A DNA stretch of 64,000 nt from Paraburkholderia sp. PREW-6R (GTDB taxonomy: Bacteria; Pseudomonadota; Gammaproteobacteria; Burkholderiales; Burkholderiaceae): positions 2,418,001-2,482,000 of the forward strand of contig NZ_CP155073.1 of the NCBI RefSeq assembly GCF_039621805.1, in the 5' to 3' direction. The position numbers and the translations under genes are program-made. The number at the start of each line of letters is the position of its first letter. The first letter of the stretch is position 1. The notes under the pieces are model-generated. The model saw only the letters and a program-made list of their open reading frames with translations, had not been told where the DNA came from and did not search any database. Below, piece by piece: positions 1-64,000 of the stretch.

Positions 1-149
1 TTGACACTGGGCACGGAGACGATCGCGAGCAGGTCAGTGGCCGACTGGAAGAAGAACCCGGCGCTCGATCTCCATAAACGACCGGCTATCTTTCTGATTC
101 TGGCCATTTGAGTGGTCGACAAACGCCTGGCCGAAGCCGAGCGCCAAAG
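1..149. other. Left edge, no supported gene
   Basis: The plus strand has an open frame from the edge to a TGA at 109-111 and the minus strand has short open frames, but none has a recognisable motif or ribosome binding site. I cannot say whether a gene from outside the window ends here. Confidence 0.4.
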
Positions 150-185
150 AAAAAGGACCGCACTGCAACGCAGCGCGGCCCTTTG
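150..185 (-). terminator. Intrinsic terminator after the sppA-like gene
   Basis: An imperfect inverted repeat pairs GGGCCGC with GCGGTCC across a roughly 15-nt loop. On the minus strand it is followed by a run of T. It lies just past the stop of the SppA-like gene and would close the rluC-HAD-Rieske-sppA transcript. Confidence 0.65.
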
Positions 186-197
186 CAATGCCACCAG

Positions 198-1202
198 TTA
201 GTGGACGCTCAGTTTCCCGCCGAGTGCCATTGCCCGCACGGCGCCGACGCCGACCGCCGCCCCAAACTTGCGTGCGACGCGATCCGTGATGCTTTCTTTA
301 ACCGTGTAATCCACGATGTCCGGCGCCTTGAAGAGGTCGCGAGCTACGTAGTCGGCGTCGCCGAAACCATCGGCGAGACCGAGTTCGACACTCTTCTGAC
401 CGGTCCAGAAAAGGCCCGAGAACATGTCAGGCGTTTCGTGCAGGCGCTTGCCGCGCCCCTGGCGCACTGCGTCGATGAACTGAGCGTGGATCTGGTCGAG
501 CATGTCCTGCGCGTGTTCGTCCATCTTCGGCGTTTCGGGCGAGAACGGATCGAAAAAGCCCTTGTTCTCGCCCGATGTGTGCAGACGACGCTGGATGCCC
601 AGCTTATCCATCAAGCCAGTAAATCCGAAGCTGTCCATCAGCACGCCGATCGAGCCGACAATGCTCGCCTTGTCCACGTAGATCTTGTCGGCAGCGGAAA
701 CAGCGTAGTAACCACCCGACGCGCACATGTCGCCCACGACCGCGTAGAGCGGAATCGACGGATATTTGGCCCGCAACCGCCGGATCTCGCTATAGATGAT
801 TCCAGCCTGAACAGGGCTGCCGCCCGGACTGTTACAGCGCAGAATGACCCCGGCCGTGTCCGCATCCTCGAATGCACTTTGCAAAGCCGTATCGATATCT
901 TCAGCGTTCGCGTTCGTATCTGCTGCGATTTCGCCGTCAAGCGTGACCATAGCGGTGTGCCGGCCCGTGGCTGCGACCTTGTCGCTAGTGAAGAAAAACG
1001 CGGCCCCGATAACGACAACAAGCAGGATAAGGAAGACGAAGCGGAAAAAGATCTTCCAGCGCCGCGCCGCACGTTGCTCGGAGATCGCGGCGAGTGCAAT
1101 GCGCTCGAGCGCCGCTCGCTCCCAGCCCGGCTCGTCGGCAGGCGTGCGCGGACGGCCTGTCAGGGAAGGTTCCTTCGGCTCAGGCGTCAAATGGTCGGAC
1201 AT
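198..1202 (-). CDS. S49 family signal peptide peptidase (SppA-like)
   Basis: A 334-residue membrane-anchored serine protease of the ClpP/crotonase fold. The family cleaves remnant signal peptides and other membrane-embedded peptides. One transmembrane helix is seen at residues 51-70, with the catalytic part predicted outside the cytoplasm. NSPGGS (124-129) forms the oxyanion region. The nucleophile should be Ser162 in CASGGYY and the general base Lys214 in GENKG; this 52-residue Ser-Lys spacing is that of the short, single-domain SppA enzymes rather than the double-length E. coli SppA. It is the last gene of the minus-strand run that starts with rluC, 29 bp after the Rieske gene. The exact substrate cannot be told from sequence. 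Confidence 0.92.
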   Translation of the reverse strand: MSDHLTPEPKEPSLTGRPRTPADEPGWERAALERIALAAISEQRAARRWKIFFRFVFLILLVVVIGAAFFFTSDKVAATGRHTAMVTLDGEIAADTNANAEDIDTALQSAFEDADTAGVILRCNSPGGSPVQAGIIYSEIRRLRAKYPSIPLYAVVGDMCASGGYYAVSAADKIYVDKASIVGSIGVLMDSFGFTGLMDKLGIQRRLHTSGENKGFFDPFSPETPKMDEHAQDMLDQIHAQFIDAVRQGRGKRLHETPDMFSGLFWTGQKSVELGLADGFGDADYVARDLFKAPDIVDYTVKESITDRVARKFGAAVGVGAVRAMALGGKLSVH

Positions 1203-1231
1203 GCGGTGAAATTAAAAGAGAAGTAGAAAAA

Positions 1232-1639
1232 TCAGACGGCCGGCCGTAACTGGTCATCAGGCAGCCAGAACACTGCGCGACCTTCCGGCGTGTCGCGCTC
1301 CTCTACCTGGACAGGACGCAACTTGCCGCCACGACAAGGACCGCCGACACATTTGCCGGTATCGGGCGCATAGATTGCCCCGTGGGTCGCGCACATCAAG
1401 TATAAACCGGACGATTCGAAGAACTGCCCTTCGGCCCAGTCAAGCTCCATGGGCACGTGCGCGCAGCGGTTCAGGTAGCCGTACGCACGACCGTCGTACC
1501 GCACGAAAAACACCACCACGTCGTCGCCACCCAGCCTGGCGGCGTGGCGAACACCCGCACCGCCATCCACCAGTTCCGCCGACGCGCAGACGCGCACGCC
1601 CGCGGCGGACAGGTCTGCCGTTTCATCGGCCGCGCTCAT
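1232..1639 (-). CDS. Rieske [2Fe-2S] domain protein
   Basis: A 135-residue stand-alone Rieske protein. Both cluster-binding motifs are present: Cys59-Ala-His61 followed by VPMELD, and Cys83-Ala-Thr-His86 followed by GAIYAP. There is no signal peptide or membrane segment, so it is a soluble cytoplasmic protein of the ferredoxin-like Rieske type. Such proteins pass electrons to oxygenases or act in redox sensing, but no oxygenase lies nearby. Its start overlaps the stop of the upstream HAD gene by 4 bases (ATGA), pointing to translational coupling. The role inside this conserved-looking rluC operon is unknown. Confidence 0.88.
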   Translation of the reverse strand: MSAADETADLSAAGVRVCASAELVDGGAGVRHAARLGGDDVVVFFVRYDGRAYGYLNRCAHVPMELDWAEGQFFESSGLYLMCATHGAIYAPDTGKCVGGPCRGGKLRPVQVEERDTPEGRAVFWLPDDQLRPAV

Positions 1640-2295
1640 GCGTTCTCTCTCAGCCAGCCGGCCAGCGCGCTCACGCTGTTAGCCACGAATCTGGGCGACA
1701 ACGCGGCGAGCGAATTCGCAGGGTGCGCGCCGTACGTGACGCCGATGCCCGCAACGCCCGCGTTGATCGCCATCTGCAGATCATGTGTGGTGTCGCCGAC
1801 CATCACCGTGCGCGCGTTATCCTGCCCCAATTCACGCGTGAGTTCGTGAAGCATGGCGGGATGCGGCTTGGAGAAGGTCTCGTCCGCGCATCGCGTGCCG
1901 TCGAACAGGCTGGTCAGGCGCACCTGGTCGAGCGCACGGTTCAGGCCGACGCGGCTTTTGCCAGTGGCCACCGCCAGCAGATAACCTTGGTCGCGCAGGT
2001 CCTGAAGCATCTCGCGCACGCCGGCGAACAGTTCCGTGGTCTGGTCCTTGACGAGATAATGGAAACGATAACGCTCGGCGAGGCGCGGATAATCGGACGG
2101 GTCGAGCGTAGGCGCGGCAATCTGGAGCGCGTCGCGCAGACCGAGGCCGATAACGTAACTCGCGGCCTCGTCGGCGGGCACCGGCAGGCCGAGATCGCGA
2201 CAGGCCGCCTGAATGCTGCGCGTGATGTGCGCGGTCGAATCCATCAGCGTGCCGTCCCAGTCGAAGACAATCAGGTCAAATTGCTCTCTAGCCAT
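1636..2295 (-). CDS. HAD-IA family phosphatase (Gph-like)
   Basis: A 219-residue haloacid-dehalogenase superfamily hydrolase. Motif I is FDWDGTLMDS, with both nucleophile and acid/base aspartates; motif II is the Thr in VATGKS; the Lys of motif III lies in FSKPHPAML; motif IV is VGDTTHDLQMA. The alpha-helical cap between motifs I and II fits phosphoglycolate phosphatase-like enzymes. Phosphoglycolate or a nucleotide by-product is a reasonable substrate, but sequence alone does not fix it. I chose the start at MAREQFD because upstream in-frame Met codons would run into rluC and lack homology. It overlaps the rluC stop by 8 bases and the Rieske start by 4, so the three are probably co-translated. 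Confidence 0.88.
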   Translation of the reverse strand: MAREQFDLIVFDWDGTLMDSTAHITRSIQAACRDLGLPVPADEAASYVIGLGLRDALQIAAPTLDPSDYPRLAERYRFHYLVKDQTTELFAGVREMLQDLRDQGYLLAVATGKSRVGLNRALDQVRLTSLFDGTRCADETFSKPHPAMLHELTRELGQDNARTVMVGDTTHDLQMAINAGVAGIGVTYGAHPANSLAALSPRFVANSVSALAGWLRENA

Positions 2296-3313
2296 GCGTG
2301 GACGTCTCCGGGTGTGACCCATTTCGTAGTTCGTTGAGCTGCGCGACGAAGCTGCGGCACTCGGCCGGCAGCGGCGCTTCGAACTGCAGCGTCGCGCCGG
2401 TTGCCGGGTGCGCCAGCTTGAGCCGGTACGCGTGCAAAAACATGCGTTTGAGGCCCGGCTTTGCATTCGCGCGCGCCAGTTCCTTGTTCAGCGCGAAGTC
2501 GCCGTATTTGGCGTCGCCGACAATCGGCAATTCCAGATGCTGCAAATGGACCCGGATCTGATGCGTGCGACCGGTCTTCAGTTCCGCCTCGAGCAGCGCA
2601 TAGCCGGGCCACCTGTCGATCAGATTGAAGATCGTGTGCGACGCGAGACCGTCCGCCTGCACGCGCACGCGGCGCTCGCCGTCGGCGGTGAGGTACTTGT
2701 GCAGCGGCTCCTTGACCGCGCGGCGGCGGCCCCAATCGCTCGCCCATTCACCGTGGACGCAAGCATAGTAGCGCTTATCCATCTTGTTCTCGCGAATCTG
2801 CTCGTGCAGGTCGACGAGCGCCGAGCGTTTTTTCGCAAGCATCAGAATGCCGGACGTTTCGCGGTCCAGCCGGTGAACGAGCTCAAGAAATTTCGCCTGG
2901 GGACGCGCCTCGCGCATCTGCTCGATCACGCCGAATGCTACGCCGCTGCCGCCGTGCACCGCCACGCCGGCAGGTTTGTCGATCACGAGCAGATGCTCGT
3001 CTTCGAAAATGATCCTGAAATTTGCGCTGGGAATGGCCGTCTGGGCAATCTGCTCGTTTGGCTGCGCGACGCGGATGGGCGGCACGCGCACGAGATCGCC
3101 AAGTTCGAGCCGGTATTGCGCATCGATCCGGCCCTTGTTCACCCGCACCTCACCGCTGCGCAGGATGCGATAGATATGGCTCTTTGGCACCCCTTTACAC
3201 ACGCGCAACAGGAAGTTGTCGATGCGCTGTCCGGCCGCGCTGTCGTCGATCTCGATCAATGACACCTGGTCGCTTGCGACCGATTTCTGGGATATTTTGC
3301 CTAACTCTTTCAT
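2288..3313 (-). CDS. rluC: 23S rRNA pseudouridine synthase RluC
   Basis: A 341-residue RluA-family pseudouridine synthase. RluC converts uridines 955, 2504 and 2580 (E. coli numbering) of 23S rRNA to pseudouridine. An S4 RNA-binding domain occupies about residues 25-85 (QRIDNFLLR, SGEVRVNKGR). The catalytic aspartate sits in the signature HRLDRETSGIL, and GRTHQIRVHL marks the C-terminal part of the fold. The start MKELGKISQK is preferred over one 25 codons upstream, which adds a non-homologous tail. It is first in a minus-strand operon with HAD, Rieske and SppA genes and is transcribed divergently from rne, an arrangement also known in enterobacteria. Confidence 0.93.
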   Translation of the reverse strand: MKELGKISQKSVASDQVSLIEIDDSAAGQRIDNFLLRVCKGVPKSHIYRILRSGEVRVNKGRIDAQYRLELGDLVRVPPIRVAQPNEQIAQTAIPSANFRIIFEDEHLLVIDKPAGVAVHGGSGVAFGVIEQMREARPQAKFLELVHRLDRETSGILMLAKKRSALVDLHEQIRENKMDKRYYACVHGEWASDWGRRRAVKEPLHKYLTADGERRVRVQADGLASHTIFNLIDRWPGYALLEAELKTGRTHQIRVHLQHLELPIVGDAKYGDFALNKELARANAKPGLKRMFLHAYRLKLAHPATGATLQFEAPLPAECRSFVAQLNELRNGSHPETSTHG

Positions 3314-4042
3314 TCTGAATATAATTTGCCCAGCAGTCTGCGGCGGCCGGCGCAGTGACCGGAATTCGGGCGGACTGCGCGGGTGCAAGCGTAAATCGTT
3401 ATTTTACTTGCGCCGGGGTCTGGTTGCTCGCCCTGAAAATGAGATGCAACAAGTTGCACGCACGAGGTCAGTGCCCGGCAGGGACGGCGCCCACAGGCGC
3501 GTTCGGTCAAGGTCGGCTTCGACGGTAACGGATTTTTGGTAAAAAAGAATTTAACTTTCAGCTTCGGTATCGGGCGGCGTTACGCCCTGTTGTTCGAAGC
3601 TGCTGGTTGCGAAAATACGGCGTGCGCCCGAGGCGTCTTGTAGAAAGTACAAGACATGGCGACGTCAAAATGACGCGAGACACCCCCAGCTGGAAAAGAC
3701 GCGCCGCCTGCGCGAACTTCCCGTTGCGGCATGACCGCTGCCCTCGACCCTCCGGTCACGCGCCCAGTTGGCGCACCGGCGAGAGTGGACGAAGGCTTGT
3801 GAGGTCTGCCGGCAGAACCCGCGGCGTGTCGGGTCGTAATTTGAAGCCGTGTTCGCATGTGCCCTGCGGCACCGTGCCCCTTTGTTGATGGGCCGGGCCC
3901 TCCCCAGGCAATTCTCCCGCCATTTTTCCCGCTCCAGCGTGCTCGTGAAAACACAATAAGGCGCGGCATGCCGCTGCCCTTTTGCTCCTGCGACTGACAA
4001 TCGCTCGGCGAAAGGTAGGCCAAGCCGCTCTGGAGCCGTTCA
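3314..4042 (+). promoter_or_regulatory. Divergent rluC/rne intergenic region, long rne leader
   Basis: These 729 bases have no convincing gene. They carry the divergent promoters and probably a long 5' untranslated region of rne. In E. coli the rne leader is several hundred bases and lets RNase E adjust its own mRNA; a similar role here is inference. A small perfect inverted repeat, CTTGTA-N5-TACAAG, is at 3637-3653. An A/T-rich patch near 3537-3560 is the likeliest promoter area. Short open frames on both strands look like random frames of GC-rich DNA. Confidence 0.5.
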
Positions 4043-7000
4043 ATGAAACGAATGTTGTTCAACGCGACGCAGCAGGAAGAGCTGCGCGTTGCCATCGTCG
4101 ATGGGCAAAAACTCATCGATATCGACATCGAAACCGCCGGGCGCGAACAGCGCAAAGGCAATATTTACAAGGGCATCATTACCCGCATCGAGCCGTCGCT
4201 CGAAGCGTGTTTCGTCAATTACGGCGAAGACCGCCACGGCTTCCTGCCGTTCAAGGAAGTCGCCCGCCAGTATTTCCGTGACGGCGTCGACATGCGCTCC
4301 GCACGCATCCAGGACGCCCTCAAGGAAGGCCAGGAACTGATCGTTCAGGTCGAAAAGGAAGAGCGCGGCAACAAGGGCGCGGCGCTCACCACCTTCATTT
4401 CGCTCGCCGGCCGGTATCTCGTTCTGATGCCGAACAATCCGCGCGGCGGCGGCGTGTCGCGCAGGATCGAAGGCGACGACCGCCAGGAACTGCGCGAAAC
4501 CATGGCGCAGCTGCAACTGCCGGAAGGCATGAGCATCATCGCGCGTACGGCCGGTATCGGCCGCTCCGCCGAAGAACTGCAGTGGGACCTGAACTACCTG
4601 ATGCAGCTGTGGCGCGCGATCGAAGCCGCGTCGCAAAGCGGCTCGTCCGGTCAGCCCATGCTGATCTATCTCGAATCGAGCCTCGTCATCCGCGCGATTC
4701 GCGACTATTTCCAGCCGGACATCGGCGAAATCCTGATCGACACCACCGAAATCCATGACCAGGCACGCGCCTTCATGGATATCGTGATGCCGGACAATGT
4801 CAGCAAGGTGAAGCGGTATCACGACGACGTACCGCTCTTCTCGCGTTTCCAGATCGAACACCAGATCGAAACCGCATACTCGCGCACGGTGCCGCTGCCC
4901 TCGGGCGGCGCCATCGTGATCGACCACACGGAAGCGCTGGTCGCAATCGACGTGAACTCGGCGCGCGCCACCAAGGGCGCCGACATCGAGGAAACGGCCG
5001 CGCGCACCAACCTCGAAGCCGCCGATGAAGTCGCCCGCCAGTTGCGCTTGCGCGACCTGGGCGGCCTGATCGTGATCGACTTCATCGACATGGAATCGGC
5101 CAAGAGTCAGCGCGAAGTCGAGCAACGCCTGAAAGACGCGCTCAAGCACGACCGCGCGCGCGTCCAGATGGGCAAGATCTCGCGCTTCGGCCTGATGGAG
5201 CTGTCGCGTCAGCGTCTGCGTCCGGCGCTGTCGGAAGGCAGCCACGTGACATGCCCGCGTTGTAACGGCACGGGTCATATCCGCGACACCGAATCGTCCG
5301 CGTTGCAAGTGCTGCGGATCATTCAGGAAGAAGCGATGAAGGAAAACACCGCGGCGATCCATTGCCAGGTGCCGGTCGAAGTGACCGCCTTCCTTCTGAA
5401 CGAAAAGCGTTCGGAAATCAACAAGATCGAATCGCGTTTCAAGGTCAACGTCGTGCTGGTGCCGAACAAGCACCTGGACACGCCGCATTACAAGCTGGAG
5501 CGTCTGCGTCATGACGACGCCCGCCTCGACGACCCGCGCGCGTCCTGGAAAATGGCCGAAGAAGCGGCCCGCGAACTGGAATCGGAAACCGGTTACAGCA
5601 AGCGCACCGAAGAAGTGAAACCGAAACAGGAAGCAGCGGTCAAGGGCATCACGCCGGAAAAGCCGGCGCCCAGCGCACCGGTTCGTCCGGTGGCAACGCC
5701 CGCTCCGGTGGCGGTCACGCCTGCAAGCGGCGGATTCATCGGCTGGCTGAAAAATCTGTTCGGCATGCAGCCGGCCGCCCCTGCACCGGTCGTGCCGGCC
5801 GCGCCCGAGAAGCAGGTACGTCCGCAGCGTGCCGAGCGCACGGAGCGCGGTGAGCGCACCGGCGAGCGTGGCGGTGAGCGTGGCGGTGATCGCAACCGCA
5901 ACCGCCGTAACGGCGCGGGCGGACGCGATGCCGCCGGTCGCGCGGAAGGCACGGGCGCCGGCCGTCAGGCTCAGGGTCAGGGCCAGCAGCCGTCCCAGCG
6001 TCGCGAGGAACGCGAGCCGCGTGAGGGCCGCGAGGGTCGTGAAGCACGTGAAGGTCGCGAACCGCGCGAGGCACGTGAGCCGCGTCAGAACCGTGAGCAG
6101 CGCGAACCGCGTGAGGCCCGCGAAGGGCGCGAACCGCGTGAGGCCCGCGAAGGGCGCGAACCGCGTGAGGCTCGTGAGCCACGCGAGGGTCGTGACACCC
6201 GTGGCGAGCGTACCGAAGCGGTCGAAGGTGCACCGCGCGCCGAGCGTGGCGAGCGCCCGGAACGCGGCGAGCGCCGTGAACGCGGCGAGCGTGGCGAGCG
6301 CCGCAAGCAGCCGGCCGACGCAACGGATGCGCTGACGCAAGGCGACGCACAAGCCGCGGACGAACTGGCGCAAAACCAGACCGCACTCGGCGAGAACGAG
6401 GTACCCGGCGATCAGGAAGCCGTGGCGCGTGAAGGCGAAGAGCGTCGTCGTCGCCGTCGCGGCCGTCGTGGCGGTCGTCGCGAGCGTGAAGAAGACGTGA
6501 ACGGCAATCTGGCCGCGGATGTCGCAGAAGCCGAAGGCGACAGCGTGAATGTGACGGACGACGTCCCGGTTCGCACGGTCCATCAGCCGGTCGAGCGCCA
6601 GCCGGAAACCACTGAAGCGACTGAAGCGCTTGACGTGAAGCCGGTCGAAGTGGTGGTCGCCGCTGTCGCAACCGAGACCGCCGTGGTCACCGAACTGCAC
6701 GCCGCAACTGAAACGCCGGCACTGGCCGTCGAAAAGGCCGCGAAGGCTGAGGCGATCGTGCCGGTCGAGCACACGGAGCAGGCACACGCGGCTCCGGCTG
6801 GCGTCGAACCCGTCGAGCAGGCACCGGTTGCGCAAGTCCCGGCCACGCCGTTCGATGCGGCACAGGCCGCGCCGGCGGCAAGCGAGACGGTTTCGCTGGT
6901 CGAGCCGGTCGCCCGGGTTGACGAAGCTGCGCAAGCTGCGGTGCATGCACCGGTGGAAACGCCGGTCGCGCCTGCTGCCCCGGTCGCCGACGCGCCGGCT

Positions 7001-7489
7001 GCCCCGGCACCCGCACCGGTCGAAGCCCCGGCTCCGTCCGCTGCGGTGGAAGTAACGGCTGCCGAGACCGCACCGCAAGCTGAGATCGTCGAACCGGAAC
7101 CGGTCGTCACCACTGCCGCGCCTGAAGTGGAGCCGGCAATCGAGTCGGCGGCTCCGCTGGCAGCGACGCGTGTAGCGACGCCTGCCGCGACGCCTGCAGC
7201 AGCGCCCGCCGAAGGGGCTGCCGCTGCACCGGCAGCCAGCGAACCGGCACCGGCCGCAATCGCCTCGCAAACGTCGCGTCATGGCGGCGTATCGGCGGAG
7301 GCACTGAAGCCAGTGCTGGAACAGGCGGGTCTTGTCTGGGTCAACACGGACGCTGACAAGCTCCGCGCCGCGCAGGAAGCGGCAGCACAGACGGTCAAGC
7401 CGGCTCGTGTGGTTCGCGAACGCAAGCCGCTGCCGCCAGTCGACGCCGCACCGATGCAACAGGTCGAAACCGGCAAGCACCCTCAGTAA
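4043..7489 (+). CDS. rne: Ribonuclease E
   Basis: A 1148-residue endoribonuclease that starts mRNA decay and matures rRNA and tRNA, the scaffold of the degradosome. The S1 RNA-binding domain covers about residues 38-120. The DNase I-like catalytic part has [13 protein letters not shown] and VIDFIDM, holding the two metal-binding aspartates. The zinc-link CPRCNGTG lies near residue 410. A short amphipathic segment, [12 protein letters not shown] (about 563-574), sits where the E. coli enzyme has its membrane-targeting helix. Next comes an Arg/Glu/Gly-rich region with tandem repeats (about 590-760), an arginine cluster [13 protein letters not shown], and an Ala/Pro/Val-rich acidic tail, the expected disordered degradosome scaffold. 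A terminator follows directly. Confidence 0.96.
6101..6178 (+). repeat. 27-bp tandem repeat in the RNase E tail
   Basis: Two perfect 27-bp units (6101-6127 and 6128-6154) and a partial third (6155-6178) each encode REPREAREG. Diverged copies of the same Arg-Glu-Pro-Arg pattern extend either side (about 6010-6200). The repeat length is a multiple of three, so copy-number change would keep the frame. Confidence 0.9.
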
Positions 7490-7507
7490 GCGGGGTGGCA
7501 CCATCAG

Positions 7508-7536
7508 AAAGCCCGCCCTTACCGGCGGGCTTTTTG
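7508..7536 (+). terminator. Intrinsic terminator after rne
   Basis: The inverted repeat AAAGCCCGCC / GGCGGGCTTT with a short loop is followed by T5. It lies 19 bases after the rne stop. Confidence 0.9.
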
Positions 7537-7698
7537 TCTTTATGGCGAAGGAACAAAAACTGCGCCGAAGCGGGCGCGGCATCCGCTTCCCTTGTACGCC
7601 GGCATTGCCGGGGTTGCATCTGCTGTAACAGGCATTTCCGATAGAATGAATGACTGGCTTGCTCGCCAAGCTTTACCGAAGGCCTACGAAGCGCCCCC

Positions 7699-8808
7699 AT
7701 GTCCCGACGCATCATTCCTGTTGCCGATCTCACCGCGGTGCCGGTCATCGCCGGCCCAATGCAGGCGCCTAATGGCGCGCTGCACGATACGCTTGCGCGT
7801 CCGCTGCGCGATTTGCGTATTTCGGTCACGGATCGGTGCAATTTTCGCTGCGTCTATTGCATGCCGCGCGCAGTGTTCGACAAGGACTACGCGTTCCTGC
7901 CGCACAGCGCGCTCCTCAGTTTCGAGGAAATCGAGCGACTCGCGCGACTCTTCGTCGCACATGGCGTCGAAAAGATTCGCCTGACGGGCGGCGAACCGCT
8001 GCTGCGCAAGAATCTCGAATTCCTGATCGAGCGGCTGGCGCAATTGACAACGCCTGACGGACGCCCGCTCGACCTCACGCTGACCACGAATGGCTCGCTG
8101 CTCCAGCGCAAGGCGCGCAGCCTGAGGGACGCTGGCCTGTCGCGCGTCACCGTCAGTCTCGATGCGCTTGATGACACCCTCTTTCGTCGCATGAATGACG
8201 CCGACTTTGCGGTCGCGGACGTGCTCGCGGGCATCGAGGCGGCGCACGCAGTGGGTCTTGCGCCCGTCAAGGTGAACATGGTCGTCAAACATGGGACGAA
8301 CGACAGCGAAATCCTGCCGATGGCGCGTCACTTCAAAGGCTCGGGCGCAGTTTTGCGCTTTATCGAATACATGGACGTGGGCACCTCGAACGGCTGGAAC
8401 ATGACCGAAGTGCTGCCGTCGGCCGACGTCGTGTCGCGCATCGCCGAAGACTTTCCGCTCGTGCCCCTTGAGCCGCATAGCGCCGCCGAAACCGCGCAGC
8501 GCTGGGGTTATGTGGACGGCAGCGGTGAGATCGGCGTGATTTCGAGCGTCACGCGTGCGTTTTGCAATACCTGCACGCGCGCGCGTCTTTCCACCGAGGG
8601 CAAGCTGTATTTATGCCTGTTCGCGTCGTCCGGACATGATCTGCGCGCGCTCGTGCGCAGCGGCGCGAGCGATGCCGACATTGCCACCGCCGTCGCCGAA
8701 ATCTGGCAAGCGCGCACCGACCGCTACTCGCAACTGCGTGGCAGCCATACCGCCGAGTCGCTCGCACTCGAAGGGCGCCGCGTCGAAATGTCGTACATCG
8801 GCGGCTAA
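7699..8808 (+). CDS. moaA: GTP 3',8-cyclase MoaA
   Basis: A 369-residue radical SAM enzyme catalysing the first step of molybdenum cofactor synthesis, the rearrangement of GTP to 3',8-cyclo-7,8-dihydro-GTP. The N-terminal SAM-binding [4Fe-4S] motif is [10 protein letters not shown] (CxxxCxxC). LTGGEPLLR follows, the usual radical-SAM glycine motif. The second cluster near the C-terminus uses [10 protein letters not shown] and the later CLF cysteine. The chain ends in Gly-Gly, needed for activity in the E. coli protein. The N-terminus is about 30 residues longer than E. coli MoaA. It heads a plus-strand cluster with mobA 11 bp downstream and moeA. Confidence 0.95.
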
Positions 8809-8819
8809 GCGGCACGCGC

Positions 8820-9434
8820 ATGACGCCGACTCGCGAACACATCACAGGTTTGCTGCTCGCAGGCGGCCGCGGCACGCGCATGGGCGGCGTCGACAAGGGT
8901 TTGCAGACACTGCGCGGCAGGCCGCTCGCGTCGCATATGCTCGAACGACTCGCGCCGCAAACCGGCGCGCTGCTCGTGAGCGCCAACCGTCACGTGGACA
9001 TTTACACGCGTCTCGGCGCGCCTTTCGGCGCCCGCGTGGTGGCCGACACGCTGCCTGATTTCCCCGGTCCGCTGGCCGGGCTGCTCGCCGGCCTGAACAA
9101 CGCTGAAACCGACTACCTGCTCAGTACGCCATGTGACACGCCGCGCTTCCCGTCTGATCTGGCTGCGCGCCTCGCCGAGGCGCTTGAATTGAACGCGGCG
9201 GACATTGCCACCGCGGCAACCGTCGACACCGACGGCCAGATTTCACCGCATCCGGTTTTTGCGCTCCTTCGCACCTCGCTCGCGGACGACCTGGCGACCT
9301 TTCTGCACGCCGGCGAGCGCAAAGTGCGCGCGTGGTACGCACGCCACAAGACGGTGGAAGTGATCTTTACCGACCAGCGCGCGTTTTACAATGCCAACTC
9401 GTTACAAGAACTCGCCGACCTCGAGCGTGACTGA
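8820..9434 (+). CDS. mobA: Molybdenum cofactor guanylyltransferase MobA
   Basis: A 204-residue nucleotidyltransferase that joins GMP from GTP to molybdopterin to form the guanine dinucleotide cofactor used by DMSO-reductase-family enzymes. The N-terminal signature LLLAGGRGTRMGGVDKGL binds the GTP phosphates. The metal/nucleotide motif around STPCDTPRFP and the later PHPVFALL are family hallmarks. Length matches MobA (about 195-205 residues). It sits between moaA and moeA, spaced by 11 bp and about 80 bp, so the three are likely one transcript. Confidence 0.94.
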   Translation: MTPTREHITGLLLAGGRGTRMGGVDKGLQTLRGRPLASHMLERLAPQTGALLVSANRHVDIYTRLGAPFGARVVADTLPDFPGPLAGLLAGLNNAETDYLLSTPCDTPRFPSDLAARLAEALELNAADIATAATVDTDGQISPHPVFALLRTSLADDLATFLHAGERKVRAWYARHKTVEVIFTDQRAFYNANSLQELADLERD

Positions 9435-9517
9435 GGTCCCGGCGCAAATCCCGCTCCGGCCACGTGGCAACTTCGGCAACGGCTGCCCGCGCCGCCGGCC
9501 GCGACGTCCCGCTCTTC

Positions 9518-10825
9518 ATGACCACGCTTAACGAATTTTCCCGCTGCGTCTCGCAGTACGACCCACACGCGCTACCCGTTTCGGCCGCTCAGGCGATTGT
9601 TCGCCAGTGGGCTGCGCCGGTCACGGCCGTCGAGCGCGTCGCGCTACGCGATGCGCTCGACCGCGTGCTTGCCGCCGACATCGTTTCGCCGATCAACGTC
9701 CCTTCGCACGACAATTCGGCCATGGACGGCTACGCGTTCAAACGCGAAGTGCTGACAGAATCGGGCAACGCGTCCACGGTGGAGTTGAGCATAGTCGGCA
9801 AGGCGCTGGCCGGGCATCCGTACACCGGGCAGGTCGACGCTACGCAATGTGTGCGCGTCATGACCGGTGCGTGCATGCCTTTGCATTGCGACACCGTCGT
9901 GCCGCAGGAACTGGCCGAGCGCCACGCCGATTCCACGACCATCCGCTTTGCCGCCAACGCCGTCGCGCCCGGCGCGAACCGCCGGCTGGCGGGCGAAGAT
10001 CTCGCCTGCGGACAGGTCGCGCTGCGTGCCGGCCGAATCGTGCGCGCGTCGGACCTTGGCTTGCTGGCGTCGCTCGGCATCGGCGAGGTCAGTGTGCGAC
10101 GCCGCTTGCGCGTCGCCTTCTTTTCCACCGGCGATGAGCTGCGCTCACTCGGCGAGCCGCTCGAACCCGGCTGCGTGTACGACAGCAATCGCTACACGCT
10201 GTTTGCAATGCTGCGGCGGCTGAACGTCGACGCGCTCGACCTCGGCGTGGTGCGCGACGAGCCCGCCGCGCTCGAAGCGGCATTGCGCAGCGCCGCAGCC
10301 AGCGCCGACGTGGTGCTGACTTCGGGCGGCGTATCGGTCGGCGAGGCGGATTTCACCAAACAGTTGTTGCAGACGTTCGGCGACGTCGCCTTCTGGAGTC
10401 TCGCGATGCGCCCCGGCCGGCCGCTGGCGTTTGGCCGCGTATGGTCCGGCGAGCGGCCGGGTCTCGGCTCGCCCGCACTGTTTTTCGGCTTGCCGGGCAA
10501 TCCGGTCGCCGTGATGGTGACGTTCTATCAACTGGTGCGCGAAGCGCTGCTGCTGATGTCCGGTGCGACATCTCAGCCGCTGCCGTTGATTCATGCGGCA
10601 AGCCGCCAGGCCATCCGCAAACGCGCCGGCCGCACGGAGTTCCAGCGCGGCGTAGCCACCCAGGACGCGCAAGGGCAGTGGCATGTTGCGCCGACCGGCT
10701 CGCAAAGCTCAGGCGTGCTGAGTTCGATGAGCGAAGCCAATTGCTTTATCGTGCTCGGGCATGACCAAGGCGAAATCGACGAAGGAGAACGCGTCGATAT
10801 CATGCTGTTCGACAGCATCATCTGA
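9518..10825 (+). CDS. moeA: Molybdopterin molybdenumtransferase MoeA
   Basis: A 435-residue enzyme that inserts molybdate into adenylylated molybdopterin. Domains III/I/II of MoeA precede the MoaB/Mog-like domain. DNSAMDGYAF near residue 68, the motif TSGGVSVGEADF in the MoCF domain, and PGNPVAVMVTF before the C-terminal beta barrel are all typical. I prefer the ATG at 9518 (MTTLNEF); a GTG at 9464 would add 18 residues without an obvious ribosome binding site. It follows moaA and mobA. Its partner MogA is encoded separately at 46157-46810. Confidence 0.94.
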   Translation: MTTLNEFSRCVSQYDPHALPVSAAQAIVRQWAAPVTAVERVALRDALDRVLAADIVSPINVPSHDNSAMDGYAFKREVLTESGNASTVELSIVGKALAGHPYTGQVDATQCVRVMTGACMPLHCDTVVPQELAERHADSTTIRFAANAVAPGANRRLAGEDLACGQVALRAGRIVRASDLGLLASLGIGEVSVRRRLRVAFFSTGDELRSLGEPLEPGCVYDSNRYTLFAMLRRLNVDALDLGVVRDEPAALEAALRSAAASADVVLTSGGVSVGEADFTKQLLQTFGDVAFWSLAMRPGRPLAFGRVWSGERPGLGSPALFFGLPGNPVAVMVTFYQLVREALLLMSGATSQPLPLIHAASRQAIRKRAGRTEFQRGVATQDAQGQWHVAPTGSQSSGVLSSMSEANCFIVLGHDQGEIDEGERVDIMLFDSII

Positions 10826-10902
10826 AACCGGCGCAGCCCGCGCCTTTGCTGCCGGTGACTACCGCTTTACCCATTACTACTACGACTCACGGGTTTGACT
10901 AC

Positions 10903-11178
10903 ATGAAAAAACAGATTTCGTTCATTGCACCGGGACAGACGGCCAAAGCACTGATCCTCGTGTATCTGACGTTCTCGGTGCCAATCGTGTTGCTGGGTGT
11001 GCTGGTCGCCTTCATTCGCTATGGTTCGGTCGAATTGAGCACGGTGTTCAGCGCGCTGCTGCTGAATGCAATTCTGGGCTTCATCCTGTTGTGGATCGCG
11101 TGTCACGCATACAACTGGGTTGCTTCGCGATTCGGCGGCATTGAAATCCAGTTGTCCGACGCGCCGGAGGAAGCCTGA
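10903..11178 (+). CDS. Small two-helix inner-membrane protein
   Basis: A 91-residue protein with two predicted transmembrane helices (about residues 15-38 and 46-68) and a short acidic C-terminus ending in SDAPEEA. I do not recognise a named family. The start MKKQISF is preferred to a Met 19 codons upstream because a charged MKK start before the first helix fits a membrane protein. Its stop overlaps the start of the next gene, a GNAT acetyltransferase, as TGATG. It may be co-transcribed with the moeA group. Function unknown. Confidence 0.7.
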   Translation: MKKQISFIAPGQTAKALILVYLTFSVPIVLLGVLVAFIRYGSVELSTVFSALLLNAILGFILLWIACHAYNWVASRFGGIEIQLSDAPEEA

Positions 11179-11666
11179 TGTCCGCCGTGATCCGCGCCGC
11201 CACGCCCGCTGACGTCGGCGCCATCTTTGCGCTGATTTACGAGCTTGCAGAGTTCGAAAAGCTCACGCATGTTTTCGTCGCCACGCAAGAAGGTCTCGGC
11301 GACGCATTGTTCGGCGCGCGTCCTTCGATTGAAGCCCTCGTCGCGCAGAACAACGGACTCATCGTCGGGTACGCGTTGTTCTTTCACAATTATTCGAGCT
11401 TTGTCGGCAAGCGCGGCTTATACCTCGAAGACGTGTACGTTCAACCGGCACAACGCGGCAGCGGTCTAGGCACCGCGCTGTTGCAGCGTCTTGCGGCGCT
11501 CGCGGTGGAACGGCAATGCGGCCGCTTCGAATGGACCGTGCTGGACTGGAACAGGACGGCCATCAGCTTCTACGAGAAGATGGGCGCGACCGTGTTGCCG
11601 GACTGGCGCGTGGTGCGTTTGTCGGGAGAACCCCTCGAACGGCTGGCAGCCACTGCGAAGCACTGA
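11178..11666 (+). CDS. GNAT family N-acetyltransferase
   Basis: A 162-residue acetyl-CoA-dependent acyltransferase. The acetyl-CoA-binding motif A is LEDVYVQPAQRGSGLGTALL, with the Q/R-x-x-G-x-G core at about residues 95-101. A following conserved section contains VLDWNRTAISFYEKMGA, typical of the spermidine/spermine acetyltransferase (SAT-like) branch of GNAT proteins. A polyamine or small amine is a possible substrate, but this is inference. It is translationally coupled to the preceding membrane protein. The stop codon lies in the first unit of a 7-bp tandem repeat. Confidence 0.87.
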   Translation: MSAVIRAATPADVGAIFALIYELAEFEKLTHVFVATQEGLGDALFGARPSIEALVAQNNGLIVGYALFFHNYSSFVGKRGLYLEDVYVQPAQRGSGLGTALLQRLAALAVERQCGRFEWTVLDWNRTAISFYEKMGATVLPDWRVVRLSGEPLERLAATAKH

Positions 11667-11706
11667 GCACTGAGCACTGAAACGCTGAAACGCTGAAACG
11701 CGAGGG
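11657..11706. repeat. Short tandem repeats (GCACTGA)3 and (AACGCTGA)
   Basis: Three copies of GCACTGA are followed by two to three copies of AACGCTGA. The GNAT stop codon (TGA, 11664-11666) is inside the first copy. The rest lies in the gap between convergent GNAT and rmuC genes. Confidence 0.8.
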
Positions 11707-11787
11707 CACTGAAGCACGCAGGCGCTCAACCCACACGCCAACTCTACGGGCGCCGCTTCGAGTCACGCGCTGCACGTCATTCCACGA

Positions 11788-13236
11788 TCAAGTCTCGTCG
11801 GGCTCCACGCCCGCAAGCGCGTCGCCGAGCAATCCGCTCGCTTCGTCACCCGGCAAAGCTTCGACGTCGCGCAGTCTGCGGTTCATTACGCGTGTGCGTG
11901 TTTCCGCGGCTTCAATCGAACGGGTCACGGTTTCGAGCTGTGCCTTGGTCTTCGCGAGCACGTCGCCGAACTTGCCGAACTCGGTTTTGACCGCGCCGAG
12001 CACCTGCCACACTTCGCTCGAACGCTTCTCGATAGCGAGCGTGCGGAAACCCATTTGCAGACTATTGAGCAAGGCCGTCAACGTGGTGGGACCGGCAATC
12101 GTCACGCGATAGTCGCGCTGCAGCAGATCCGTCAAACCGGGACGCCGCAGCACTTCGGCATATAGACCTTCGGTGGGCAAAAACAGCAGCGCGAAGTCGG
12201 TGGTATGCGGCGGCGACACATACTTCTCGGCAATAGTGCGCGCCTCGGCGCGAATACGCGCTTCGAGCGCGCGCGACGCCTCTTCCACCGCAACCGGATC
12301 GGCGCGTTCCTGCGCGTCGATCAACCGCTCGTAATCTTCACGCGGAAATTTCGCGTCGACGGGAAGCCAAACGGGCGTGGCGGCGCTCCCCTGCTCGGCT
12401 CGCCCCGGCAGTCTGATCGCGAACTCGACGCGCTCGGCGCTCTTCGGCACCGTCGCCACGTTCTTCGCGTACTGATCCGCAGTCAGTATCTGTTCGAGCA
12501 GCGCTTCGAGTTGCACTTCGCCCCACGTGCCGCGCGTCTTCACGTTGGTCAAAACCTTTTTCAGATCGCCGACACCCGCCGCCAATGTCTGCATTTCGCC
12601 GAGTCCCCGGTGCACCTGTTCGAGCCGGTCGGACACGAGCTTGAACGACTCGCCAAGCCGCTGTTCGAGCGTGGCATGCAGCTTCTCGTCGACCGTACGA
12701 CGCATTTCCTCGAGTTTGGTCGAGTTATTCGCCTCGATGTCCTTCAGACGTTGCTCGATGGTTGCGCGCACTTCGGCAAAGCGGCGATCGTTCGCCTCCG
12801 TAAGCTGACCGAGTTGCAGCGTGAGCGTGTCGCCGAAATGCCTGAGCGAGCGGCCCTGTTCATCGCGCGCCTGCAGCGCCTGCGCGTGCAGGCTATCGCG
12901 TACCGCGTCGAGTTGCTGCGCGAAAGCGTCGATCTTGCCGTTCTGCACCGTGGTCATGCTGGTGAACTGCGCGGCGAGCGTCTGCTGAAAATGCGCAAAA
13001 CCGCCGCTCTGCTCGCTGCGCGACACGCGCGCCGTCTCCGCAATGTCATTGCGCAGTTGCCGCTCGAGCCGCTCGTGAGCATGCAATTGCGCATCCGTCG
13101 CCGAGTCGAGACGTTCCGCGAGTAGTTCGAATGGCTCGTGCTCTTCAGCGCGACTATGGCCGCGCATCAGCAGCGCCAGCGTAATAGCCAGAGCAACCGC
13201 CAGCACCGCGACGGCCGCCGCCAGAATCATCGTCAT
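11788..13236 (-). CDS. rmuC: DNA recombination protein RmuC
   Basis: A 482-residue membrane-anchored protein. RmuC limits inversions at short inverted repeats in E. coli, and the C-terminal part has a predicted restriction-endonuclease-like fold. An N-terminal hydrophobic helix is at residues 3-24. A long coiled coil follows (about 35-210, many Glu/Gln/Arg/Leu). The conserved RmuC domain then has GTWGEVQLEALLEQ and LPVDAKFPREDYERL, and FLPTEGLYAEVLRRPGL further on. The start overlaps the stop of the 2-hydroxyacid dehydrogenase gene by 4 bases, so the two are probably co-transcribed although functionally unrelated. Confidence 0.93.
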   Translation of the reverse strand: MTMILAAAVAVLAVALAITLALLMRGHSRAEEHEPFELLAERLDSATDAQLHAHERLERQLRNDIAETARVSRSEQSGGFAHFQQTLAAQFTSMTTVQNGKIDAFAQQLDAVRDSLHAQALQARDEQGRSLRHFGDTLTLQLGQLTEANDRRFAEVRATIEQRLKDIEANNSTKLEEMRRTVDEKLHATLEQRLGESFKLVSDRLEQVHRGLGEMQTLAAGVGDLKKVLTNVKTRGTWGEVQLEALLEQILTADQYAKNVATVPKSAERVEFAIRLPGRAEQGSAATPVWLPVDAKFPREDYERLIDAQERADPVAVEEASRALEARIRAEARTIAEKYVSPPHTTDFALLFLPTEGLYAEVLRRPGLTDLLQRDYRVTIAGPTTLTALLNSLQMGFRTLAIEKRSSEVWQVLGAVKTEFGKFGDVLAKTKAQLETVTRSIEAAETRTRVMNRRLRDVEALPGDEASGLLGDALAGVEPDET

Positions 13237-14222
13237 GTACGTGCCTTGCCGATGACGTCCGGATTGATCGGGTTCGGCGGCCGTCCCGCGCGCAGACCCT
13301 CGCCCAGACCCGCGATCAGGTTGTCCGCGGCGAGATTGGCCATTGCGCGACGCGTGGCTTCGGTCGCGCTGGCAATGTGCGGCGTCAGCACGACATTCGG
13401 CACGGTCAGGAAATCGCGGTTGAAATCCGGCTCGCCTTCGAACACGTCCAGCCCGGCCGCGGCAATCTGCTTCGAGCGAAGCGCCTCGATCAGCGCGGTA
13501 TCGTCGACAATGCCGCCGCGCGCTATGTTGGTCAGGGTGGCCGTAGGCTTCATCAGTGCAAGTTCGGCCGCGCCGATCGTGTGATGGTTCTCTTTCGTGT
13601 ACGGCAACACCAGCACGACGTGATCGGCGCGGCGCAACAGGTCCTGCTTCGACACATACTCCGCGTTCAGCTCGGCTTCGATCTCCGGCGCGACGCGCGA
13701 GCGGTTGTGATAGATCACCTGCATGTTAAAGCCCTTTGCGCGGCGCGCCAGCGCCTGACCGATACGGCCCATGCCGATCACGCCGAGCGTCGAGCCATAC
13801 AGGTCGCCGCCGAGGAAACCGTCATACGACCATTTCTGCCAATGCCCCGCGCGCAACCAGTGCTCCGATTCGGCAAGCCGGCGCGCGGCCGCCATCATCA
13901 GCGCCCAGCCGAAATCCGCTGTGGTTTCGTTCAGCACGTCCGGCGTATTGGTGCCGAGCACATTGGCGGCGTTGAACGCGGCCATGTCGAAATTGTTGTA
14001 GCCGACGGCCATGTTCGACACCACCCGCAAGCGCGGCGCGGCAGCGAATATCGCTGCGTTGATTGGCTCGCCGGCGGTGAGCGCGCCGTCTTTATCCGCG
14101 AGACGGCGGGTGAGTTCGTCGACGGGCAGAATGTCGCCTTCGTTCGCGTCGACGTCGAAATACTGTCTGAGCCGTTCGATCACATCGGGAAAGATCGGAC
14201 GGGCGACGAGGATCTTCTGCAT
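13233..14222 (-). CDS. D-2-hydroxyacid dehydrogenase (GhrB-like)
   Basis: A 329-residue NAD(P)H-dependent oxidoreductase of the D-isomer-specific family. The Rossmann motif is LGVIGMGRIGQALARR. The catalytic Arg is in NIARGGIVDD, the Glu in DVFEGEPD, and the His in LTPHIASAT. Best fit is glyoxylate/hydroxypyruvate/2-ketogluconate reductase (GhrB type), reducing 2-oxoacids to D-2-hydroxyacids. The precise substrate cannot be settled by eye. It precedes rmuC with a 4-base overlap and follows the antiporter-like gene with a short gap. Confidence 0.9.
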   Translation of the reverse strand: MQKILVARPIFPDVIERLRQYFDVDANEGDILPVDELTRRLADKDGALTAGEPINAAIFAAAPRLRVVSNMAVGYNNFDMAAFNAANVLGTNTPDVLNETTADFGWALMMAAARRLAESEHWLRAGHWQKWSYDGFLGGDLYGSTLGVIGMGRIGQALARRAKGFNMQVIYHNRSRVAPEIEAELNAEYVSKQDLLRRADHVVLVLPYTKENHHTIGAAELALMKPTATLTNIARGGIVDDTALIEALRSKQIAAAGLDVFEGEPDFNRDFLTVPNVVLTPHIASATEATRRAMANLAADNLIAGLGEGLRAGRPPNPINPDVIGKART

Positions 14223-14277
14223 TGCAATTCTCCGAATAGCGCGTCGGGCCAGATAGCCTGGACGTCAGTTGTCAGTA

Positions 14278-15708
14278 TCAAAAAAACAGCCAGCCGGTGA
14301 CGACGAAAAGCGGCAACAGAACCGCACTGGACCAGCCGAGATAAGCGAAAAAGCTCGGCATGCGAACGCCGCGCGACTCCGCAATTGCCTTCACCATGAA
14401 GTTCGGCGCGTTGCCGATATACGAGTTGGCGCCCATGAACACCGCGCCGGCGGAGATCGCGGCAAGCGTCGTGGCGCCGGTGGTCATGAGCTTTTGCGCT
14501 TCGCCGCCAGCAAGGTTGAAGAACACCAGATACGTTGGCGCGTTGTCGAGGAAAGACGATAGCAAGCCTGTCGCCCAGAAATACATTGCATCATGCGGCT
14601 CGCCCGACGGCGTGTTGACCAGATGGACGATACCCGCAAACGCGCCCCCTTCACCGGCACGCAAAATCACGATCACGGGTGCGATCGTCACGAAGATGCC
14701 GGCGAACAGTTTGGCGACCTCCTCGATCGGCGCCCAGTTGAAGTCGTTGCCCGCGCGCGCCGCGCGCGGCGTCAGCACGAGCGAGAGCAAGGTGACCGCG
14801 ATCAGCGCGACGTCGCGCACGACGTTTTGCAACGCCACGTGGGTGCCGAACACGTCGAACTCGACGCCCGGCTTCCACAGGCCGCTCATCAGCACCAGCG
14901 CGATCACGGCGGCGAGCAGCACGAAATTGACCGTGCCGTCGATTCCGAACGATGCCGAATCCGGCGTGGATTCGACAAAGCGCGACCGCGCTTCTTCCCG
15001 CCGATAGAAGTAGTACGAATCCAGCGCATAAAAACCGCCGAGCAGTACGACGCAGACGAACAGCATCGGCAGTGCAAGATGAACGGTAGTCCAGAAGAAG
15101 CTCACGCCTTGCAGGAAGCCGAGAAAAAGCGGCGGGTCGCCAAGCGGTGACAGCGAGCCGCCCGCATTGGCGACCAGAAAGATAAAGAACACCACCACAT
15201 GCACGACGTGCTGGCGATTGCCGTTTGCACGCAGCAGCGGGCGGATCAGCAGCATCGCGGCGCCGGTCGTGCCCATGATGCTGGCGATCAACGTGCCCAG
15301 CGCGAGAATGCCGGTGTTCAGACGGGGCGTGCCTTGCAGATTGCCGCGCACGCAAATGCCGCCCGCGACGGTGTAAAGCGCGGTCAGCAGAACGATGAAC
15401 GGAACGTATTCTTCGAGCAGCGCATGCACGAGCGTGCCGAACGCGACATTTGCGCCAAAGAAGAATGCGAATGGCACGAGAAAGGCCAATGCCCACGCCG
15501 CCGCGACTTTGCCGAAATGGTGATGCCAGAACGCCGGCGCAATCAGCGGGAACACGGCGATTGAGAGCAGCACGCCCGCAAACGGCAGGCCCCATAGCGC
15601 TGACAGAGCCGCGCCGTCGGGTGTGGCGGCCGACGCGCATTGCGGCCAGCCCGTGAGTGTGAGAAAGAATGCGAGCATCGCGCCCGCAGGCACCGCGTGC
15701 CGTTTCAT
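14278..15708 (-). CDS. NhaD-type sodium:proton antiporter
   Basis: A 476-residue inner-membrane transporter of the ion-transporter superfamily. It starts with a signal-like hydrophobic helix (AGAMLAFFLTLTG) followed by about 12 further hydrophobic segments. Motifs shared with NhaD proteins include PLGDPPLFLGFLQGV in the middle and SSFLDNAPTYLVFFN and GANSYIGNAPNFMVKAIAE near the C-terminus. NhaD exchanges Na+ or Li+ for protons; other members of the superfamily move dicarboxylates or citrate, so the substrate is a family-level call. It is flanked by the dehydrogenase gene (55 bp) and the lutC-like gene, all on the minus strand. Confidence 0.88.
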   Translation of the reverse strand: MKRHAVPAGAMLAFFLTLTGWPQCASAATPDGAALSALWGLPFAGVLLSIAVFPLIAPAFWHHHFGKVAAAWALAFLVPFAFFFGANVAFGTLVHALLEEYVPFIVLLTALYTVAGGICVRGNLQGTPRLNTGILALGTLIASIMGTTGAAMLLIRPLLRANGNRQHVVHVVVFFIFLVANAGGSLSPLGDPPLFLGFLQGVSFFWTTVHLALPMLFVCVVLLGGFYALDSYYFYRREEARSRFVESTPDSASFGIDGTVNFVLLAAVIALVLMSGLWKPGVEFDVFGTHVALQNVVRDVALIAVTLLSLVLTPRAARAGNDFNWAPIEEVAKLFAGIFVTIAPVIVILRAGEGGAFAGIVHLVNTPSGEPHDAMYFWATGLLSSFLDNAPTYLVFFNLAGGEAQKLMTTGATTLAAISAGAVFMGANSYIGNAPNFMVKAIAESRGVRMPSFFAYLGWSSAVLLPLFVVTGWLFF

Positions 15709-15797
15709 ATTGGAATCCTATTGATGACGAACGGCCGTGCACGGCGTAAGACACGGCCCGCATGACGACGAATAACGTAAGGGAAGAAACGTTGCGC

Positions 15798-16460
15798 TCA
15801 CGCGCCACGCACGACGATCACATGCACGCGATACGGGCCATGCGCGCCGAGCACGATGGTCTGTTCGATATCGCCCGTGCGCGACGGTCCCGAAACGAAG
15901 TTGACCGCGCGCGGCAACTCGCCCCGCTCGCTGCGAATGAGGGCGAATGCGTCTTCGTGTCCCGCGACGATGCGAGACGCCGGCACGATCGCAATATGGG
16001 TTTCCGGAAGCAGTCCAGCCGACGCATACGTTTCGGGCCCGGACAGCAGCACGAGCGTGCCCGTCTCGGCGGTCGCGCAGAAGCAGCCGGTGAGACCGAC
16101 CACGTCGCCATCTTTTGGCTTGCGGAATTCGACCGTGAGGCCGGCTTCCGCCCACGACAGATCCTGCAGTGTTTGCCACGCGATCGCCTGAAGCGGCAAG
16201 CCATGCTGAGTGAGATAGCGATGCGCGGCGGCCGGCGCCTCGCCGAGCGATTCGACGGTGTCGACCGTGGTCGCCATTTTCTGCGCTTCCTCGATGAAGC
16301 GCGCGGTGAGATCGGCCGGCATCTCGGGACGCGGCCCTGGCGGGTGACGCGCCAGGTAGTCCGCCGCGGCCTCGCGTTCCGAAGCGGATGGCTCGGGCTC
16401 GCGACCTTGCGCCGCGCGGATGCGCGCCAGGATGTTGCGGCGGGCAAGCGATGTGTCCAT
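15798..16460 (-). CDS. LutC/YkgG family protein (LUD domain)
   Basis: A 220-residue protein of the LUD (lactate utilisation) domain family. In LutABC systems, LutC works with two iron-sulfur proteins to oxidise L-lactate to pyruvate. Family features include the N-terminal RRNILARIRAAQGR, the central VVGLTGCFCATAETGTLVLLSGPETYASAGLLPETHIAIV, here given only as landmarks around residues 125-165, and the ending PSRTGDIEQTIVLGAHGP. No lutA or lutB lies in this window, so its partners must be elsewhere or it works alone. A TATAAT hexamer is seen 42 bases upstream at 16502-16507 (minus). Confidence 0.85.
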   Translation of the reverse strand: MDTSLARRNILARIRAAQGREPEPSASEREAAADYLARHPPGPRPEMPADLTARFIEEAQKMATTVDTVESLGEAPAAAHRYLTQHGLPLQAIAWQTLQDLSWAEAGLTVEFRKPKDGDVVGLTGCFCATAETGTLVLLSGPETYASAGLLPETHIAIVPASRIVAGHEDAFALIRSERGELPRAVNFVSGPSRTGDIEQTIVLGAHGPYRVHVIVVRGA

Positions 16461-16598
16461 GTGCGAAATCCTCGTGTCGACAGCCGTGCGATATGTCGAG
16501 AATTATACCGGCCACCTCCGCGGCGGACACCTTGGCCGAACGGCCAGCCTGCGTGGCGTCGCCTGAAGGTTCGCGCCGCGGGTCGTCTGACTTTTCCG

Positions 16599-17798
16599 CT
16601 ACTTTCCGCTACTCTCTTCTTCCGGCTGCGCGATGCCGAACACCTGGCGCAGATACGCGAGATACGCCTTGTCATCGCACATGTTCTTGCCCGGCGAGTC
16701 CGACAGCTTGGCCACCGGCTGGCCGTTGCAGCGAACCATCTTGATCACGATCTGCAGCGGGCTGTAGCCGAGGTCGTTCGTCAGATTGGTGCCCACGCCG
16801 AATGCGAGCTTGCAGCGTCCGCGGAAACGTTCGTAGAGTTGCAGCACCTTCGGGATGTCCAGCGCATCCGAGAACACGAGGATCTTGGTGCGAGGATCGC
16901 AACGGTTCGCTTCGTAGTGTTTGAGCAGCCGCTCGCCCCAGTCGAACGGATCGCCGGAATCGTGGCGCGCGCCGTCGAACAGCTTGCAGAAATACATATC
17001 GAAGTCGCGCAGAAACGCCTGCATGCCGTAGACGTCCGATAGCGCGATGCCCAGGTCGCCGCGATATTCTTTCGCCCACATTTCGAAGCCGAAAATCTGC
17101 GAGTCGCGCAGCCGCGGACCGAGCGCCTGGCACGCCTGCAGGTATTCATGCGCCATGGTGCCGAGCGGCGTGAGCCCGTGCTTCATCGCGTAGAACACGT
17201 TGCTCGTGCCGGCGAACTGTTCGCCCAGACCGTCTTTGAGCGTGAGGATCACTTCCTCGTGCCATTGCTTCGAAAAGCGGCGGCGCGTGCCGTAGTCGGC
17301 GATCTTGCAGTCGGCGAACTCGGGTCGCGCGCCGAGCAGCGTGATCTTCTCGACGAGGCGTCCGCGCCCTTCGCGATAGTCGGGCGTCTGCTGCGTGTTG
17401 CGGAAATACACCTCGTTGACGATGGCGAGCATCGGAATCTCGAACAGGATCGTGTGCAGCCACGGCCCTTTGATTTCGATGTCGACTTCGCCATTACCCT
17501 TGGGCGACGGCTCGATCGAAATGTATTTCTCGTTCAGATGAAAGAGCGCGAGGAACTCGATGAAGTCGCCCTTGATGAAGCGCATGCGGCGCAGGTAGTC
17601 GAGTTCTTCGTCGGTGAAGCGCAACTCGCACAGCTTGCGCACCTCGTCGCGAATCTCGGCGATGTACGGCACAAGGTCCACGTTCGGCGTGCGGCAGCGG
17701 AAGCGGTACTCCACGTTCGCCGCGGGAAAGTGATGCAACACCACTTGCATCATCGTGAACTTGTACAGATCGGTGTCGAGCAGCGAAGTAATAATCAT
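16599..17798 (-). CDS. pncB: Nicotinate phosphoribosyltransferase
   Basis: A 399-residue enzyme joining nicotinate with PRPP, using ATP, to give nicotinate mononucleotide in NAD salvage. The N-terminal [18 protein letters not shown] is the usual start of the family. [14 protein letters not shown] and [12 protein letters not shown] follow; the His of the latter corresponds, as I recall, to the one phosphorylated in the Salmonella enzyme. [16 protein letters not shown] and [13 protein letters not shown] form the PRPP-binding part. The length matches proteobacterial PncB (about 400). It is divergent from the ferredoxin gene. The last codons carry a short direct repeat that includes the stop. Confidence 0.95.
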
Positions 17799-18072
17799 GA
17801 TGGTGCGAACAGGACTGCGGAAAATGCGGAGGCCCGACAGGTAAGGCCCGACCCACCCCTACGCGAAAGCGCGCCCCGTGCGCGCCGGCTTGTCGCATGT
17901 TACCCGAATGCGTCCGAAGTCCGCGTGCCGCCGCCCCCGTCCAGCCCTATAAACTAATCACGAAAACATATAAGAGCGCCGCCGCGATGCGTCATGCGGC
18001 TCTTGACGTTGCGATACAATAGCGCTTTTGGCGTTTGCGCCTCCCCAGATACCGCATGCAGGAGCTGCCTGA

Positions 18073-18396
18073 ATGACTCACGTTGTGACCGAAAGCTGCA
18101 TCAAGTGCCGCTATACCGACTGTGTCGATGTGTGCCCGGTGGACTGCTTTCGCGAAGGTCCCAACTTCCTCGCGATCGACCCCGACGAATGCATCGACTG
18201 CGCAGTCTGCGTGGCCGAGTGCCCGGTGAACGCCATCTATGCCGAAGAAGACGTGCCGGGCGACCAGCAGAACTTCATCGAGCTGAATGCCGAACTCGCA
18301 AAGAACTGGCCGAGCATCACCAAGACCAAGGCACCGCTGCCGGAAGCCGACGAGTTCAAGGACGTGAAGGAAAAGCTGGCACTGCTCGCCCGCTGA
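18073..18396 (+). CDS. fdxA: 7Fe ferredoxin FdxA
   Basis: A 107-residue ferredoxin of the Azotobacter FdI / Pseudomonas type carrying one [3Fe-4S] and one [4Fe-4S] cluster. The cysteine pattern is [14 protein letters not shown] in the first half and [12 protein letters not shown] in the second. The tail after residue 60 is the usual helical extension of these proteins. It is a low-potential cytoplasmic electron carrier; the partner is not shown by the neighbourhood. A TACAAT hexamer at 18015-18020 is a likely -10 element. Confidence 0.95.
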
Positions 18397-18475
18397 CCGT
18401 CCGGGGGTGACTGACAAGGCGCCGACGTGGTTGCGCGCTCTGCGGCTTCAGCGCTTTCGAGATGAGCGCGGGGTA

Positions 18476-18504
18476 TTGACAGCCTCCTAAGCTCCTCCTA
18501 CAAT
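18476..18504 (+). promoter_or_regulatory. Sigma-70 promoter of the tRNA-Asn genes
   Basis: A perfect -35 TTGACA (18476-18481) and TACAAT -10 (18499-18504) are separated by exactly 17 bp. Transcription would start near 18511, about 20 bases before the mature tRNA. A GC-rich discriminator follows, as expected of a stringently controlled stable-RNA promoter. Confidence 0.88.
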
Positions 18505-18531
18505 TCCGTCTCTCTGCTGTTGTTGTTCTGT

Positions 18532-18607
18532 TCCTCGATAGCTCAGTCGGTAGAGCGCCGGACTGTTAATCCGTAGGTCCCTGGTTCGAGCCCAGGTCGA
18601 GGAGCCA
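18532..18607 (+). tRNA. tRNA-Asn (GUU), copy 1
   Basis: A 76-nt tRNA. The acceptor stem TCCTCGA pairs with TCGAGGA, followed by G and the encoded CCA. The D arm contains AGCTCAGTCGGTAGAGC, the anticodon loop CTGTTAATC has anticodon GTT, and the T arm has GGTTCGAGCCC. It decodes AAC and AAU. Confidence 0.97.
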
Positions 18608-18616
18608 AGAATTGCA

Positions 18617-18646
18617 AAAGCCCGTTAACCAAGACGGGCTTTTTTA
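18617..18646 (+). terminator. Hairpin with T-run between the two tRNA-Asn genes
   Basis: AAAGCCCG...CGGGCTTTTTT forms a short hairpin followed by T6. It lies 10 bases after the first tRNA and 24 bases before the second, so the second copy needs read-through or its own promoter. Confidence 0.8.
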
Positions 18647-18669
18647 TGTAGACCATGTCGTACTGCTGT

Positions 18670-18745
18670 TCCTCGATAGCTCAGTCGGTAGAGCGCCGGA
18701 CTGTTAATCCGTAGGTCCCTGGTTCGAGCCCAGGTCGAGGAGCCA
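18670..18745 (+). tRNA. tRNA-Asn (GUU), copy 2
   Basis: All 76 bases match the first copy, including encoded CCA. The identity extends a few bases upstream (CTGT). No clear -35/-10 pair is visible between the intervening hairpin and this copy. Confidence 0.97.
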
Positions 18746-18753
18746 AAAATTTT

Positions 18754-18786
18754 GAAAGGCCCGCATCCGTGCGGGCCTTTTTGTTT
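18754..18786 (+). terminator. Intrinsic terminator after tRNA-Asn copy 2
   Basis: AAAGGCCCGCA / TGCGGGCCTTTTT forms a strong stem followed by a T-rich run. It closes the tRNA transcript. Confidence 0.9.
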
Positions 18787-19013
18787 TGCTCGTGCGTTTT
18801 GCTCGAGCCTTTCGCTCAGATGTCCTCCTGCGGCGTTCTGCGACCCCGTCTCCGCAAAGCAGGCCGCTCCCCCACGCCCGGCAGCGGCATAGTGCATCGT
18901 CCGCACCGTCCACTTCATCCGCACGCGCCATGGGGCGCCGCTGCCGTTATACGATGGCGGTTCCCCCGGCGCGTCCACGCGCGTCAAAACCGAATGCTCA
19001 CTGCCGGCACCTT

Positions 19014-19490
19014 ATGAAATCGACCTTGTTGCGCACCGCCTTTTCCATGGCCGCCGGCCTGCTTCTGACCTCCGCGCATGCCGAGGAAGTCGGCAGCGTC
19101 AATACCAACTTTCGCATTACCGGCTCGGACCGCGTGGTCGTCGAGGCCTACGACGATCCTCAGGTGCAAGGCGTCACCTGTTATGTGTCGCGGGCGCGCA
19201 CCGGCGGTGTCAAGGGCACGCTTGGCATTGCCGAAGATCCGACCGAGGCGTCCATCGCCTGCCGTCAGGTCGCCGACATCCATTTCACCGGTCCAGTGAA
19301 GAAGCAGGCCGACGTGTTCTCGGTCAGCATGTCGCTGATCTTCAAGTCGCTGCACGTGGTTCGTGTGGTGGACGCGAAACGCAACACGCTCGTCTATCTC
19401 ACCTACAGCGACCGCGTGGTGAGCGGCAGCGCGAAGAACAGCGTGAGCGCCGTGCCGATGCCGGCCGGCACGACGATCCCGGTCAAGTAA
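19014..19490 (+). CDS. CreA family periplasmic protein
   Basis: A 158-residue exported protein. A signal peptide is seen at residues 1-23 (MKSTLLR, hydrophobic core, cleavage after AHA). The mature part matches the CreA family: EEVGSVNTNFRITGSDRVVVEAYDDPQVQGVTCYVS is the conserved front (residues 24-59), followed by KGTLGIAEDPTEASIACRQ and the ending TLVYLTYSDRVVSGSAKNS. The biochemical role of CreA is not established. It is monocistronic here, between the tRNA genes and an AraC regulator. Confidence 0.85.
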   Translation: MKSTLLRTAFSMAAGLLLTSAHAEEVGSVNTNFRITGSDRVVVEAYDDPQVQGVTCYVSRARTGGVKGTLGIAEDPTEASIACRQVADIHFTGPVKKQADVFSVSMSLIFKSLHVVRVVDAKRNTLVYLTYSDRVVSGSAKNSVSAVPMPAGTTIPVK

Positions 19491-19591
19491 GCCGTCCGCC
19501 GCGCTACGGCAAAACGTATCGGGCGCGCAGACAGGAGCGCCCTGACGTCTTCCGCGCGCGCTAAACTGAGCGGTCCTGCCGGACTCTCGCC

Positions 19592-20419
19592 ATGACCGCC
19601 CATCGCTTCCAGGATTCTGCCCGCTACTGGCGCACGCCGCTTCTGCCGGGCGCGGACCTGCTCACCGCCGAATATCACCACCACGAGTTCGCGCCGCATT
19701 GGCACGACGCGTACACGATTCCCGTAATCGTCGCGGGCGCCGAGGGCTACCGGTATCGCGGTTCGGACTATGTCGCGGAAGCCGGCGGCGTGCCGATCAT
19801 CAATCCAGGCGAACTGCATACCGGCTCGAAAGCGGTCGAAGCCGGCTGGCGGTATCGCGTGATGTATGCGCCAGTCGAGTTTATTCACGAACTGGCCAAC
19901 GAGGTGGCCGGCAAGCCGCAGGCGTTGCCGTGGTTTGCGCCCGGCGTGATCCGCGATCCTGACCTGGCCCGGCGTCTCACGCAGGCGCACTGCCTGATGG
20001 AAAGCGGCGACGACCCGCTCGCCGCCGAAGCGGCAATGCTCGATGCGCTGTCCACGCTGCTCGTGCGCTATTCGCGGACACAGCCTGAAGCGTCGGGCGT
20101 GGCGCGCGACTACGCTCGCGTGTCGAGCATGAAAGAGCGTCTGACCGGCAATCTCGAGGAATCCGTCACACTCGCCGACATGGCGCTCGCTGCGGGGCTT
20201 TCGCCCTTTCATGCCGCGCGGCTTTTCACGCGGACAACCGGCTTGTCGCCGCACGCGTGGCGCAATCAGGTGCGCCTGCAACGCGCGCTTGCGCCGCTGC
20301 GTGCGGGCGTTCCCGTCACGGAGGTCGCCGCGGCCAGCGGCTTCACGGACCAAAGCCATTTCACACGCCACTTCCGGCGCATGTTCGGCGTACCGCCGGG
20401 ACGCTGGCAAGGCGCCTGA
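19592..20419 (+). CDS. AraC family transcriptional regulator
   Basis: A 275-residue regulator. The N-terminal half is an AraC-type cupin ligand-binding domain with HHHEFAPHWHDAYTIPVIVAGA. The C-terminal 95 residues hold two helix-turn-helix units: SVTLADMALAAGLSPFHAARLFTRTTGLSPHAW (about 180-215) and TEVAAASGFTDQSHFTRHFRRMFG (about 240-263). It lies directly before the azlCD exporter genes on the same strand, so it is a likely regulator of them; members with this arrangement respond to amino acids, but the ligand here is unknown. Confidence 0.9.
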   Translation: MTAHRFQDSARYWRTPLLPGADLLTAEYHHHEFAPHWHDAYTIPVIVAGAEGYRYRGSDYVAEAGGVPIINPGELHTGSKAVEAGWRYRVMYAPVEFIHELANEVAGKPQALPWFAPGVIRDPDLARRLTQAHCLMESGDDPLAAEAAMLDALSTLLVRYSRTQPEASGVARDYARVSSMKERLTGNLEESVTLADMALAAGLSPFHAARLFTRTTGLSPHAWRNQVRLQRALAPLRAGVPVTEVAAASGFTDQSHFTRHFRRMFGVPPGRWQGA

Positions 20420-20453
20420 TTGCGCGGCCTGATTGGGCGGCCTGATTGTGCGC
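20415..20453. repeat. 13-bp tandem repeat downstream of the AraC gene
   Basis: Three units of CCTGATTGNGCGG-like sequence (20415-20427, 20428-20440, 20441-20453) overlap the AraC stop codon region. The first unit contains the TGA stop. Confidence 0.85.
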
Positions 20454-20492
20454 TGTGACGGTGAGGCGCGCAGCAGCGTTGGCCGCCCGCTC

Positions 20493-20519
20493 ACGCACCG
20501 CACCGCACCGCACCGCAAG
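20493..20519. repeat. (CACCG) microsatellite
   Basis: About four and a half copies of the 5-bp unit CACCG lie in the AraC-azlC gap. Expansion or contraction here would change the distance between promoter and start without touching a coding frame. Confidence 0.85.
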
Positions 20520-20576
20520 AACATACAAGCCGCACCGTGGCCGGCCCGCTATGCTTCCCGGACCAAGGAGGCAAGA

Positions 20577-21437
20577 TTGACCCACCCATCCCCAACCCGC
20601 ACAGGCGAGACCCGGTCAGGAGAGACCCGGTCAGGAGTGACCCGGTCAGGCACGACCCGGTCAGGCGAGACCCAGCCCCGCCACACCGGCCATCTGAAAG
20701 AACTCACGGCCGGCGCACGCGACATCATCCCGATGATGGTCGGCGCAGCGCCGTTCGGCGTCATCTTCGGCACGCTCGTCGCGTCCGGCCCGCTGCATCT
20801 GTGGCACGGCCAGCTGATGTCGCTCGTCGTATTCGCCGGCTCCGCCCAGTTCATCGCGCTAGGGCTGATCGCCGGTCATGCCAGTTTCGCGGTGATCTGG
20901 GCGACGACCCTCGTCGTCAATCTGCGCCATGTGCTGTATAGCGCGACGCTTGCGCCCCACGTCGCGCATTTGCCCGCCCGCTGGCGCTGGGCGCTCGGCG
21001 CGCTGCTCACCGACGAAGTCTTCGCCGTCGCGTGGGAACATTATCGGCACCGCGAGCCAGGCACGGTCGGCCCGCACTACTTTTTCGGCGCGGGCCTCGC
21101 CATGTATCTGAACTGGCAACTCTGGACCGTCGCCGGCCTGCTCTTCGGCGCTGCGTTCCCGGGTTTGCAGTCGCTCGGCCTCGATTTCGCCATGGTCGCG
21201 ACCTTCATTGCGATCGTCGTGCCGCAACTCGTTGCGCTGCGCTTCATCGCGGCGGCAGTCACGGCAGGTACGCTGGCATTTTTCTGGCAAGCCTGGCCGT
21301 ACAAGCTCGGATTGCTGGGCGCGGTGTTCGCGGGCGTGGCAGTGGGCGTTCTGCTGTCGACGTCGCGCTTCATGCCGGACGCCCAGCGTAAGAATGCGCC
21401 GCGCGGCGCGCGCAAGACCGTGGAGGCATCGCAATGA
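20577..21437 (+). CDS. azlC: AzlC family branched-chain amino acid exporter, large subunit
   Basis: A 286-residue inner-membrane protein with about seven to eight hydrophobic segments. Family landmarks are IIPMMVGAAPFGVIFGTL near residue 46, FAGSAQFIALGL, and VVNLRHVLYSA. With AzlD it exports branched-chain amino acids (azaleucine resistance). I chose a TTG start because AAGGAGG lies just before it (20563-20571); the upstream open frame has no such site. The first 35 residues are hydrophilic and contain a pentapeptide repeat (E/V/T-TRSG). Its stop overlaps the azlD start by 4 bases. Confidence 0.88.
   Translation: MTHPSPTRTGETRSGETRSGVTRSGTTRSGETQPRHTGHLKELTAGARDIIPMMVGAAPFGVIFGTLVASGPLHLWHGQLMSLVVFAGSAQFIALGLIAGHASFAVIWATTLVVNLRHVLYSATLAPHVAHLPARWRWALGALLTDEVFAVAWEHYRHREPGTVGPHYFFGAGLAMYLNWQLWTVAGLLFGAAFPGLQSLGLDFAMVATFIAIVVPQLVALRFIAAAVTAGTLAFFWQAWPYKLGLLGAVFAGVAVGVLLSTSRFMPDAQRKNAPRGARKTVEASQ
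20604..20673 (+). repeat. 15-bp in-frame tandem repeat near the azlC start
   Basis: Four units and a degenerate fifth of about 15 bp around ACCCGGTCAGG encode ETRSG, ETRSG, VTRSG, TTRSG, ETQPR. They sit in the hydrophilic N-terminus before the first membrane helix. Confidence 0.88.
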
Positions 21438-21757
21438 ACTATGTGATCCTCATTCTCGGCATGGCGGCGATCACGTGGGTGATTCGCTCGGCCGTTTTCG
21501 TGCTGGGCGACCGGCTGGTGTTTCCGCCGCTCGTGCGCACCGCGCTCGGCTTCGTGCCCGTGACGGTGCTGACGGCGATCATCGTGCCGATGGCCGTGTC
21601 GCCGCACGGCGCGAACGCCGAGCTGACCTGGCGCAACCCGCAACTGGTCGGCGCGCTCGCCGCGATCGTGATCAGCGCGACGACGCGTCGCCCGCTGCTG
21701 ACCATCGCCGTTGGCCTCGTGGTCTTTTTCGTCTGGCAGGGCGTCGTGCTCAGATAA
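21434..21757 (+). CDS. azlD: AzlD family branched-chain amino acid exporter, small subunit
   Basis: A 107-residue membrane protein with four hydrophobic segments. MAAITWVIRSAVFVLG near the N-terminus and FVPVTVLTAIIVP in the second helix are typical of AzlD. It forms the exporter with AzlC. The start overlaps the azlC stop (ATGA). Confidence 0.9.
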   Translation: MNYVILILGMAAITWVIRSAVFVLGDRLVFPPLVRTALGFVPVTVLTAIIVPMAVSPHGANAELTWRNPQLVGALAAIVISATTRRPLLTIAVGLVVFFVWQGVVLR

Positions 21758-22142
21758 TCGGGCGAGGCGCACGCGGCCCGTCAAAATGGTCTGCCCGCAA
21801 CCTGCGGCGCGCCTTTTACCAGCCGTTAACCCAATAATGAGCATGCCCGCTCGTCCGCTCGCTGCCCCCGCCGTGTCGGCCACCCGGTGCGTGCGCGCGC
21901 CGACGCGGGACCTCCTTTCCATTCCCGCATCGCCTCTGCCCTTCCCTTAAGTTTCCCGCCGGATCCGCCGTTAATCAGGCGAGGTCCGCGCATCGGGACA
22001 TGTTCCGCTGGCGCGCGCCAGAAGATTTACACGCACACGCAGCACCTATACCGCGCCGGCATCTGGCGTCGTGTCGTTACAGCGTCCAGCAGAGACCGGA
22101 TGACACGACGAAGCCGCGCGGCAGGACCAAACGGGATATGAA
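21758..22142 (+). other. Gene-free gap between azlD and the unknown gene at 22143
   Basis: These 385 bases have no supportable gene. No clear terminator is seen after azlD. The short open frames on the plus strand are Arg/Pro-rich and lack ribosome binding sites. The promoter of the next gene should be here, but I cannot point to one. Confidence 0.5.
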
Positions 22143-22910
22143 ATGGGTCAAATCACCCTCACACTCAAGCAAGAGACCATTGCGACGCTGCGCAAGGATT
22201 TCGACGCTTTTCTGCGCGTTTCGCTGAAGCTCGATCCTCAGTTCGCAACGCCGTCGTTCGAGGACTTTCTGCGCGCCAAACTGCTGGACAACATGATGCC
22301 GCTCACCGAACACGCGGTTCAGCGGATGTTGCAGGGCGGCCAGTACGCATGGGCCAAGCGCACGCTCGACAAGGAGTTTCCGGACGTGGTCGCGATCCTG
22401 ATGCGTCAGGCGGGCGAATTTGGCTTCGGTTTTGCGTCGCGCTCGGAATGGACGCCGGAGGAACTCGCCAAACAATGTCACGACTGGGCCGCAGCGATCG
22501 TCAAGGAAGCGGAAGGCGACGCGGCGCTGATCGACCCGCTCGCGGCGCAGATCAAAAGCGCCGCCCAGGACATTCAGGCACTCGAAGAGATCATGCAGAC
22601 ACCCGCGTGGCGCCTCGTGGAATCGCTGCGCCAGCGCGTGTACGAAGCCAAGGTGGCATGCGAAACCAGCGTGGGCAGCACCGCGCGTGAAAAGCTCGGC
22701 GAACTGCGCGGCCTGCTGCGTCTTGGCATATCGCACGGCTCGTTCCAGAAGCAGGAAGCGCAGCAGATCATGGAATATCTGCGCCTGCTGAAGCCGGAAA
22801 TTTTTGTCGAAGAACCCTACGACGTGTTTTCGCGCCTCGCCGCGTGGCTGCGTAATTTCTTCGTGCCGCCGCGTCCTGTGCCGCAACAGCAGCAACGCCA
22901 GTCGCGCTAA
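22143..22910 (+). CDS. Unknown alpha-helical cytoplasmic protein
   Basis: A 255-residue protein I do not recognise. It has no signal peptide or membrane helix. Most of it looks alpha-helical and mixed-charge: SFEDFLRAKLLDNMM (about 38-52), a helix-rich centre with IKSAAQDIQALEEIMQ (about 138-153), and SFQKQEAQQIMEYLRLLKP (about 200-218). The C-terminus turns basic and Pro/Gln-rich (PPRPVPQQQQRQSR). Codon use is like the neighbours, so it is a real gene. It converges with the UvrD-like helicase gene with a 46-bp gap. No operon partner hints at a function. Confidence 0.7.
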   Translation: MGQITLTLKQETIATLRKDFDAFLRVSLKLDPQFATPSFEDFLRAKLLDNMMPLTEHAVQRMLQGGQYAWAKRTLDKEFPDVVAILMRQAGEFGFGFASRSEWTPEELAKQCHDWAAAIVKEAEGDAALIDPLAAQIKSAAQDIQALEEIMQTPAWRLVESLRQRVYEAKVACETSVGSTAREKLGELRGLLRLGISHGSFQKQEAQQIMEYLRLLKPEIFVEEPYDVFSRLAAWLRNFFVPPRPVPQQQQRQSR

Positions 22911-22956
22911 AGCGGTCCGGTTAAGACTCGCAGATGGCCGCCGCCTGCCGGTGGTC

Positions 22957-25092
22957 TCAGTCCCACATTTTCCTCAGCTTCGCCGCGATCTCGATCTTGG
23001 CCTGTGCGGCCGCAGCCAGCCCCGACGCCGTCGGCGCGCACGACACCGGCACACGCGGCCACGCATAAGCATCGAAGAGCGGCATCAGATGTGCCGGAAT
23101 GAAGCGCGTGCGCGATGCCCACACGTGACGGTCGCCCATATGCGTCTGGTTGTGCACGTAAAAGCGTTGCGGCACGACGATGTGCAGATCTTCTTTAGCG
23201 CGCGTCATGGCCACGTACAAAAGGCGGCGCTCCTCGTCGATTTCCTCCTCGCTGCCGGTGCCCAGATCGGATGGAATACAGCCGTCGACGCCGTTCAGCA
23301 CGAACACGTTGCGCCACTCCTGCCCTTTCGCCGAATGGATCGTCGACAGGATCAGATAATCCTCGTCGATCAGCGGTACACCGGATTCGTCGCTGGTGGC
23401 GTCAGGCGGGTCGAGCGTCAGTTCGGTGAGAAAACGTTCGCGCGACGCATAGGTGCCCGCAATGCTTTCCATTTGCAGCACGTCCGCGTGACGGACCGCC
23501 GCGTCCTCGTGATTGCGCTCGAGGTGCGGCTCGTACCACCGCCGCACCATTTCGAATTCCGCGGGCCACGGCGTCTGCCGTCCATACACGCTCGACATCA
23601 GCTTGACGAACGGGTGCCAGTCTTCCTGCGCGCGTGGCGGCGGAGCAAACGCGGCAAGCACGTTGCCGGCGGTTTCGACGGGATTGCCCGCGCCCGCGCC
23701 CGCGCGCGCGGCGATCTCGTCGAGCACCTTCGCGGCCGTGGCCGGCCCGACACCCGGCAGCAATTGCACGACCCGAAACCCGGCGACGCGGTCGCGTGGA
23801 TTCTCCGCCCAGCGCAACACCGCGAGCACGTCTTTCACATGCACGGAATCGAGGAATTTCAGGCCGCCGAATTTGACGAACGGGATGTTGCGGCGGGTCA
23901 GTTCGACTTCGAGCGCGGCGCTGTGATGCGCAGCCCGGAACAGCACTGCCTGCGACTTCAGTTTCATACCCTGTTCGCGCGCCTCCAGCACCTGCTCGAC
24001 GATGTAGCGCGCCTGATCCGCTTCATCGGCGACCGTGACGATGCGCGGACGCTGCGCCGATGTCTTGTCGGTCCACAGGTTCTTGGTGTAGCGCTCGCTG
24101 GCCAGCTCGATTACTGCATTCGATGCCGCGAGAATCGGGCTGGTCGAGCGGTAGTTGCGCTCCAGCGTGATCTGTCTCGCAGGCGGGTCGAAGTGCGCGG
24201 GAAAGTCGAGAATGTTGCGCACGGTCGCGCCGCGAAACGAATAGATGGACTGCGCGTCGTCGCCGACCACCGTCAGGCCGCGGCCGTCCGGCTTCAGCGC
24301 GAGCAGGATGGACGCCTGCAGGCGGTTGGTGTCCTGATACTCGTCGACCAGCACGTGATCGAAACGGCCCGACAGGTCGGCGGCGATGGCAGGCTCCGCG
24401 GCCATGTGCGACCAGTAGAGCAGCAGGTCGTCGTAATCGAGCACGCTTTGCTTCTGCTTGGCCTCGACATAGGCCGCGAACAGCATGCGCAGATCGGCTT
24501 CCCACTCGCGGCACCATGGGAATGCGGTGTTGAGCACGTGTGACAACGCCGCGCCCGTGTTCACCACCCGCGAATAGATCGCGAAACACGTGCCTTTCGC
24601 CGGAAAGCGCCGCTCCTTCGCCGACAAACCGAGTTCGTGGCGCACGAGGTTCATCAGGTCGGCCGAGTCTTCGCGGTCATTGATCGTAAAAGCGGGGGCA
24701 AGGCCGATCAGGTCGGCGTATTCGCGCAACAGCCGCGCGCCGACGCTATGAAACGTGCCCGACCAGGTGAGTCCTTGCGCGAGCGCAGCCCTTGAGCCAA
24801 GCGCGGCGCCGGCAATACGCGTCACGCGCCGCGTCATTTCGAGCGCCGCACGGCGCGAAAAGGTGAGCAGCAGGATACGGCGCGGATCAGCGCCCTTCAC
24901 GACCAGGTTGGCGACGCGATGAGCCAGCGTATTGGTCTTGCCGGAACCCGCGCCCGCAATTACGAGCAACGCGCCCGGCGGCGTATGAGGCGAGTCCGCA
25001 CCATATTCGACGGCTTCGCGCTGCGCGTCGTTGAGCTTGGCCAGCCAGCTGGCGGTGTCGGATGGCGGCGGCGATTCGGCGACAGAGAGCAC
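22957..25092 (-). CDS. UvrD/Rep-family ATP-dependent DNA helicase
   Basis: A 711-residue superfamily 1A 3'-5' DNA helicase. Walker A is VIAGAGSGKTNTLAHRV (motif I), motif II is VDEYQDTNRLQ, motif III GDDAQSIYSFRGA, motif IV around ERNYRSTSPIL, motif V STIHSAKGQEWRNVFVLN, and motif VI LLYVAMTRAKEDLHI. The UvrD/PcrA/Rep order and length fit, although the C-terminal tail ends soon after motif VI. It unwinds DNA in repair or at stalled forks. The start is GTG at 25092. A LexA-box-like sequence lies 42 bases upstream, suggesting SOS control as for E. coli uvrD. Confidence 0.93.
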   Translation of the reverse strand: MLSVAESPPPSDTASWLAKLNDAQREAVEYGADSPHTPPGALLVIAGAGSGKTNTLAHRVANLVVKGADPRRILLLTFSRRAALEMTRRVTRIAGAALGSRAALAQGLTWSGTFHSVGARLLREYADLIGLAPAFTINDREDSADLMNLVRHELGLSAKERRFPAKGTCFAIYSRVVNTGAALSHVLNTAFPWCREWEADLRMLFAAYVEAKQKQSVLDYDDLLLYWSHMAAEPAIAADLSGRFDHVLVDEYQDTNRLQASILLALKPDGRGLTVVGDDAQSIYSFRGATVRNILDFPAHFDPPARQITLERNYRSTSPILAASNAVIELASERYTKNLWTDKTSAQRPRIVTVADEADQARYIVEQVLEAREQGMKLKSQAVLFRAAHHSAALEVELTRRNIPFVKFGGLKFLDSVHVKDVLAVLRWAENPRDRVAGFRVVQLLPGVGPATAAKVLDEIAARAGAGAGNPVETAGNVLAAFAPPPRAQEDWHPFVKLMSSVYGRQTPWPAEFEMVRRWYEPHLERNHEDAAVRHADVLQMESIAGTYASRERFLTELTLDPPDATSDESGVPLIDEDYLILSTIHSAKGQEWRNVFVLNGVDGCIPSDLGTGSEEEIDEERRLLYVAMTRAKEDLHIVVPQRFYVHNQTHMGDRHVWASRTRFIPAHLMPLFDAYAWPRVPVSCAPTASGLAAAAQAKIEIAAKLRKMWD

Positions 25093-25134
25093 GTTGGATT
25101 CGGGCGTTCAATGGATTCAGGATGGCGACGCATA

Positions 25135-25150
25135 CTGTATATCCATACAA
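25135..25150 (-). promoter_or_regulatory. LexA-box-like site upstream of the helicase gene
   Basis: The 16 bases match CTGT-N8-ACAG at 7 of the 8 defined positions: CTGT at 25135-25138 and ACAA at 25147-25150, with an A/T-rich centre. It is 42 bases upstream of the GTG start of the UvrD-like gene, a normal distance for an SOS operator. Confidence 0.6.
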
Positions 25151-25276
25151 CCTCACTTCACAAGCGACCCTTTTTTCTGGCGGCACGATCGGAGCGCGCA
25201 CGCCGGCTACGCGGCCCGTGTTTGCTCAGGCGGATTGCTTGTTGACCGAAACCGCGCACCGCCGGTTCAGGCAAAG

Positions 25277-25322
25277 CAATGGCCCGTGCGCGCAGTCGCA
25301 GACGGGCCATTGGACGATGAAA
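25277..25322 (-). terminator. Hairpin downstream of the Ala/Lys-rich gene
   Basis: An 11-bp perfect inverted repeat (CAATGGCCCGT / ACGGGCCATTG) encloses a 24-nt loop. There is no T-run on the minus strand, so termination is only probable. It lies 39 bases past the stop of the 88-residue gene and also precedes the helicase promoter. Confidence 0.5.
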
Positions 25323-25360
25323 ACGAGCGCAATTTACACAATTAAGCGCGAACCCTATCG

Positions 25361-25627
25361 TCAGTCCTGCTTCTTTGCGTCCTTCACCGCGGCGTCGGCG
25401 TTCGCCTTGTCGGCGTCGGCCTGCGCATCGGTCTTTTTCTTGTCAGCCTTGGCTTGTGCGACAGCCGCCTTCTTGTCGGCCTTGGCCTGTTCCTTGGCCG
25501 CTTTCTTGTCAGCGTGGGTTGCCGGCGCAGCGGTCGGATCGCTCGCCTGAGCGAACGCAACCGACGACACGCAGCCGGCAAGCAGCGCGGCAACAATCTG
25601 ATGCTTCGTAGCTCGAGTGATAGTCAT
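25361..25627 (-). CDS. Small exported Ala/Lys/Asp-rich protein
   Basis: An 88-residue protein with a signal peptide (MTITRATKHQIVAALLAGC..., cleavage near AFA, residue 26). The mature part is about 60 residues made almost only of Ala, Lys, Asp and Gln in heptad-like repeats (ADKKAA, AKADKK), which predicts a long single alpha helix or coiled coil. A strong AAGGAGGT lies just upstream of the chosen ATG. The next minus-strand gene upstream (25793-26233) encodes a similar kind of protein. Function unknown; periplasmic helical proteins of this kind are common in Burkholderia genomes. Confidence 0.75.
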   Translation of the reverse strand: MTITRATKHQIVAALLAGCVSSVAFAQASDPTAAPATHADKKAAKEQAKADKKAAVAQAKADKKKTDAQADADKANADAAVKDAKKQD

Positions 25628-25749
25628 GCGATACCTCCTTGCACCGTAACAGCAACGTTGAGCTCGCAACGTTAAACAGTTTCAACTCGCGCGGCGGCAT
25701 GGCGGCAGCACGATCAGCCGCCACGCTGGAATTTCACCGGCGCATTCGT

Positions 25750-25770
25750 CAGCGGGCCTGACGCCCGCTG
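25750..25770 (-). terminator. Hairpin after the 146-residue exported protein gene
   Basis: CAGCGGGC / GCCCGCTG is a perfect 8-bp stem with a 5-nt loop, 23 bases past the stop. It lacks a T-run, so it may be a weak terminator or an mRNA 3'-end stabiliser. Confidence 0.45.
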
Positions 25771-25792
25771 TTCGATGCCTGCCGTTGTGGTG

Positions 25793-26233
25793 TTAGTGCT
25801 TCGCGTCCGTGCCGTCCGTCGGGTCAGCGGGTTGGCCCTGCATGTTCATTTTCATTTCGTTGTTGGCAGTCTGCTTATCCGCCTTCTGGTTGATCTTGGC
25901 GTCGCGCACCTGCTCCTTGTATTGCGCCTTGGCGGCCTTCTGCTGTTCCTTCAGTTCAGCCTTGGACGCCTTCTTTGACGCGCGATACTCGGCGTTCGCC
26001 TGCGCATTGGCGTTGCGCTTCTGAACCAGCGGGTCGGTCGAGCCCGGCGCCGTCAGACGCATCGGCGGCGGGGTGACGGGCTGCGCGCCCGGCGCTGCAG
26101 GCGCGACGTCCGCACCTTGGGTCTGAGCCTGCATTTGTCCGTCGGCGCCCGGCTGCGCAGTTTGCGCGACAGCAGCGGTAGCGGCAAAGGCGCTCAGGGC
26201 GGTACCAATCAGAAGCGTGCGAATCTGGGTCAT
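25793..26233 (-). CDS. Exported Ala/Gln/Lys-rich helical protein
   Basis: A 146-residue protein. A signal peptide is seen at residues 1-23 (MTQIRTLLIGTALSAFAATAAVAQ). Residues 24-70 are Gln/Ala/Pro-rich and probably disordered; 75-125 are charged and helical (ASKKASKAELKEQQKAAKAQYKEQ), and the tail is Met/Asn-rich. An AGAGAGGAC ribosome binding site precedes the ATG. The signal plus Ala/Lys helix resembles the next gene downstream, suggesting an old duplication or convergent low complexity. No known domain. Confidence 0.72.
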   Translation of the reverse strand: MTQIRTLLIGTALSAFAATAAVAQTAQPGADGQMQAQTQGADVAPAAPGAQPVTPPPMRLTAPGSTDPLVQKRNANAQANAEYRASKKASKAELKEQQKAAKAQYKEQVRDAKINQKADKQTANNEMKMNMQGQPADPTDGTDAKH

Positions 26234-26533
26234 GTTAAGTCCTCTCTAGAGTTGTTATGACGCGGGCGTCATAGCGGCGGTCCGTCAATATGAAAAGCGT
26301 TCATGCGCTTTGCCCGGTCTGACTTTCACTTGAATACAGCGAACTTTACTACTGGTCTTCACTTTACGAGTGGAAAACTCGGACTGCGACTACTGTTACG
26401 CAAGGTTTCACTTTCCGACAAATGGATAACAACTGCTTGCAACTGCTTGCGCCATCCGGAAACTCACGGCGCGGTTTATCCAGGGCAAGCTTCTGGCTTA
26501 TCATGCGAACCCCCGCCTGAAGGTGCAAACGAC

Positions 26534-26752
26534 ATGCCCAACCTGGATTTCACGCTGACCGGCGACTACGTCGAACTGCATAATCTCCTGAAGATAACGG
26601 GACTTGCGGACAGCGGCGGCTCCGCCAAGATGATGGTGGCGGACGGTGTAGTAACCGTCGACGGCCGCGTCGAAACACGTAAAACCTGCAAAATCCGCGC
26701 GGGACAGGTCGTGCTGCTAGGCGACACGCGAATCGCAGTGCACGAGGCCTGA
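26534..26752 (+). CDS. S4-domain RNA-binding protein (YbcJ-like)
   Basis: A 72-residue protein consisting of one S4 RNA-binding domain: VELHNLLKITGLADSGGSAK, then VADGVVTVDGRVETRKTCKIRAGQVV, given as landmarks at residues 11-60. The family includes E. coli YbcJ, which associates with ribosomal RNA; its exact job is unclear. I chose the ATG at 26534 over the longer open frame because the upstream part has no homology and lower GC. Its stop overlaps the MATE gene start as TGATG, so the two are coupled. Confidence 0.87.
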   Translation: MPNLDFTLTGDYVELHNLLKITGLADSGGSAKMMVADGVVTVDGRVETRKTCKIRAGQVVLLGDTRIAVHEA

Positions 26753-28116
26753 TGCGCCGCCTCGACCCGCGGCCGCCCACTCTCACCCGCCACGCCGCCG
26801 ACACCGCGCGCCTCGCCGCGCCGCTCGCCATCGCGCAGCTGTCGCAAATGGCGATGGGCGTCACCGACACGATCCTGCTCGGCTCGCTCGGCCCGGATGC
26901 GCTCGCCGCCGGCGGCCTCGGCGCAAATCTGTTTTTCGTCGTGGTCACGCTGCTACAGGGCGTGCTGACGTCCGTGAGCGTAAGCGTCTCGCATGCACGC
27001 GGCGCCCGCGACGAGGAGCGCGTGCCGCACATCTACTGGACGGCGCTTGTGATGTCGGTGCTGCTCGCGCTGCCCGCGTTCATCCTGCTTTCGTTCGCCA
27101 CACCCGTGCTGCTCGCGTTCGGCGAACCTGCGCTGCTTGCGCACAATGTCGGCGAATACGCGTCCGTGCTGCGCTGGGGCGCGCCCGGCAGCCTGATCGG
27201 CGTGGGACTGATGCGTTCGTTCCTGCCCGCAATCGGCGCGGCCAAACGGCTGCTGTGGGTGTCGCTCGTGAGCGTCGGCGTGAACGGCGTTCTGAACTAT
27301 GGGCTGATCCACGGGGCGTATGGCCTGCCGCGCCTCGGCTTCGTCGGCTCGGCGGCCGCCACGTCGATCACCGTCTGGGCAAGCGCGCTCGTGTTGATGG
27401 CGCTGCTGCATCTGCGCCCGCGTTTCCGGCACTTCGTCGTCGCCACGCGGCCGAACGTGCCGTTAATGGGCGAACTGTTCGGCATCGGCTGGCCGGTTGC
27501 GATCACCTACGGCGTCGAGTCGACGCTTTTTCTCGCCACCGGCCTGATGGTCGGCCTGCTCGGCGAGTCGCAACTGGCCGCGCATCAGATCGCATTGAAC
27601 GTGGCGTCGGTGGCCTTCATGGTGCCGCTCGCGATCGGTCAGGCCGCCAATGTGCGGGTGAGCTTCTGGTCCGGCGCCGGGCAGCCGCTCGCCGCGCGGC
27701 ATGCCGGCTTCGTTGCGCTGGCACTGGGCGTCGCGTTCATGACGCTGTCGGGAATCGTACTGATCGCCGCGCCGCGCTGGATCGTCGGCCTGTATCTGCA
27801 TCTCGACGACCCCGCCAACGCCGCGACAGTGAAGCTGGCGAGTTCGCTGCTTGGCGTCGCAGCAATTTTCCAGATCGTCGACGGCATGCAAACGGTCGGC
27901 TCGGGGTGTCTGCGCGGCCTCAAAGACACGCGCGTGCCGATGATCGTCGCGGCGTTCGGTTACTGGGCGATCGGTTTTCCGACCGGCTACACGCTGGCGT
28001 TTCACTTCGGACTCGGCGCGCGCGGTTTGTGGTGGGGACTGGCGGCCGGCCTCGCGAGCGTGGCGCTTCTGATGACCTGGCGTTTTCATCGGCTCTCGAG
28101 GACCCCCAAACCGTAG
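26752..28116 (+). CDS. MATE family efflux transporter
   Basis: A 454-residue inner-membrane protein with 12 predicted helices in two six-helix halves. The N-terminal AIAQLSQMAMGVTDTILLGSLG and the second-half FGIGWPVAITYGVESTLFLATG are the repeated MATE signatures, with QLAAHQIALNVASVAFMVPL typical of the NorM branch. It would export cationic drugs or metabolites in exchange for Na+ or H+. The start is coupled to the S4-domain gene (1-base overlap). Confidence 0.9.
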   Translation: MRRLDPRPPTLTRHAADTARLAAPLAIAQLSQMAMGVTDTILLGSLGPDALAAGGLGANLFFVVVTLLQGVLTSVSVSVSHARGARDEERVPHIYWTALVMSVLLALPAFILLSFATPVLLAFGEPALLAHNVGEYASVLRWGAPGSLIGVGLMRSFLPAIGAAKRLLWVSLVSVGVNGVLNYGLIHGAYGLPRLGFVGSAAATSITVWASALVLMALLHLRPRFRHFVVATRPNVPLMGELFGIGWPVAITYGVESTLFLATGLMVGLLGESQLAAHQIALNVASVAFMVPLAIGQAANVRVSFWSGAGQPLAARHAGFVALALGVAFMTLSGIVLIAAPRWIVGLYLHLDDPANAATVKLASSLLGVAAIFQIVDGMQTVGSGCLRGLKDTRVPMIVAAFGYWAIGFPTGYTLAFHFGLGARGLWWGLAAGLASVALLMTWRFHRLSRTPKP

Positions 28117-28235
28117 GCCTCGCTGCGCAATTACGGCGCAATATTTTCGCGCTCACGCCTCGCTGAGACCACCGGTCGGCGAGCCATCCGACCGGGTTCG
28201 ACTCACGCAATAAAACATATCAGGAGATTCACGTC

Positions 28236-29195
28236 ATGCTTGCCCGCGTCACCCGCTTATTCCCGCTCTGGGCGGTGCTCGTTTCGATCGCCGCCTACTG
28301 CTCGCCCGTTTCGTTCGCGGGCGTGGCGCCGCACGTCACCACGCTGTTGACGATCATCATGCTCGCAATGGGCGTCACGCTATCCGTGGCCGATTTTCAG
28401 CGGGTGTTCACGCGCCCTGCGCCGGTCATCGCCGGAATCGTGCTGCACTACCTCGTGATGCCGCTCGCCGCGTGCGCGATCGCCAAAGCGCTGCGCATGC
28501 CGCCCGATCTCACCGCCGGCATGGTACTGGTCGGCAGCGTGGCGAGCGGCACGGCGTCGAACGTGATGATCTATCTGGCGCGCGGCGACGTTGCGTTGTC
28601 GGTGACGATCAGCGCGCTCTCGACGCTCGTCGGCGTGTTCGCGACTCCGCTGCTCACGCGTCTTTACGTGGACGCGTCGATTGCCGTCGACGTGCACGGC
28701 ATGCTGATGAGCATCCTGCAGATCGTCGCGCTGCCGATCGTGGTCGGGCTCGTGATCAACCATCTGTTCGGCCGGGCCGTGCGCAGGATCGAACCGGTTC
28801 TGCCGCTGGTTTCGATGGTGGCGATCCTGCTGATCATCGGCGCGGTGGTGGGCGGCACGCAGAAGAGCATTGCGTCGGTGGGTCTCGTGGTGATGCTGGG
28901 CGTGGTGCTGCACAACGGCATCGGCCTCCTTGGCGGCTATTGGGGCGGCCGTCTGCTCGGTTTCGACGAAGCCGTCTGCCGCACGCTCGCCATTGAAGTC
29001 GGCATGCAGAACTCGGGGCTCGCCGCCACGCTCGGCAAACTCTATTTCACGCCGATCGCCGCGTTGCCCGGCGCGCTGTTCTCGGTGTGGCACAACCTTT
29101 CGGGTTCGCTGCTCGCGGGATATTGGGCCGGACGTCCGGCAAAAGGCTCGACACAGCGGGATGAAGTGCGCGAGCCGAATATCAGCCGAAGCTAG
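28236..29195 (+). CDS. Bile acid:sodium symporter family protein (PanS-like)
   Basis: A 319-residue membrane protein with about nine to ten helices. Landmarks of the family are [19 protein letters not shown] near residues 47-65, [27 protein letters not shown] around 93-120, and [14 protein letters not shown] near 250. Bacterial members include the PanS pantoate/ketopantoate transporter and others with untested substrates. A ribosome binding site (AGGAGA) lies just before the ATG. It stands alone. Confidence 0.88.
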
Positions 29196-29360
29196 GGCTT
29201 GACCTGAATGGGCGTGCCCTGTTCGCCAGCGCACGCCCGTGCCCCGACTCGATGCGAAGAACAGCGCCCGCTCGCCTGATTCCCCTTAGAATGCTTTGCA
29301 CAACAGCGTGCGTGATTGCGCGGCGTTGTCATGAGAATTCGCGAATAACGGAGAACCAGC

Positions 29361-31013
29361 GTGTCGGGGCATCACAGTCAGAACAACAGCGCACTGCAAC
29401 GCACGTGCGCATTCAGCACTACTGCTAGACATTTCTTCCTCTTGTGTTTTGCGACGGCATTTTTGACTGCCTGCGCGACGAAGCCGCCCGCCACCGCGTA
29501 TGACAGGCACATCAGTCATGCACTGCCTGTCACCGAAAGCACGCCGCTGCGCAGCGCGCTCGCGCCGCTCGAAGCCGCGCATCCTGACGAGTCCGGCTTC
29601 CGCGTGCTGTCGAGCGGCACCGACGCGTTGCAGATGCGCATCGCTCTGGCCCGCGCGGCGACGAGGACGCTCGACATGCAGTACTACATTGCGAACGAGG
29701 ACACCACCGGCAAGCTGCTGCTCGGCGCGGCGCTCTATGCAGCCGATCATGGTGTCCATGTGCGCATGCTGGTCGACGACCTGAACTTCAAGGACATCGA
29801 CCGCGTGATGGCGGGACTGAATGCGCACCAGAACATCGAGATTCGCGTGTTCAATCCGTTTGGCAGTGCGCAGGAAGGCGTATTCGAACGCACGACGAAC
29901 GTATTCACGCAGATCGGCCATTTCACGCGGCGCATGCATAACAAGGCGATGATCGCGGACAACCAGATCGCCATCGTGGGCGGCCGCAATCTCGGCGACG
30001 AATATTTCAACGCAAGCGAAACGCTGCAATTCCGCGACCTCGACGTGCTGGCCGCCGGCCCCATCACCGCCGACATCTCCGCGAGTTTCGACGATTACTG
30101 GAACAGCAGCATCTCGTATCCGCTCAGCGTGTTGAACAAGCAGAAGTTCGACGCGAAGGAACTGGACCAGACGCGCGACGACTTGCGCCAGCACTGGCGC
30201 ACCCATGCCGACCCGTACAACGCGAAGCCGTTGAATGCCACGCCGCTCGCGTCGCAGATCAGCGGCGAGCAGCTTGGGCTGACGTGGGCGCGCGCCGAGT
30301 TCAAAGCGGACGAACCGGAGAAAATCGAGCACCCGTCGCCGGATTACGTAAGCCCGCCGATGAAGCGCCTCGCCGAGCTCATGCACGACGCGCAGAAAGA
30401 TTTCCTCATCGTGTCACCCTACTTCGTGCCACACGAAGCGGGAGTGAAGTCGATCGGCGGCTTGACGCAGCGGGGCGTGCGCGTCGCGATCCTGACCAAT
30501 TCGCTCGCCGCGACGGACGCCGTCGCCGTGCAGGCCGGCTACAGCCCGTTCCGGGTGCCGCTGCTGGAACAGGGCGCGGAGCTCTACGAATTCAAGCCGC
30601 AACAGCCCACGCCACTTGCAGGCATTGCCGGTTCGCGGTCGCGGGCGAGCCTGCATGCGAAAACTTACGTGATCGATCGCAAGATTCTCGTGATCGGCTC
30701 GATGAATCTCGATCCGCGCTCGGCTAACCTGAACACGGAACTGGCGCTCGTCATCCACAGCCCGGTACTGGCGGGCCAGGTCGCGGGCATTTTCGACCGC
30801 GCCACCGCGCCCGAAGCGAGCTATCGCGTCACGCTCGCCGACGGGGCGCAACTCGCCTATCTGCGCTCAATCGGCGCGCCGCTTTCGCCGCTCGTGTGGA
30901 CGGATGTGGAAAACGGCGAGCGCCGCACGTACATCTTCGATCCGCAGGCGGGTTTGTACCGGAATGCGCTAACCGGGCTATTCTCCTTATTGCCTGTCAA
31001 CGCAGAACTTTGA
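29361..31013 (+). CDS. Phospholipase D-family lipoprotein (ClsC-like cardiolipin synthase)
   Basis: A 550-residue protein with two PLD domains. A hydrophobic signal ends in the lipobox LTAC near residue 37, predicting a lipid-anchored envelope protein. The two HKD active-site motifs are HNKAMIADNQIAIVGGRNLGDEYF (about 194-217) and HAKTYVIDRKILVIGSMNLDPRSANLNTE (about 432-460), landmarks only. Overall layout and the FSLLPVNAEL end fit ClsC-type cardiolipin synthases, which join phosphatidyl groups of two phospholipids. The start is GTG with GGAGAA 6 bases before. Confidence 0.87.
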   Translation: MSGHHSQNNSALQRTCAFSTTARHFFLLCFATAFLTACATKPPATAYDRHISHALPVTESTPLRSALAPLEAAHPDESGFRVLSSGTDALQMRIALARAATRTLDMQYYIANEDTTGKLLLGAALYAADHGVHVRMLVDDLNFKDIDRVMAGLNAHQNIEIRVFNPFGSAQEGVFERTTNVFTQIGHFTRRMHNKAMIADNQIAIVGGRNLGDEYFNASETLQFRDLDVLAAGPITADISASFDDYWNSSISYPLSVLNKQKFDAKELDQTRDDLRQHWRTHADPYNAKPLNATPLASQISGEQLGLTWARAEFKADEPEKIEHPSPDYVSPPMKRLAELMHDAQKDFLIVSPYFVPHEAGVKSIGGLTQRGVRVAILTNSLAATDAVAVQAGYSPFRVPLLEQGAELYEFKPQQPTPLAGIAGSRSRASLHAKTYVIDRKILVIGSMNLDPRSANLNTELALVIHSPVLAGQVAGIFDRATAPEASYRVTLADGAQLAYLRSIGAPLSPLVWTDVENGERRTYIFDPQAGLYRNALTGLFSLLPVNAEL

Positions 31014-31028
31014 ACCGCGGAGAGAACC

Positions 31029-32429
31029 ATGACTGATGATGTACGAATGGAGCGCGACACGTTCGGTGAAATCGGCGTGCCGAACGCTCGTCTCTGGGGC
31101 GCGCAAACCCAGCGCTCGCTGCAGAATTTCCGGATTTCAACCGAGAAGCAGTCGCCCGAACTGATCACCGCGCTCGCCATCATCAAGCGCGCCGCCGCCG
31201 AAGTGAACCATGACCTCGGCGTACTCGACGAAGCCAAGGCCAAAGCCATCATTCAGGCGGCCGATGAGATCATCGAAGGCAAGCATCCGGAAGAGTTTCC
31301 GCTTGCCGTGTGGCAGACCGGCTCCGGCACGCAGACCAACATGAACCTCAACGAGGTGATTGCGAATCGCGCGAGCGAACTGCTCGGCGGCGAACGCGGC
31401 GAAGCGCGCAAGGTGCATCCGAACGACGACGTGAATCGCGGCCAGTCATCCAACGATGTCTTTCCCACCGCCATGCATGTGGCCGCCGCCTACGCGATCG
31501 TCAAGCATCTGCTGCCCGCGCTGAAGACGCTGCGCGACACGCTCGACGGCAAGGCGAAAGCGTTCGCCGGCATCGTCAAGATTGGCCGCACGCACTTGCA
31601 GGACGCCACGCCGCTCACGCTCGGCCAGGAGTTTTCGGGCTACGTGGCGCAACTCGATCACGGCATTCATCACGTGGAAGCGACGTTGCCGCATCTCTAT
31701 GAACTCGCGCAGGGCGGCACGGCTGTCGGCACGGGTCTGAATGCGCATCCTCAATTCGCGGACAAGGTTGCGGCGGCCATCGGCAAGCTCACCGGTCTGC
31801 CGTTCGTGTCGGCACCGAACAAATTCGAGGTTATGGCAGCGGCCGACGCGCTGGTGTTCGCGCACGGCGCATTGAAGACGGTGGCGGCCAGCCTGAACAA
31901 GATCGCCAACGACATTCGTTGGCTCGCGAGCGGCCCGCGCTGCGGTCTCGGCGAACTGTCGATTCCCGAGAACGAACCGGGCAGCTCGATCATGCCCGGC
32001 AAGGTCAATCCGACACAGTCCGAAGCGCTGACCATGCTGTGCGCGCAGGTGTTCGGCAACGACGTCGCGGTGAATATCGGCGGCGCGAGCGGCAACTTCG
32101 AGCTGAACGTTTTCCGGCCGATGATCGCGCACAACGTGCTGCAGTCGGTGCGCCTGCTCGCCGACGGCGCGCACAGCTTCAACGACAATTGCGCGGTCGG
32201 TATCGAGCCGAATCGTCAGCGGATCAACTCGCTGCTCAATGAATCGCTGATGCTGGTCACGGCGCTCAATCCGCACATCGGCTACGACAAGGCCGCGCAG
32301 ATCGCGAAGAAGGCGCACAAGGAAGGCACCACGCTGAAGGCGTCGGCGCTCGCGCTCGGCTATGTGACCGAGCAGCAGTTCGACGAATGGGTCAAGCCGG
32401 AAGACATGGTCGGCAATCCGGCGCCTTGA
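31029..32429 (+). CDS. fumC: Class II fumarate hydratase
   Basis: A 466-residue iron-independent fumarase converting fumarate to L-malate in the TCA cycle. N-terminal [23 protein letters not shown], substrate-binding [15 protein letters not shown], catalytic [16 protein letters not shown], and the superfamily signature [13 protein letters not shown] near residues 318-330 are all present. Length matches FumC (about 465). It begins 15 bases after the PLD gene with GGAGAG as ribosome binding site, so read-through from it is likely. Confidence 0.96.
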
Positions 32430-32445
32430 GTCGCTGACTGAATGA

Positions 32446-32484
32446 CCAGCGCGCGCCGCGGTGAAAACGCGGTTCGCGCGCTGG
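32446..32484. terminator. Strong hairpin between convergent fumC and thioesterase genes
   Basis: CCAGCGCGC...CCGCG pairs with CGCGG...GCGCGCTGG around a GTGAAAA loop. It has no T-run but is very GC-rich. It may stop transcription from both directions. Confidence 0.55.
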
Positions 32485-32498
32485 TTCGCACGCGCTAC

Positions 32499-33005
32499 TC
32501 AAACCTTGCCCTGCGCCACTTCCTCGGGCTTCAGTTCGACGATTGCATCGAGCGCTTCTTTCACGTCCATTGCGTACCTCGCGAGGCGCTTCTGTTCTTC
32601 CGTTTCCGGCACGAACGCGGGCACCGGCACCGGATGCCCGTTTTCATTGACCGCGACCATTACCACCAGGCAATCCGTGGTTTGCAGCAGTTCCCCGCCC
32701 TTGGGGTCGCCCGCGTGCACCGACACGTGGATGTGCATACTGGTGCGGCCCGTCGCCACGATGCGCGCGCGCAATTCGACGAGGTTGCCCACGAGAATCG
32801 GGCGGCGAAAGCGGATGTTGCCCACGCTGACCGTGACACAGTAGCGACTCGACCACACGGCCGAACAGGCGTAAGCGGTTTCGTCGATCCACTTCATCAA
32901 CGCGCCGCCGTGCACCTTCCCGCCAAAGTTGACCGAGCTCGGCTCGGCCAGAAAACGGAAGGTGGTTTCCGAACGGTCCAGCGGCGCTGCGGGCTGAGTG
33001 CTCAT
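32499..33005 (-). CDS. Acyl-CoA thioesterase (hotdog fold)
   Basis: A 168-residue hotdog-fold thioesterase of the YciA/ACOT7 group. The conserved VNFGGKVHGGALMKWIDETAYACSA (residues 30-54, landmark) carries the catalytic Asp/Asn-Gly region, and VSVGNIRFRRPILVGNLVELRARIV follows. It hydrolyses acyl-CoA to free acid and CoA; chain length preference is not readable. I take MSTQPAA as the start rather than the Met 5 codons before it. It converges with fumC. Confidence 0.88.
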   Translation of the reverse strand: MSTQPAAPLDRSETTFRFLAEPSSVNFGGKVHGGALMKWIDETAYACSAVWSSRYCVTVSVGNIRFRRPILVGNLVELRARIVATGRTSMHIHVSVHAGDPKGGELLQTTDCLVVMVAVNENGHPVPVPAFVPETEEQKRLARYAMDVKEALDAIVELKPEEVAQGKV

Positions 33006-33182
33006 GTTGACTCCGGTCAATCGGATGCATTGAAAGGAGGCGATTATACGAGCGCAATAATGACCGCGTCGCGGGTTAGACCCGGCTGGCGGAGCAGTTT
33101 TTTACCGGCGTCGCGCGGGCAACGCGGTTTGCATTTGATTTATCCGGCCCCACGCGCATCCACAAGCGCTTCAGCAAGCGCT

Positions 33183-34319
33183 TTAACCGCTCTGTCGCGG
33201 TGCGGACGCGGACATGAAGCGCTCACGATACTCAAGCGGCAACACGCCGAAACGCCGCACGAACGCACGCCGCAGGTTCTGCTCGCTGCCGAAGCCGCAG
33301 TCGGTCGCAATGCGCTTGAGCGGCTTGCGCGACTCGGCGAGCGCACGCGAAGCCGCCTCCAGACGCAGCGCCGACACGGTCCTCGCGGGCGTGCGGCCTA
33401 CCTCGTCGACGTACCGGCGCGCGAAGGTGCGCGGACTCATCTGCGCACGCTCGGCGAGCCGCTCGACCGAGAGGTCGTCGCGTAGATGCGTGGCCATCCA
33501 GCTATGCAGCGCCTCGAACGGACCTTGCGCCGACGCCTGCGCGGCCAGCGCCGCGCTGAATTGCGACTGTCCGCCAGGCCGCTTCATGAACACGACCAGC
33601 CGCCGCGCCACCTGCATGGCGACCGGATGGCCGAAGTCTTCCTCGATCAGCGCAAGCGCAAGGTCGATGCCGGCCGTCACGCCGGCGGACGTCCAGATCA
33701 CGCCGTTGGCGTTGTTGGCGTCGAGGTCGCTGGGCCCGTTGCCGCGCTCACCGTTGCGGCCTGTGCGCTGCCCGGCACGCCGATCATCGCCACCGCCCGC
33801 GTCACGGATGAAAATCGGGTCCGCGTCCACGCGCACGTTCGGGAAACGCCGCGCGAGATGCGGCGCGTCGCGCCAGTGCGTGGTCACACGTCGGCCGTCG
33901 AGCAGACCAGCGGCCGCCAGATAGAACGCGCCCGTGCAAACCGAACACACGCGCCGCGCCCTGCGCGCATTGGCGCTGATCCACGCGACGAGTTCCGGCT
34001 GCAACGTGCAGCCGGCATCGACCGGCACACCGGGGACGATGAGCGTGTCGATCGGCTGATTGTCGAGCGAGTCGAGCCGTTCAGTGACAACCGGCAAGCC
34101 GGGGAAGGTTTGCAGCACGCCCCCGTCGATCGATGCCACCGTGGTGCGATATGCGACAGCTCCAGCGGCGCTGCCGTTCGTCGCGCCGGCCGCGTCCGGT
34201 GCTGCGCCGCTTGCCGCCGCCACGGTCAACTCCGCGCGCCAGAACGCTTCGAGCGGTCCGCACGCGTCGAGCAGCACGAGATCCGGCGCAACTGCGAAAA
34301 CAATATGCCGTGCAGCCAT
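33183..34319 (-). CDS. GlxA-type transcriptional regulator (DJ-1/PfpI + AraC HTH)
   Basis: A 378-residue regulator. The N-terminal DJ-1/PfpI-like domain starts IVFAVAPDLVLLDACGPLEAF and has the nucleophile-elbow-like VCSVCTGAFYLAAAGLLDGRR. The C-terminal AraC domain has two helix-turn-helix units: LSVERLAERAQMSPRTFARRY and LKRIATDCGFGSEQNLRRAF. Between PIFIRDAGG and VIWTSAGVTAG there is a roughly 30-residue Gly/Arg/Asn-rich insert that most GlxA relatives lack. Its ATG overlaps the stop of the upstream MFS gene (ATGA), so it probably controls that transporter. A much longer upstream open frame is only the shadow of the MFS gene. Confidence 0.88.
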   Translation of the reverse strand: MAARHIVFAVAPDLVLLDACGPLEAFWRAELTVAAASGAAPDAAGATNGSAAGAVAYRTTVASIDGGVLQTFPGLPVVTERLDSLDNQPIDTLIVPGVPVDAGCTLQPELVAWISANARRARRVCSVCTGAFYLAAAGLLDGRRVTTHWRDAPHLARRFPNVRVDADPIFIRDAGGGDDRRAGQRTGRNGERGNGPSDLDANNANGVIWTSAGVTAGIDLALALIEEDFGHPVAMQVARRLVVFMKRPGGQSQFSAALAAQASAQGPFEALHSWMATHLRDDLSVERLAERAQMSPRTFARRYVDEVGRTPARTVSALRLEAASRALAESRKPLKRIATDCGFGSEQNLRRAFVRRFGVLPLEYRERFMSASAPRQSG

Positions 34320-35545
34320 CAGGACGCGACCTCCGTTATCTGCCGCTTGCGCGACCATGCGTAGGCGAGCGTCGCGAGCGCAGCCACGCCGAGCAGTGGA
34401 AAAATCGCCGCGTTGATGGTCGCCCAGCCGAAGCGCGCGAGCAATTGCCCGGCAAACAGCGAACCGAGCGCCGAAAACGCGAACGTCGTGAACTCGCTGG
34501 CCGCCTGCGTCCTGGCGCGCTCGGAGGGCCGGTAAGACTGCGCGAGCAGGGTCGATCCGCCGACGAACATGAAATTCCAGCCGACGCCGAGACAGGCGAG
34601 CGCCGCGTAAAAGTGCGGCAGATCGGTCGAGCGCAAGGCGAGCACGCCGCACAGCGCGGACAGCCCGATGCCCGCGCCGATCACCTTGAGCACGCCGTAA
34701 CGCGCAATCAGCCGCGCTGAGAACAGCGACGGCGCGAACATGCCGACCAGATGCCACTGGATGATCGCCGCGCCGTCGCCGATCGTATGGCCGCACGCGA
34801 CGGCGGCGATCGGTGTCGCGGTCATCACGAACATCATCACGGCATAACCGAGGGCGTTGTTCGCGAGCGCCGCGGCAAAGATTGGCTGCCGCACGATGGC
34901 GCCGAGCGGCCGCGCAGGTTCCCGCGCGGCGCTCGCATTGACGACGGGCGCGGCGTCGCGATAGAGCAGCGTGAGCAGGCCGATGGTCAGGAGCGCGAAC
35001 GCCGTCACTAGTGCATAGGAACCCGCGAACGCAACCGGCGCCAGCCAGTCCTTGCTCCACGCGGCAAGCAGCGGGCCGCAGACGGCGGCCACCACGCCGC
35101 CCGTCAGGACCGTCGAGATCGCGCGGCCTTTGGCCTCGACGCCGACCATGTCCGCGGCCGCAAGACGGTAATACTGCGCAAACGCCTGGAACACCCCGAC
35201 CGTCGACGTGCCCGCGCAAAATGCCCAGAAACTATGGTGGAAGATCGCCCACACGGACACCGCGCCGCCGAGCGCGCCGACGCTGGCACCGAGCACGAAA
35301 CCACCACGCCGGCCAATGCGCGCCATCAGGAACGACGCGAAGATCGTCGTCAATGCGGCGGCGAGCGTGATCAGCGAAAACGGGAGCGTCGCGTAGGCTT
35401 TGTCGTCGGCGAGCGTGTAGCCGACCAGACCGGTCAGCGTGAGATCGATCGATACGGACGACGTATAGAGCGCCTGGCACACCGCGAGCACACGGGCGGC
35501 GCGGCGGCCGTGCGGGTCCGGTCCGGGCGGGGTGGTCGCAGCCAT
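34319..35545 (-). CDS. MFS transporter
   Basis: A 408-residue major facilitator superfamily protein with about 12 helices. SFLMARIGRRGGFVLGASVG is the loop 2-3 motif after helix II. Helices are rich in Ala/Gly/Leu and the two halves are joined by a loop with VNASAAREPARPLG. I chose MAATTPP as the start; a Met 32 codons upstream gives a low-complexity tail. The substrate is unknown. It is the first gene of a two-gene operon with the GlxA-type regulator. Repeats in its promoter region (35691-35739) could be the regulator's binding sites. Confidence 0.87.
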   Translation of the reverse strand: MAATTPPGPDPHGRRAARVLAVCQALYTSSVSIDLTLTGLVGYTLADDKAYATLPFSLITLAAALTTIFASFLMARIGRRGGFVLGASVGALGGAVSVWAIFHHSFWAFCAGTSTVGVFQAFAQYYRLAAADMVGVEAKGRAISTVLTGGVVAAVCGPLLAAWSKDWLAPVAFAGSYALVTAFALLTIGLLTLLYRDAAPVVNASAAREPARPLGAIVRQPIFAAALANNALGYAVMMFVMTATPIAAVACGHTIGDGAAIIQWHLVGMFAPSLFSARLIARYGVLKVIGAGIGLSALCGVLALRSTDLPHFYAALACLGVGWNFMFVGGSTLLAQSYRPSERARTQAASEFTTFAFSALGSLFAGQLLARFGWATINAAIFPLLGVAALATLAYAWSRKRQITEVAS

Positions 35546-35690
35546 GGAACCCGCGCGTCCAAAGCGATCACGCGTTGTGGCTGCAAGGTCGCCCGAAGCG
35601 GCAGTGGGAACAGTCAGGACGGAGGGAGCGCGGGTCGGCATGGGGGCGAAACCGGGACGGCGAAGGTGGCAATGCCCAGATCGTCACATG

Positions 35691-35739
35691 GTCACGAATG
35701 GCAGTCGTGACAATCATGTATCAATTTCTGCCAGTCGTG
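35691..35739 (-). promoter_or_regulatory. Inverted and direct repeats upstream of the MFS gene
   Basis: A perfect inverted repeat GTCACGA-N7-TCGTGAC is at 35691-35711. CAGTCGTG is repeated at 35702-35709 and 35732-35739, exactly 30 bp or about three helical turns apart. This is what a dimeric AraC-type activator could use, and the MFS operon encodes one. Confidence 0.45.
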
Positions 35740-35781
35740 TCGCCAGTTCCGCTGAACGCGCGCCCTCGGCCGAATCGCGCA

Positions 35782-35922
35782 TTACTTATGGAACGTGATG
35801 CCTTCATCGATAGTGCCGTACATCGTGATGCTGCCGGTGCCTGCGCCTGAATCCGACGCGCCGCCTTGCGCGCACGCGCTGACCAGCATGACGACAGCCG
35901 CGATGGCGAAAAGAGTTTTCAT
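35782..35922 (-). CDS. Tiny lipoprotein, 46 residues
   Basis: A 46-residue open frame on the minus strand. It starts MKTLFAIAAVVMLVSAC, a complete lipoprotein signal with lipobox LVSAC (Cys at residue 17), then a Gly/Ser/Ala linker (AQGGASDSGAGTG) and a short conserved-looking end SITMYGTIDEGITFHK. The signal and lipobox are too regular for chance. I would expect an inner- or outer-membrane-anchored peptide of unknown function. It is followed by the MFS operon on the same strand, 237 bp away. Confidence 0.7.
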   Translation of the reverse strand: MKTLFAIAAVVMLVSACAQGGASDSGAGTGSITMYGTIDEGITFHK

Positions 35923-36231
35923 GACAGCGCATTCCCGCTAGGACAGAAGCCGATTCTAGCCTGGCGGCTCCGGCATCCGTCGCAATGGGCGACGGTGTTC
36001 CTGAGGCTACGACGGTTACGGCGGTTTTTGCCGAGCAATACGAAATGGCTGCTGACCCGCACGATTCCCGGCGGCGGGCAGACGAGCTTACAGGCCGTCC
36101 GGGATCTCCTGGCCGTTACGTTCGATGCTTCACGCGATCCTGAAACATCGAATACCGCAGCCGGATACAGTGGCTGAATGGGCGCTCAACCGCGCCGCCC
36201 GCAGCTGGACATGAAAGAACCGGAGACATGT
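35923..36231. other. Divergent gap between the tiny lipoprotein and ArsR-like gene
   Basis: These 309 bases hold an open plus-strand frame of about 100 codons with no ribosome binding site or recognisable motif, so I read it as non-coding. The promoters of both flanking genes should lie here. Confidence 0.45.
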
Positions 36232-36942
36232 ATGGCAGCCTCGCTGACAGACGAGAACAACCACTTCCCTGGTCTCACCCGGATCGCCGCATTACTCGCC
36301 GATCCCGGTCGCGCCGCGATGCTCTGGGCGCTGATGGACGGCAGCGCCCGGCCAGCCGGTGAATTGACGATGATCGCGGGGCTGTCGCCGTCGGCGGCGA
36401 GCGCCCACCTCGCGCGCCTGACCGACGGCGGTCTGCTCGCGCTCGACGTGCGCGGGCGACATCGCTACTTCCGGATCGCGTCGCCGGATATCGCGGCAAC
36501 GATCGAAGCGCTCGCCAATGTCGCGCAAGTCAGCGCGCCGCAACGAACGGCGCCCCAGCCACGCACGGTGCCGCTCGATATGCGCTACGCCCGCACATGC
36601 TATGACCACATGGCCGGCGAACTGTCGGTGCAAATTTTCGAGCGGATGGTGGAGCGCGGGCTGCTGACGCCCGACGGCACGTCCCTCGACGCCACGCCCG
36701 CCGGCGCCGCACGCTTCGCCGACTGGGGCATCGACATGGCGCTGCAGAAAAGCCGCCGTCGCCGTTTCGCCTGCACCTGCCCGGACTGGAGCGAGCGCCG
36801 GCCGCATCTGGGTGGCGCACTCGGCGCGGCGCTGCTCGATTCGTGGTACGCGCAAGGTTGGGTCGAGCGCACGGCGCGTCCGCGAATCTTGCGGATCACG
36901 CCGTTGGGGCATCGCCATTTCGACGCATTTCTCGCCGCGTAA
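36232..36942 (+). CDS. ArsR-type winged-helix transcriptional regulator
   Basis: A 236-residue protein with an N-terminal ArsR-like winged helix: RIAALLADPGRAAMLWALMDG, then ELTMIAGLSPSAASAHLARLTDGGLLALDVRGRHRYFRIA, landmarks at residues 15-85. The C-terminal 130 residues form an extra domain containing CTCPDWSERRPHLGGALGAALLD, found in a subgroup of longer ArsR-like regulators. The ligand is unknown; the two close cysteines might bind a metal or sense thiol oxidation. I chose MAASLTDE because GGAG lies 8 bases before. The FecR-like gene follows on the same strand. Confidence 0.82.
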   Translation: MAASLTDENNHFPGLTRIAALLADPGRAAMLWALMDGSARPAGELTMIAGLSPSAASAHLARLTDGGLLALDVRGRHRYFRIASPDIAATIEALANVAQVSAPQRTAPQPRTVPLDMRYARTCYDHMAGELSVQIFERMVERGLLTPDGTSLDATPAGAARFADWGIDMALQKSRRRRFACTCPDWSERRPHLGGALGAALLDSWYAQGWVERTARPRILRITPLGHRHFDAFLAA

Positions 36943-37134
36943 GACGCGTCGCATTCCGTCGTTACGCGCCGCCGCCATTACAAGAAATCTTCAATACGCT
37001 TACGAATTCCGTCATCGAGACCTTTTGTTACACGCTGATGCGACGGCCTTACAAAACTGGGCGCCTTGAAACAAACGCTCCGGGTAGAGTGGTTTCCGGG
37101 ATGCTGCCATTGCAGCACCGGCTGGAGATAAATC

Positions 37135-39603
37135 ATGAAAAAAGCGACCACACACACTCGTCCAACACGCCGCGCGCTCGGCTACACGCTGATCGCCACC
37201 GCCGCATTGCTCCTTGCCTCGCAGGCCGGCATGGCGCAGGAAGCGCCTCCGGGACCGGGGCAAATACCGGAAAGCGCCACGCAGAACACCGATCCACCCT
37301 CACGTGTCGCACGTTTGAACTACACGGCGGGCACCGTCACGACGGAGCCGGCCGGCGCGACCGACTGGTCATATGCGCAGATCAACCGCCCGCTCACCAC
37401 CGGCGACCAGTTGTGGAACGACCAGAATGCACGCTCGGAACTGCATATCGGCTCGACCGCGGTACGGCTGGGCCCATCCACCAGTCTCGATCTGCTCAAC
37501 CTCGATGACAACAGCGCGCAACTCAAAGTCGCGCAAGGCACGCTGTCGGCGCGCGTGCGGGAAATGCCGCCCGGCTCCAGCTATGAAGTCGATACACCGA
37601 ATCTTGCGCTCGGCCTGAACGGGCCGGGCGACTATCGCGTCGACGTCGCACCGGACGGCAGCAGCACGACCGTCACCGTGCGCAGCGGCAGTGCGACCGT
37701 CTATGGCGACAACGGCCAGGTGCCGATCGCGGCCGGCCAGCAGATCCGCTTTGCCGGCACGAGCCTGCAACAACTCGCCAACAGCGGCGCGCCCGGACTC
37801 GACGGCTTCGACCAGTGGGCCGCGAGCCGCGACGCCGCCGAAGACCGGTCGGTCTCGGCTCGCTATGTGTCGCGCGACATCCCAGGTTACGAAGATCTCG
37901 ACGCGAACGGCACGTGGCGCGAGAGCCCGCAATACGGTGAGGTGTGGGTGCCGCGCGCGACGCCCGCGGGCTGGGCGCCCTATCACGACGGCCACTGGGT
38001 GTGGCAGGCGCCGTGGGGCTGGACCTGGGTGGACGACGCGCCGTGGGGCTTCGCGCCGTATCACTACGGCCGCTGGGCCTACGTCGACGATTCGTGGGCG
38101 TGGGTGCCGGGACCGCTCGTCGCCACCGCGCCGCCGGTCTATGCGCCGGCGCTGGTCGCCTTCGTCGGCGGCGGCGGAGGCGGAGTCGACTGGGGCGTGG
38201 ATCTGGCGATCGGCGGTGCGGTGGCGGCCGGTGTCGCCTGGTTCCCGCTGGGTCCGGGCGAGCCGTGGCATCCGCATTGGGGCGGCCAGGATCACTGGAG
38301 CCCGCGTTACTACGAACGCGTGAACCAGACGACCATCGTCAACAACTACAACCGCAACGTGAATGTGACCAACATTCACAACACGTACATCAACTACCGC
38401 GCGCCGGGCGGCGTGACGGCGGTGCCGGCGACAGCGTTCGTCCACGGTCAGCCGGTCGGGCGTTTCGCGCAGAAGGTCGATCCGCAGCAATGGCATAACG
38501 CCCGGATCAATCCGGGCGGGCCGGGGATCGCGCCGGTGCGCGAGAGTTTCGGGCCGGGTGCGCGCAATGCCAGCTACCGTCCGCCTGTAGCCGTGATGTC
38601 GCGTGCGGTGGTCGCGACGCGTAATCCGGCGACGCCGGCCGCCTATCACGACAGCCTCGCGCAACGCTTTGCGCAGTCCGGCGGACGTGTGCCGGGCGCG
38701 GGGCAGCCGATCGTGCGGACGTCCGTTCCCGCGCATATGGCCAGTGGGCCAGGCGCATTGCCGGTGCAGAACGTGCGCGTCGTGCAGTCGCATATGGCGG
38801 GTCGCATGCCGGGTGCGGCGCCAGGCGCGCCGGTCGGGCCGAACGGCACGATCGTGCAGCAGGCAGGCCAGCGGCCCGCAGTGGCGCAGGGCGCGGAACG
38901 CGGCGGCGAGCCACAGGCGCGACCCGGGACGCCGCCGCAGATGGCGAATCAGCGTGAGCAGCCGGGCGAAGGAGCGCATCCGTCGAATGGCGTGCCGCGT
39001 CCGCCGCAGGCGAATGCGAATGCTGGCAATCGCGCAAATTTCGCGCAGCAGCAACAGCAGCGTGGCCTGCCGCAGCAGCCGGGTCAGCCAGAAGCGCAGA
39101 ACGACCGCCACGAGCCGGCATGGACGCAGCCGCATGCGCCCATGGCGCAGCAACGCCGACCGCAGGAAGAGGCGGCACGTCCGGGCGGCGCGCCGCGGGC
39201 CGAGCAGAATCCGGCGGCGCAGCAGCAGGCGCGCCAGGAGGAAGCTCGCCCGCAACAGCCGGTTCAGGCTCCGCACCCGCCCGAAGCGACAGAGCCGCGT
39301 CAGGCGCAAGTGCATGCCGAGCAGCCGCAGCGACAGGAGTACCACCCCCAACCCGCCGCGCAACCGCGACCGGAGCCGCGTCAGGAATCGCGTCCTGAAC
39401 CGCATCAGCAGCAAGGCCAGCAGCAGCGGCAGGAATTCCATCCGCAGCAGCAGGCGCGTCCTGAGCCGCGTCCGCAGCAGGCGCAGCAGCCGCGCCCACA
39501 GCCGCAGCCTCAGCCGCAACATGCCGAGCAGGCCCGTCCGCAGCCGCAGCACGCCGAGCAGCACTCCGGCGGTGGCGGCCACGACGAGCATCACCGAGGC
39601 TAG
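37135..39603 (+). CDS. Large exported FecR-domain / Trp-rich / Gln-Pro-Arg-rich protein
   Basis: An 822-residue protein with a signal peptide (MKKATTHTRPTRRALGY..., cleavage near GMAQ, residue 35). A FecR-like beta domain covers about 55-215 (VARLNYTAGTVTTEP, RSELHIGSTAVRLGPST, GPGDYRVDV). A Trp-rich segment at about 255-330 has repeated WVPR, WAPYHDGHWVW, WGFAPYHYGRWAY motifs, as in DUF6600-type proteins. An Asn-rich stretch follows (NNYNRNVNVTNIHNTYINY), then 250 residues of Gln, Pro, Arg, Ala and His to the end. It is periplasmic or surface-located; the tail should be disordered. No function is established. A strong terminator follows. Confidence 0.83.
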   Translation: MKKATTHTRPTRRALGYTLIATAALLLASQAGMAQEAPPGPGQIPESATQNTDPPSRVARLNYTAGTVTTEPAGATDWSYAQINRPLTTGDQLWNDQNARSELHIGSTAVRLGPSTSLDLLNLDDNSAQLKVAQGTLSARVREMPPGSSYEVDTPNLALGLNGPGDYRVDVAPDGSSTTVTVRSGSATVYGDNGQVPIAAGQQIRFAGTSLQQLANSGAPGLDGFDQWAASRDAAEDRSVSARYVSRDIPGYEDLDANGTWRESPQYGEVWVPRATPAGWAPYHDGHWVWQAPWGWTWVDDAPWGFAPYHYGRWAYVDDSWAWVPGPLVATAPPVYAPALVAFVGGGGGGVDWGVDLAIGGAVAAGVAWFPLGPGEPWHPHWGGQDHWSPRYYERVNQTTIVNNYNRNVNVTNIHNTYINYRAPGGVTAVPATAFVHGQPVGRFAQKVDPQQWHNARINPGGPGIAPVRESFGPGARNASYRPPVAVMSRAVVATRNPATPAAYHDSLAQRFAQSGGRVPGAGQPIVRTSVPAHMASGPGALPVQNVRVVQSHMAGRMPGAAPGAPVGPNGTIVQQAGQRPAVAQGAERGGEPQARPGTPPQMANQREQPGEGAHPSNGVPRPPQANANAGNRANFAQQQQQRGLPQQPGQPEAQNDRHEPAWTQPHAPMAQQRRPQEEAARPGGAPRAEQNPAAQQQARQEEARPQQPVQAPHPPEATEPRQAQVHAEQPQRQEYHPQPAAQPRPEPRQESRPEPHQQQGQQQRQEFHPQQQARPEPRPQQAQQPRPQPQPQPQHAEQARPQPQHAEQHSGGGGHDEHHRG

Positions 39604-39647
39604 GCAGGTCCGTCTCGCGCGTCAAAGCGCGGGTCAATGGGAGCGGC

Positions 39648-39687
39648 AAAAAAATCCCCGCGATTCACATCGCGGGGATTTTTTCTA
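39648..39687. terminator. Bidirectional intrinsic terminator
   Basis: AAAAAATCCCCGCGAT / ATCGCGGGGATTTTTT is a near-perfect stem with A-runs and T-runs on both sides. It serves both the FecR-like gene (plus) and thyA (minus). Confidence 0.95.
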
Positions 39688-39722
39688 CATGCGCTCAGTG
39701 CGCAAGTGCGGCTTGAAAACCG

Positions 39723-40694
39723 TCAAACGGCCATGGGCGCGGTCAACGGCTCATGATGCTGGTAACCCACCAGCGAAAAATCCGATGGCTCAATTTTTTC
39801 GAGCCACTGCGGCTCGTACACGCCGGTTTTCGCATACTCGGGTACGCGTTCCGAGATTGCCAGCGTGGGACTGGCGTAAGGCTCACGCGTGAGCTGCTGT
39901 TGCAGCATGTCGAGCTGGTTCTCGTATATATGCGCGTCGCCGATGAAGTACGTGAACCAGCGCGGCGTATAACCCGTGAGCCGCCCGACCAGATGCAACA
40001 GCGCCGCGCCTTCGGTCAGATTGAACGGCGTGCCGAGGCCGACGTCATTGCTGCGGATATACAGGCACAGCGAGATTTCCTTGCGCGCGACGTTCGGCAG
40101 GAACTGATACAGCAGATGGCACGCCGGCAGCGCGATCTGATCCAGGACAGCCGGATTCCACGCATGAAACAGAATGCGCCGGTCGGCCGGGTTCTGCATG
40201 ATGGTGTCGAGGCACTGGCGCAACTGATCGATGGCCTTGTAGAGCAGCACCTTGCGGCCGCCCTCTTCGTCGAACTCCGTCACGACCTGGAAACCGCGTG
40301 ACGCTGCGTCGGCGAGCTGTGCGCTCGCGCTTGCGTCCAGCACCTTGTAAGCCGGCCACTGACGCCACTGCACGCCGTACACGGCGCCGAGATCATCCGG
40401 GCCTTCACGGTAAGGATTGGCAAGCCATTGCGGATTCTGGTTCGCATTGGCGTCCCACACCTTGCAGCCGAGGTCGCGAAAATCCGCGGCGCTGCGCGAC
40501 GCACGCAGAAAGCCGACGAGTTCGCCAATGGCCGACTTGAACGCCAGCTTTTTCGTGGTGACCGCGGGAAAGCCCTGCTGCAGGTCGAAGCGCAACATCG
40601 CGCCGGGCATGCCGATCGTGCGGATGCCGGTGCGGTTTTCCTGCCACGTGCCGGTGTCGAGAATCGTGCGGACGAGGTCGAGGTATTGGTTCAT
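39723..40694 (-). CDS. thyA: Thymidylate synthase ThyA
   Basis: A 323-residue enzyme that methylates dUMP to dTMP with methylenetetrahydrofolate, yielding dihydrofolate. N-terminal [16 protein letters not shown] and the phosphate-binding Arg in NRTGIRT fit the family. The nucleophile is the Cys in [10 protein letters not shown]; the folate/dUMP site has [20 protein letters not shown] and [12 protein letters not shown]. At 323 residues it is the longer bacterial form (E. coli has 264), with an insert between about 90 and 150. A TAAAAT hexamer 70 bases upstream could be its -10. folA, which recycles the dihydrofolate product, lies 2.5 kb away, separated by a regulator gene. Confidence 0.95.
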
Positions 40695-41008
40695 GCGGGG
40701 TTTCCTTCGACGACGCGCGGATCAGTTGGCCGATTGCGCGACGGGGGATTGAGCGAAAGCCCGATTTTAACAAGCGCAGCGGGACACCGCGTGCCGAAGC
40801 AAGCGGCAACGCCACAAGAAAGGTGGGAACACTGCGGTAACGGTTGATGTGCTGCAATCCACCGGCCGCTCAACGCGCGGTGGGTGGAATACGCGCGTGG
40901 AGCGATCATCGTTTGCGCGGACGCCACAAGAATCGGCGCGTGCGCTATCGCGACATCCATCAAAGCCACGATGCCGGCGCACCCGACCTGCAAGCGCGAA
41001 CCGACGCT
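40695..41008. other. Gap between the regulator gene and thyA
   Basis: These 314 bases have no gene I can support. They include the thyA promoter (a TAAAAT hexamer at 40764-40769, minus strand) and the 3' end of the regulator mRNA. No clear terminator is seen. Confidence 0.45.
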
Positions 41009-42403
41009 TCAAAGATGCGGCACCGATGCCGGCAACTCGCCATGCGGTGCGGCGAGCGGCTCGCCTTCCATGTGGCGCATGCCATGTGAACACAGCAGAC
41101 GGTAAAGCGTCACGCGCGAGATGCCGAGTTCCTGCGCGGCATCGCCAAGCCGACCACGATGACGCAGCAGCGCGAGTTCGATTGCCTGACGCTCGGCCGC
41201 TTCACGCGCCTGCGCGAGCGACACCGGCACGATTTCAACGTATTCGGCCAGCTCCAGATCGCGGGCAGTGATCGCCCGCCCTTCGGACATGACGATCGCG
41301 CGCCGAACCCGGTTGATCAGTTCGCGCACGTTGCCTGGCCAGCCGTAGTTATGCAACGCGGCGATGGCATCCGGCGCGAAACCCCGCAGACGCCGGCTTG
41401 CATCTTTCTTGAAGCGCTCGAGCATGTGCCGCGCGAGCAGTTCGATGTCCTTGCCACGCGCGCGCAGCGGCGGCTCGTCGATCTGCAGCACGCAAAGACG
41501 GTGATACAGGTCCGAACGGAAACGCCCTTCGATCATCGCGGCGGTCATGTCCACGTGAGTGGCCGAAATGATCCGCACGTCGACGTCGATCGCGGCGTGG
41601 CCGCCGAGACGCTCCACTTTGCGCTCCTGCAGGAAACGCAGCAGGCTCGCCTGACTTTCGAGCGGCAGGTCGCCGATTTCGTCGAGAAACAGCGTGCCGC
41701 CGTTGGCCGCTTCGACGCGACCGATCTTGCGCTGGTTCGCACCGGTGAACGCGCCGCGTTCATAGCCAAAGAGTTCGGACTGCAGCAGATGCGGCGGAAT
41801 GGCGCCGCAATTGATCGGCACGAAGGGCGCTTCGCGGCGCCCGGAACGCGCATGAATGGCGACCGCCGTCAATTCCTTGCCCGTGCCCGACTCGCCGGAA
41901 ATGAACACGGGAGCGTCGGTCATGGCCACTTTGCGGATGGAGCGGAACAGCGCAAGCATAGCGTCGCACGAGCCGACCATTTCGCCTTCGGCACCTTGCG
42001 ACCCGTCGTTCGACGCGGGTTCGCCCAGCGAGATCATGCCGTACGCATGACCGACCGAATCGACGATGCGTTCGCCCGAATACGGGACCGTCACATAATC
42101 AAAACAATAGTCGCGCACGAGGCGGCGCAGCGCGGCGTCCTGGAGTTGACCCGGTGTGGTTGCCGCGACCCAGCCGACGTTCGGCATAGTCAGGCAGGAT
42201 TCGAATGCGGCGATTTCATGCGGCTGAAAGTCGCTCGACAGATCAAGCAGGCCGCCCGCTGCCGTTCCGGCGCGAACTGCCCGGCGCACGTCGCGCGCCG
42301 ACCCGACGACTTCGACATGCCAGCCGCGTTGATGAAAGCGTGTGTTGAGTTCCGCGCTTGGATCGCGCGAAACGTAAATCAGTTGCCGCGTTGCGGGTTC
42401 CAT
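41009..42403 (-). CDS. VpsR-like sigma-54 enhancer-binding regulator
   Basis: A 464-residue activator. The N-terminal 130 residues resemble the VpsR-type receiver-like domain rather than a standard phospho-acceptor. The central AAA+ domain has Walker [16 protein letters not shown] (about 168-182), the sigma-54 contact loop [10 protein letters not shown], Walker [13 protein letters not shown], and [14 protein letters not shown]. The C-terminal Fis-type HTH is [18 protein letters not shown]. An intact GAFTGA means it can work with sigma-54. Relatives in Vibrio (VpsR) and Burkholderia (BerB) sense cyclic di-GMP and control exopolysaccharide; transfer of that role here is inference. It sits between thyA and folA behind an 850-bp gap. 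Confidence 0.9.
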
Positions 42404-42459
42404 TATTCAGATCCTCTCGTCAACGAACGTTAAGGATGATGCACGCACCTGAACCGAAA

Positions 42460-42588
42460 TTCAGACACGCTGACTCGTTCGGGATTCGCGAATCGCAAAA
42501 ACCGAACGGCCATTCCATTCCGTGCGGACAGCTGATCCCCAATAAAGCGGCGTGTGTGTTTTTGAACGGCCCGTTAGCGGGCTTTTTT
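42460..42588 (+). ncRNA. Candidate small RNA ending in an intrinsic terminator
   Basis: On the plus strand, CGTTCGG (42476-42482) pairs with CCGAACG (42502-42508) around an inner hairpin GATT-CGCG-AATC (42483-42494). Sixty bases later GCCCG-TTAG-CGGGC with T6 forms a terminator (42569-42588). No protein gene precedes this terminator on the plus strand. A short structured transcript is the simplest reading. The 5' end is a guess, and I do not see a strong promoter. The repeats could instead be DNA operator sites for the adjacent regulator gene. Confidence 0.35.
42569..42588 (+). terminator. Orphan intrinsic terminator
   Basis: A 5-bp GC stem GCCCG/CGGGC with a TTAG loop is followed by six T. 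It points rightward, with no plus-strand gene upstream for 11 kb of mostly minus-strand genes (thyA and the regulator). Confidence 0.75.
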
Positions 42589-42850
42589 AAATCTGATGCT
42601 GTTTTTCGAGAGCTTACTATACACCCGCCAACTGGAAAACCTTTATGCGAATTTAATGCGCTACTCCTTGTCCAACAAGGCTCGCCGTTTCCCAAGCGTT
42701 CTTCAGCTGACGAATAAAAACCCGGTGGAAGCGCTTTCTTCAAGTTAACGCTTAGGTATATCGTACCGTATGATTAAACCCTTCGGTATTTTATGCTGCG
42801 ACCCGGTATTGAAACGCTTTATCCACTTTCAGTGCATGCGACAAATGCAA

Positions 42851-42869
42851 AACGAATGGGACATTCGTT
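42851..42869. promoter_or_regulatory. 19-bp inverted repeat
   Basis: AACGAATG and CATTCGTT are perfect 8-bp arms separated by GGA. Such a short spacer suits a dimeric repressor or activator better than an RNA hairpin. The binding protein is unknown. Confidence 0.5.
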
Positions 42870-43253
42870 GTGGGACCAGGCTTTTGCACCGTCATCAAGC
42901 TTTGATGCAATCCACCAGTCGCCCATGCAAGTCTGCATCCCGTCGGGCGCCGCCGCTGCAGTGATACGCGCGGCGACAACCTATTTCGCGACGCTGCTTG
43001 CCGCCCCACTGAGCGTAACCACACATGGCCATTCATCGAAGAAATTAGCGCGAACAAATTCGCGGTGCAAACAGCACCTGTGGCGTACCCAACACACCGC
43101 GTTCAAAAGACAAAACATGTGCTGTCCCGGATCAACACCAATGGCGCGCGAGCGTCGCGCACTACGAGCCGATCCCGGCGACAGCGTTTCCGATTCGCTG
43201 CGGCCGTATGCGGCTCATGTAGAATCAGTGAGTTACGTTCCCCTTTCCATTCG

Positions 43254-43754
43254 ATGACGACGCTCACCCTGATCGTCGCTCGCGCCAATAACGGCGTGAT
43301 CGGCCGCGACAACCAGTTGCCCTGGCGACTGCCCGAAGACCTCGCGTTCTTCAAGCGCACTACCATGGGCGCGCCCATCATCATGGGTCGCAAGACGCAC
43401 GAATCGATCGGCCGGCCGTTGCCGGGTCGCCGCAACATCGTCGTGACGCGCGACGCCACGCGCCGCTTCCAGGGCTGTGACGCCGCCACCACGCTCGAAG
43501 AGGCGCTCACGCTCGCCGCGCAGGATCAGGCACCGGAGGCTTTTCTGATCGGCGGTGCGCAGTTATATACGGAAGGTTTGCGCCAGGCGGACAAACTCAT
43601 CGTGACGGAGATTTCCGCCGACTTCGAAGGCGACGCGACCTTCCCGGAACTCGACGCAAACGAATGGGAAGAAGTTGCACACGAAACGCATCGCGCGGAC
43701 GCACCGAATGATTTCGACTACGCGTTCGTCACGTATAAGCGCAAGGGCGCCTGA
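43254..43754 (+). CDS. folA: Dihydrofolate reductase
   Basis: A 166-residue enzyme reducing dihydrofolate to tetrahydrofolate with NADPH. The N-terminus [34 protein letters not shown] is the family start with the catalytic Asp in LPEDL (position about 29). [26 protein letters not shown] carries NADPH-binding residues and [15 protein letters not shown] the GG cis-peptide. The longer upstream frame has no homology. It converges with pmbA across a strong terminator. Together with thyA it closes the folate cycle for dTMP synthesis. Confidence 0.95.
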
Positions 43755-43777
43755 GCGCGCTGAGAGATTTCAGCCGT

Positions 43778-43815
43778 AAAAAAACGCCACGCACTTCAAA
43801 TGCGTGGCGTTTCTG
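43778..43815. terminator. Terminator between folA and pmbA
   Basis: AAAACGCCACGCA / TGCGTGGCGTTT makes a strong stem with A-runs on the left and a T-rich right side, so it can serve both convergent genes. Confidence 0.92.
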
Positions 43816-43852
43816 TTGATGGGTATCGATGGGGTATTCGCAAAGACAGCGC

Positions 43853-45235
43853 TTACTGCCCGGCAATCGTCATGCGTTCGATCAGTACCGAACCGGTCTG
43901 CTTGGTGCCGCGGGTAATCGTATCCGCACCGATTGCGACGATATGGTGGAACATCTCCTGCAACGTGCTCGCCACGGTGATTTCTTCGACCGGGTACTGG
44001 ATCTTGCCGTTCTCCACCCAGAAGCCCGACGCGCCGCGCGAGTAGTCGCCCGTCACATAGTTCACGCCCTGCCCCATCAGTTCGGTGAGCAGCAGCCCGG
44101 TGCCGAGCTTGCGCAGCATCTCCTCGAAGTCGTCCTCGGGACGCGTGCTGGAACTGCGCAGCGACAGGTTATGCGAGCCGCCCGCATTGCCGGTGGTCTG
44201 CATGCCGAGCTTGCGCGCCGAGTAGGTGGACAGGAAGTACCCCTCCACCACGCCGTCTTTCACCACCGAACGGTTTTTCGTGCGCACGCCCTCTTCGTCG
44301 AACGGCGCGCTGCCCATCGCGCGCTTGACGTGCGGGTCCTCGACCACCTGCACATGCGGCGCGAACACCGGCTTGCCGAGACTGTCGACGAGGAACGAGG
44401 TCTTGCGATATAGCGCGCCGCCGCTCGTTGCCTGCACGAATGCGCCGAGCAGACCCGCGGCGAGCGGCGCTTCGAACAGCACCGGCACCTTGCGCGTATC
44501 CAGACCGCGCGCCCCGATGCGGGCGAGCGCGCGTTGCGCCGCGTAACGGCCCACCGCTTCCGGATCGGCCAGCTGATCGGCGCTGCGGGTAGACGTGTAC
44601 CAGTCGTCGCGCTGCATGTTGCGCCCACTGCCGGCAATGGGCGCGCACGCAATGTAGTGGCGCGAATACGGATAGCCCGCCAGAAAGCCGCGCGACGTTG
44701 CCAGAACGAATTGCGAATGCTGCGCCGAAACGCTCGCGCCTTCCGAGTTTTTGATCTGCGGATCGGTGGCGAACGCCGCGTCTTCCGCGCGACGGGCAAT
44801 GTCCACCGCCTCGTCCGCAGACAGATTCCACGGGTGATACAGGTCGAGGTCGAGCGGATGCTTCTCCAGCAGATCCGCTTCGGCGAGGCCTGCGCAATCG
44901 TCTTCCGCGGTGAAGCGCGCGATGTTGTAGGCCGCCGCGACCGTGTCCTTCAACGCCTGTGACGAAAAGTCCGACGTGCTCGCGTTGCCGCGCTTGTTGC
45001 CGATGAAAACCGTGACGCCGACCATCTTGTCGCGGTTGTGCTCGATCGTCTCGACTTCGCCGCGCCGTACGGAGACGGACAGCCCGTCGCCTTCGGAAAT
45101 TTCAGTTGCCGCATCGGTGCCGCCCAGCGACTTCGCGTGACGAAGGATGTCCGAGGCGATTTCCTTCAGTTCATCCTGGGTGTGCGGAAAAAAGCGCTGC
45201 TTGACGTCCATGTCTGCTGCCATTGTGGTTGCCAT
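43853..45235 (-). CDS. pmbA: Metalloprotease PmbA/TldE
   Basis: A 460-residue TldD/PmbA-family protein. PmbA (TldE) pairs with TldD to form a protease that degrades the leader of peptide antibiotics such as microcin B17 and the CcdA antitoxin in E. coli. Landmarks are GDGLSVSVRRGEVETIEHNRDKMVGVTVFIG (about 45-75), PVLFEAPLAAGLLGAFV near 300, and the ending GSVLIERMTIAGQ. The metal-binding HExxxH lies in TldD rather than here. The start is ambiguous among Met codons at 45235, 45223 and 45211; I use the first. tldD is not in this window. It is divergent from yjgA. Confidence 0.92.
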   Translation of the reverse strand: MATTMAADMDVKQRFFPHTQDELKEIASDILRHAKSLGGTDAATEISEGDGLSVSVRRGEVETIEHNRDKMVGVTVFIGNKRGNASTSDFSSQALKDTVAAAYNIARFTAEDDCAGLAEADLLEKHPLDLDLYHPWNLSADEAVDIARRAEDAAFATDPQIKNSEGASVSAQHSQFVLATSRGFLAGYPYSRHYIACAPIAGSGRNMQRDDWYTSTRSADQLADPEAVGRYAAQRALARIGARGLDTRKVPVLFEAPLAAGLLGAFVQATSGGALYRKTSFLVDSLGKPVFAPHVQVVEDPHVKRAMGSAPFDEEGVRTKNRSVVKDGVVEGYFLSTYSARKLGMQTTGNAGGSHNLSLRSSSTRPEDDFEEMLRKLGTGLLLTELMGQGVNYVTGDYSRGASGFWVENGKIQYPVEEITVASTLQEMFHHIVAIGADTITRGTKQTGSVLIERMTIAGQ

Positions 45236-45564
45236 CCTGTTCGGGCCGAGCGGCCCTGTGTTCGCCTGTTTGCCTGTGTGTTCGACTGTGTGTTCGCCCG
45301 TCACGCAACCGCTCGACCAGCTTGCGCGCTCATCTGCGTGCCGATGGCATCCCGCGATCATAGCAAGGTAAGCGATGCCGTACCTGGCATTCGCGACGCG
45401 GTTCAGGCAGCGCCGCGAGGGCCGCGCGTTTTCACGATGTCACGCGCCCGGACATCTGCGCGTCGCACGCCGCCGCACAGGTGCGCTGTGAAACGCCACG
45501 AACGCCCGCGCGGCGGTACGGCAGCACGGCGGGTTTCGCAGGCTCGGCACGCTACAATATCGGC

Positions 45565-46156
45565 ATGACACGCAAAACCCGCATTCAACCCATCGAGACC
45601 GCCGAGCCGGAAATCGACGAGAACGGTTACGACCGTCCCAGCAAGTCCCAGCTCAAGCGTGAAATGCATGAGCTGCAGGAACTGGGCGCCGCATTGATCG
45701 CGCTGCCCAAAGACGCGCTCAAGCGCATGCCCATGCCCGAAAAGCTCGACGACGCGGTGCGCGAAGCGCGCCGCATCACCGACCACGAAGGCAAGCGCCG
45801 CCAGCTGCAATACGTCGGGCGCGTAATGCGCTCGCTGCTGGACGAGGAAACCGCCGCCTTGCGCACCGCGCTCGACACCCACAACGGCGTCAACAAAGCG
45901 GAAACGGCCAGGCTGCACTGGATTGAACGCACGCGCGAAAAGCTGCTCGCCGACGACGCCGCGCTGACCGAGTTCATTCGCCAGCACCCGCACGCCGATC
46001 CGCAGCAGGGCCGCACGCTGATCCGCAATGCGCGCAAGGAGGCGCAGCAAAGCAAGCCGCCGCGCTACTTCCGCGAACTGTTCCAGTGGATCAAGAACGC
46101 CGACGGGCCGTCTGCCGCGGCTGATTCCGAAGTCGATGAAAGTCTGGAAGACGACG

Positions 46157-46176
<20 letters not shown>
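45565..46176 (+). CDS. darP: Ribosome biogenesis protein YjgA (DarP)
   Basis: A 203-residue DUF615 protein. YjgA/DarP binds late 50S precursors and helps place rRNA helices. The N-terminal [29 protein letters not shown] (about 20-48) is the family signature; [13 protein letters not shown] and FRELFQWIK follow. The C-terminus is acidic ([13 protein letters not shown]). The start at 45565 is supported by a TACAAT -10-like hexamer only 6 bases before, meaning the mRNA may be nearly leaderless. The end overlaps the mog gene by 20 bases in another frame. Confidence 0.93.
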
Positions 46177-46810
<634 letters not shown>

Positions 46811-46848
46811 AGACTTGCCGCCTGACTTAACGGTTCGGGTATGACGTG

Positions 46849-47457
46849 TTACGCGCCGCTCGCGCCATCAGGTGTCGACTGAATCAGGAAATGCTGGCGG
46901 TAGTACTTGAGTTCGTCGATCGACTCGTGAATGTCGGCGAGCGCCGTGTGCATCGCGCGCTTCTGGAAGCCCTTGTAGATTGCCGGCTGCCAGCGGCGGC
47001 ACAGTTCCTTCAGCGTGCTCACGTCGAGATTGCGGTAATGGAAGAAGCGCTCCAGATCCGGCATCCAGCGCGCCATGAAGCGGCGGTCCTGGCAGATCGA
47101 ATTGCCGCACATCGGCGACTTGCCGGGCGGCACGTATTGCGCGAGGAAGTCGCGAATCTGCTCGGTGGCATCGGCCTCGCTCACCGTCGACGCTTTGACC
47201 CGGTCGATCAGCCCCGAGCGACCGTGCGTGTTCTGATTCCACTCATCCATCGTGGCGAGCGTTTCGTCGGTCTGATGAATCGCCAGCACCGGGCCTTCCA
47301 CCATCCTGTCGAGCGTGGAGTTCGTCACCACCACCGCGATTTCGATGATGCGGTCGGAATCGGGCTCGAGCCCGGTCATTTCCATGTCCAGCCAGACGAG
47401 ATTCATGTCGCTGCGCACGAGCGGCGGCTGGTCGGTGGAGGCGAGGATGTCGGTCAT
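46849..47457 (-). CDS. orn: Oligoribonuclease Orn
   Basis: A 202-residue 3'-5' exoribonuclease of the DEDDh family that hydrolyses di- and short oligoribonucleotides, including pGpG from cyclic di-GMP breakdown. The acidic residues are in [20 protein letters not shown] (D and E), [12 protein letters not shown] (D), and [14 protein letters not shown] (H and D). I use MTDILAS; a farther upstream Met would add 17 residues. It converges with mog and is divergent from the M48 protease gene. pGpG clearance links it loosely to the VpsR-like regulator nearby. Confidence 0.95.
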
Positions 47458-47579
47458 GAAGGCAATCCCGTAGCCAGGCAGACGGCTTGCTGTCATTCCT
47501 TGCTGCAAGTCCGTATGCCGAGGCGAAGTTCGTATGAAAGCGGTTTAAGGGCGTTCCCGCCGGCAGGCAGGAAGGAACA

Positions 47580-47585
47580 TATAAT
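47580..47585 (+). promoter_or_regulatory. -10 element before the M48 protease gene
   Basis: A perfect TATAAT hexamer lies 29 bases before the ATG. No good -35 hexamer is seen at the right distance, so the call rests on the -10 alone. Confidence 0.5.
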
Positions 47586-47613
47586 TCTCGCATAGTTAAC
47601 ACGGAATCCCCGG

Positions 47614-48873
47614 ATGCCTACCCTGTACTTCACCGTTCTGTTCGTCATTGCCGTGGTGGCGATGGTCGGCACCAAGTTGTGGCTCGCGTCGCGGCAGATC
47701 CGCTTCGTCGCCGCGCACCGTGAACAGGTGCCGAGCCAGTTTGCCGGCACCATTGCGCTGAGCGCGCACCAGCGCGCCGCGGACTACACCGTCGAACGCA
47801 CCCGCCTCACCATGGCCGAAATCGTCGTCAGCGCGGCGGTATTGATCGGGCTCACGCTGCTTGGCGGCGTGCAGGCGCTCGACATGGCAATCTCCGACTG
47901 GATCGGACGCGGCTACCTCGGCCAGATCGCGCTGGTTGCCGCGGTGATTGCGATCACGAGCGTGATCGATCTGCCGTTCGACTATTACCGGCAGTTCGGC
48001 ATCGAGCAACGCTTCGGCTTTAACCGGATGAGCAAGCGGATTTTCTTCCTCGACCGCATCAAGGGAGTGCTGCTCGGCGCGGCATTCGGTCTGCCGCTGC
48101 TATTCGTCGTGCTGTGGCTGATGAACCAGGCAGGCAGCCTGTGGTGGCTGTGGACGTGGGTCGTATGGGTCGCATTCCAGATGCTCGTGCTGGTGCTGTA
48201 TCCGTCGTTCATTGCGCCGCTCTTCAACAAGTTCGAACCGCTCAAGGACGAAGCGCTGAAAAACCGTATTGAAGCGCTGATGCAGCGCTGCGGCTTCGCT
48301 GCGAAAGGTCTGTTCGTGATGGACGGCAGCCGCCGTTCAGCGCACGGCAATGCGTATTTCACTGGCTTCGGCGCCGCCAAGCGGATCGTGTTCTTCGACA
48401 CACTGCTCGCGCGGCTGTCGGGCAGCGAGATCGAAGCGGTACTCGCGCACGAACTCGGCCATTTCAAGCGCCGTCATGTCATCAAGCGAATGCTCGTGAC
48501 GTTCGCCATCAGTCTCGTCATGCTCGCGCTGCTTGGCTGGCTGACACAGTGCGTGTGGTTCTACGAAGGACTCGGCGTGCGGCCCTCGCTGGTTGGCGGC
48601 AACAGTGGACTGGCGCTGGTGCTGTTCTTCCTTGCGTTGCCCGTCTTCCTGTTCTTCGTGACGCCGCTTGGCAGCCTGAGTTCGCGCAAGCACGAGTTCG
48701 AGGCGGACGCGTTCGCCGCCACGCAAACCGATGCGCAAGACCTCGTGAACGCGCTCGTCAAACTGTACGAGGACAATGCATCCACGTTGACACCGGATCC
48801 GCTGTACACCGCGTTCTACTATTCGCACCCACCAGCGTCGCAGCGGATCGACCGCCTGCTGCGACACGCATGA
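47614..48873 (+). CDS. M48 family CAAX/Ste24-type zinc metalloprotease
   Basis: A 419-residue integral membrane protease. Seven or so hydrophobic segments surround the zinc-binding HELGH in [13 protein letters not shown] (near residue 280); the third ligand is a Glu in [31 protein letters not shown] (about 125-142) and [15 protein letters not shown] at the end are typical of bacterial Ste24 homologues. It probably acts in membrane protein quality control. Bacteria lack prenylated CAAX proteins, so the eukaryotic function does not transfer. The stop overlaps the rsgA start (ATGA). Confidence 0.92.
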
Positions 48874-49829
48874 GCGGCCGGTCCCCCAAAGCGGCGCGCG
48901 CGTTATCCACTACGCGCGTGGTCGGCCTCGTGATTGCCGCGCACGGCCGCCACTATCTCGTCGCCCCCGACGACGGCGCGCCGATGCTCCAATGCTTTCC
49001 GCGCGGCAAGCGCAGCGAAGTGGCGGTCGGCGATCGCGTGATTTACGAGCCGACGTCGGCGGACCAGGGTGTGATCGTCGAAATCGGCGAACGGCGCAAT
49101 CTGCTGTATCGCTCGGACCAGTACAAGTCGAAGCTTTTCGCGGCGAATCTCGATCAATTGCTGATCGTGCTCGCTACCGAGCCGCATTTCAGCGAAGATC
49201 TGCTCGGGCGCGCGCTGGTCGCGGCCGAGGCGCACGAGTTGAAGCCATTGATCGTGCTGAACAAGATCGACGTGACCGGTGCGCTCGACGGTGCGCGCAA
49301 ACGGCTCGAGCCGTACCGCGCGCTTGGCTACACAGTGCTGGAAGTGTCGATCAAGACCCAACCGGAAGCGGCGCGCGCGATATTGACCGAGCATCTGTAC
49401 GGACACTCCACACTGCTGCTCGGCCAGTCCGGCATGGGTAAATCGACGCTGGTGAACCTGCTGATCCCGGATGCGGAAGTCGCAACCCGCGAAATATCCA
49501 CTGCGCTAAACAGCGGACGGCACACCACCACGTTCACCCGCCTGTATCCGTTGCCTGCTTTGCCGGACGGCCCCCACGCTCAAAGCGGATCGCTGATCGA
49601 TTCTCCGGGCTTTCAGGAATTCGGTCTGCACCATCTGACCGAAGGCCGTCTTGAGCGGGCATTCCCGGAATTCCGACCGCTCCTCGCGAACTGCCGCTTT
49701 TATAACTGCCATCATTTGCACGAGCCAGGCTGCGCGATTCTGGAAGCGGTTGCCGACGGTCGGATTCGTCGCGAACGGCATGCGCTGTATGCGCAACTCG
49801 TCCACGAAGCCAGTCAGATCGTGCGCTAA
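48870..49829 (+). CDS. rsgA: Ribosome small subunit-dependent GTPase RsgA
   Basis: A 319-residue circularly permuted GTPase that helps complete 30S subunit maturation. An OB-fold is at about 15-80. The G motifs are in permuted order: G4 NKIDV, then G1 [12 protein letters not shown], and G3 DSPGFQEF. The zinc-binding region follows with [15 protein letters not shown]. The ATG overlaps the protease stop by 4 bases; a longer upstream frame is a shadow of the protease gene. The zinc-ribbon gene follows 30 bases later. Confidence 0.95.
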
Positions 49830-49859
49830 CGCGCGCCGCAATCAAACTACGGGTTCACA

Positions 49860-50180
49860 ATGAAATTGATGCGCGCGCCCAATCTGATCATCGGCCAGCA
49901 TTGGGTCAACGTGCTTCAGACTGCGGGCATTTCGTGTGAATTGCATAACCGTTACCTGAACGGCGCGCTCGGCGACATCCCGGCGGACCAATGCGCGCCC
50001 GAGCTGTGGCTCGTTGACGAGCGCGACGAAGCGATGGCGCGTCGTTTGATCAACGCAGCTGCGCAGGGCCCCGCCGCGGGCACGCCTTGCTGGCGTTGCC
50101 GGGAATGCGGCGAAACGCTCGAGCCGCAGTTCACGGTCTGCTGGCAATGTGGAACGGCCCGCAATCCGCTGGACGGCTAG
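49860..50180 (+). CDS. DUF2007-type protein with zinc ribbon
   Basis: A 106-residue protein. The N-terminal half (MKLMRAPNLIIGQHWVNVLQTAGISCELHNRYLNGALGDIP, residues 1-40 landmark) is like DUF2007, a ferredoxin-fold putative signal-transducing domain. The C-terminal part is a zinc ribbon with CWRCRECGE and CWQCGTAR, giving two CxxC pairs. It is 30 bases after rsgA and likely in the same transcript. Its role is unknown. Confidence 0.83.
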   Translation: MKLMRAPNLIIGQHWVNVLQTAGISCELHNRYLNGALGDIPADQCAPELWLVDERDEAMARRLINAAAQGPAAGTPCWRCRECGETLEPQFTVCWQCGTARNPLDG

Positions 50181-50205
50181 AGATGAAATGATCGTGCAAT
50201 GACAG

Positions 50206-50238
50206 AGGCCGGGGTCACGAGCTGCACCCCGGCCTTTC
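50206..50238. terminator. Terminator between convergent zinc-ribbon and CobD-like genes
   Basis: AGGCCGGGGT / ACCCCGGCCT is a perfect 10-bp stem around a 10-nt loop, followed by TTTC. Confidence 0.88.
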
Positions 50239-50284
50239 TGAATGCTTGACCGTTCAGGATCACGCGTGCCGCGTCATTGAAGCT

Positions 50285-51223
50285 TCAGGCGAGCCATACC
50301 GCGATGGTCAGCATGAGCAACAGGATCATCCACAGCACGACCGCACGCCATACGAGACCTACCGCCGATTGCAACGTGCGCGGCGTGCAGTCGTCACCCA
50401 CCTGCATCGGACCGCCGTCGCCAGTGGCGAGCGCGTCGAGACTCGACGGTTCCGCCAGCGGCCCGCTCAGGCGTGCGCCCAACGCACCGCTGCCGGCGGC
50501 GAGCAACACGCCGTCGTTTGCATCCGGCCATTGCCGCGTATGGTTTCGCCACGCGTAGATTGCGTCTTCGAAATTGCCGACGATCGCAAAGCCTAGCGAC
50601 GTGAGGCGCGCCGGCACCCAGTCGATCACGAAAAACGCTTGTTGCGCGAAACTGGAGAATGCGACCGTGCGGTCGTCCACCGGTCGCGCCCATGCGCGCG
50701 CAAGATATTCGGCGATCCGGTAGAGCACCGCGCCTGCCGGCCCGACCGGAATCAGAAACCAGAAGAACACTCCGAATACATGCCGGTGCGACGCGACCAC
50801 TGCGTGGATCAGCGTGTGACGCACGATCTCGCTCACCGGCATGTCCACGGTGTCGAGTCCGGTCCATTCGTGCAGGATTTCACGCGCGCGCGGCACGTCG
50901 TCGTTATTCAACGCGAGATGGATGTCGGTGAAATAGTGGCTGAACTGGCGGAAGCCCAGCGTGAAATACAGCACCGCGACGTTCCACAGGAACGCGAGTG
51001 CGAAGTGAATGTGGTACAGCACGTAATAGACGAGCGCCACGGCCAGCGTCCAGGGCACCACTACCACGAGCCATGCGAGCAACCCGTGTCTGGGTTTGCC
51101 GGCATCGAATCCGTGCGCCGCCGACTCCGCATGGTACTGAAGCAACGCAGACACCGGATTGTTCGGCGACAGCGCGCGTACCTGTTCAATGATCAGGGCC
51201 AGCAATACGGAGAAAAAAGTCAT
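50285..51223 (-). CDS. CobD/CbiB-like integral membrane protein
   Basis: A 312-residue membrane protein of the CobD/CbiB family. True CobD makes adenosylcobinamide phosphate from cobyric acid. Here the start MTFFSVLLALIIEQVRAL and central HTLIHAVVASHRHVFGVFFWFLIPVGPAGAVLYRIAEYL (about 165-205) fit the family shape, with about five helices. This shorter paralogue is found next to NUDIX genes in Burkholderiaceae rather than in cobalamin operons, so its role may differ; AmpE-like proteins share the fold. I chose the ATG at 51223 rather than one 28 codons upstream. Confidence 0.78.
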   Translation of the reverse strand: MTFFSVLLALIIEQVRALSPNNPVSALLQYHAESAAHGFDAGKPRHGLLAWLVVVVPWTLAVALVYYVLYHIHFALAFLWNVAVLYFTLGFRQFSHYFTDIHLALNNDDVPRAREILHEWTGLDTVDMPVSEIVRHTLIHAVVASHRHVFGVFFWFLIPVGPAGAVLYRIAEYLARAWARPVDDRTVAFSSFAQQAFFVIDWVPARLTSLGFAIVGNFEDAIYAWRNHTRQWPDANDGVLLAAGSGALGARLSGPLAEPSSLDALATGDGGPMQVGDDCTPRTLQSAVGLVWRAVVLWMILLLMLTIAVWLA

Positions 51224-51334
51224 GCGATGCGCCGTGCTTTTCGAGTTATTACGATTGTTTGTAACGATAGCACAGGGTCGGATGCCACTGAGCGCAGACA
51301 TTGCCAAACAGCGGACCCGTGCACAGCGGCGGCG

Positions 51335-52084
51335 TCACGCCGCCAGGAACCGATAGAAGTTACGCAGCATCGCCGCTGTGGCGCCCCAGATAAAGTAGTG
51401 GCCGCCGGTTCGACTGCCAGCCTCTCCGTCTTGCACCGATGCATCGCGCGGATAAGGCATCGCGAAAAAGCGGCGCTCGCCGCCTTCATAGCGAAACACC
51501 CGCACCTCGTGATGCACGGGGTTCATCAGGAACGCGAGCGGCACTTCGAAGGCTTCGGCGACTTCGACGGTGTCCACGGTCAACGTGAACGGCGGGTGAA
51601 CGAGACCGATCACGGGCGTGACGCGGAAACCGGTGCCCGTCAGATAGTCGGGCAAAGTGCCGAGAATTTCGACGCGCGATGGGTCGAGGCCAACCTCTTC
51701 ATGCGCTTCACGCAAGGCGGTGGCCGTGGCGTCGGCGTCAAACGGTTCATGGCGGCCGCCAGGGAAGCTCACCTGGCCGGCGTGGTCGTTCAGATGGTCC
51801 GCGCGCTGGGTCAGCAGGACCGTCAGCCCGTGTTCCCGAACCACCAGCGGCACCAGAACGGCGGCTACGCGCGGGTCGACATGCTTGTCGCGCCACGGCG
51901 CTTCGATGATCGGCTCGGCCTCCCACGGAAGGCGCTGCTCGAAGCGTGCACGCAGGCCGTCTGGCGTGAGACGCTGCGGCACCACAGGCGGCAGATCAGC
52001 GCCTGTTTCTTCGACAGGCAAAATTTCGGGCTCAAAGACAGGGCGGATCAACGGGTCTCCCGAACGAGCGGATAGGGACGCCAC
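51335..52084 (-). CDS. NUDIX hydrolase, CoA pyrophosphatase-like
   Basis: A 249-residue NUDIX enzyme. The NUDIX box is at about residues 117-139: GGRHEPFDADATATALREAHEEVGL (landmark; GX5EX7REUXEEXGU pattern with D in place of the first E). VLLTQRADHLNDHAGQVSFPGG just before it is the CoA-binding UPF0035 motif of CoA diphosphatases. It would cleave CoA to 4'-phosphopantetheine and ADP. The start is GTG at 52084. It lies after the rplS terminator on the same strand. Confidence 0.87.
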   Translation of the reverse strand: MASLSARSGDPLIRPVFEPEILPVEETGADLPPVVPQRLTPDGLRARFEQRLPWEAEPIIEAPWRDKHVDPRVAAVLVPLVVREHGLTVLLTQRADHLNDHAGQVSFPGGRHEPFDADATATALREAHEEVGLDPSRVEILGTLPDYLTGTGFRVTPVIGLVHPPFTLTVDTVEVAEAFEVPLAFLMNPVHHEVRVFRYEGGERRFFAMPYPRDASVQDGEAGSRTGGHYFIWGATAAMLRNFYRFLAA

Positions 52085-52102
52085 TATTTTGACCTGGCAA
52101 AC

Positions 52103-52132
52103 AAAAAAGCACCCGCGTGGGGTGCTTTTTCT
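52103..52132 (-). terminator. Intrinsic terminator after rplS
   Basis: AAAAAGCACCCCACGCGGGTGCTTTTTT on the minus strand forms a strong GCACCC/GGGTGC stem with T6. It closes the rpsP-rimM-trmD-rplS operon and precedes the NUDIX gene. Confidence 0.93.
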
Positions 52133-52140
52133 TACAGCAT

Positions 52141-52530
52141 TTACGCCTGGGAAGCAGCGCGGTCTTTCGAGACCAGCTTTTCCTTGATTCGAGCCGACTT
52201 GCCCGAACGGTCGCGCAGGTAGTACAGCTTGGCACGACGCACATCACCACGACGCTTCACGACGATGCTTGCCAGCAGCGGCGAGTAAGTCTGGAACGTA
52301 CGCTCGACACCTTCGCCCGACGAAATCTTACGGACGATGAACGACGAATTCAGACCACGGTTACGCTTGGCGATTACGACGCCTTCGTAAGCCTGAACAC
52401 GCTTACGCGTACCTTCAACCACGTTCACGCTGACGATCACCGTATCGCCGGGAGCGAATTCGGGGATGGTCTTCTCGCCGAGGGCGCGCGCAATTTCTTC
52501 CTGCTCGAGTTTTGCAATCAGATTCATCAC
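52141..52530 (-). CDS. rplS: 50S ribosomal protein L19
   Basis: A 129-residue ribosomal protein at the 30S-50S interface. The sequence [42 protein letters not shown], and [25 protein letters not shown], given as landmarks, is unmistakable. The basic C-terminus ([14 protein letters not shown]) is longer than in E. coli (115 residues) as usual in this group. Last gene of the rpsP operon. Confidence 0.97.
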
Positions 52531-52682
52531 TGACTCCTAAGTCCATCTTGTCGACGTTCGTACCTGCCTCGCGCTGAGTTGCCTTTTGCGCCCGGCTACG
52601 GCCCCGATAGAGGATGGGTTCACATCAGGCGCCGTACACGCATGTAAGGCGCCGCCTGGTGTCCGCTTGAAAGGCCGGGGCT

Positions 52683-53450
52683 TTATGCCTTCGGCTCTTT
52701 GTTTGCGAGACTTGCAAGCCATGCCTCGTCGGCACGGCTCAACATCTTGTTCTTTCTGGCCTTGACGATCAGATCGGGCCGCTTGTTCAACGTATTGCGC
52801 AACGCTTCGCGCCGACGCCACGCTTCGATCTCCGCATGATGGCCACCGAGCAGCACATCTGGCACGCGCACGCCGTTGTACTCCTCGGGACGCGTGTAAT
52901 GCGGACAATCTAGCAGCACGTCGACGAAGCTGTCCTGCACCGCCGACTGCGCATCGTTCAGAACGCCCGGCAATTGACGCACGACCGCGTCCATCAATGC
53001 CATTGCCGGCAATTCACCGCCTGACAGCACGAAGTCGCCAAGGCTGACTTCTTCGTCGACCACGCGGTCGAGAAGACGCTGGTCAATCGCTTCATAACGA
53101 CCGCACAACAGAATCAGACCGGATTGCGCCGCAAACTGCATGACGCGCTCGTGATTCAACGTGGCGCCTTGCGGCGACATCATCACCACGCGCGGTGAGA
53201 GGATGCCCTGCTCCGCCTGCGCCGCTTTTGCCGCGCCGATCGCGTCTTCGAGCGGCCGCGCCAGCATGACCATGCCAGGGCCGCCGCCATAAGGACGATC
53301 GTCGATCGTACGGTAGTTATCCGTGGTGAAATCGCGCGGATTCCACGTACGCAAGCCGTAACGCTCCTGCTTTGCCGCCCGGCTGGTAATGCCCCAATCG
53401 GTCAGCGCACGGAACATGTCAGGAAAGAGCGTAACGACATCGAACTGCAT
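52683..53450 (-). CDS. trmD: tRNA (guanine-N1-)-methyltransferase TrmD
   Basis: A 255-residue SPOUT methyltransferase that makes m1G37 in tRNAs reading CNN, UGG-type and similar codons, preventing frameshifts. [13 protein letters not shown] starts the protein; [22 protein letters not shown] and [19 protein letters not shown] form the knotted SAM site. The C-terminal domain has [14 protein letters not shown]. It lies 24 bases after rimM and 150 before rplS, in the standard order. Confidence 0.97.
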
Positions 53451-53474
53451 CGCTCTCTCCGTTCAGCGAATCAT

Positions 53475-54221
53475 TTAATAGTCGGCTTCCCATTCGACGA
53501 TGATCTGCTTCGCCGCCTGGTCGACCGTTTTGACAAAGACGCCGACGAACGGGATCAAACGTTCGCCCGTTACCGGCTTACCGTTCTTGTCGGTAGACGG
53601 ATATTCGACACGCAACACCGAGTGCGCGCCGTTGTCGATCATGTCTGCAACCTTGCCGAGATCGACGCCGGCCACATTCACCACATTCAGGCCGAGCAGG
53701 TCGACCCAGTAGAATTCGTCGGCCTCGAGAGCCGGAAATTCGCTGCGGCTGACGTAGACGCGAGCGCCGCGCAGTGCCAGCGCCACATCACGATCAGCGA
53801 TGCCGCCCAGATGGGCGACCACACTGTCGCTATGCGTTTTCGCGTCCAAAGCCAGCGCCGACTTGCGCTCGCGGCCTTGCATCAGCCACCAGCGCTTCGC
53901 GCTCAACAATGCGTCACCGCCGTGGCCGGCATCCGCGTGAGCGGCCACCTTGACCCAGCCTTTGAGGCCGTAAGCGTCGACGATCTTGCCGACTTCGACC
54001 GCGTCGGCCGGCCAGCTCTCCACGGTTTCCGCGCGCATGGCTGCGGCCTCGGCACCCGTGGTTGAGACGTTGGCTTTCGCCTTGCCTTCGGTTTTTTCGA
54101 CCGGCTTGCGGACGAATGCACCGAACGACACCTGATCAGACGCCTTTGCGCGCGGGGCCGCGGTTTTTGCCGCAACCTTTGCCTTCACGCGATCTGTGCT
54201 GCCGTAATCACGTTCAGACAT
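53475..54221 (-). CDS. rimM: 16S rRNA processing protein RimM
   Basis: A 248-residue maturation factor for the 30S head that binds S19. The conserved RimM fold starts near residue 72 ([20 protein letters not shown]), with [15 protein letters not shown] and the PRC-barrel end [14 protein letters not shown]. The first 70 residues are Lys/Ala-rich and not part of the E. coli protein (182 residues). I keep the long start because the MSERDYGS reading frame keeps normal codon use and I believe such extensions are common in Burkholderia; a Met at residue 62 is the alternative. Confidence 0.93.
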
Positions 54222-54377
54222 AAGAGAACCTCGCTGCCAATCTCGACGCCTGCGTCAGCATGACTGCCAATACCACCATTTGCGTTTCTGACTGCGCCCG
54301 CCAGGTGCGCGGGCCGCCGGCCAGACCGACGTTCGATCCGGCTACGACACGCCTGCGCGCTGCCCTGCGTGCGGCCA

Positions 54378-54632
54378 TTAAGCAGCCGGCTGCGCCTTTT
54401 GCGCTTCTTTCACGAGACGCTGAACGGTCGGCGACAGTTGCGCGCCAACGCCTTGCCAGTACGTCAGGCGATCTTGAGCGATACGCAGGGCTTCACCCTT
54501 CGTAGCGATCGGGTTATAAAAGCCCACGCGCTCGATGAAGCGGCCGTCACGACGGTTACGCGAGTCGGTTGCGACGATGTTGTAGAACGGGCGCTTCTTG
54601 GAGCCGCCACGAGCCAAGCGGATGATGACCAT
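54378..54632 (-). CDS. rpsP: 30S ribosomal protein S16
   Basis: An 84-residue ribosomal protein. [41 protein letters not shown] is the standard start, residues 1-41. It is the first gene of the rpsP-rimM-trmD-rplS operon. A strong promoter lies 50 bases upstream. Confidence 0.97.
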
Positions 54633-54678
54633 TACTAGAATCCTTGAAAACCGGGGTTCGGAACGACTGAAACACGCG

Positions 54679-54707
54679 ATTATAGCGGGAAACTGACGCC
54701 ATAACAA
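54679..54707 (-). promoter_or_regulatory. Sigma-70 promoter of the rpsP operon
   Basis: On the minus strand, -35 TTGTTA (54702-54707) and a perfect -10 TATAAT (54679-54684) are 17 bp apart. Transcription would start near 54672, leaving about 40 bases of leader before rpsP. Confidence 0.85.
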
Positions 54708-54805
54708 ACACTTACCGGGATAAACTGAGCAGGCGTAATGCGCCGGCCACGCCTGCGCGACGCCCAGACCACGCTAAAACGCCCGAATCACTTGACGGAG
54801 CGCCT

Positions 54806-55990
54806 GTGAAAGTCCTGCCTTGCAACGCGTTTTTGGCCTTTGCTTTGGCCTGCCGCACGGCGCTTTTCAAGCGTGCGCTTGACCTGCGAAGCCGTCTGGC
54901 GCACGGTGCGGCCGTTTTGCTCGCGGCTGGCTTGACCGTTCCGGCGCTTGCCGCCCTACCCGTGGATCGCATCAAAGTGCCGTTGGGCTTCCATATCACG
55001 GTGTTGTCCGATGCGGTGCCGAGCGCGCGGGCCATGACGTGGTCGCCGAAAGGCATCCTCTATATAGGAAGCCTCGACGGTCACGTCTACGCGCTTGAAT
55101 TGCAGAACGGCCGGGTGACCGCGCGCCACGTGATCGCTTCCGGCCTGGAAAGCCCGGCGGGCGTTGCGTGGCACGACGGCGCGCTGTATGTGTCGGCGGT
55201 GTCGCGAATTCTGCGATTCGACGCAATCGACGATCATCTGGACAATCCGCCCAAGCCCGCCATCGTGACCGACCAATTGCCGACCGAAACGCACCACGGC
55301 TGGAAGTTCATTGCATTCGGCCCCGACGGCAAGCTGTACGTGCCGCAAGGCGCGCCCTGCAACGTATGTCTGAAGGACCGCAGCCGCTATGGGCTGATCG
55401 GCCGCATGGACCCGGACGGCAGCCACTACGAAGTAGTCGCCCGCGGCATACGGAATTCCGTGGGCTTCGCGTGGGATCCGCTCACGCACGACCTGTGGTT
55501 CACCGACAACGGCCGCGACCTGCTGGGTGACGATATACCGAGCGACAAACTCAACCGCGCGCCGCGTGCCGGCATGGATTTCGGCTTTCCCTATTGCCAC
55601 GGCGGCGACACGCCCGACCCTGAATTCGGCAAGGACCATCCCTGCAGCGCGTTCACTCCTCCCGTCGTCAAACTGGGCGCACACGTCGCCGCGCTCGGCA
55701 TGCGTTTTTACACCGGCTCGATGTTTCCGGCCGCCTATAAAAACAACATCTTCATCGCTGAGCATGGCTCGTGGAATCGCAGCAAGAAAGTCGGCTACCG
55801 CGTGGTGCGTGTGATCACGAATCCGGACGGCAGCAACGCCCACCAGGAAGTCTTTGCTGACGGCTGGCTGGAACCGGACGAAACGCAATGGGGGCGCCCC
55901 GCCGATGTGCTGCCGCTGCCCGATGGCTCGCTGCTGATCAGCGACGACTACGCGGGCGCCGTCTACCGCGTGACTTACGCGGCGCCTTGA
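54806..55990 (+). CDS. Exported PQQ-type sugar dehydrogenase (sorbosone dehydrogenase family)
   Basis: A 394-residue six-bladed beta-propeller protein. A signal peptide is predicted at the N-terminus (hydrophobic segment around residues 30-50, cleavage near LAALP). Landmarks include PLGFHITVLSDAVPSARAM, HHGWKFIAFGPDGKLYVPQGAPCNVC, and FIAEHGSWNRSKKVGYRVVRV, all typical of the soluble glucose/sorbosone dehydrogenase family. It would oxidise an aldose or related compound in the periplasm with PQQ. No PQQ or cytochrome partner gene is near. It stands alone, divergent from rpsP. Confidence 0.85.
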   Translation: MKVLPCNAFLAFALACRTALFKRALDLRSRLAHGAAVLLAAGLTVPALAALPVDRIKVPLGFHITVLSDAVPSARAMTWSPKGILYIGSLDGHVYALELQNGRVTARHVIASGLESPAGVAWHDGALYVSAVSRILRFDAIDDHLDNPPKPAIVTDQLPTETHHGWKFIAFGPDGKLYVPQGAPCNVCLKDRSRYGLIGRMDPDGSHYEVVARGIRNSVGFAWDPLTHDLWFTDNGRDLLGDDIPSDKLNRAPRAGMDFGFPYCHGGDTPDPEFGKDHPCSAFTPPVVKLGAHVAALGMRFYTGSMFPAAYKNNIFIAEHGSWNRSKKVGYRVVRVITNPDGSNAHQEVFADGWLEPDETQWGRPADVLPLPDGSLLISDDYAGAVYRVTYAAP

Positions 55991-56142
55991 GCCTGCTGCA
56001 CGGCTAGGTGCTTGCAGCCCGGCTATACCCATGCCCTCGCAAGTCACATGACCTCAGCCGTGCAGCGGGCGTAGAATGCGCGACGCTCTGCGCCTCGGCG
56101 CGCCGGCTCCTTTCGACCGCCTGCCACTTTGCCCTCGCCCAC

Positions 56143-56610
56143 ATGTCCACCCTTGTTTCGACGCCCTCGCATTTCAGATCCAAAACGATTACCGCCGCTC
56201 TCGCGTTTTTCCTTGGGTACCTGGGCGCGCACCGTTTCTATCTGTATGGCAAACGCGACCTCTATGGCTGGGCGCACGTGATCGGTACGCTCGTCGGCAT
56301 TCCGGGTGCGATGCTGGTGGTAGCGAGCGAACGTTCTTCGATGCTGGGCTGGGTGCTGGCGTTCGCAGGCGCCGTGTCGTTGCTCGCCGCGTTCCTCGCG
56401 GCCATTGTGTATGGCTTGCGCCCGGACGAAAAATGGGACGCGCAGTTCAATGCTCACACAGAACGAAAAAGCCACTCCGGCTGGACGGTCATTTTCATCG
56501 TGATCTTTTCGCTGTTGATCGGCGCATTCCTTCTGATGACAGGGCTCGCCATTTCCTTTCAGACCTACTTCGAGAGTCAGGTCGAGGCGGCCAAAGCGCT
56601 TTCACAATAA
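56143..56610 (+). CDS. TM2 domain membrane protein
   Basis: A 155-residue protein. The TM2 domain is at about residues 13-90: KTITAALAFFLGYLGAHRFYLYGKRDLYGW carries the GxxGxHRFY signature between two helices. A third and fourth hydrophobic segment follow (LGWVLAFAGAVSLLAAFLAAIVYGL and WTVIFIVIFSLLIGAFLLMTG). Function unknown. I chose MSTLVST because it starts just before the conserved part. Confidence 0.84.
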   Translation: MSTLVSTPSHFRSKTITAALAFFLGYLGAHRFYLYGKRDLYGWAHVIGTLVGIPGAMLVVASERSSMLGWVLAFAGAVSLLAAFLAAIVYGLRPDEKWDAQFNAHTERKSHSGWTVIFIVIFSLLIGAFLLMTGLAISFQTYFESQVEAAKALSQ

Positions 56611-56625
56611 ACCGTAAGCGCTGCG

Positions 56626-57792
56626 TCAGAACAGTTCGAGTTGCGGACTCACGGGTGGGGGCGCCTTCACCGGGTCACGCGCAGGCTCGATCCGCCGGAA
56701 ATGCGACATGTCCAGAATGCCGCGGTCGCGTTGATTGAGGCCCAAGCGGCGGGCAGCGTTGTGAAAACGCTGCTTGAGCAGATCTGCCCACAACCCCTCC
56801 CCCTTCATGCGGCTGGAGAAACACGCGTCGTAATCTTTGCCGCCGCGCATGTCACGCACGCGGCTCATCACACGGTCAGCACGATCGGGGAAGTGGGCGG
56901 CCAGCCAATCCTTGAAGAGCGGTGCGACTTCCCACGGCAGACGCAGCACGATGTAGCTCGCATTGCACGCACCCGCCTCCGCGCACGCCTCGAGCACCCT
57001 TTCCAGGTCTGGCTCGGTAACGAATGGAATCATCGGCGCGACGCTGACGCCGACTGGAATGCCCGCCTCGCTCAACGTCCGGATTGTGCGCAATCGGCGC
57101 GACGGTGTTGCCGCACGCGGTTCGAGCGTGCGCGCAATGTCCGAATCCAGCGTGGTGATCGTGATTGCGGCCATGAATTGGCCGCGCGCCGCCATGGGCG
57201 CAAGCAGATCAAGATCGCGCTCGATCAGCGATGATTTGGTGATCGCCGCGAACGGATGATTCCGCTCGCCAAGTATTTCGACGACCCGCCGCGTGAGCCG
57301 TAACTCGCGCTCGACCGGTTGCCACGCGTCCGTATTCACGCCTAGCGCGATCGGCTCGGGCATATAAGACTTCTTCGACAACTCCCGTTCGAGCAATTCC
57401 GGCGCGTTAACCTTCGCATAGATGCGGCTCTCGAAGTCGAGGCCCGGGGACAAGCCGAGATAGCTGTGCGTTGGCCGCGCGAAGCAATAGATGCAGCCGT
57501 GCTCACAACCGCGATACGGATTCAGCGACACGCTAAACGGGATGTCCGGCGATGCATTGCGCGTGAGGATGGTCTTCGCCTGCTCTTCGAAGAGCTGCGT
57601 GCGTAGAACCTTGGTGTCGTCGCCGTCTTCATCCTGATGAGTGACCCACCCGTCGTCCACGGCTTCGCGCTGGTCCACTTCGTAGCGGCCTTGAAGATTC
57701 GTGACAGCGCCTCGCCCCTTGCGGGGTGCGGGCGGCGCGACAGGAAACTCGGGCACGGATGCGTCAGCAGGGTCGAAATCGGAGTCGGTCAC
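56626..57792 (-). CDS. PA0069 family radical SAM protein
   Basis: A 388-residue radical SAM protein related to spore photoproduct lyase and to the P. aeruginosa PA0069 family. The cluster motif is NPYRGCEHGCIYCFARPTHS (CxxxCxxC, residues about 91-110). Other landmarks are FESRIYAKVNAPELLERELSKKSY and IPFVTEPDLERVLEACAEAG. The start is GTG. A perfect LexA-type box lies 35 bases upstream, and I recall PA0069 being listed in the P. aeruginosa LexA regulon, so a DNA-damage-related role is likely. The substrate is unknown. A C-terminal Pro-rich tail ends SPQLELF, a beta-clamp-binding-like sequence (QLxLF). Confidence 0.9.
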   Translation of the reverse strand: MTDSDFDPADASVPEFPVAPPAPRKGRGAVTNLQGRYEVDQREAVDDGWVTHQDEDGDDTKVLRTQLFEEQAKTILTRNASPDIPFSVSLNPYRGCEHGCIYCFARPTHSYLGLSPGLDFESRIYAKVNAPELLERELSKKSYMPEPIALGVNTDAWQPVERELRLTRRVVEILGERNHPFAAITKSSLIERDLDLLAPMAARGQFMAAITITTLDSDIARTLEPRAATPSRRLRTIRTLSEAGIPVGVSVAPMIPFVTEPDLERVLEACAEAGACNASYIVLRLPWEVAPLFKDWLAAHFPDRADRVMSRVRDMRGGKDYDACFSSRMKGEGLWADLLKQRFHNAARRLGLNQRDRGILDMSHFRRIEPARDPVKAPPPVSPQLELF

Positions 57793-57827
57793 GATGATGG
57801 CACGCCAAGGAAAAACGACGAAAACAC

Positions 57828-57843
57828 CTGTATAAATATACAG
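57828..57843 (-). promoter_or_regulatory. LexA box (SOS operator) upstream of the PA0069-like gene
   Basis: CTGTATAAATATACAG matches CTGT-N8-ACAG at every defined position, with 7-bp perfect arms (CTGTATA / TATACAG) around AA. It is 35 bases upstream of the GTG start and overlaps the expected promoter. Confidence 0.85.
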
Positions 57844-57898
57844 TGTTTACGTCGTTTGTCGAGGCCTCCTTTAGCGTGCTGCCGACCACTGCCGACCA

Positions 57899-57912
57899 CT
57901 GCCGATCGGCAG
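57899..57912. repeat. 14-bp perfect palindrome between the Lrp and radical SAM genes
   Basis: CTGCCGATCGGCAG is a perfect palindrome. It is preceded by an 11-bp direct repeat (GCCGACCACT twice, 57881-57900). It is 22 bases past the lrp-like stop and could be an mRNA 3' hairpin or a protein site. Confidence 0.6.
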
Positions 57913-57934
57913 TCCGAAGCCGGAGGGACACCGC

Positions 57935-58423
57935 TCAGTCGCCCACCGCGATCGTCAGCGTCTCCTTGATTTCTTCCATCACCACATAGCTCTTGGACTG
58001 CACCGCGCCTGGTAACTGCAAAAGAATGTCGCCAAGCAGCTTCCGGTAATCCGCCATTTCACCAATGCGCGCCTTGATCAGATAGTCGAAGTCGCCGGAC
58101 ACGAGATGGCATTCCAGTACCTCGGGAATCTTCTGCACCTCGCGGCGAAACTGGTCGAACATGTTGCCACTTTTGTGGTCCAGCGTGATTTCGACGAACA
58201 CGAGCAGCGCCGCACCCAGTTCCGCCGGATTCACCCGCGCGTGATAACCGGTGATTACGCCGTCGCGTTCCATACGCTTGACCCGTTCGATGCACGGCGT
58301 AACCGACAGCCCGACCTGCTCGGCCAGTTCCTTCATGGCCATTCGGCCGTCCACCTGCAACAGGCGCAGGATCTTGTGATCGAGCTTATCGAGGGCACGA
58401 ACCGGCTGGCGCTGTGTACGCAT
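57935..58423 (-). CDS. Lrp/AsnC family regulator
   Basis: A 162-residue feast/famine regulator. The N-terminal HTH is LDKLDHKILRLLQVDGRMAMKELAEQVGLSVTPCIERVKRMERDGVI, residues 11-57. The C-terminal RAM ligand domain has VPEVLECHLVSGDFDYLIKARI-like sequence. It is divergent from dadA, a pair known in Pseudomonas and other bacteria where DadR activates alanine catabolism in response to L-alanine. It is therefore probably DadR-like, though Lrp paralogues are hard to tell apart by eye. Confidence 0.9.
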   Translation of the reverse strand: MRTQRQPVRALDKLDHKILRLLQVDGRMAMKELAEQVGLSVTPCIERVKRMERDGVITGYHARVNPAELGAALLVFVEITLDHKSGNMFDQFRREVQKIPEVLECHLVSGDFDYLIKARIGEMADYRKLLGDILLQLPGAVQSKSYVVMEEIKETLTIAVGD

Positions 58424-58524
58424 GGTGTTTCTGCTGAAAATCCTGAAAATACAATAACAAAACCTGCCTGACTGTTAATAGTATAGCGGTTAACACTGGG
58501 CGAACTGCGATACACCTCGTTAAT

Positions 58525-58551
58525 CGAACGATGCGAACGATGCGAACAACG
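58525..58551. repeat. 9-bp direct repeats in the lrp-dadA gap
   Basis: CGAACGATG occurs twice in tandem (58525-58542), followed by the variant CGAACAACG. They lie 66-92 bases before the dadA start and could be Lrp-type contact sites. Confidence 0.5.
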
Positions 58552-58616
58552 CAAACACTTCGAACGAACGACGAACCCACCGCCCGCCAACTTTCCTGAA
58601 TCTGTTTGGAGCAGCT

Positions 58617-59903
58617 ATGCGAGTCGTCGTTTTGGGCAGTGGCGTCGTCGGGGTGACGAGTGCTTATTATCTGGCGCGCGCGGGTCATGACGTGACCGTG
58701 ATCGACCGCGAGGCCGGCCCGGCGCTCGAAACCAGCTTTGCTAACGCCGGCCAGATCTCGCCGGGCTATGCGTCGCCGTGGGCCGCGCCTGGCGTGCCGC
58801 TGAAGGCAGTCAAGTGGATGTTCCAGAAGCACGCGCCGCTTGCGATCCGGCTAGACGGCACGCAGTTCCAGCTTCAATGGATGTGGCAGATGCTGCAGAA
58901 CTGCACGTCTTCGCGCTATGCCATCAACAAGGGACGCATGGTGCGTCTCGCCGAATATAGCCGCGACTGCCTGCAGGCACTGCGTGCCGAAACGGGCATT
59001 CGGTATGAAGGGCGCACTGGCGGCACACTGCAGGTGTTCCGCACGCAGCAGCAGTTCGATGGGGCGGCCAAAGACATCGCCGTGCTGCGGGAAGCCAACG
59101 TGCCGTTCGAATTGCTTTCGCCAGCGGAACTGGCAAAAGCCGAACCCGCGCTCGCTGCCGTGTCGCACAAGCTGACGGGCGGTCTGCGTCTGCCGGGCGA
59201 CGAGACCGGTGACTGCCAGATGTTCACCACGCGCCTCGCCGCCATGGCCGAGGAACTGGGCGTCCAGTTCCGCTACAACACGCCGATTGACTCGCTCGCG
59301 CTTGCGGGCGACCGTATTGCCGGCGTGCAATGCGGCAGCGAACTGGTGCGCGCCGATTCATTCGTCGTTGCGTTGGGCTCGTATTCGACTCAATTTCTCT
59401 CCGGTCTCGTCAAGATTCCGGTTTACCCGCTCAAGGGCTATTCCATCACTGCGCCAATTGTTAACGAGGCTGCTGCGCCTGTCTCCACGGTGCTCGACGA
59501 AACCTACAAGATTGCGATTACGCGCTTTGACGACCGCATCCGCGTGGGCGGGATGGCCGAAATTGTCGGCTTCGACAAGTCATTGCGCGAGGCTCGTCGC
59601 GAAACCCTGGAGCTGTGCGTGAACGATCTGTTCCCGGGTGGCGGCGACACGTCGAAAGCCAGTTTCTGGACTGGCCTGCGCCCCATGACGCCGGACGGTA
59701 CGCCGATCGTCGGCCGCACGCCGGTGTCGAACCTGTTCCTGAATACGGGGCACGGCACGCTCGGCTGGACGATGTCATGCGGCTCGGGCCAGTTGCTCGC
59801 GGACGTCATGTCGGGCAAGCAACCCGCTATCAAGGCGGACGATCTGTCGGTGCATCGGTATCTCGGTGAAACACGCGGTGCGCATCGGCCGGCTTATGCG
59901 TGA
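58617..59903 (+). CDS. dadA: D-amino acid dehydrogenase small subunit
   Basis: A 428-residue FAD-dependent D-amino acid:quinone oxidoreductase that turns D-alanine and others into 2-oxoacids. The FAD motif is [29 protein letters not shown] (residues 3-31). [19 protein letters not shown] and the C-terminal [19 protein letters not shown] and [22 protein letters not shown] are DadA signatures. GGAG precedes the ATG. It is divergent from the Lrp-like regulator and converges with the acyl-CoA dehydrogenase. Confidence 0.95.
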
Positions 59904-59957
59904 GGTTGCTTCAGGCGACTGCACGAACGACGCGTTCTGACGCAGCCGCCCACCTAC

Positions 59958-59994
59958 AAAAACAAACGGCGCCCTCGTGGCGCCGTTTGTCTTG
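59958..59994. terminator. Terminator between dadA and the acyl-CoA dehydrogenase
   Basis: AAACGGCGCC / GGCGCCGTTT is a 10-bp stem with a CTCGT-containing loop, preceded by A-runs. It serves both convergent genes. Confidence 0.9.
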
Positions 59995-60016
59995 CTGCAT
60001 CAGAACACATGTCACG

Positions 60017-61807
60017 TCAAAACTGATCTTCCGACAGCGCCAGCACGCTCTCTCCACCCTTCGCGCTGACGATGGCCGCCTCCAGCGCCGACGCCAGCGG
60101 CAACACGTGCTCGGCGTAGAACTGCGCGGTGGCGATTTTCGCGCCGTAGAAAGACGGATCTTCGTCACGCTTCCGGGCCGCCACGAGTAACGCACGCGCC
60201 ATCTGCCAGCCACCCAGCACAATCCCCGAAAGCTTCAGATACGGCACACTGCCGGCGAACACCGCGTTCGGATCGCTCCTCGTATTCGTGACGACAAAAT
60301 CGACCGCAGCACTAAGCGAGTCATGCGCTTGTGCAAGGTACTTTCTCATGGAGGCGAATGCTGCGCCCTGCTGCGCACCGAGCGCTTCGACGGTCTCAGC
60401 AATACCCGCCAGCAGCGTTTTCGCGACCTTGCCGCCATCGCGCACGGTTTTGCGGCCGATCAGGTCATTGGCCTGAATCGCAGTCGTGCCTTCATAGATG
60501 GGCAGAATGCGCGCATCGCGGTAAACCTGCGCGGCGCCGGTTTCCTCGATGAAGCCCATGCCGCCATGCACCTGCACACCGAGGCTCGTCACCTCGATCG
60601 ACAACTCCGTGCTCCAGCCCTTCACGATCGGTACGAGATATTCGTAGATAGCCTGATGCTCGGCGCGCTTCGCTTCGTCCGGATGACGGTGCGCAATATC
60701 GCAATGGCTCGCGGCGACATACGCCAGCGCACGCGACGCTTCCGTCAACCCGCGCATGGTGGCAAGCATACGGCGCACGTCCGGATGCTGGATGATCGCC
60801 ACAGGCTGCTTCGCCGAGCCATCCACCGGACGGCTTTGCACGCGATCCTTCGCATAGGCGACTGCCTGCTGATACGCGCGATCCGATACCGCCACGCCCT
60901 GCATGCCAACCGCGAAGCGCGCCGCGTTCATCATGATGAACATGTATTCGAGGCCGCGATTTTCCTCGCCGATCAAATGACCGATTGCGCCGCCGTGATC
61001 ACCGAACTGCAGCACTGCGGTGGGGCTCGCCTTGATGCCCAGCTTGTGTTCGATCGACACGCAATGCACGTCGTTGCGCTCGCCCAGTGAACCGTCTTCG
61101 TTAATGAGGAATTTCGGCACGATGAAAAGCGAAATGCCCTTCACGCCTTCCGGTGCGCTCGGCGTGCGCGCCAGCACGAGATGCGCGATGTTCGCCGCCA
61201 TATCGTGCTCGCCCCACGTGATGAAAATCTTGGTGCCGAACAGCTTGAACGAGCCGTCGCCCTGCGGCTCGGCGCGCGTGCGGACCAACGCCAGATCGGA
61301 GCCGGCTTGCGGCTCGGTGAGGTTCATCGTGCCGGTCCACTCGCCGGAAATCAGCCTGGGCACATAAGTCTGTTTCTGCTCGTCGCTGCCCGCGGTTAGC
61401 AGCGCTTCGATCGCGCCGTCCGTCAACAGCGGACACAGCGCGAACGAGAGATTCGACGCGTTGAGCATCTCCACGCAGGGTGTGCCGATCAGCTTGGGTA
61501 GACCCTGACCTTCGTAATCGACGGGATGCTGCACACCCTGCCAGCCGCCTTCGGCAAACTGGCGAAACGCATCCTTGAAACCAGGCGTTGCGGTAACCAC
61601 GCCGTCTTTCCAGCTGCTCGGATTCCTGTCGCCTTCGACATTCAGCGGCGCCAGCACTTCTCCACACAGTTTCGCCGATTCTTCGAGCACGGCCTGAGCC
61701 GTGTCCAGATTCGCGTCTTCGAAGCCTGGCAGCGTGGCGATTTCTTCGAGGCCGGCCAGTTCCTTCATTACGAACAGCATGTCCTTGATGGGCGCCGTGT
61801 AGGTCAT
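60017..61807 (-). CDS. Acyl-CoA dehydrogenase (FadE type, C-terminal extended)
   Basis: A 596-residue FAD enzyme. It makes the trans-2 double bond in acyl-CoA and passes electrons to ETF. The N-terminal helical part is followed by the signature GTMNLTEPQAGSDLALVRTRA (about 163-183), the catalytic-site region YEGTTAIQANDLIGRKT and a C-terminal extension ending GGESVLALSEDQF. The roughly 600-residue length marks the FadE1/FadE2 branch of Pseudomonas-like beta-oxidation dehydrogenases rather than the 380-residue mitochondrial type. An AGGAGGAGAAC ribosome binding site precedes ATG. It follows etfBA on the same strand, separated by a terminator. Confidence 0.93.
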   Translation of the reverse strand: MTYTAPIKDMLFVMKELAGLEEIATLPGFEDANLDTAQAVLEESAKLCGEVLAPLNVEGDRNPSSWKDGVVTATPGFKDAFRQFAEGGWQGVQHPVDYEGQGLPKLIGTPCVEMLNASNLSFALCPLLTDGAIEALLTAGSDEQKQTYVPRLISGEWTGTMNLTEPQAGSDLALVRTRAEPQGDGSFKLFGTKIFITWGEHDMAANIAHLVLARTPSAPEGVKGISLFIVPKFLINEDGSLGERNDVHCVSIEHKLGIKASPTAVLQFGDHGGAIGHLIGEENRGLEYMFIMMNAARFAVGMQGVAVSDRAYQQAVAYAKDRVQSRPVDGSAKQPVAIIQHPDVRRMLATMRGLTEASRALAYVAASHCDIAHRHPDEAKRAEHQAIYEYLVPIVKGWSTELSIEVTSLGVQVHGGMGFIEETGAAQVYRDARILPIYEGTTAIQANDLIGRKTVRDGGKVAKTLLAGIAETVEALGAQQGAAFASMRKYLAQAHDSLSAAVDFVVTNTRSDPNAVFAGSVPYLKLSGIVLGGWQMARALLVAARKRDEDPSFYGAKIATAQFYAEHVLPLASALEAAIVSAKGGESVLALSEDQF

Positions 61808-61832
61808 TTCAGTTCTCCTCCTGTCTCGATGT

Positions 61833-61872
61833 AAAAAGGGCGCGGGACCGGCTCGGTCCTGCGCCCTTCATG
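61833..61872 (-). terminator. Intrinsic terminator after etfA
   Basis: On the minus strand GGGCGCAGGACC pairs with GGTCCCGCGCCC (one G-T pair) followed by T5. It separates etfBA from the acyl-CoA dehydrogenase gene. Confidence 0.88.
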
Positions 61873-61925
61873 TGCTGCCAGGCGCCATCATCCAGGATCA
61901 CCCAGGCGCGACCATTGCCCGATTG

Positions 61926-62861
61926 TTAGCCCAGTTCTTTGACGAGTTCCGGCACGACCGTGAACAGATCGCCGACCAGACCGTAATCAGCAACGCTGAA
62001 AATCGGCGCTTCTTCGTCCTTGTTAATCGCGACGATCACCTTGCTGTCCTTCATCCCGGCCAGATGCTGGATCGCGCCCGAGATGCCGACCGCAACGTAC
62101 AGCTGCGGCGCGACGATCTTGCCAGTCTGGCCAACCTGATAGTCGTTCGGCACGAAGCCCGCATCCACTGCCGCGCGCGACGCGCCAAGCGCTGCGTTCA
62201 GCTTGTCGGCCAGCGGCTCCAGCACCTGCGTGTAGTTCTCGCCGTTGCCCAGACCACGGCCGCCCGACACGATGATCTTCGCCGACGTCAGTTCCGGACG
62301 GTCCAGCTTCGTCACTTCACGGCTCACGAACGACGAGATACCGCTGTCCGCTGCCGCTTCGATCTTCTCGACCGTTGCGCTGCCGCCTTCGGCCGCGACT
62401 GCGTCGAAACCGGTCGTGCGGACCGTGATGACCTTGATCGGATCAGCCGATTGCACCGTGGCAATTGCATTGCCCGCGTAGATCGGACGCTCGAACGTGT
62501 CGGCCGAATCCACCGCGGTGATGTCGCTGATCTGCGCGACGTCCAGCTTCGCCGCGATACGCGGCGTAACGTTCTTGCCGTAAGCGGTGGCTGGCGCGAG
62601 GATGTGTGAATAGTCCTTCGCAATGTTCAGCACCGTTGCCTCGACGTTTTCCGCGAGACCCGCTTCGAGTTGCGGCGCGTCGGCGAGCAGCACCTTGCTG
62701 ACGCCGGCGATTTTCGCTGCCGCCTCCGCTGCGGCCTGGGCCTGGTGACCCGCCACCAGCACGTGTACGTCGCCGCCAATCTTTTTGGCCGCTGCGATCG
62801 TGTTCAGCGTCGCGGCCTTGATCGACGCGTTGTCGTGTTCTGCTATTACCAGATTCGTCAT
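61926..62861 (-). CDS. etfA: Electron transfer flavoprotein alpha subunit
   Basis: A 311-residue FAD-binding subunit of ETF. The N-terminal domain starts [30 protein letters not shown]. The FAD domain has [40 protein letters not shown] and [34 protein letters not shown], given as landmarks. With EtfB it carries electrons from acyl-CoA dehydrogenases to ETF:ubiquinone oxidoreductase. It begins 75 bases after etfB. Confidence 0.97.
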
Positions 62862-62936
62862 TTCGTCTGTCTCCGTGTCGACCGGACCGGCGCTTCGCGC
62901 TCACTCCAGTCACATGCAACATGGTTGCCGTTTGGC

Positions 62937-63686
62937 TCAAAGCACCTTGGCTTCGGTCTTCAGCTTCTCGACCAGCGTCTTCACGTCCGGCACCTTCACA
63001 CCGGCGGAGCGCTTCGGCGGCTCGACAACCTTCAGCGTCTTCAGGCGCGGCTTCACGTCGACGCCGAGGTCCTCAGGCTTGACCGTTTCCAGCGGCTTTT
63101 TCTTCGCCTTCATGATGTTGGGCAACGTGACGTAGCGCGGCTCGTTCAGACGCAGGTCAGTCGTGACCACGGCAGGCAACGTGAGCGACAGCGTTTCCGC
63201 GCCGCCGTCCACTTCGCGCGACACCGTGGCCTTGCCGTCTGCCACCGTGACCTTCGATGCGAACGTGGCTTGCGGCAGCCCGGCCAGTGCGGCCAACATC
63301 TGACCGGTCTGGTTCGAGTCGTCGTCGATCGCCTGCTTGCCGAGGATGATCAGCTGCGGCTGTTCCTTGTCGACCAGCGCCTTCAGCAGCTTGGCGACAG
63401 CGAGCGGCTGCAGTTCTTCGGCCGACTCGATCAGGATGGCGCGGTCCGCGCCGATCGCCAGCGCCGTGCGCAACGTTTCCTGCGATTGTGCGACACCCGC
63501 CGACACGGCGATCACTTCGGTCGCCACGCCGGCCTCTTTCAGGCGCACGGCTTCTTCCACCGCGATTTCGTCGAACGGATTCATGGACATCTTCACGTTC
63601 GCGATGTCGACGCCCGTACCGTCCGACTTGACCCGGACTTTCACGTTGTAATCGACCACTCTTTTCACTGGCACCAGGATTTTCAT
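62937..63686 (-). CDS. etfB: Electron transfer flavoprotein beta subunit
   Basis: A 249-residue AMP-binding subunit of [46 protein letters not shown] and [23 protein letters not shown] are diagnostic. I use the second Met (63686) over one two codons upstream. It is the first gene of the etfBA transcript. A palindrome at its promoter (63811-63822) suggests repression by a TetR-family fatty-acid or branched-chain regulator. Confidence 0.97.
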
Positions 63687-63810
63687 GCACACGCTCCAAA
63701 GTTACGAATACGTCAACCCAACGGACATTATAACGACTGCCCTCATGACAGCCCTGTCGCGGGTGCTCTAGCTGGAGGATATCCCTCTTCAACGGCGGGA
63801 CGGCATTAAC

Positions 63811-63822
63811 GAACGATCGTTC
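63811..63822 (-). promoter_or_regulatory. Perfect palindrome at the etfB promoter
   Basis: GAACGATCGTTC is a perfect 12-bp palindrome. On the minus strand it starts one base after a TAAAAT -10 element (63824-63829), with TTGTCG as a -35 candidate 18 bp before that. A repressor bound here would cover the transcription start. The shape is that of a TetR-family operator. Confidence 0.6.
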
Positions 63823-63835
63823 TATTTTAACGTCG

Positions 63836-63861
63836 AAAAAACCCGGGCGACAACCCCGGGT
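63836..63861 (-). terminator. Intrinsic terminator of the gene at the right edge
   Basis: On the minus strand CCCGGGG-TTGTC-GCCCGGG is followed by T6. It ends the transcript of the gene cut by the right edge and overlaps the etfB -35 region. Confidence 0.88.
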
Positions 63862-63933
63862 CAAGATCTACGACTCTAATTCGGATTGTCGTCCTGGCTG
63901 CGCGTCTGTTTTTACCGCACCACCGTCGCCGCA

Positions 63934-63969
63934 GTGGCCGCGGTGGCCGCGGTGGCCGCGGCGGCCGCC
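63934..63969. repeat. 9-bp GC-rich tandem repeat
   Basis: Three units of GTGGCCGCG (63934-63960) and a degenerate fourth (63961-63969). It stops exactly at the stop codon of the minus-strand gene at the edge. Confidence 0.88.
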
Positions 63970-64000
63970 TCACCAGGCGGTAATGACCGAACCGCCAAAC
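63970..64000 (-). CDS. 3' end of a gene cut by the right edge (MetQ-like end?)
   Basis: A minus-strand frame enters from the right edge and reads FGGSVITAW then stops at TGA (63970-63972). It is followed by the repeat and a good terminator, so a real gene does end here. The Gly-Gly-aliphatic-Trp ending is like that of MetQ-type methionine-binding lipoproteins, and I recall metQ near etfBA in Burkholderia, but nine residues are too few to be sure. Confidence 0.35.
   Translation of the reverse strand, partial: FGGSVITAW

Follow-up and report, generated by a model that had tools for sequence, protein, structure and literature searches.

The question raised by this locus is whether a radical SAM gene lying downstream of a LexA-type operator encodes an enzyme that acts on damaged DNA, and by what means such an enzyme would be brought there. 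To our knowledge, very few enzymes are known for radical SAM chemistry on DNA. The gene is found on the minus strand of the window (the whole stretch of 64,000 nucleotides that was analysed), where the following features were identified:

56626..57792, minus strand: PA0069-family radical SAM gene with a GTG start, 388 aa (open reading frame, NF033668 score, CxxxCxxC motif, AlphaFold2 model)
56629..56643, minus strand: QLELF, a predicted peptide of the sliding-clamp-binding type (C-terminal, conserved in orthologues)
57828..57843, minus strand: predicted LexA (SOS) operator, CTGTATATTTATACAG in gene orientation (pattern match and orthologue conservation)
57835..57840, minus strand: -10 hexamer TATATT, inside the LexA box (promoter scan)
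57857..57862, minus strand: -35 hexamer TCGACA (promoter scan)
57813..57857, minus strand: extended dyad, about 14 bp more per side with the LexA box central (fold z -4.3)

LexA box and promoter of the PA0069-family gene

An initial annotation of this DNA had described a perfect LexA box 35 bases before the start codon, and this description was borne out: CTGTATAAATATACAG at 57828-57843 is a perfect CTGT-N8-ACAG with a single departure from a fully alternating core, and 35 nt separate it from the GTG at 57792, a start that is also visible in several same-genus genomes. By itself, CTGT-N8-ACAG is non-significant in 64 kb, with 0.48 occurrences expected by chance. LexA boxes were scored by using the fuller consensus CTGTATATATATACAG, to which the box shows one mismatch; two sites within three mismatches of this consensus are present in the window, compared with none in 100 shuffles. 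The promoter scan found TCGACA-16-TATATT (10 of 12 matches; mean of 0.1 in shuffled sequences) as the only promoter-like site in the 500-nt region scanned, and its -10 hexamer is covered by the LexA box.

The upstream Lrp-like gene, which has the same orientation, was considered as the owner of the box and rejected, since 91 nt lie between its end and the box and since the box is retained in 15 same-family genomes in which no Lrp gene was found nearby. The long dyad around the box was present in all nine same-genus genomes (9/9), with arms that differ in sequence yet remain complementary, as judged from arms aligned by hand with small bulges handled imperfectly. Most of the genome's other SOS boxes have no such dyad or only a weak one, and a canonical terminator was discounted because the terminator scan calls none there.

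Pattern searches of the genome, which were used to rank the regulon, revealed 18 sites within three mismatches of CTGTATATATATACAG, compared with two for a reversed control pattern. The six best sites have one mismatch each and include those of imuA (twice), uvrA and the PA0069-family gene, and the lexA site has two. Weaker LexA-type sites adjoin genes for a UDG/DUF4130 protein, a photolyase-related protein, a UvrD-like helicase and an AlkB-like oxygenase. The box of the PA0069-family gene is thus found in the company of recognisable SOS genes.

Several other sites were recorded in the course of these searches. A LexA-like site, CTGTATATCCATACAA, lies at window positions 25135-25150 and precedes, by 42 nt, a minus-strand gene for a UvrD/Rep-like helicase. 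The second imuA, with its one-mismatch LexA box at C4:201230, is located on a 344-kb contig. The gene for the AlkB-like 2OG oxygenase (C2:866056-866723), which has a LexA-type box, encodes a protein whose N-terminus is MMVSQQTLF, and a Q-x-x-L-F near the N-terminus is also found in its four closest same-family relatives.

Conservation of the box across clades

The orthologue sample comprised 211 PA0069-family genes from other genomes, grouped into taxa by kinship to the source genome; by this grouping, the same-family set is probably Burkholderiaceae and the other-class set probably Alphaproteobacteria. A scan of orthologue promoters for CTGT-N8-ACAG, as had been proposed for this gene, found the exact pattern upstream of 51/69 orthologues of the same family, 7/11 of the same order and 16/80 of the remaining same-class set, whereas roughly 640 control windows taken from these loci contained none; the counts are not independent because the sequences are related. 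The box is thus conserved in close relatives. Three further same-family orthologues have a clear site at one or two mismatches, and the pattern is missing in one same-family genus (0/9), part of another and most of the other same-class orthologues.

None of the 50 other-class orthologues carries CTGT-N8-ACAG, and GTTC-N7-GTTC is found instead before 46 of them, compared with 0/150 control windows. Moreover, among 83 Rv2578c-type relatives from named actinobacteria, TCGAAC-N4-GTTCGA at a threshold of two mismatches or fewer precedes 77 genes, compared with 1/83 in gene bodies. Orthologues therefore hold the box in whichever form their own clade uses, with two motifs in Proteobacteria and a third in Actinomycetota, and the fact that the operator differs in form from clade to clade is a stronger argument than the counts themselves. 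The earlier suggestion that SOS control is conserved across two classes appears, from these operators, to have been an understatement.

The regulatory half of this account is not new, since LexA control had already been predicted for the 'splB' group. In 2012, such control was predicted for alpha- and beta-proteobacterial 'splB' genes, whose role was read as photoreactivation (PMC3323433). The gene studied here is very probably the same as that SOS-regulated 'splB', because the genome has just one PA0069-family match; the passages of that paper that were consulted do not discuss the C-terminus of its product. In addition, Gram-positive bacteria have a radical SAM gene in their core SOS regulon (PMC7739468), SOS networks of Bacteroidetes include SplB (PMC8565304), and a Streptomyces radical SAM gene, which may belong to another family than PA0069/Rv2578c, is listed as bound by LexA in ChIP and induced by mitomycin (PMC9380542). 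On the basis of the box, its conservation and the published predictions, LexA control of the PA0069-family gene is very likely.

Enzyme family, fold and catalytic residues

The assignment of the gene as PA0069-like was confirmed by comparison with the NF033668 (rSAM_PA0069) model, against which the 388-aa protein scores 472.5 bits (cut-off 360) over model positions 1-337 of 348. This family is described as a hypothetical equivalog; in the present sample, a clamp-type C-terminal motif is nearly universal in it. The score against the Rv2578c family (NF038135) is 227.1 bits, below the cut-off of 430, which makes Rv2578c a sister family of which the protein is not a member. The Rv2578c family shows 30-35% identity with the protein, the same core motifs and a tail ending in LF, and has its own SOS-type box in the actinobacterial form.

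The cysteines of the CxxxCxxC cluster (C96, C100 and C103) are invariant in 78 relatives. The AlphaFold2 model has a mean pLDDT of 88, with the core above 90 and the tail at 61, and its closest solved fold is that of spore photoproduct lyase (SPL), with Z 19.9, 263 aligned residues and rmsd 3.1; the next family reaches 15.2. The resemblance to SPL that had been proposed for the protein therefore holds for the fold and fails for the catalytic residues and the family score, which is only 16.1 bits against TIGR04070 (cut-off 400). SPL catalysis uses a hydrogen-donor cysteine (C141 in Bacillus subtilis) and a relay tyrosine (Y99) beside the third cluster cysteine (PMC3742179). SPL (TIGR04070; PDB 4FHC-4FHG, 4K9R and 4RH0) shares the fold and the CxxxCxYC cluster motif with the PA0069 family, whereas the donor cysteine and the relay tyrosine set it apart. 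No invariant fourth cysteine that could be the hydrogen donor was found in the 78 relatives (32% in the top column), and the relay position is Phe104 here and, in the alignment, Phe in 60/77 and Tyr in 17/77 sequences. In these natural sequences, phenylalanine stands where the slow SPL mutants Y99F/Y98F have it.

Thus, the protein has an SPL-like fold and is not an SPL by score and residue tests. The lack of a conserved hydrogen-donor cysteine makes spore-photoproduct repair an improbable chemistry for it, and it would most likely be used to reverse some other lesion directly or to modify it by radical chemistry. Other clues to function or origin were sought and set aside: no PADLOC match pointed to a defence function, phage matches were only distant radical SAM proteins of which none covered 80% of the query, and the neighbouring genes vary, with no operon partner conserved among orthologues.

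C-terminal peptide and proposed mechanism

Published bacterial clamp motifs include QL[SD]LF, Q-phi-x-[LM]-[FL] and Q-phi-x-[LM]-x-[FL] (PMC9690074, PMC13254535). The QLELF at the end of the protein, which had been likened to a beta-clamp-binding peptide, fits this consensus and lies on an accessible tail with a pLDDT of 61. The likeness extends to the orthologues, since a motif of this predicted type is conserved in 210 of the 211 tails: 151 have the pentapeptide (counted as Q-phi-x-[LM]-[FL], with Met allowed as phi), 6 have the hexapeptide, the motif is relaxed in 53 (QGSLF, for example), and one tail has none. The strict form Q[LM]xLF is found in 118/211 tails and nowhere in 84,179 residues of the remaining protein bodies. 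No residue follows the pentapeptide in 175 orthologues, and the linker that leads to it ranges from 15 to 73 residues. Q384 and L387 are at least 90% conserved, Actinomycetota included; in the actinobacterial set, 81/83 proteins end in LF, LL or LI, and Q occupies position -5 in 53/83 and is absent from it in the other 30/83, in which LF is mostly retained.

The genome contains another radical SAM gene with an SOS box, rSAM_link_UDG (TIGR03916; LexA-type box at C1:1883304, gene at 1883342-1884520), whose product ends in QLALL. Among the relatives sampled, 31/34 end in a clamp-type motif and the remaining three in QLGFGF, and a CTGT-N8-ACAG box was present in 10/10 same-family members. A conserved peptide on a variable tail, the occurrence of both clamp-motif lengths and the recurrence in two SOS-boxed families together make clamp recruitment the best explanation, and tethering of the PA0069-family enzyme to the sliding clamp is likely on these sequence patterns. 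A search of the literature on radical SAM or SplB proteins and the clamp, which left most subscription papers outside its range, found no report of the terminal motif, and as far as we found it is unreported. A suggestive parallel is provided by archaea, in which SplB-like genes adjoin NreB and the Nre family has a sliding-clamp (PCNA) motif (PMC4929162), so that an SplB-like gene is also linked to a clamp motif; in the archaeal case, however, the motif is carried by the neighbour's family, whereas in the PA0069 family it is on the radical SAM protein itself.

These observations can be combined in a mechanism in which LexA would bind the box and repress the gene for an SplB-fold radical SAM protein until RecA inactivates LexA, whereupon the enzyme would be made. 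Its flexible C-terminal tail, ending in QLELF, would then tether it to the beta sliding clamp (DnaN), and the tethered enzyme may act on damaged DNA at replication forks and repair patches or in their wake. The analysis itself establishes the position of the box over the promoter, the conservation of the box in clade-specific forms, the fold and a conserved terminal motif borne on a variable linker; binding by LexA, binding of the tail to DnaN and a DNA lesion as substrate are inferred. We consider with good confidence that the protein is a LexA-repressed, clamp-tethered SplB-fold radical SAM enzyme acting on damaged DNA.

Three other explanations were weighed against this reading. That the control by LexA is real and the terminal Q-x-x-L-F caps the structure, acts as a degron or binds some other partner would agree with a short helix predicted at residues 383-387 and with the part of Actinomycetota that loses Q and keeps LF; we consider it unlikely, however, because the motif sits on a variable linker of 15-73 residues, alternates between both known clamp-motif lengths and recurs on the second SOS-boxed family. 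The 2012 proposal, on which the gene would encode a true SPL-type enzyme that repairs photoproducts and is controlled by the SOS response, is slightly less probable still: no solved fold is closer than SPL (Z 19.9), and PMC3323433 names the alpha/beta homologue splB and calls its role photoreactivation, but the 16 bits against a TIGR04070 cut-off of 400, the lack of a fourth conserved cysteine (maximum 32% per column) and the replacement of the relay Tyr by Phe in 60/77 sequences all argue against it. The least probable explanation, to which we give very little weight, is that the substrate modified by the enzyme is RNA or a small molecule and that its SOS control is incidental; radical SAM folds with such RNA or metabolite substrates do align at Z 13-15, although the SPL fold is clearly ahead of them and the SOS boxes recur across clades with three different LexA motifs.

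A broader and much more tentative extension of the preferred reading, that of a LexA-repressed and clamp-tethered enzyme, is that PA0069/Rv2578c and rSAM_link_UDG may form an SOS-induced, clamp-recruited radical SAM class reversing a lesion other than the spore photoproduct at replication forks, perhaps an intra- or interstrand crosslink. If this were true, the class would represent a replication-coupled direct-repair pathway. If clamp docking under SOS control is true, a common and nearly unstudied gene would become a testable repair factor, removing the last five residues of its product would separate the functions cleanly, and the puzzle of the archaeal SplB-like and Nre proteins would have a counterpart in bacteria.
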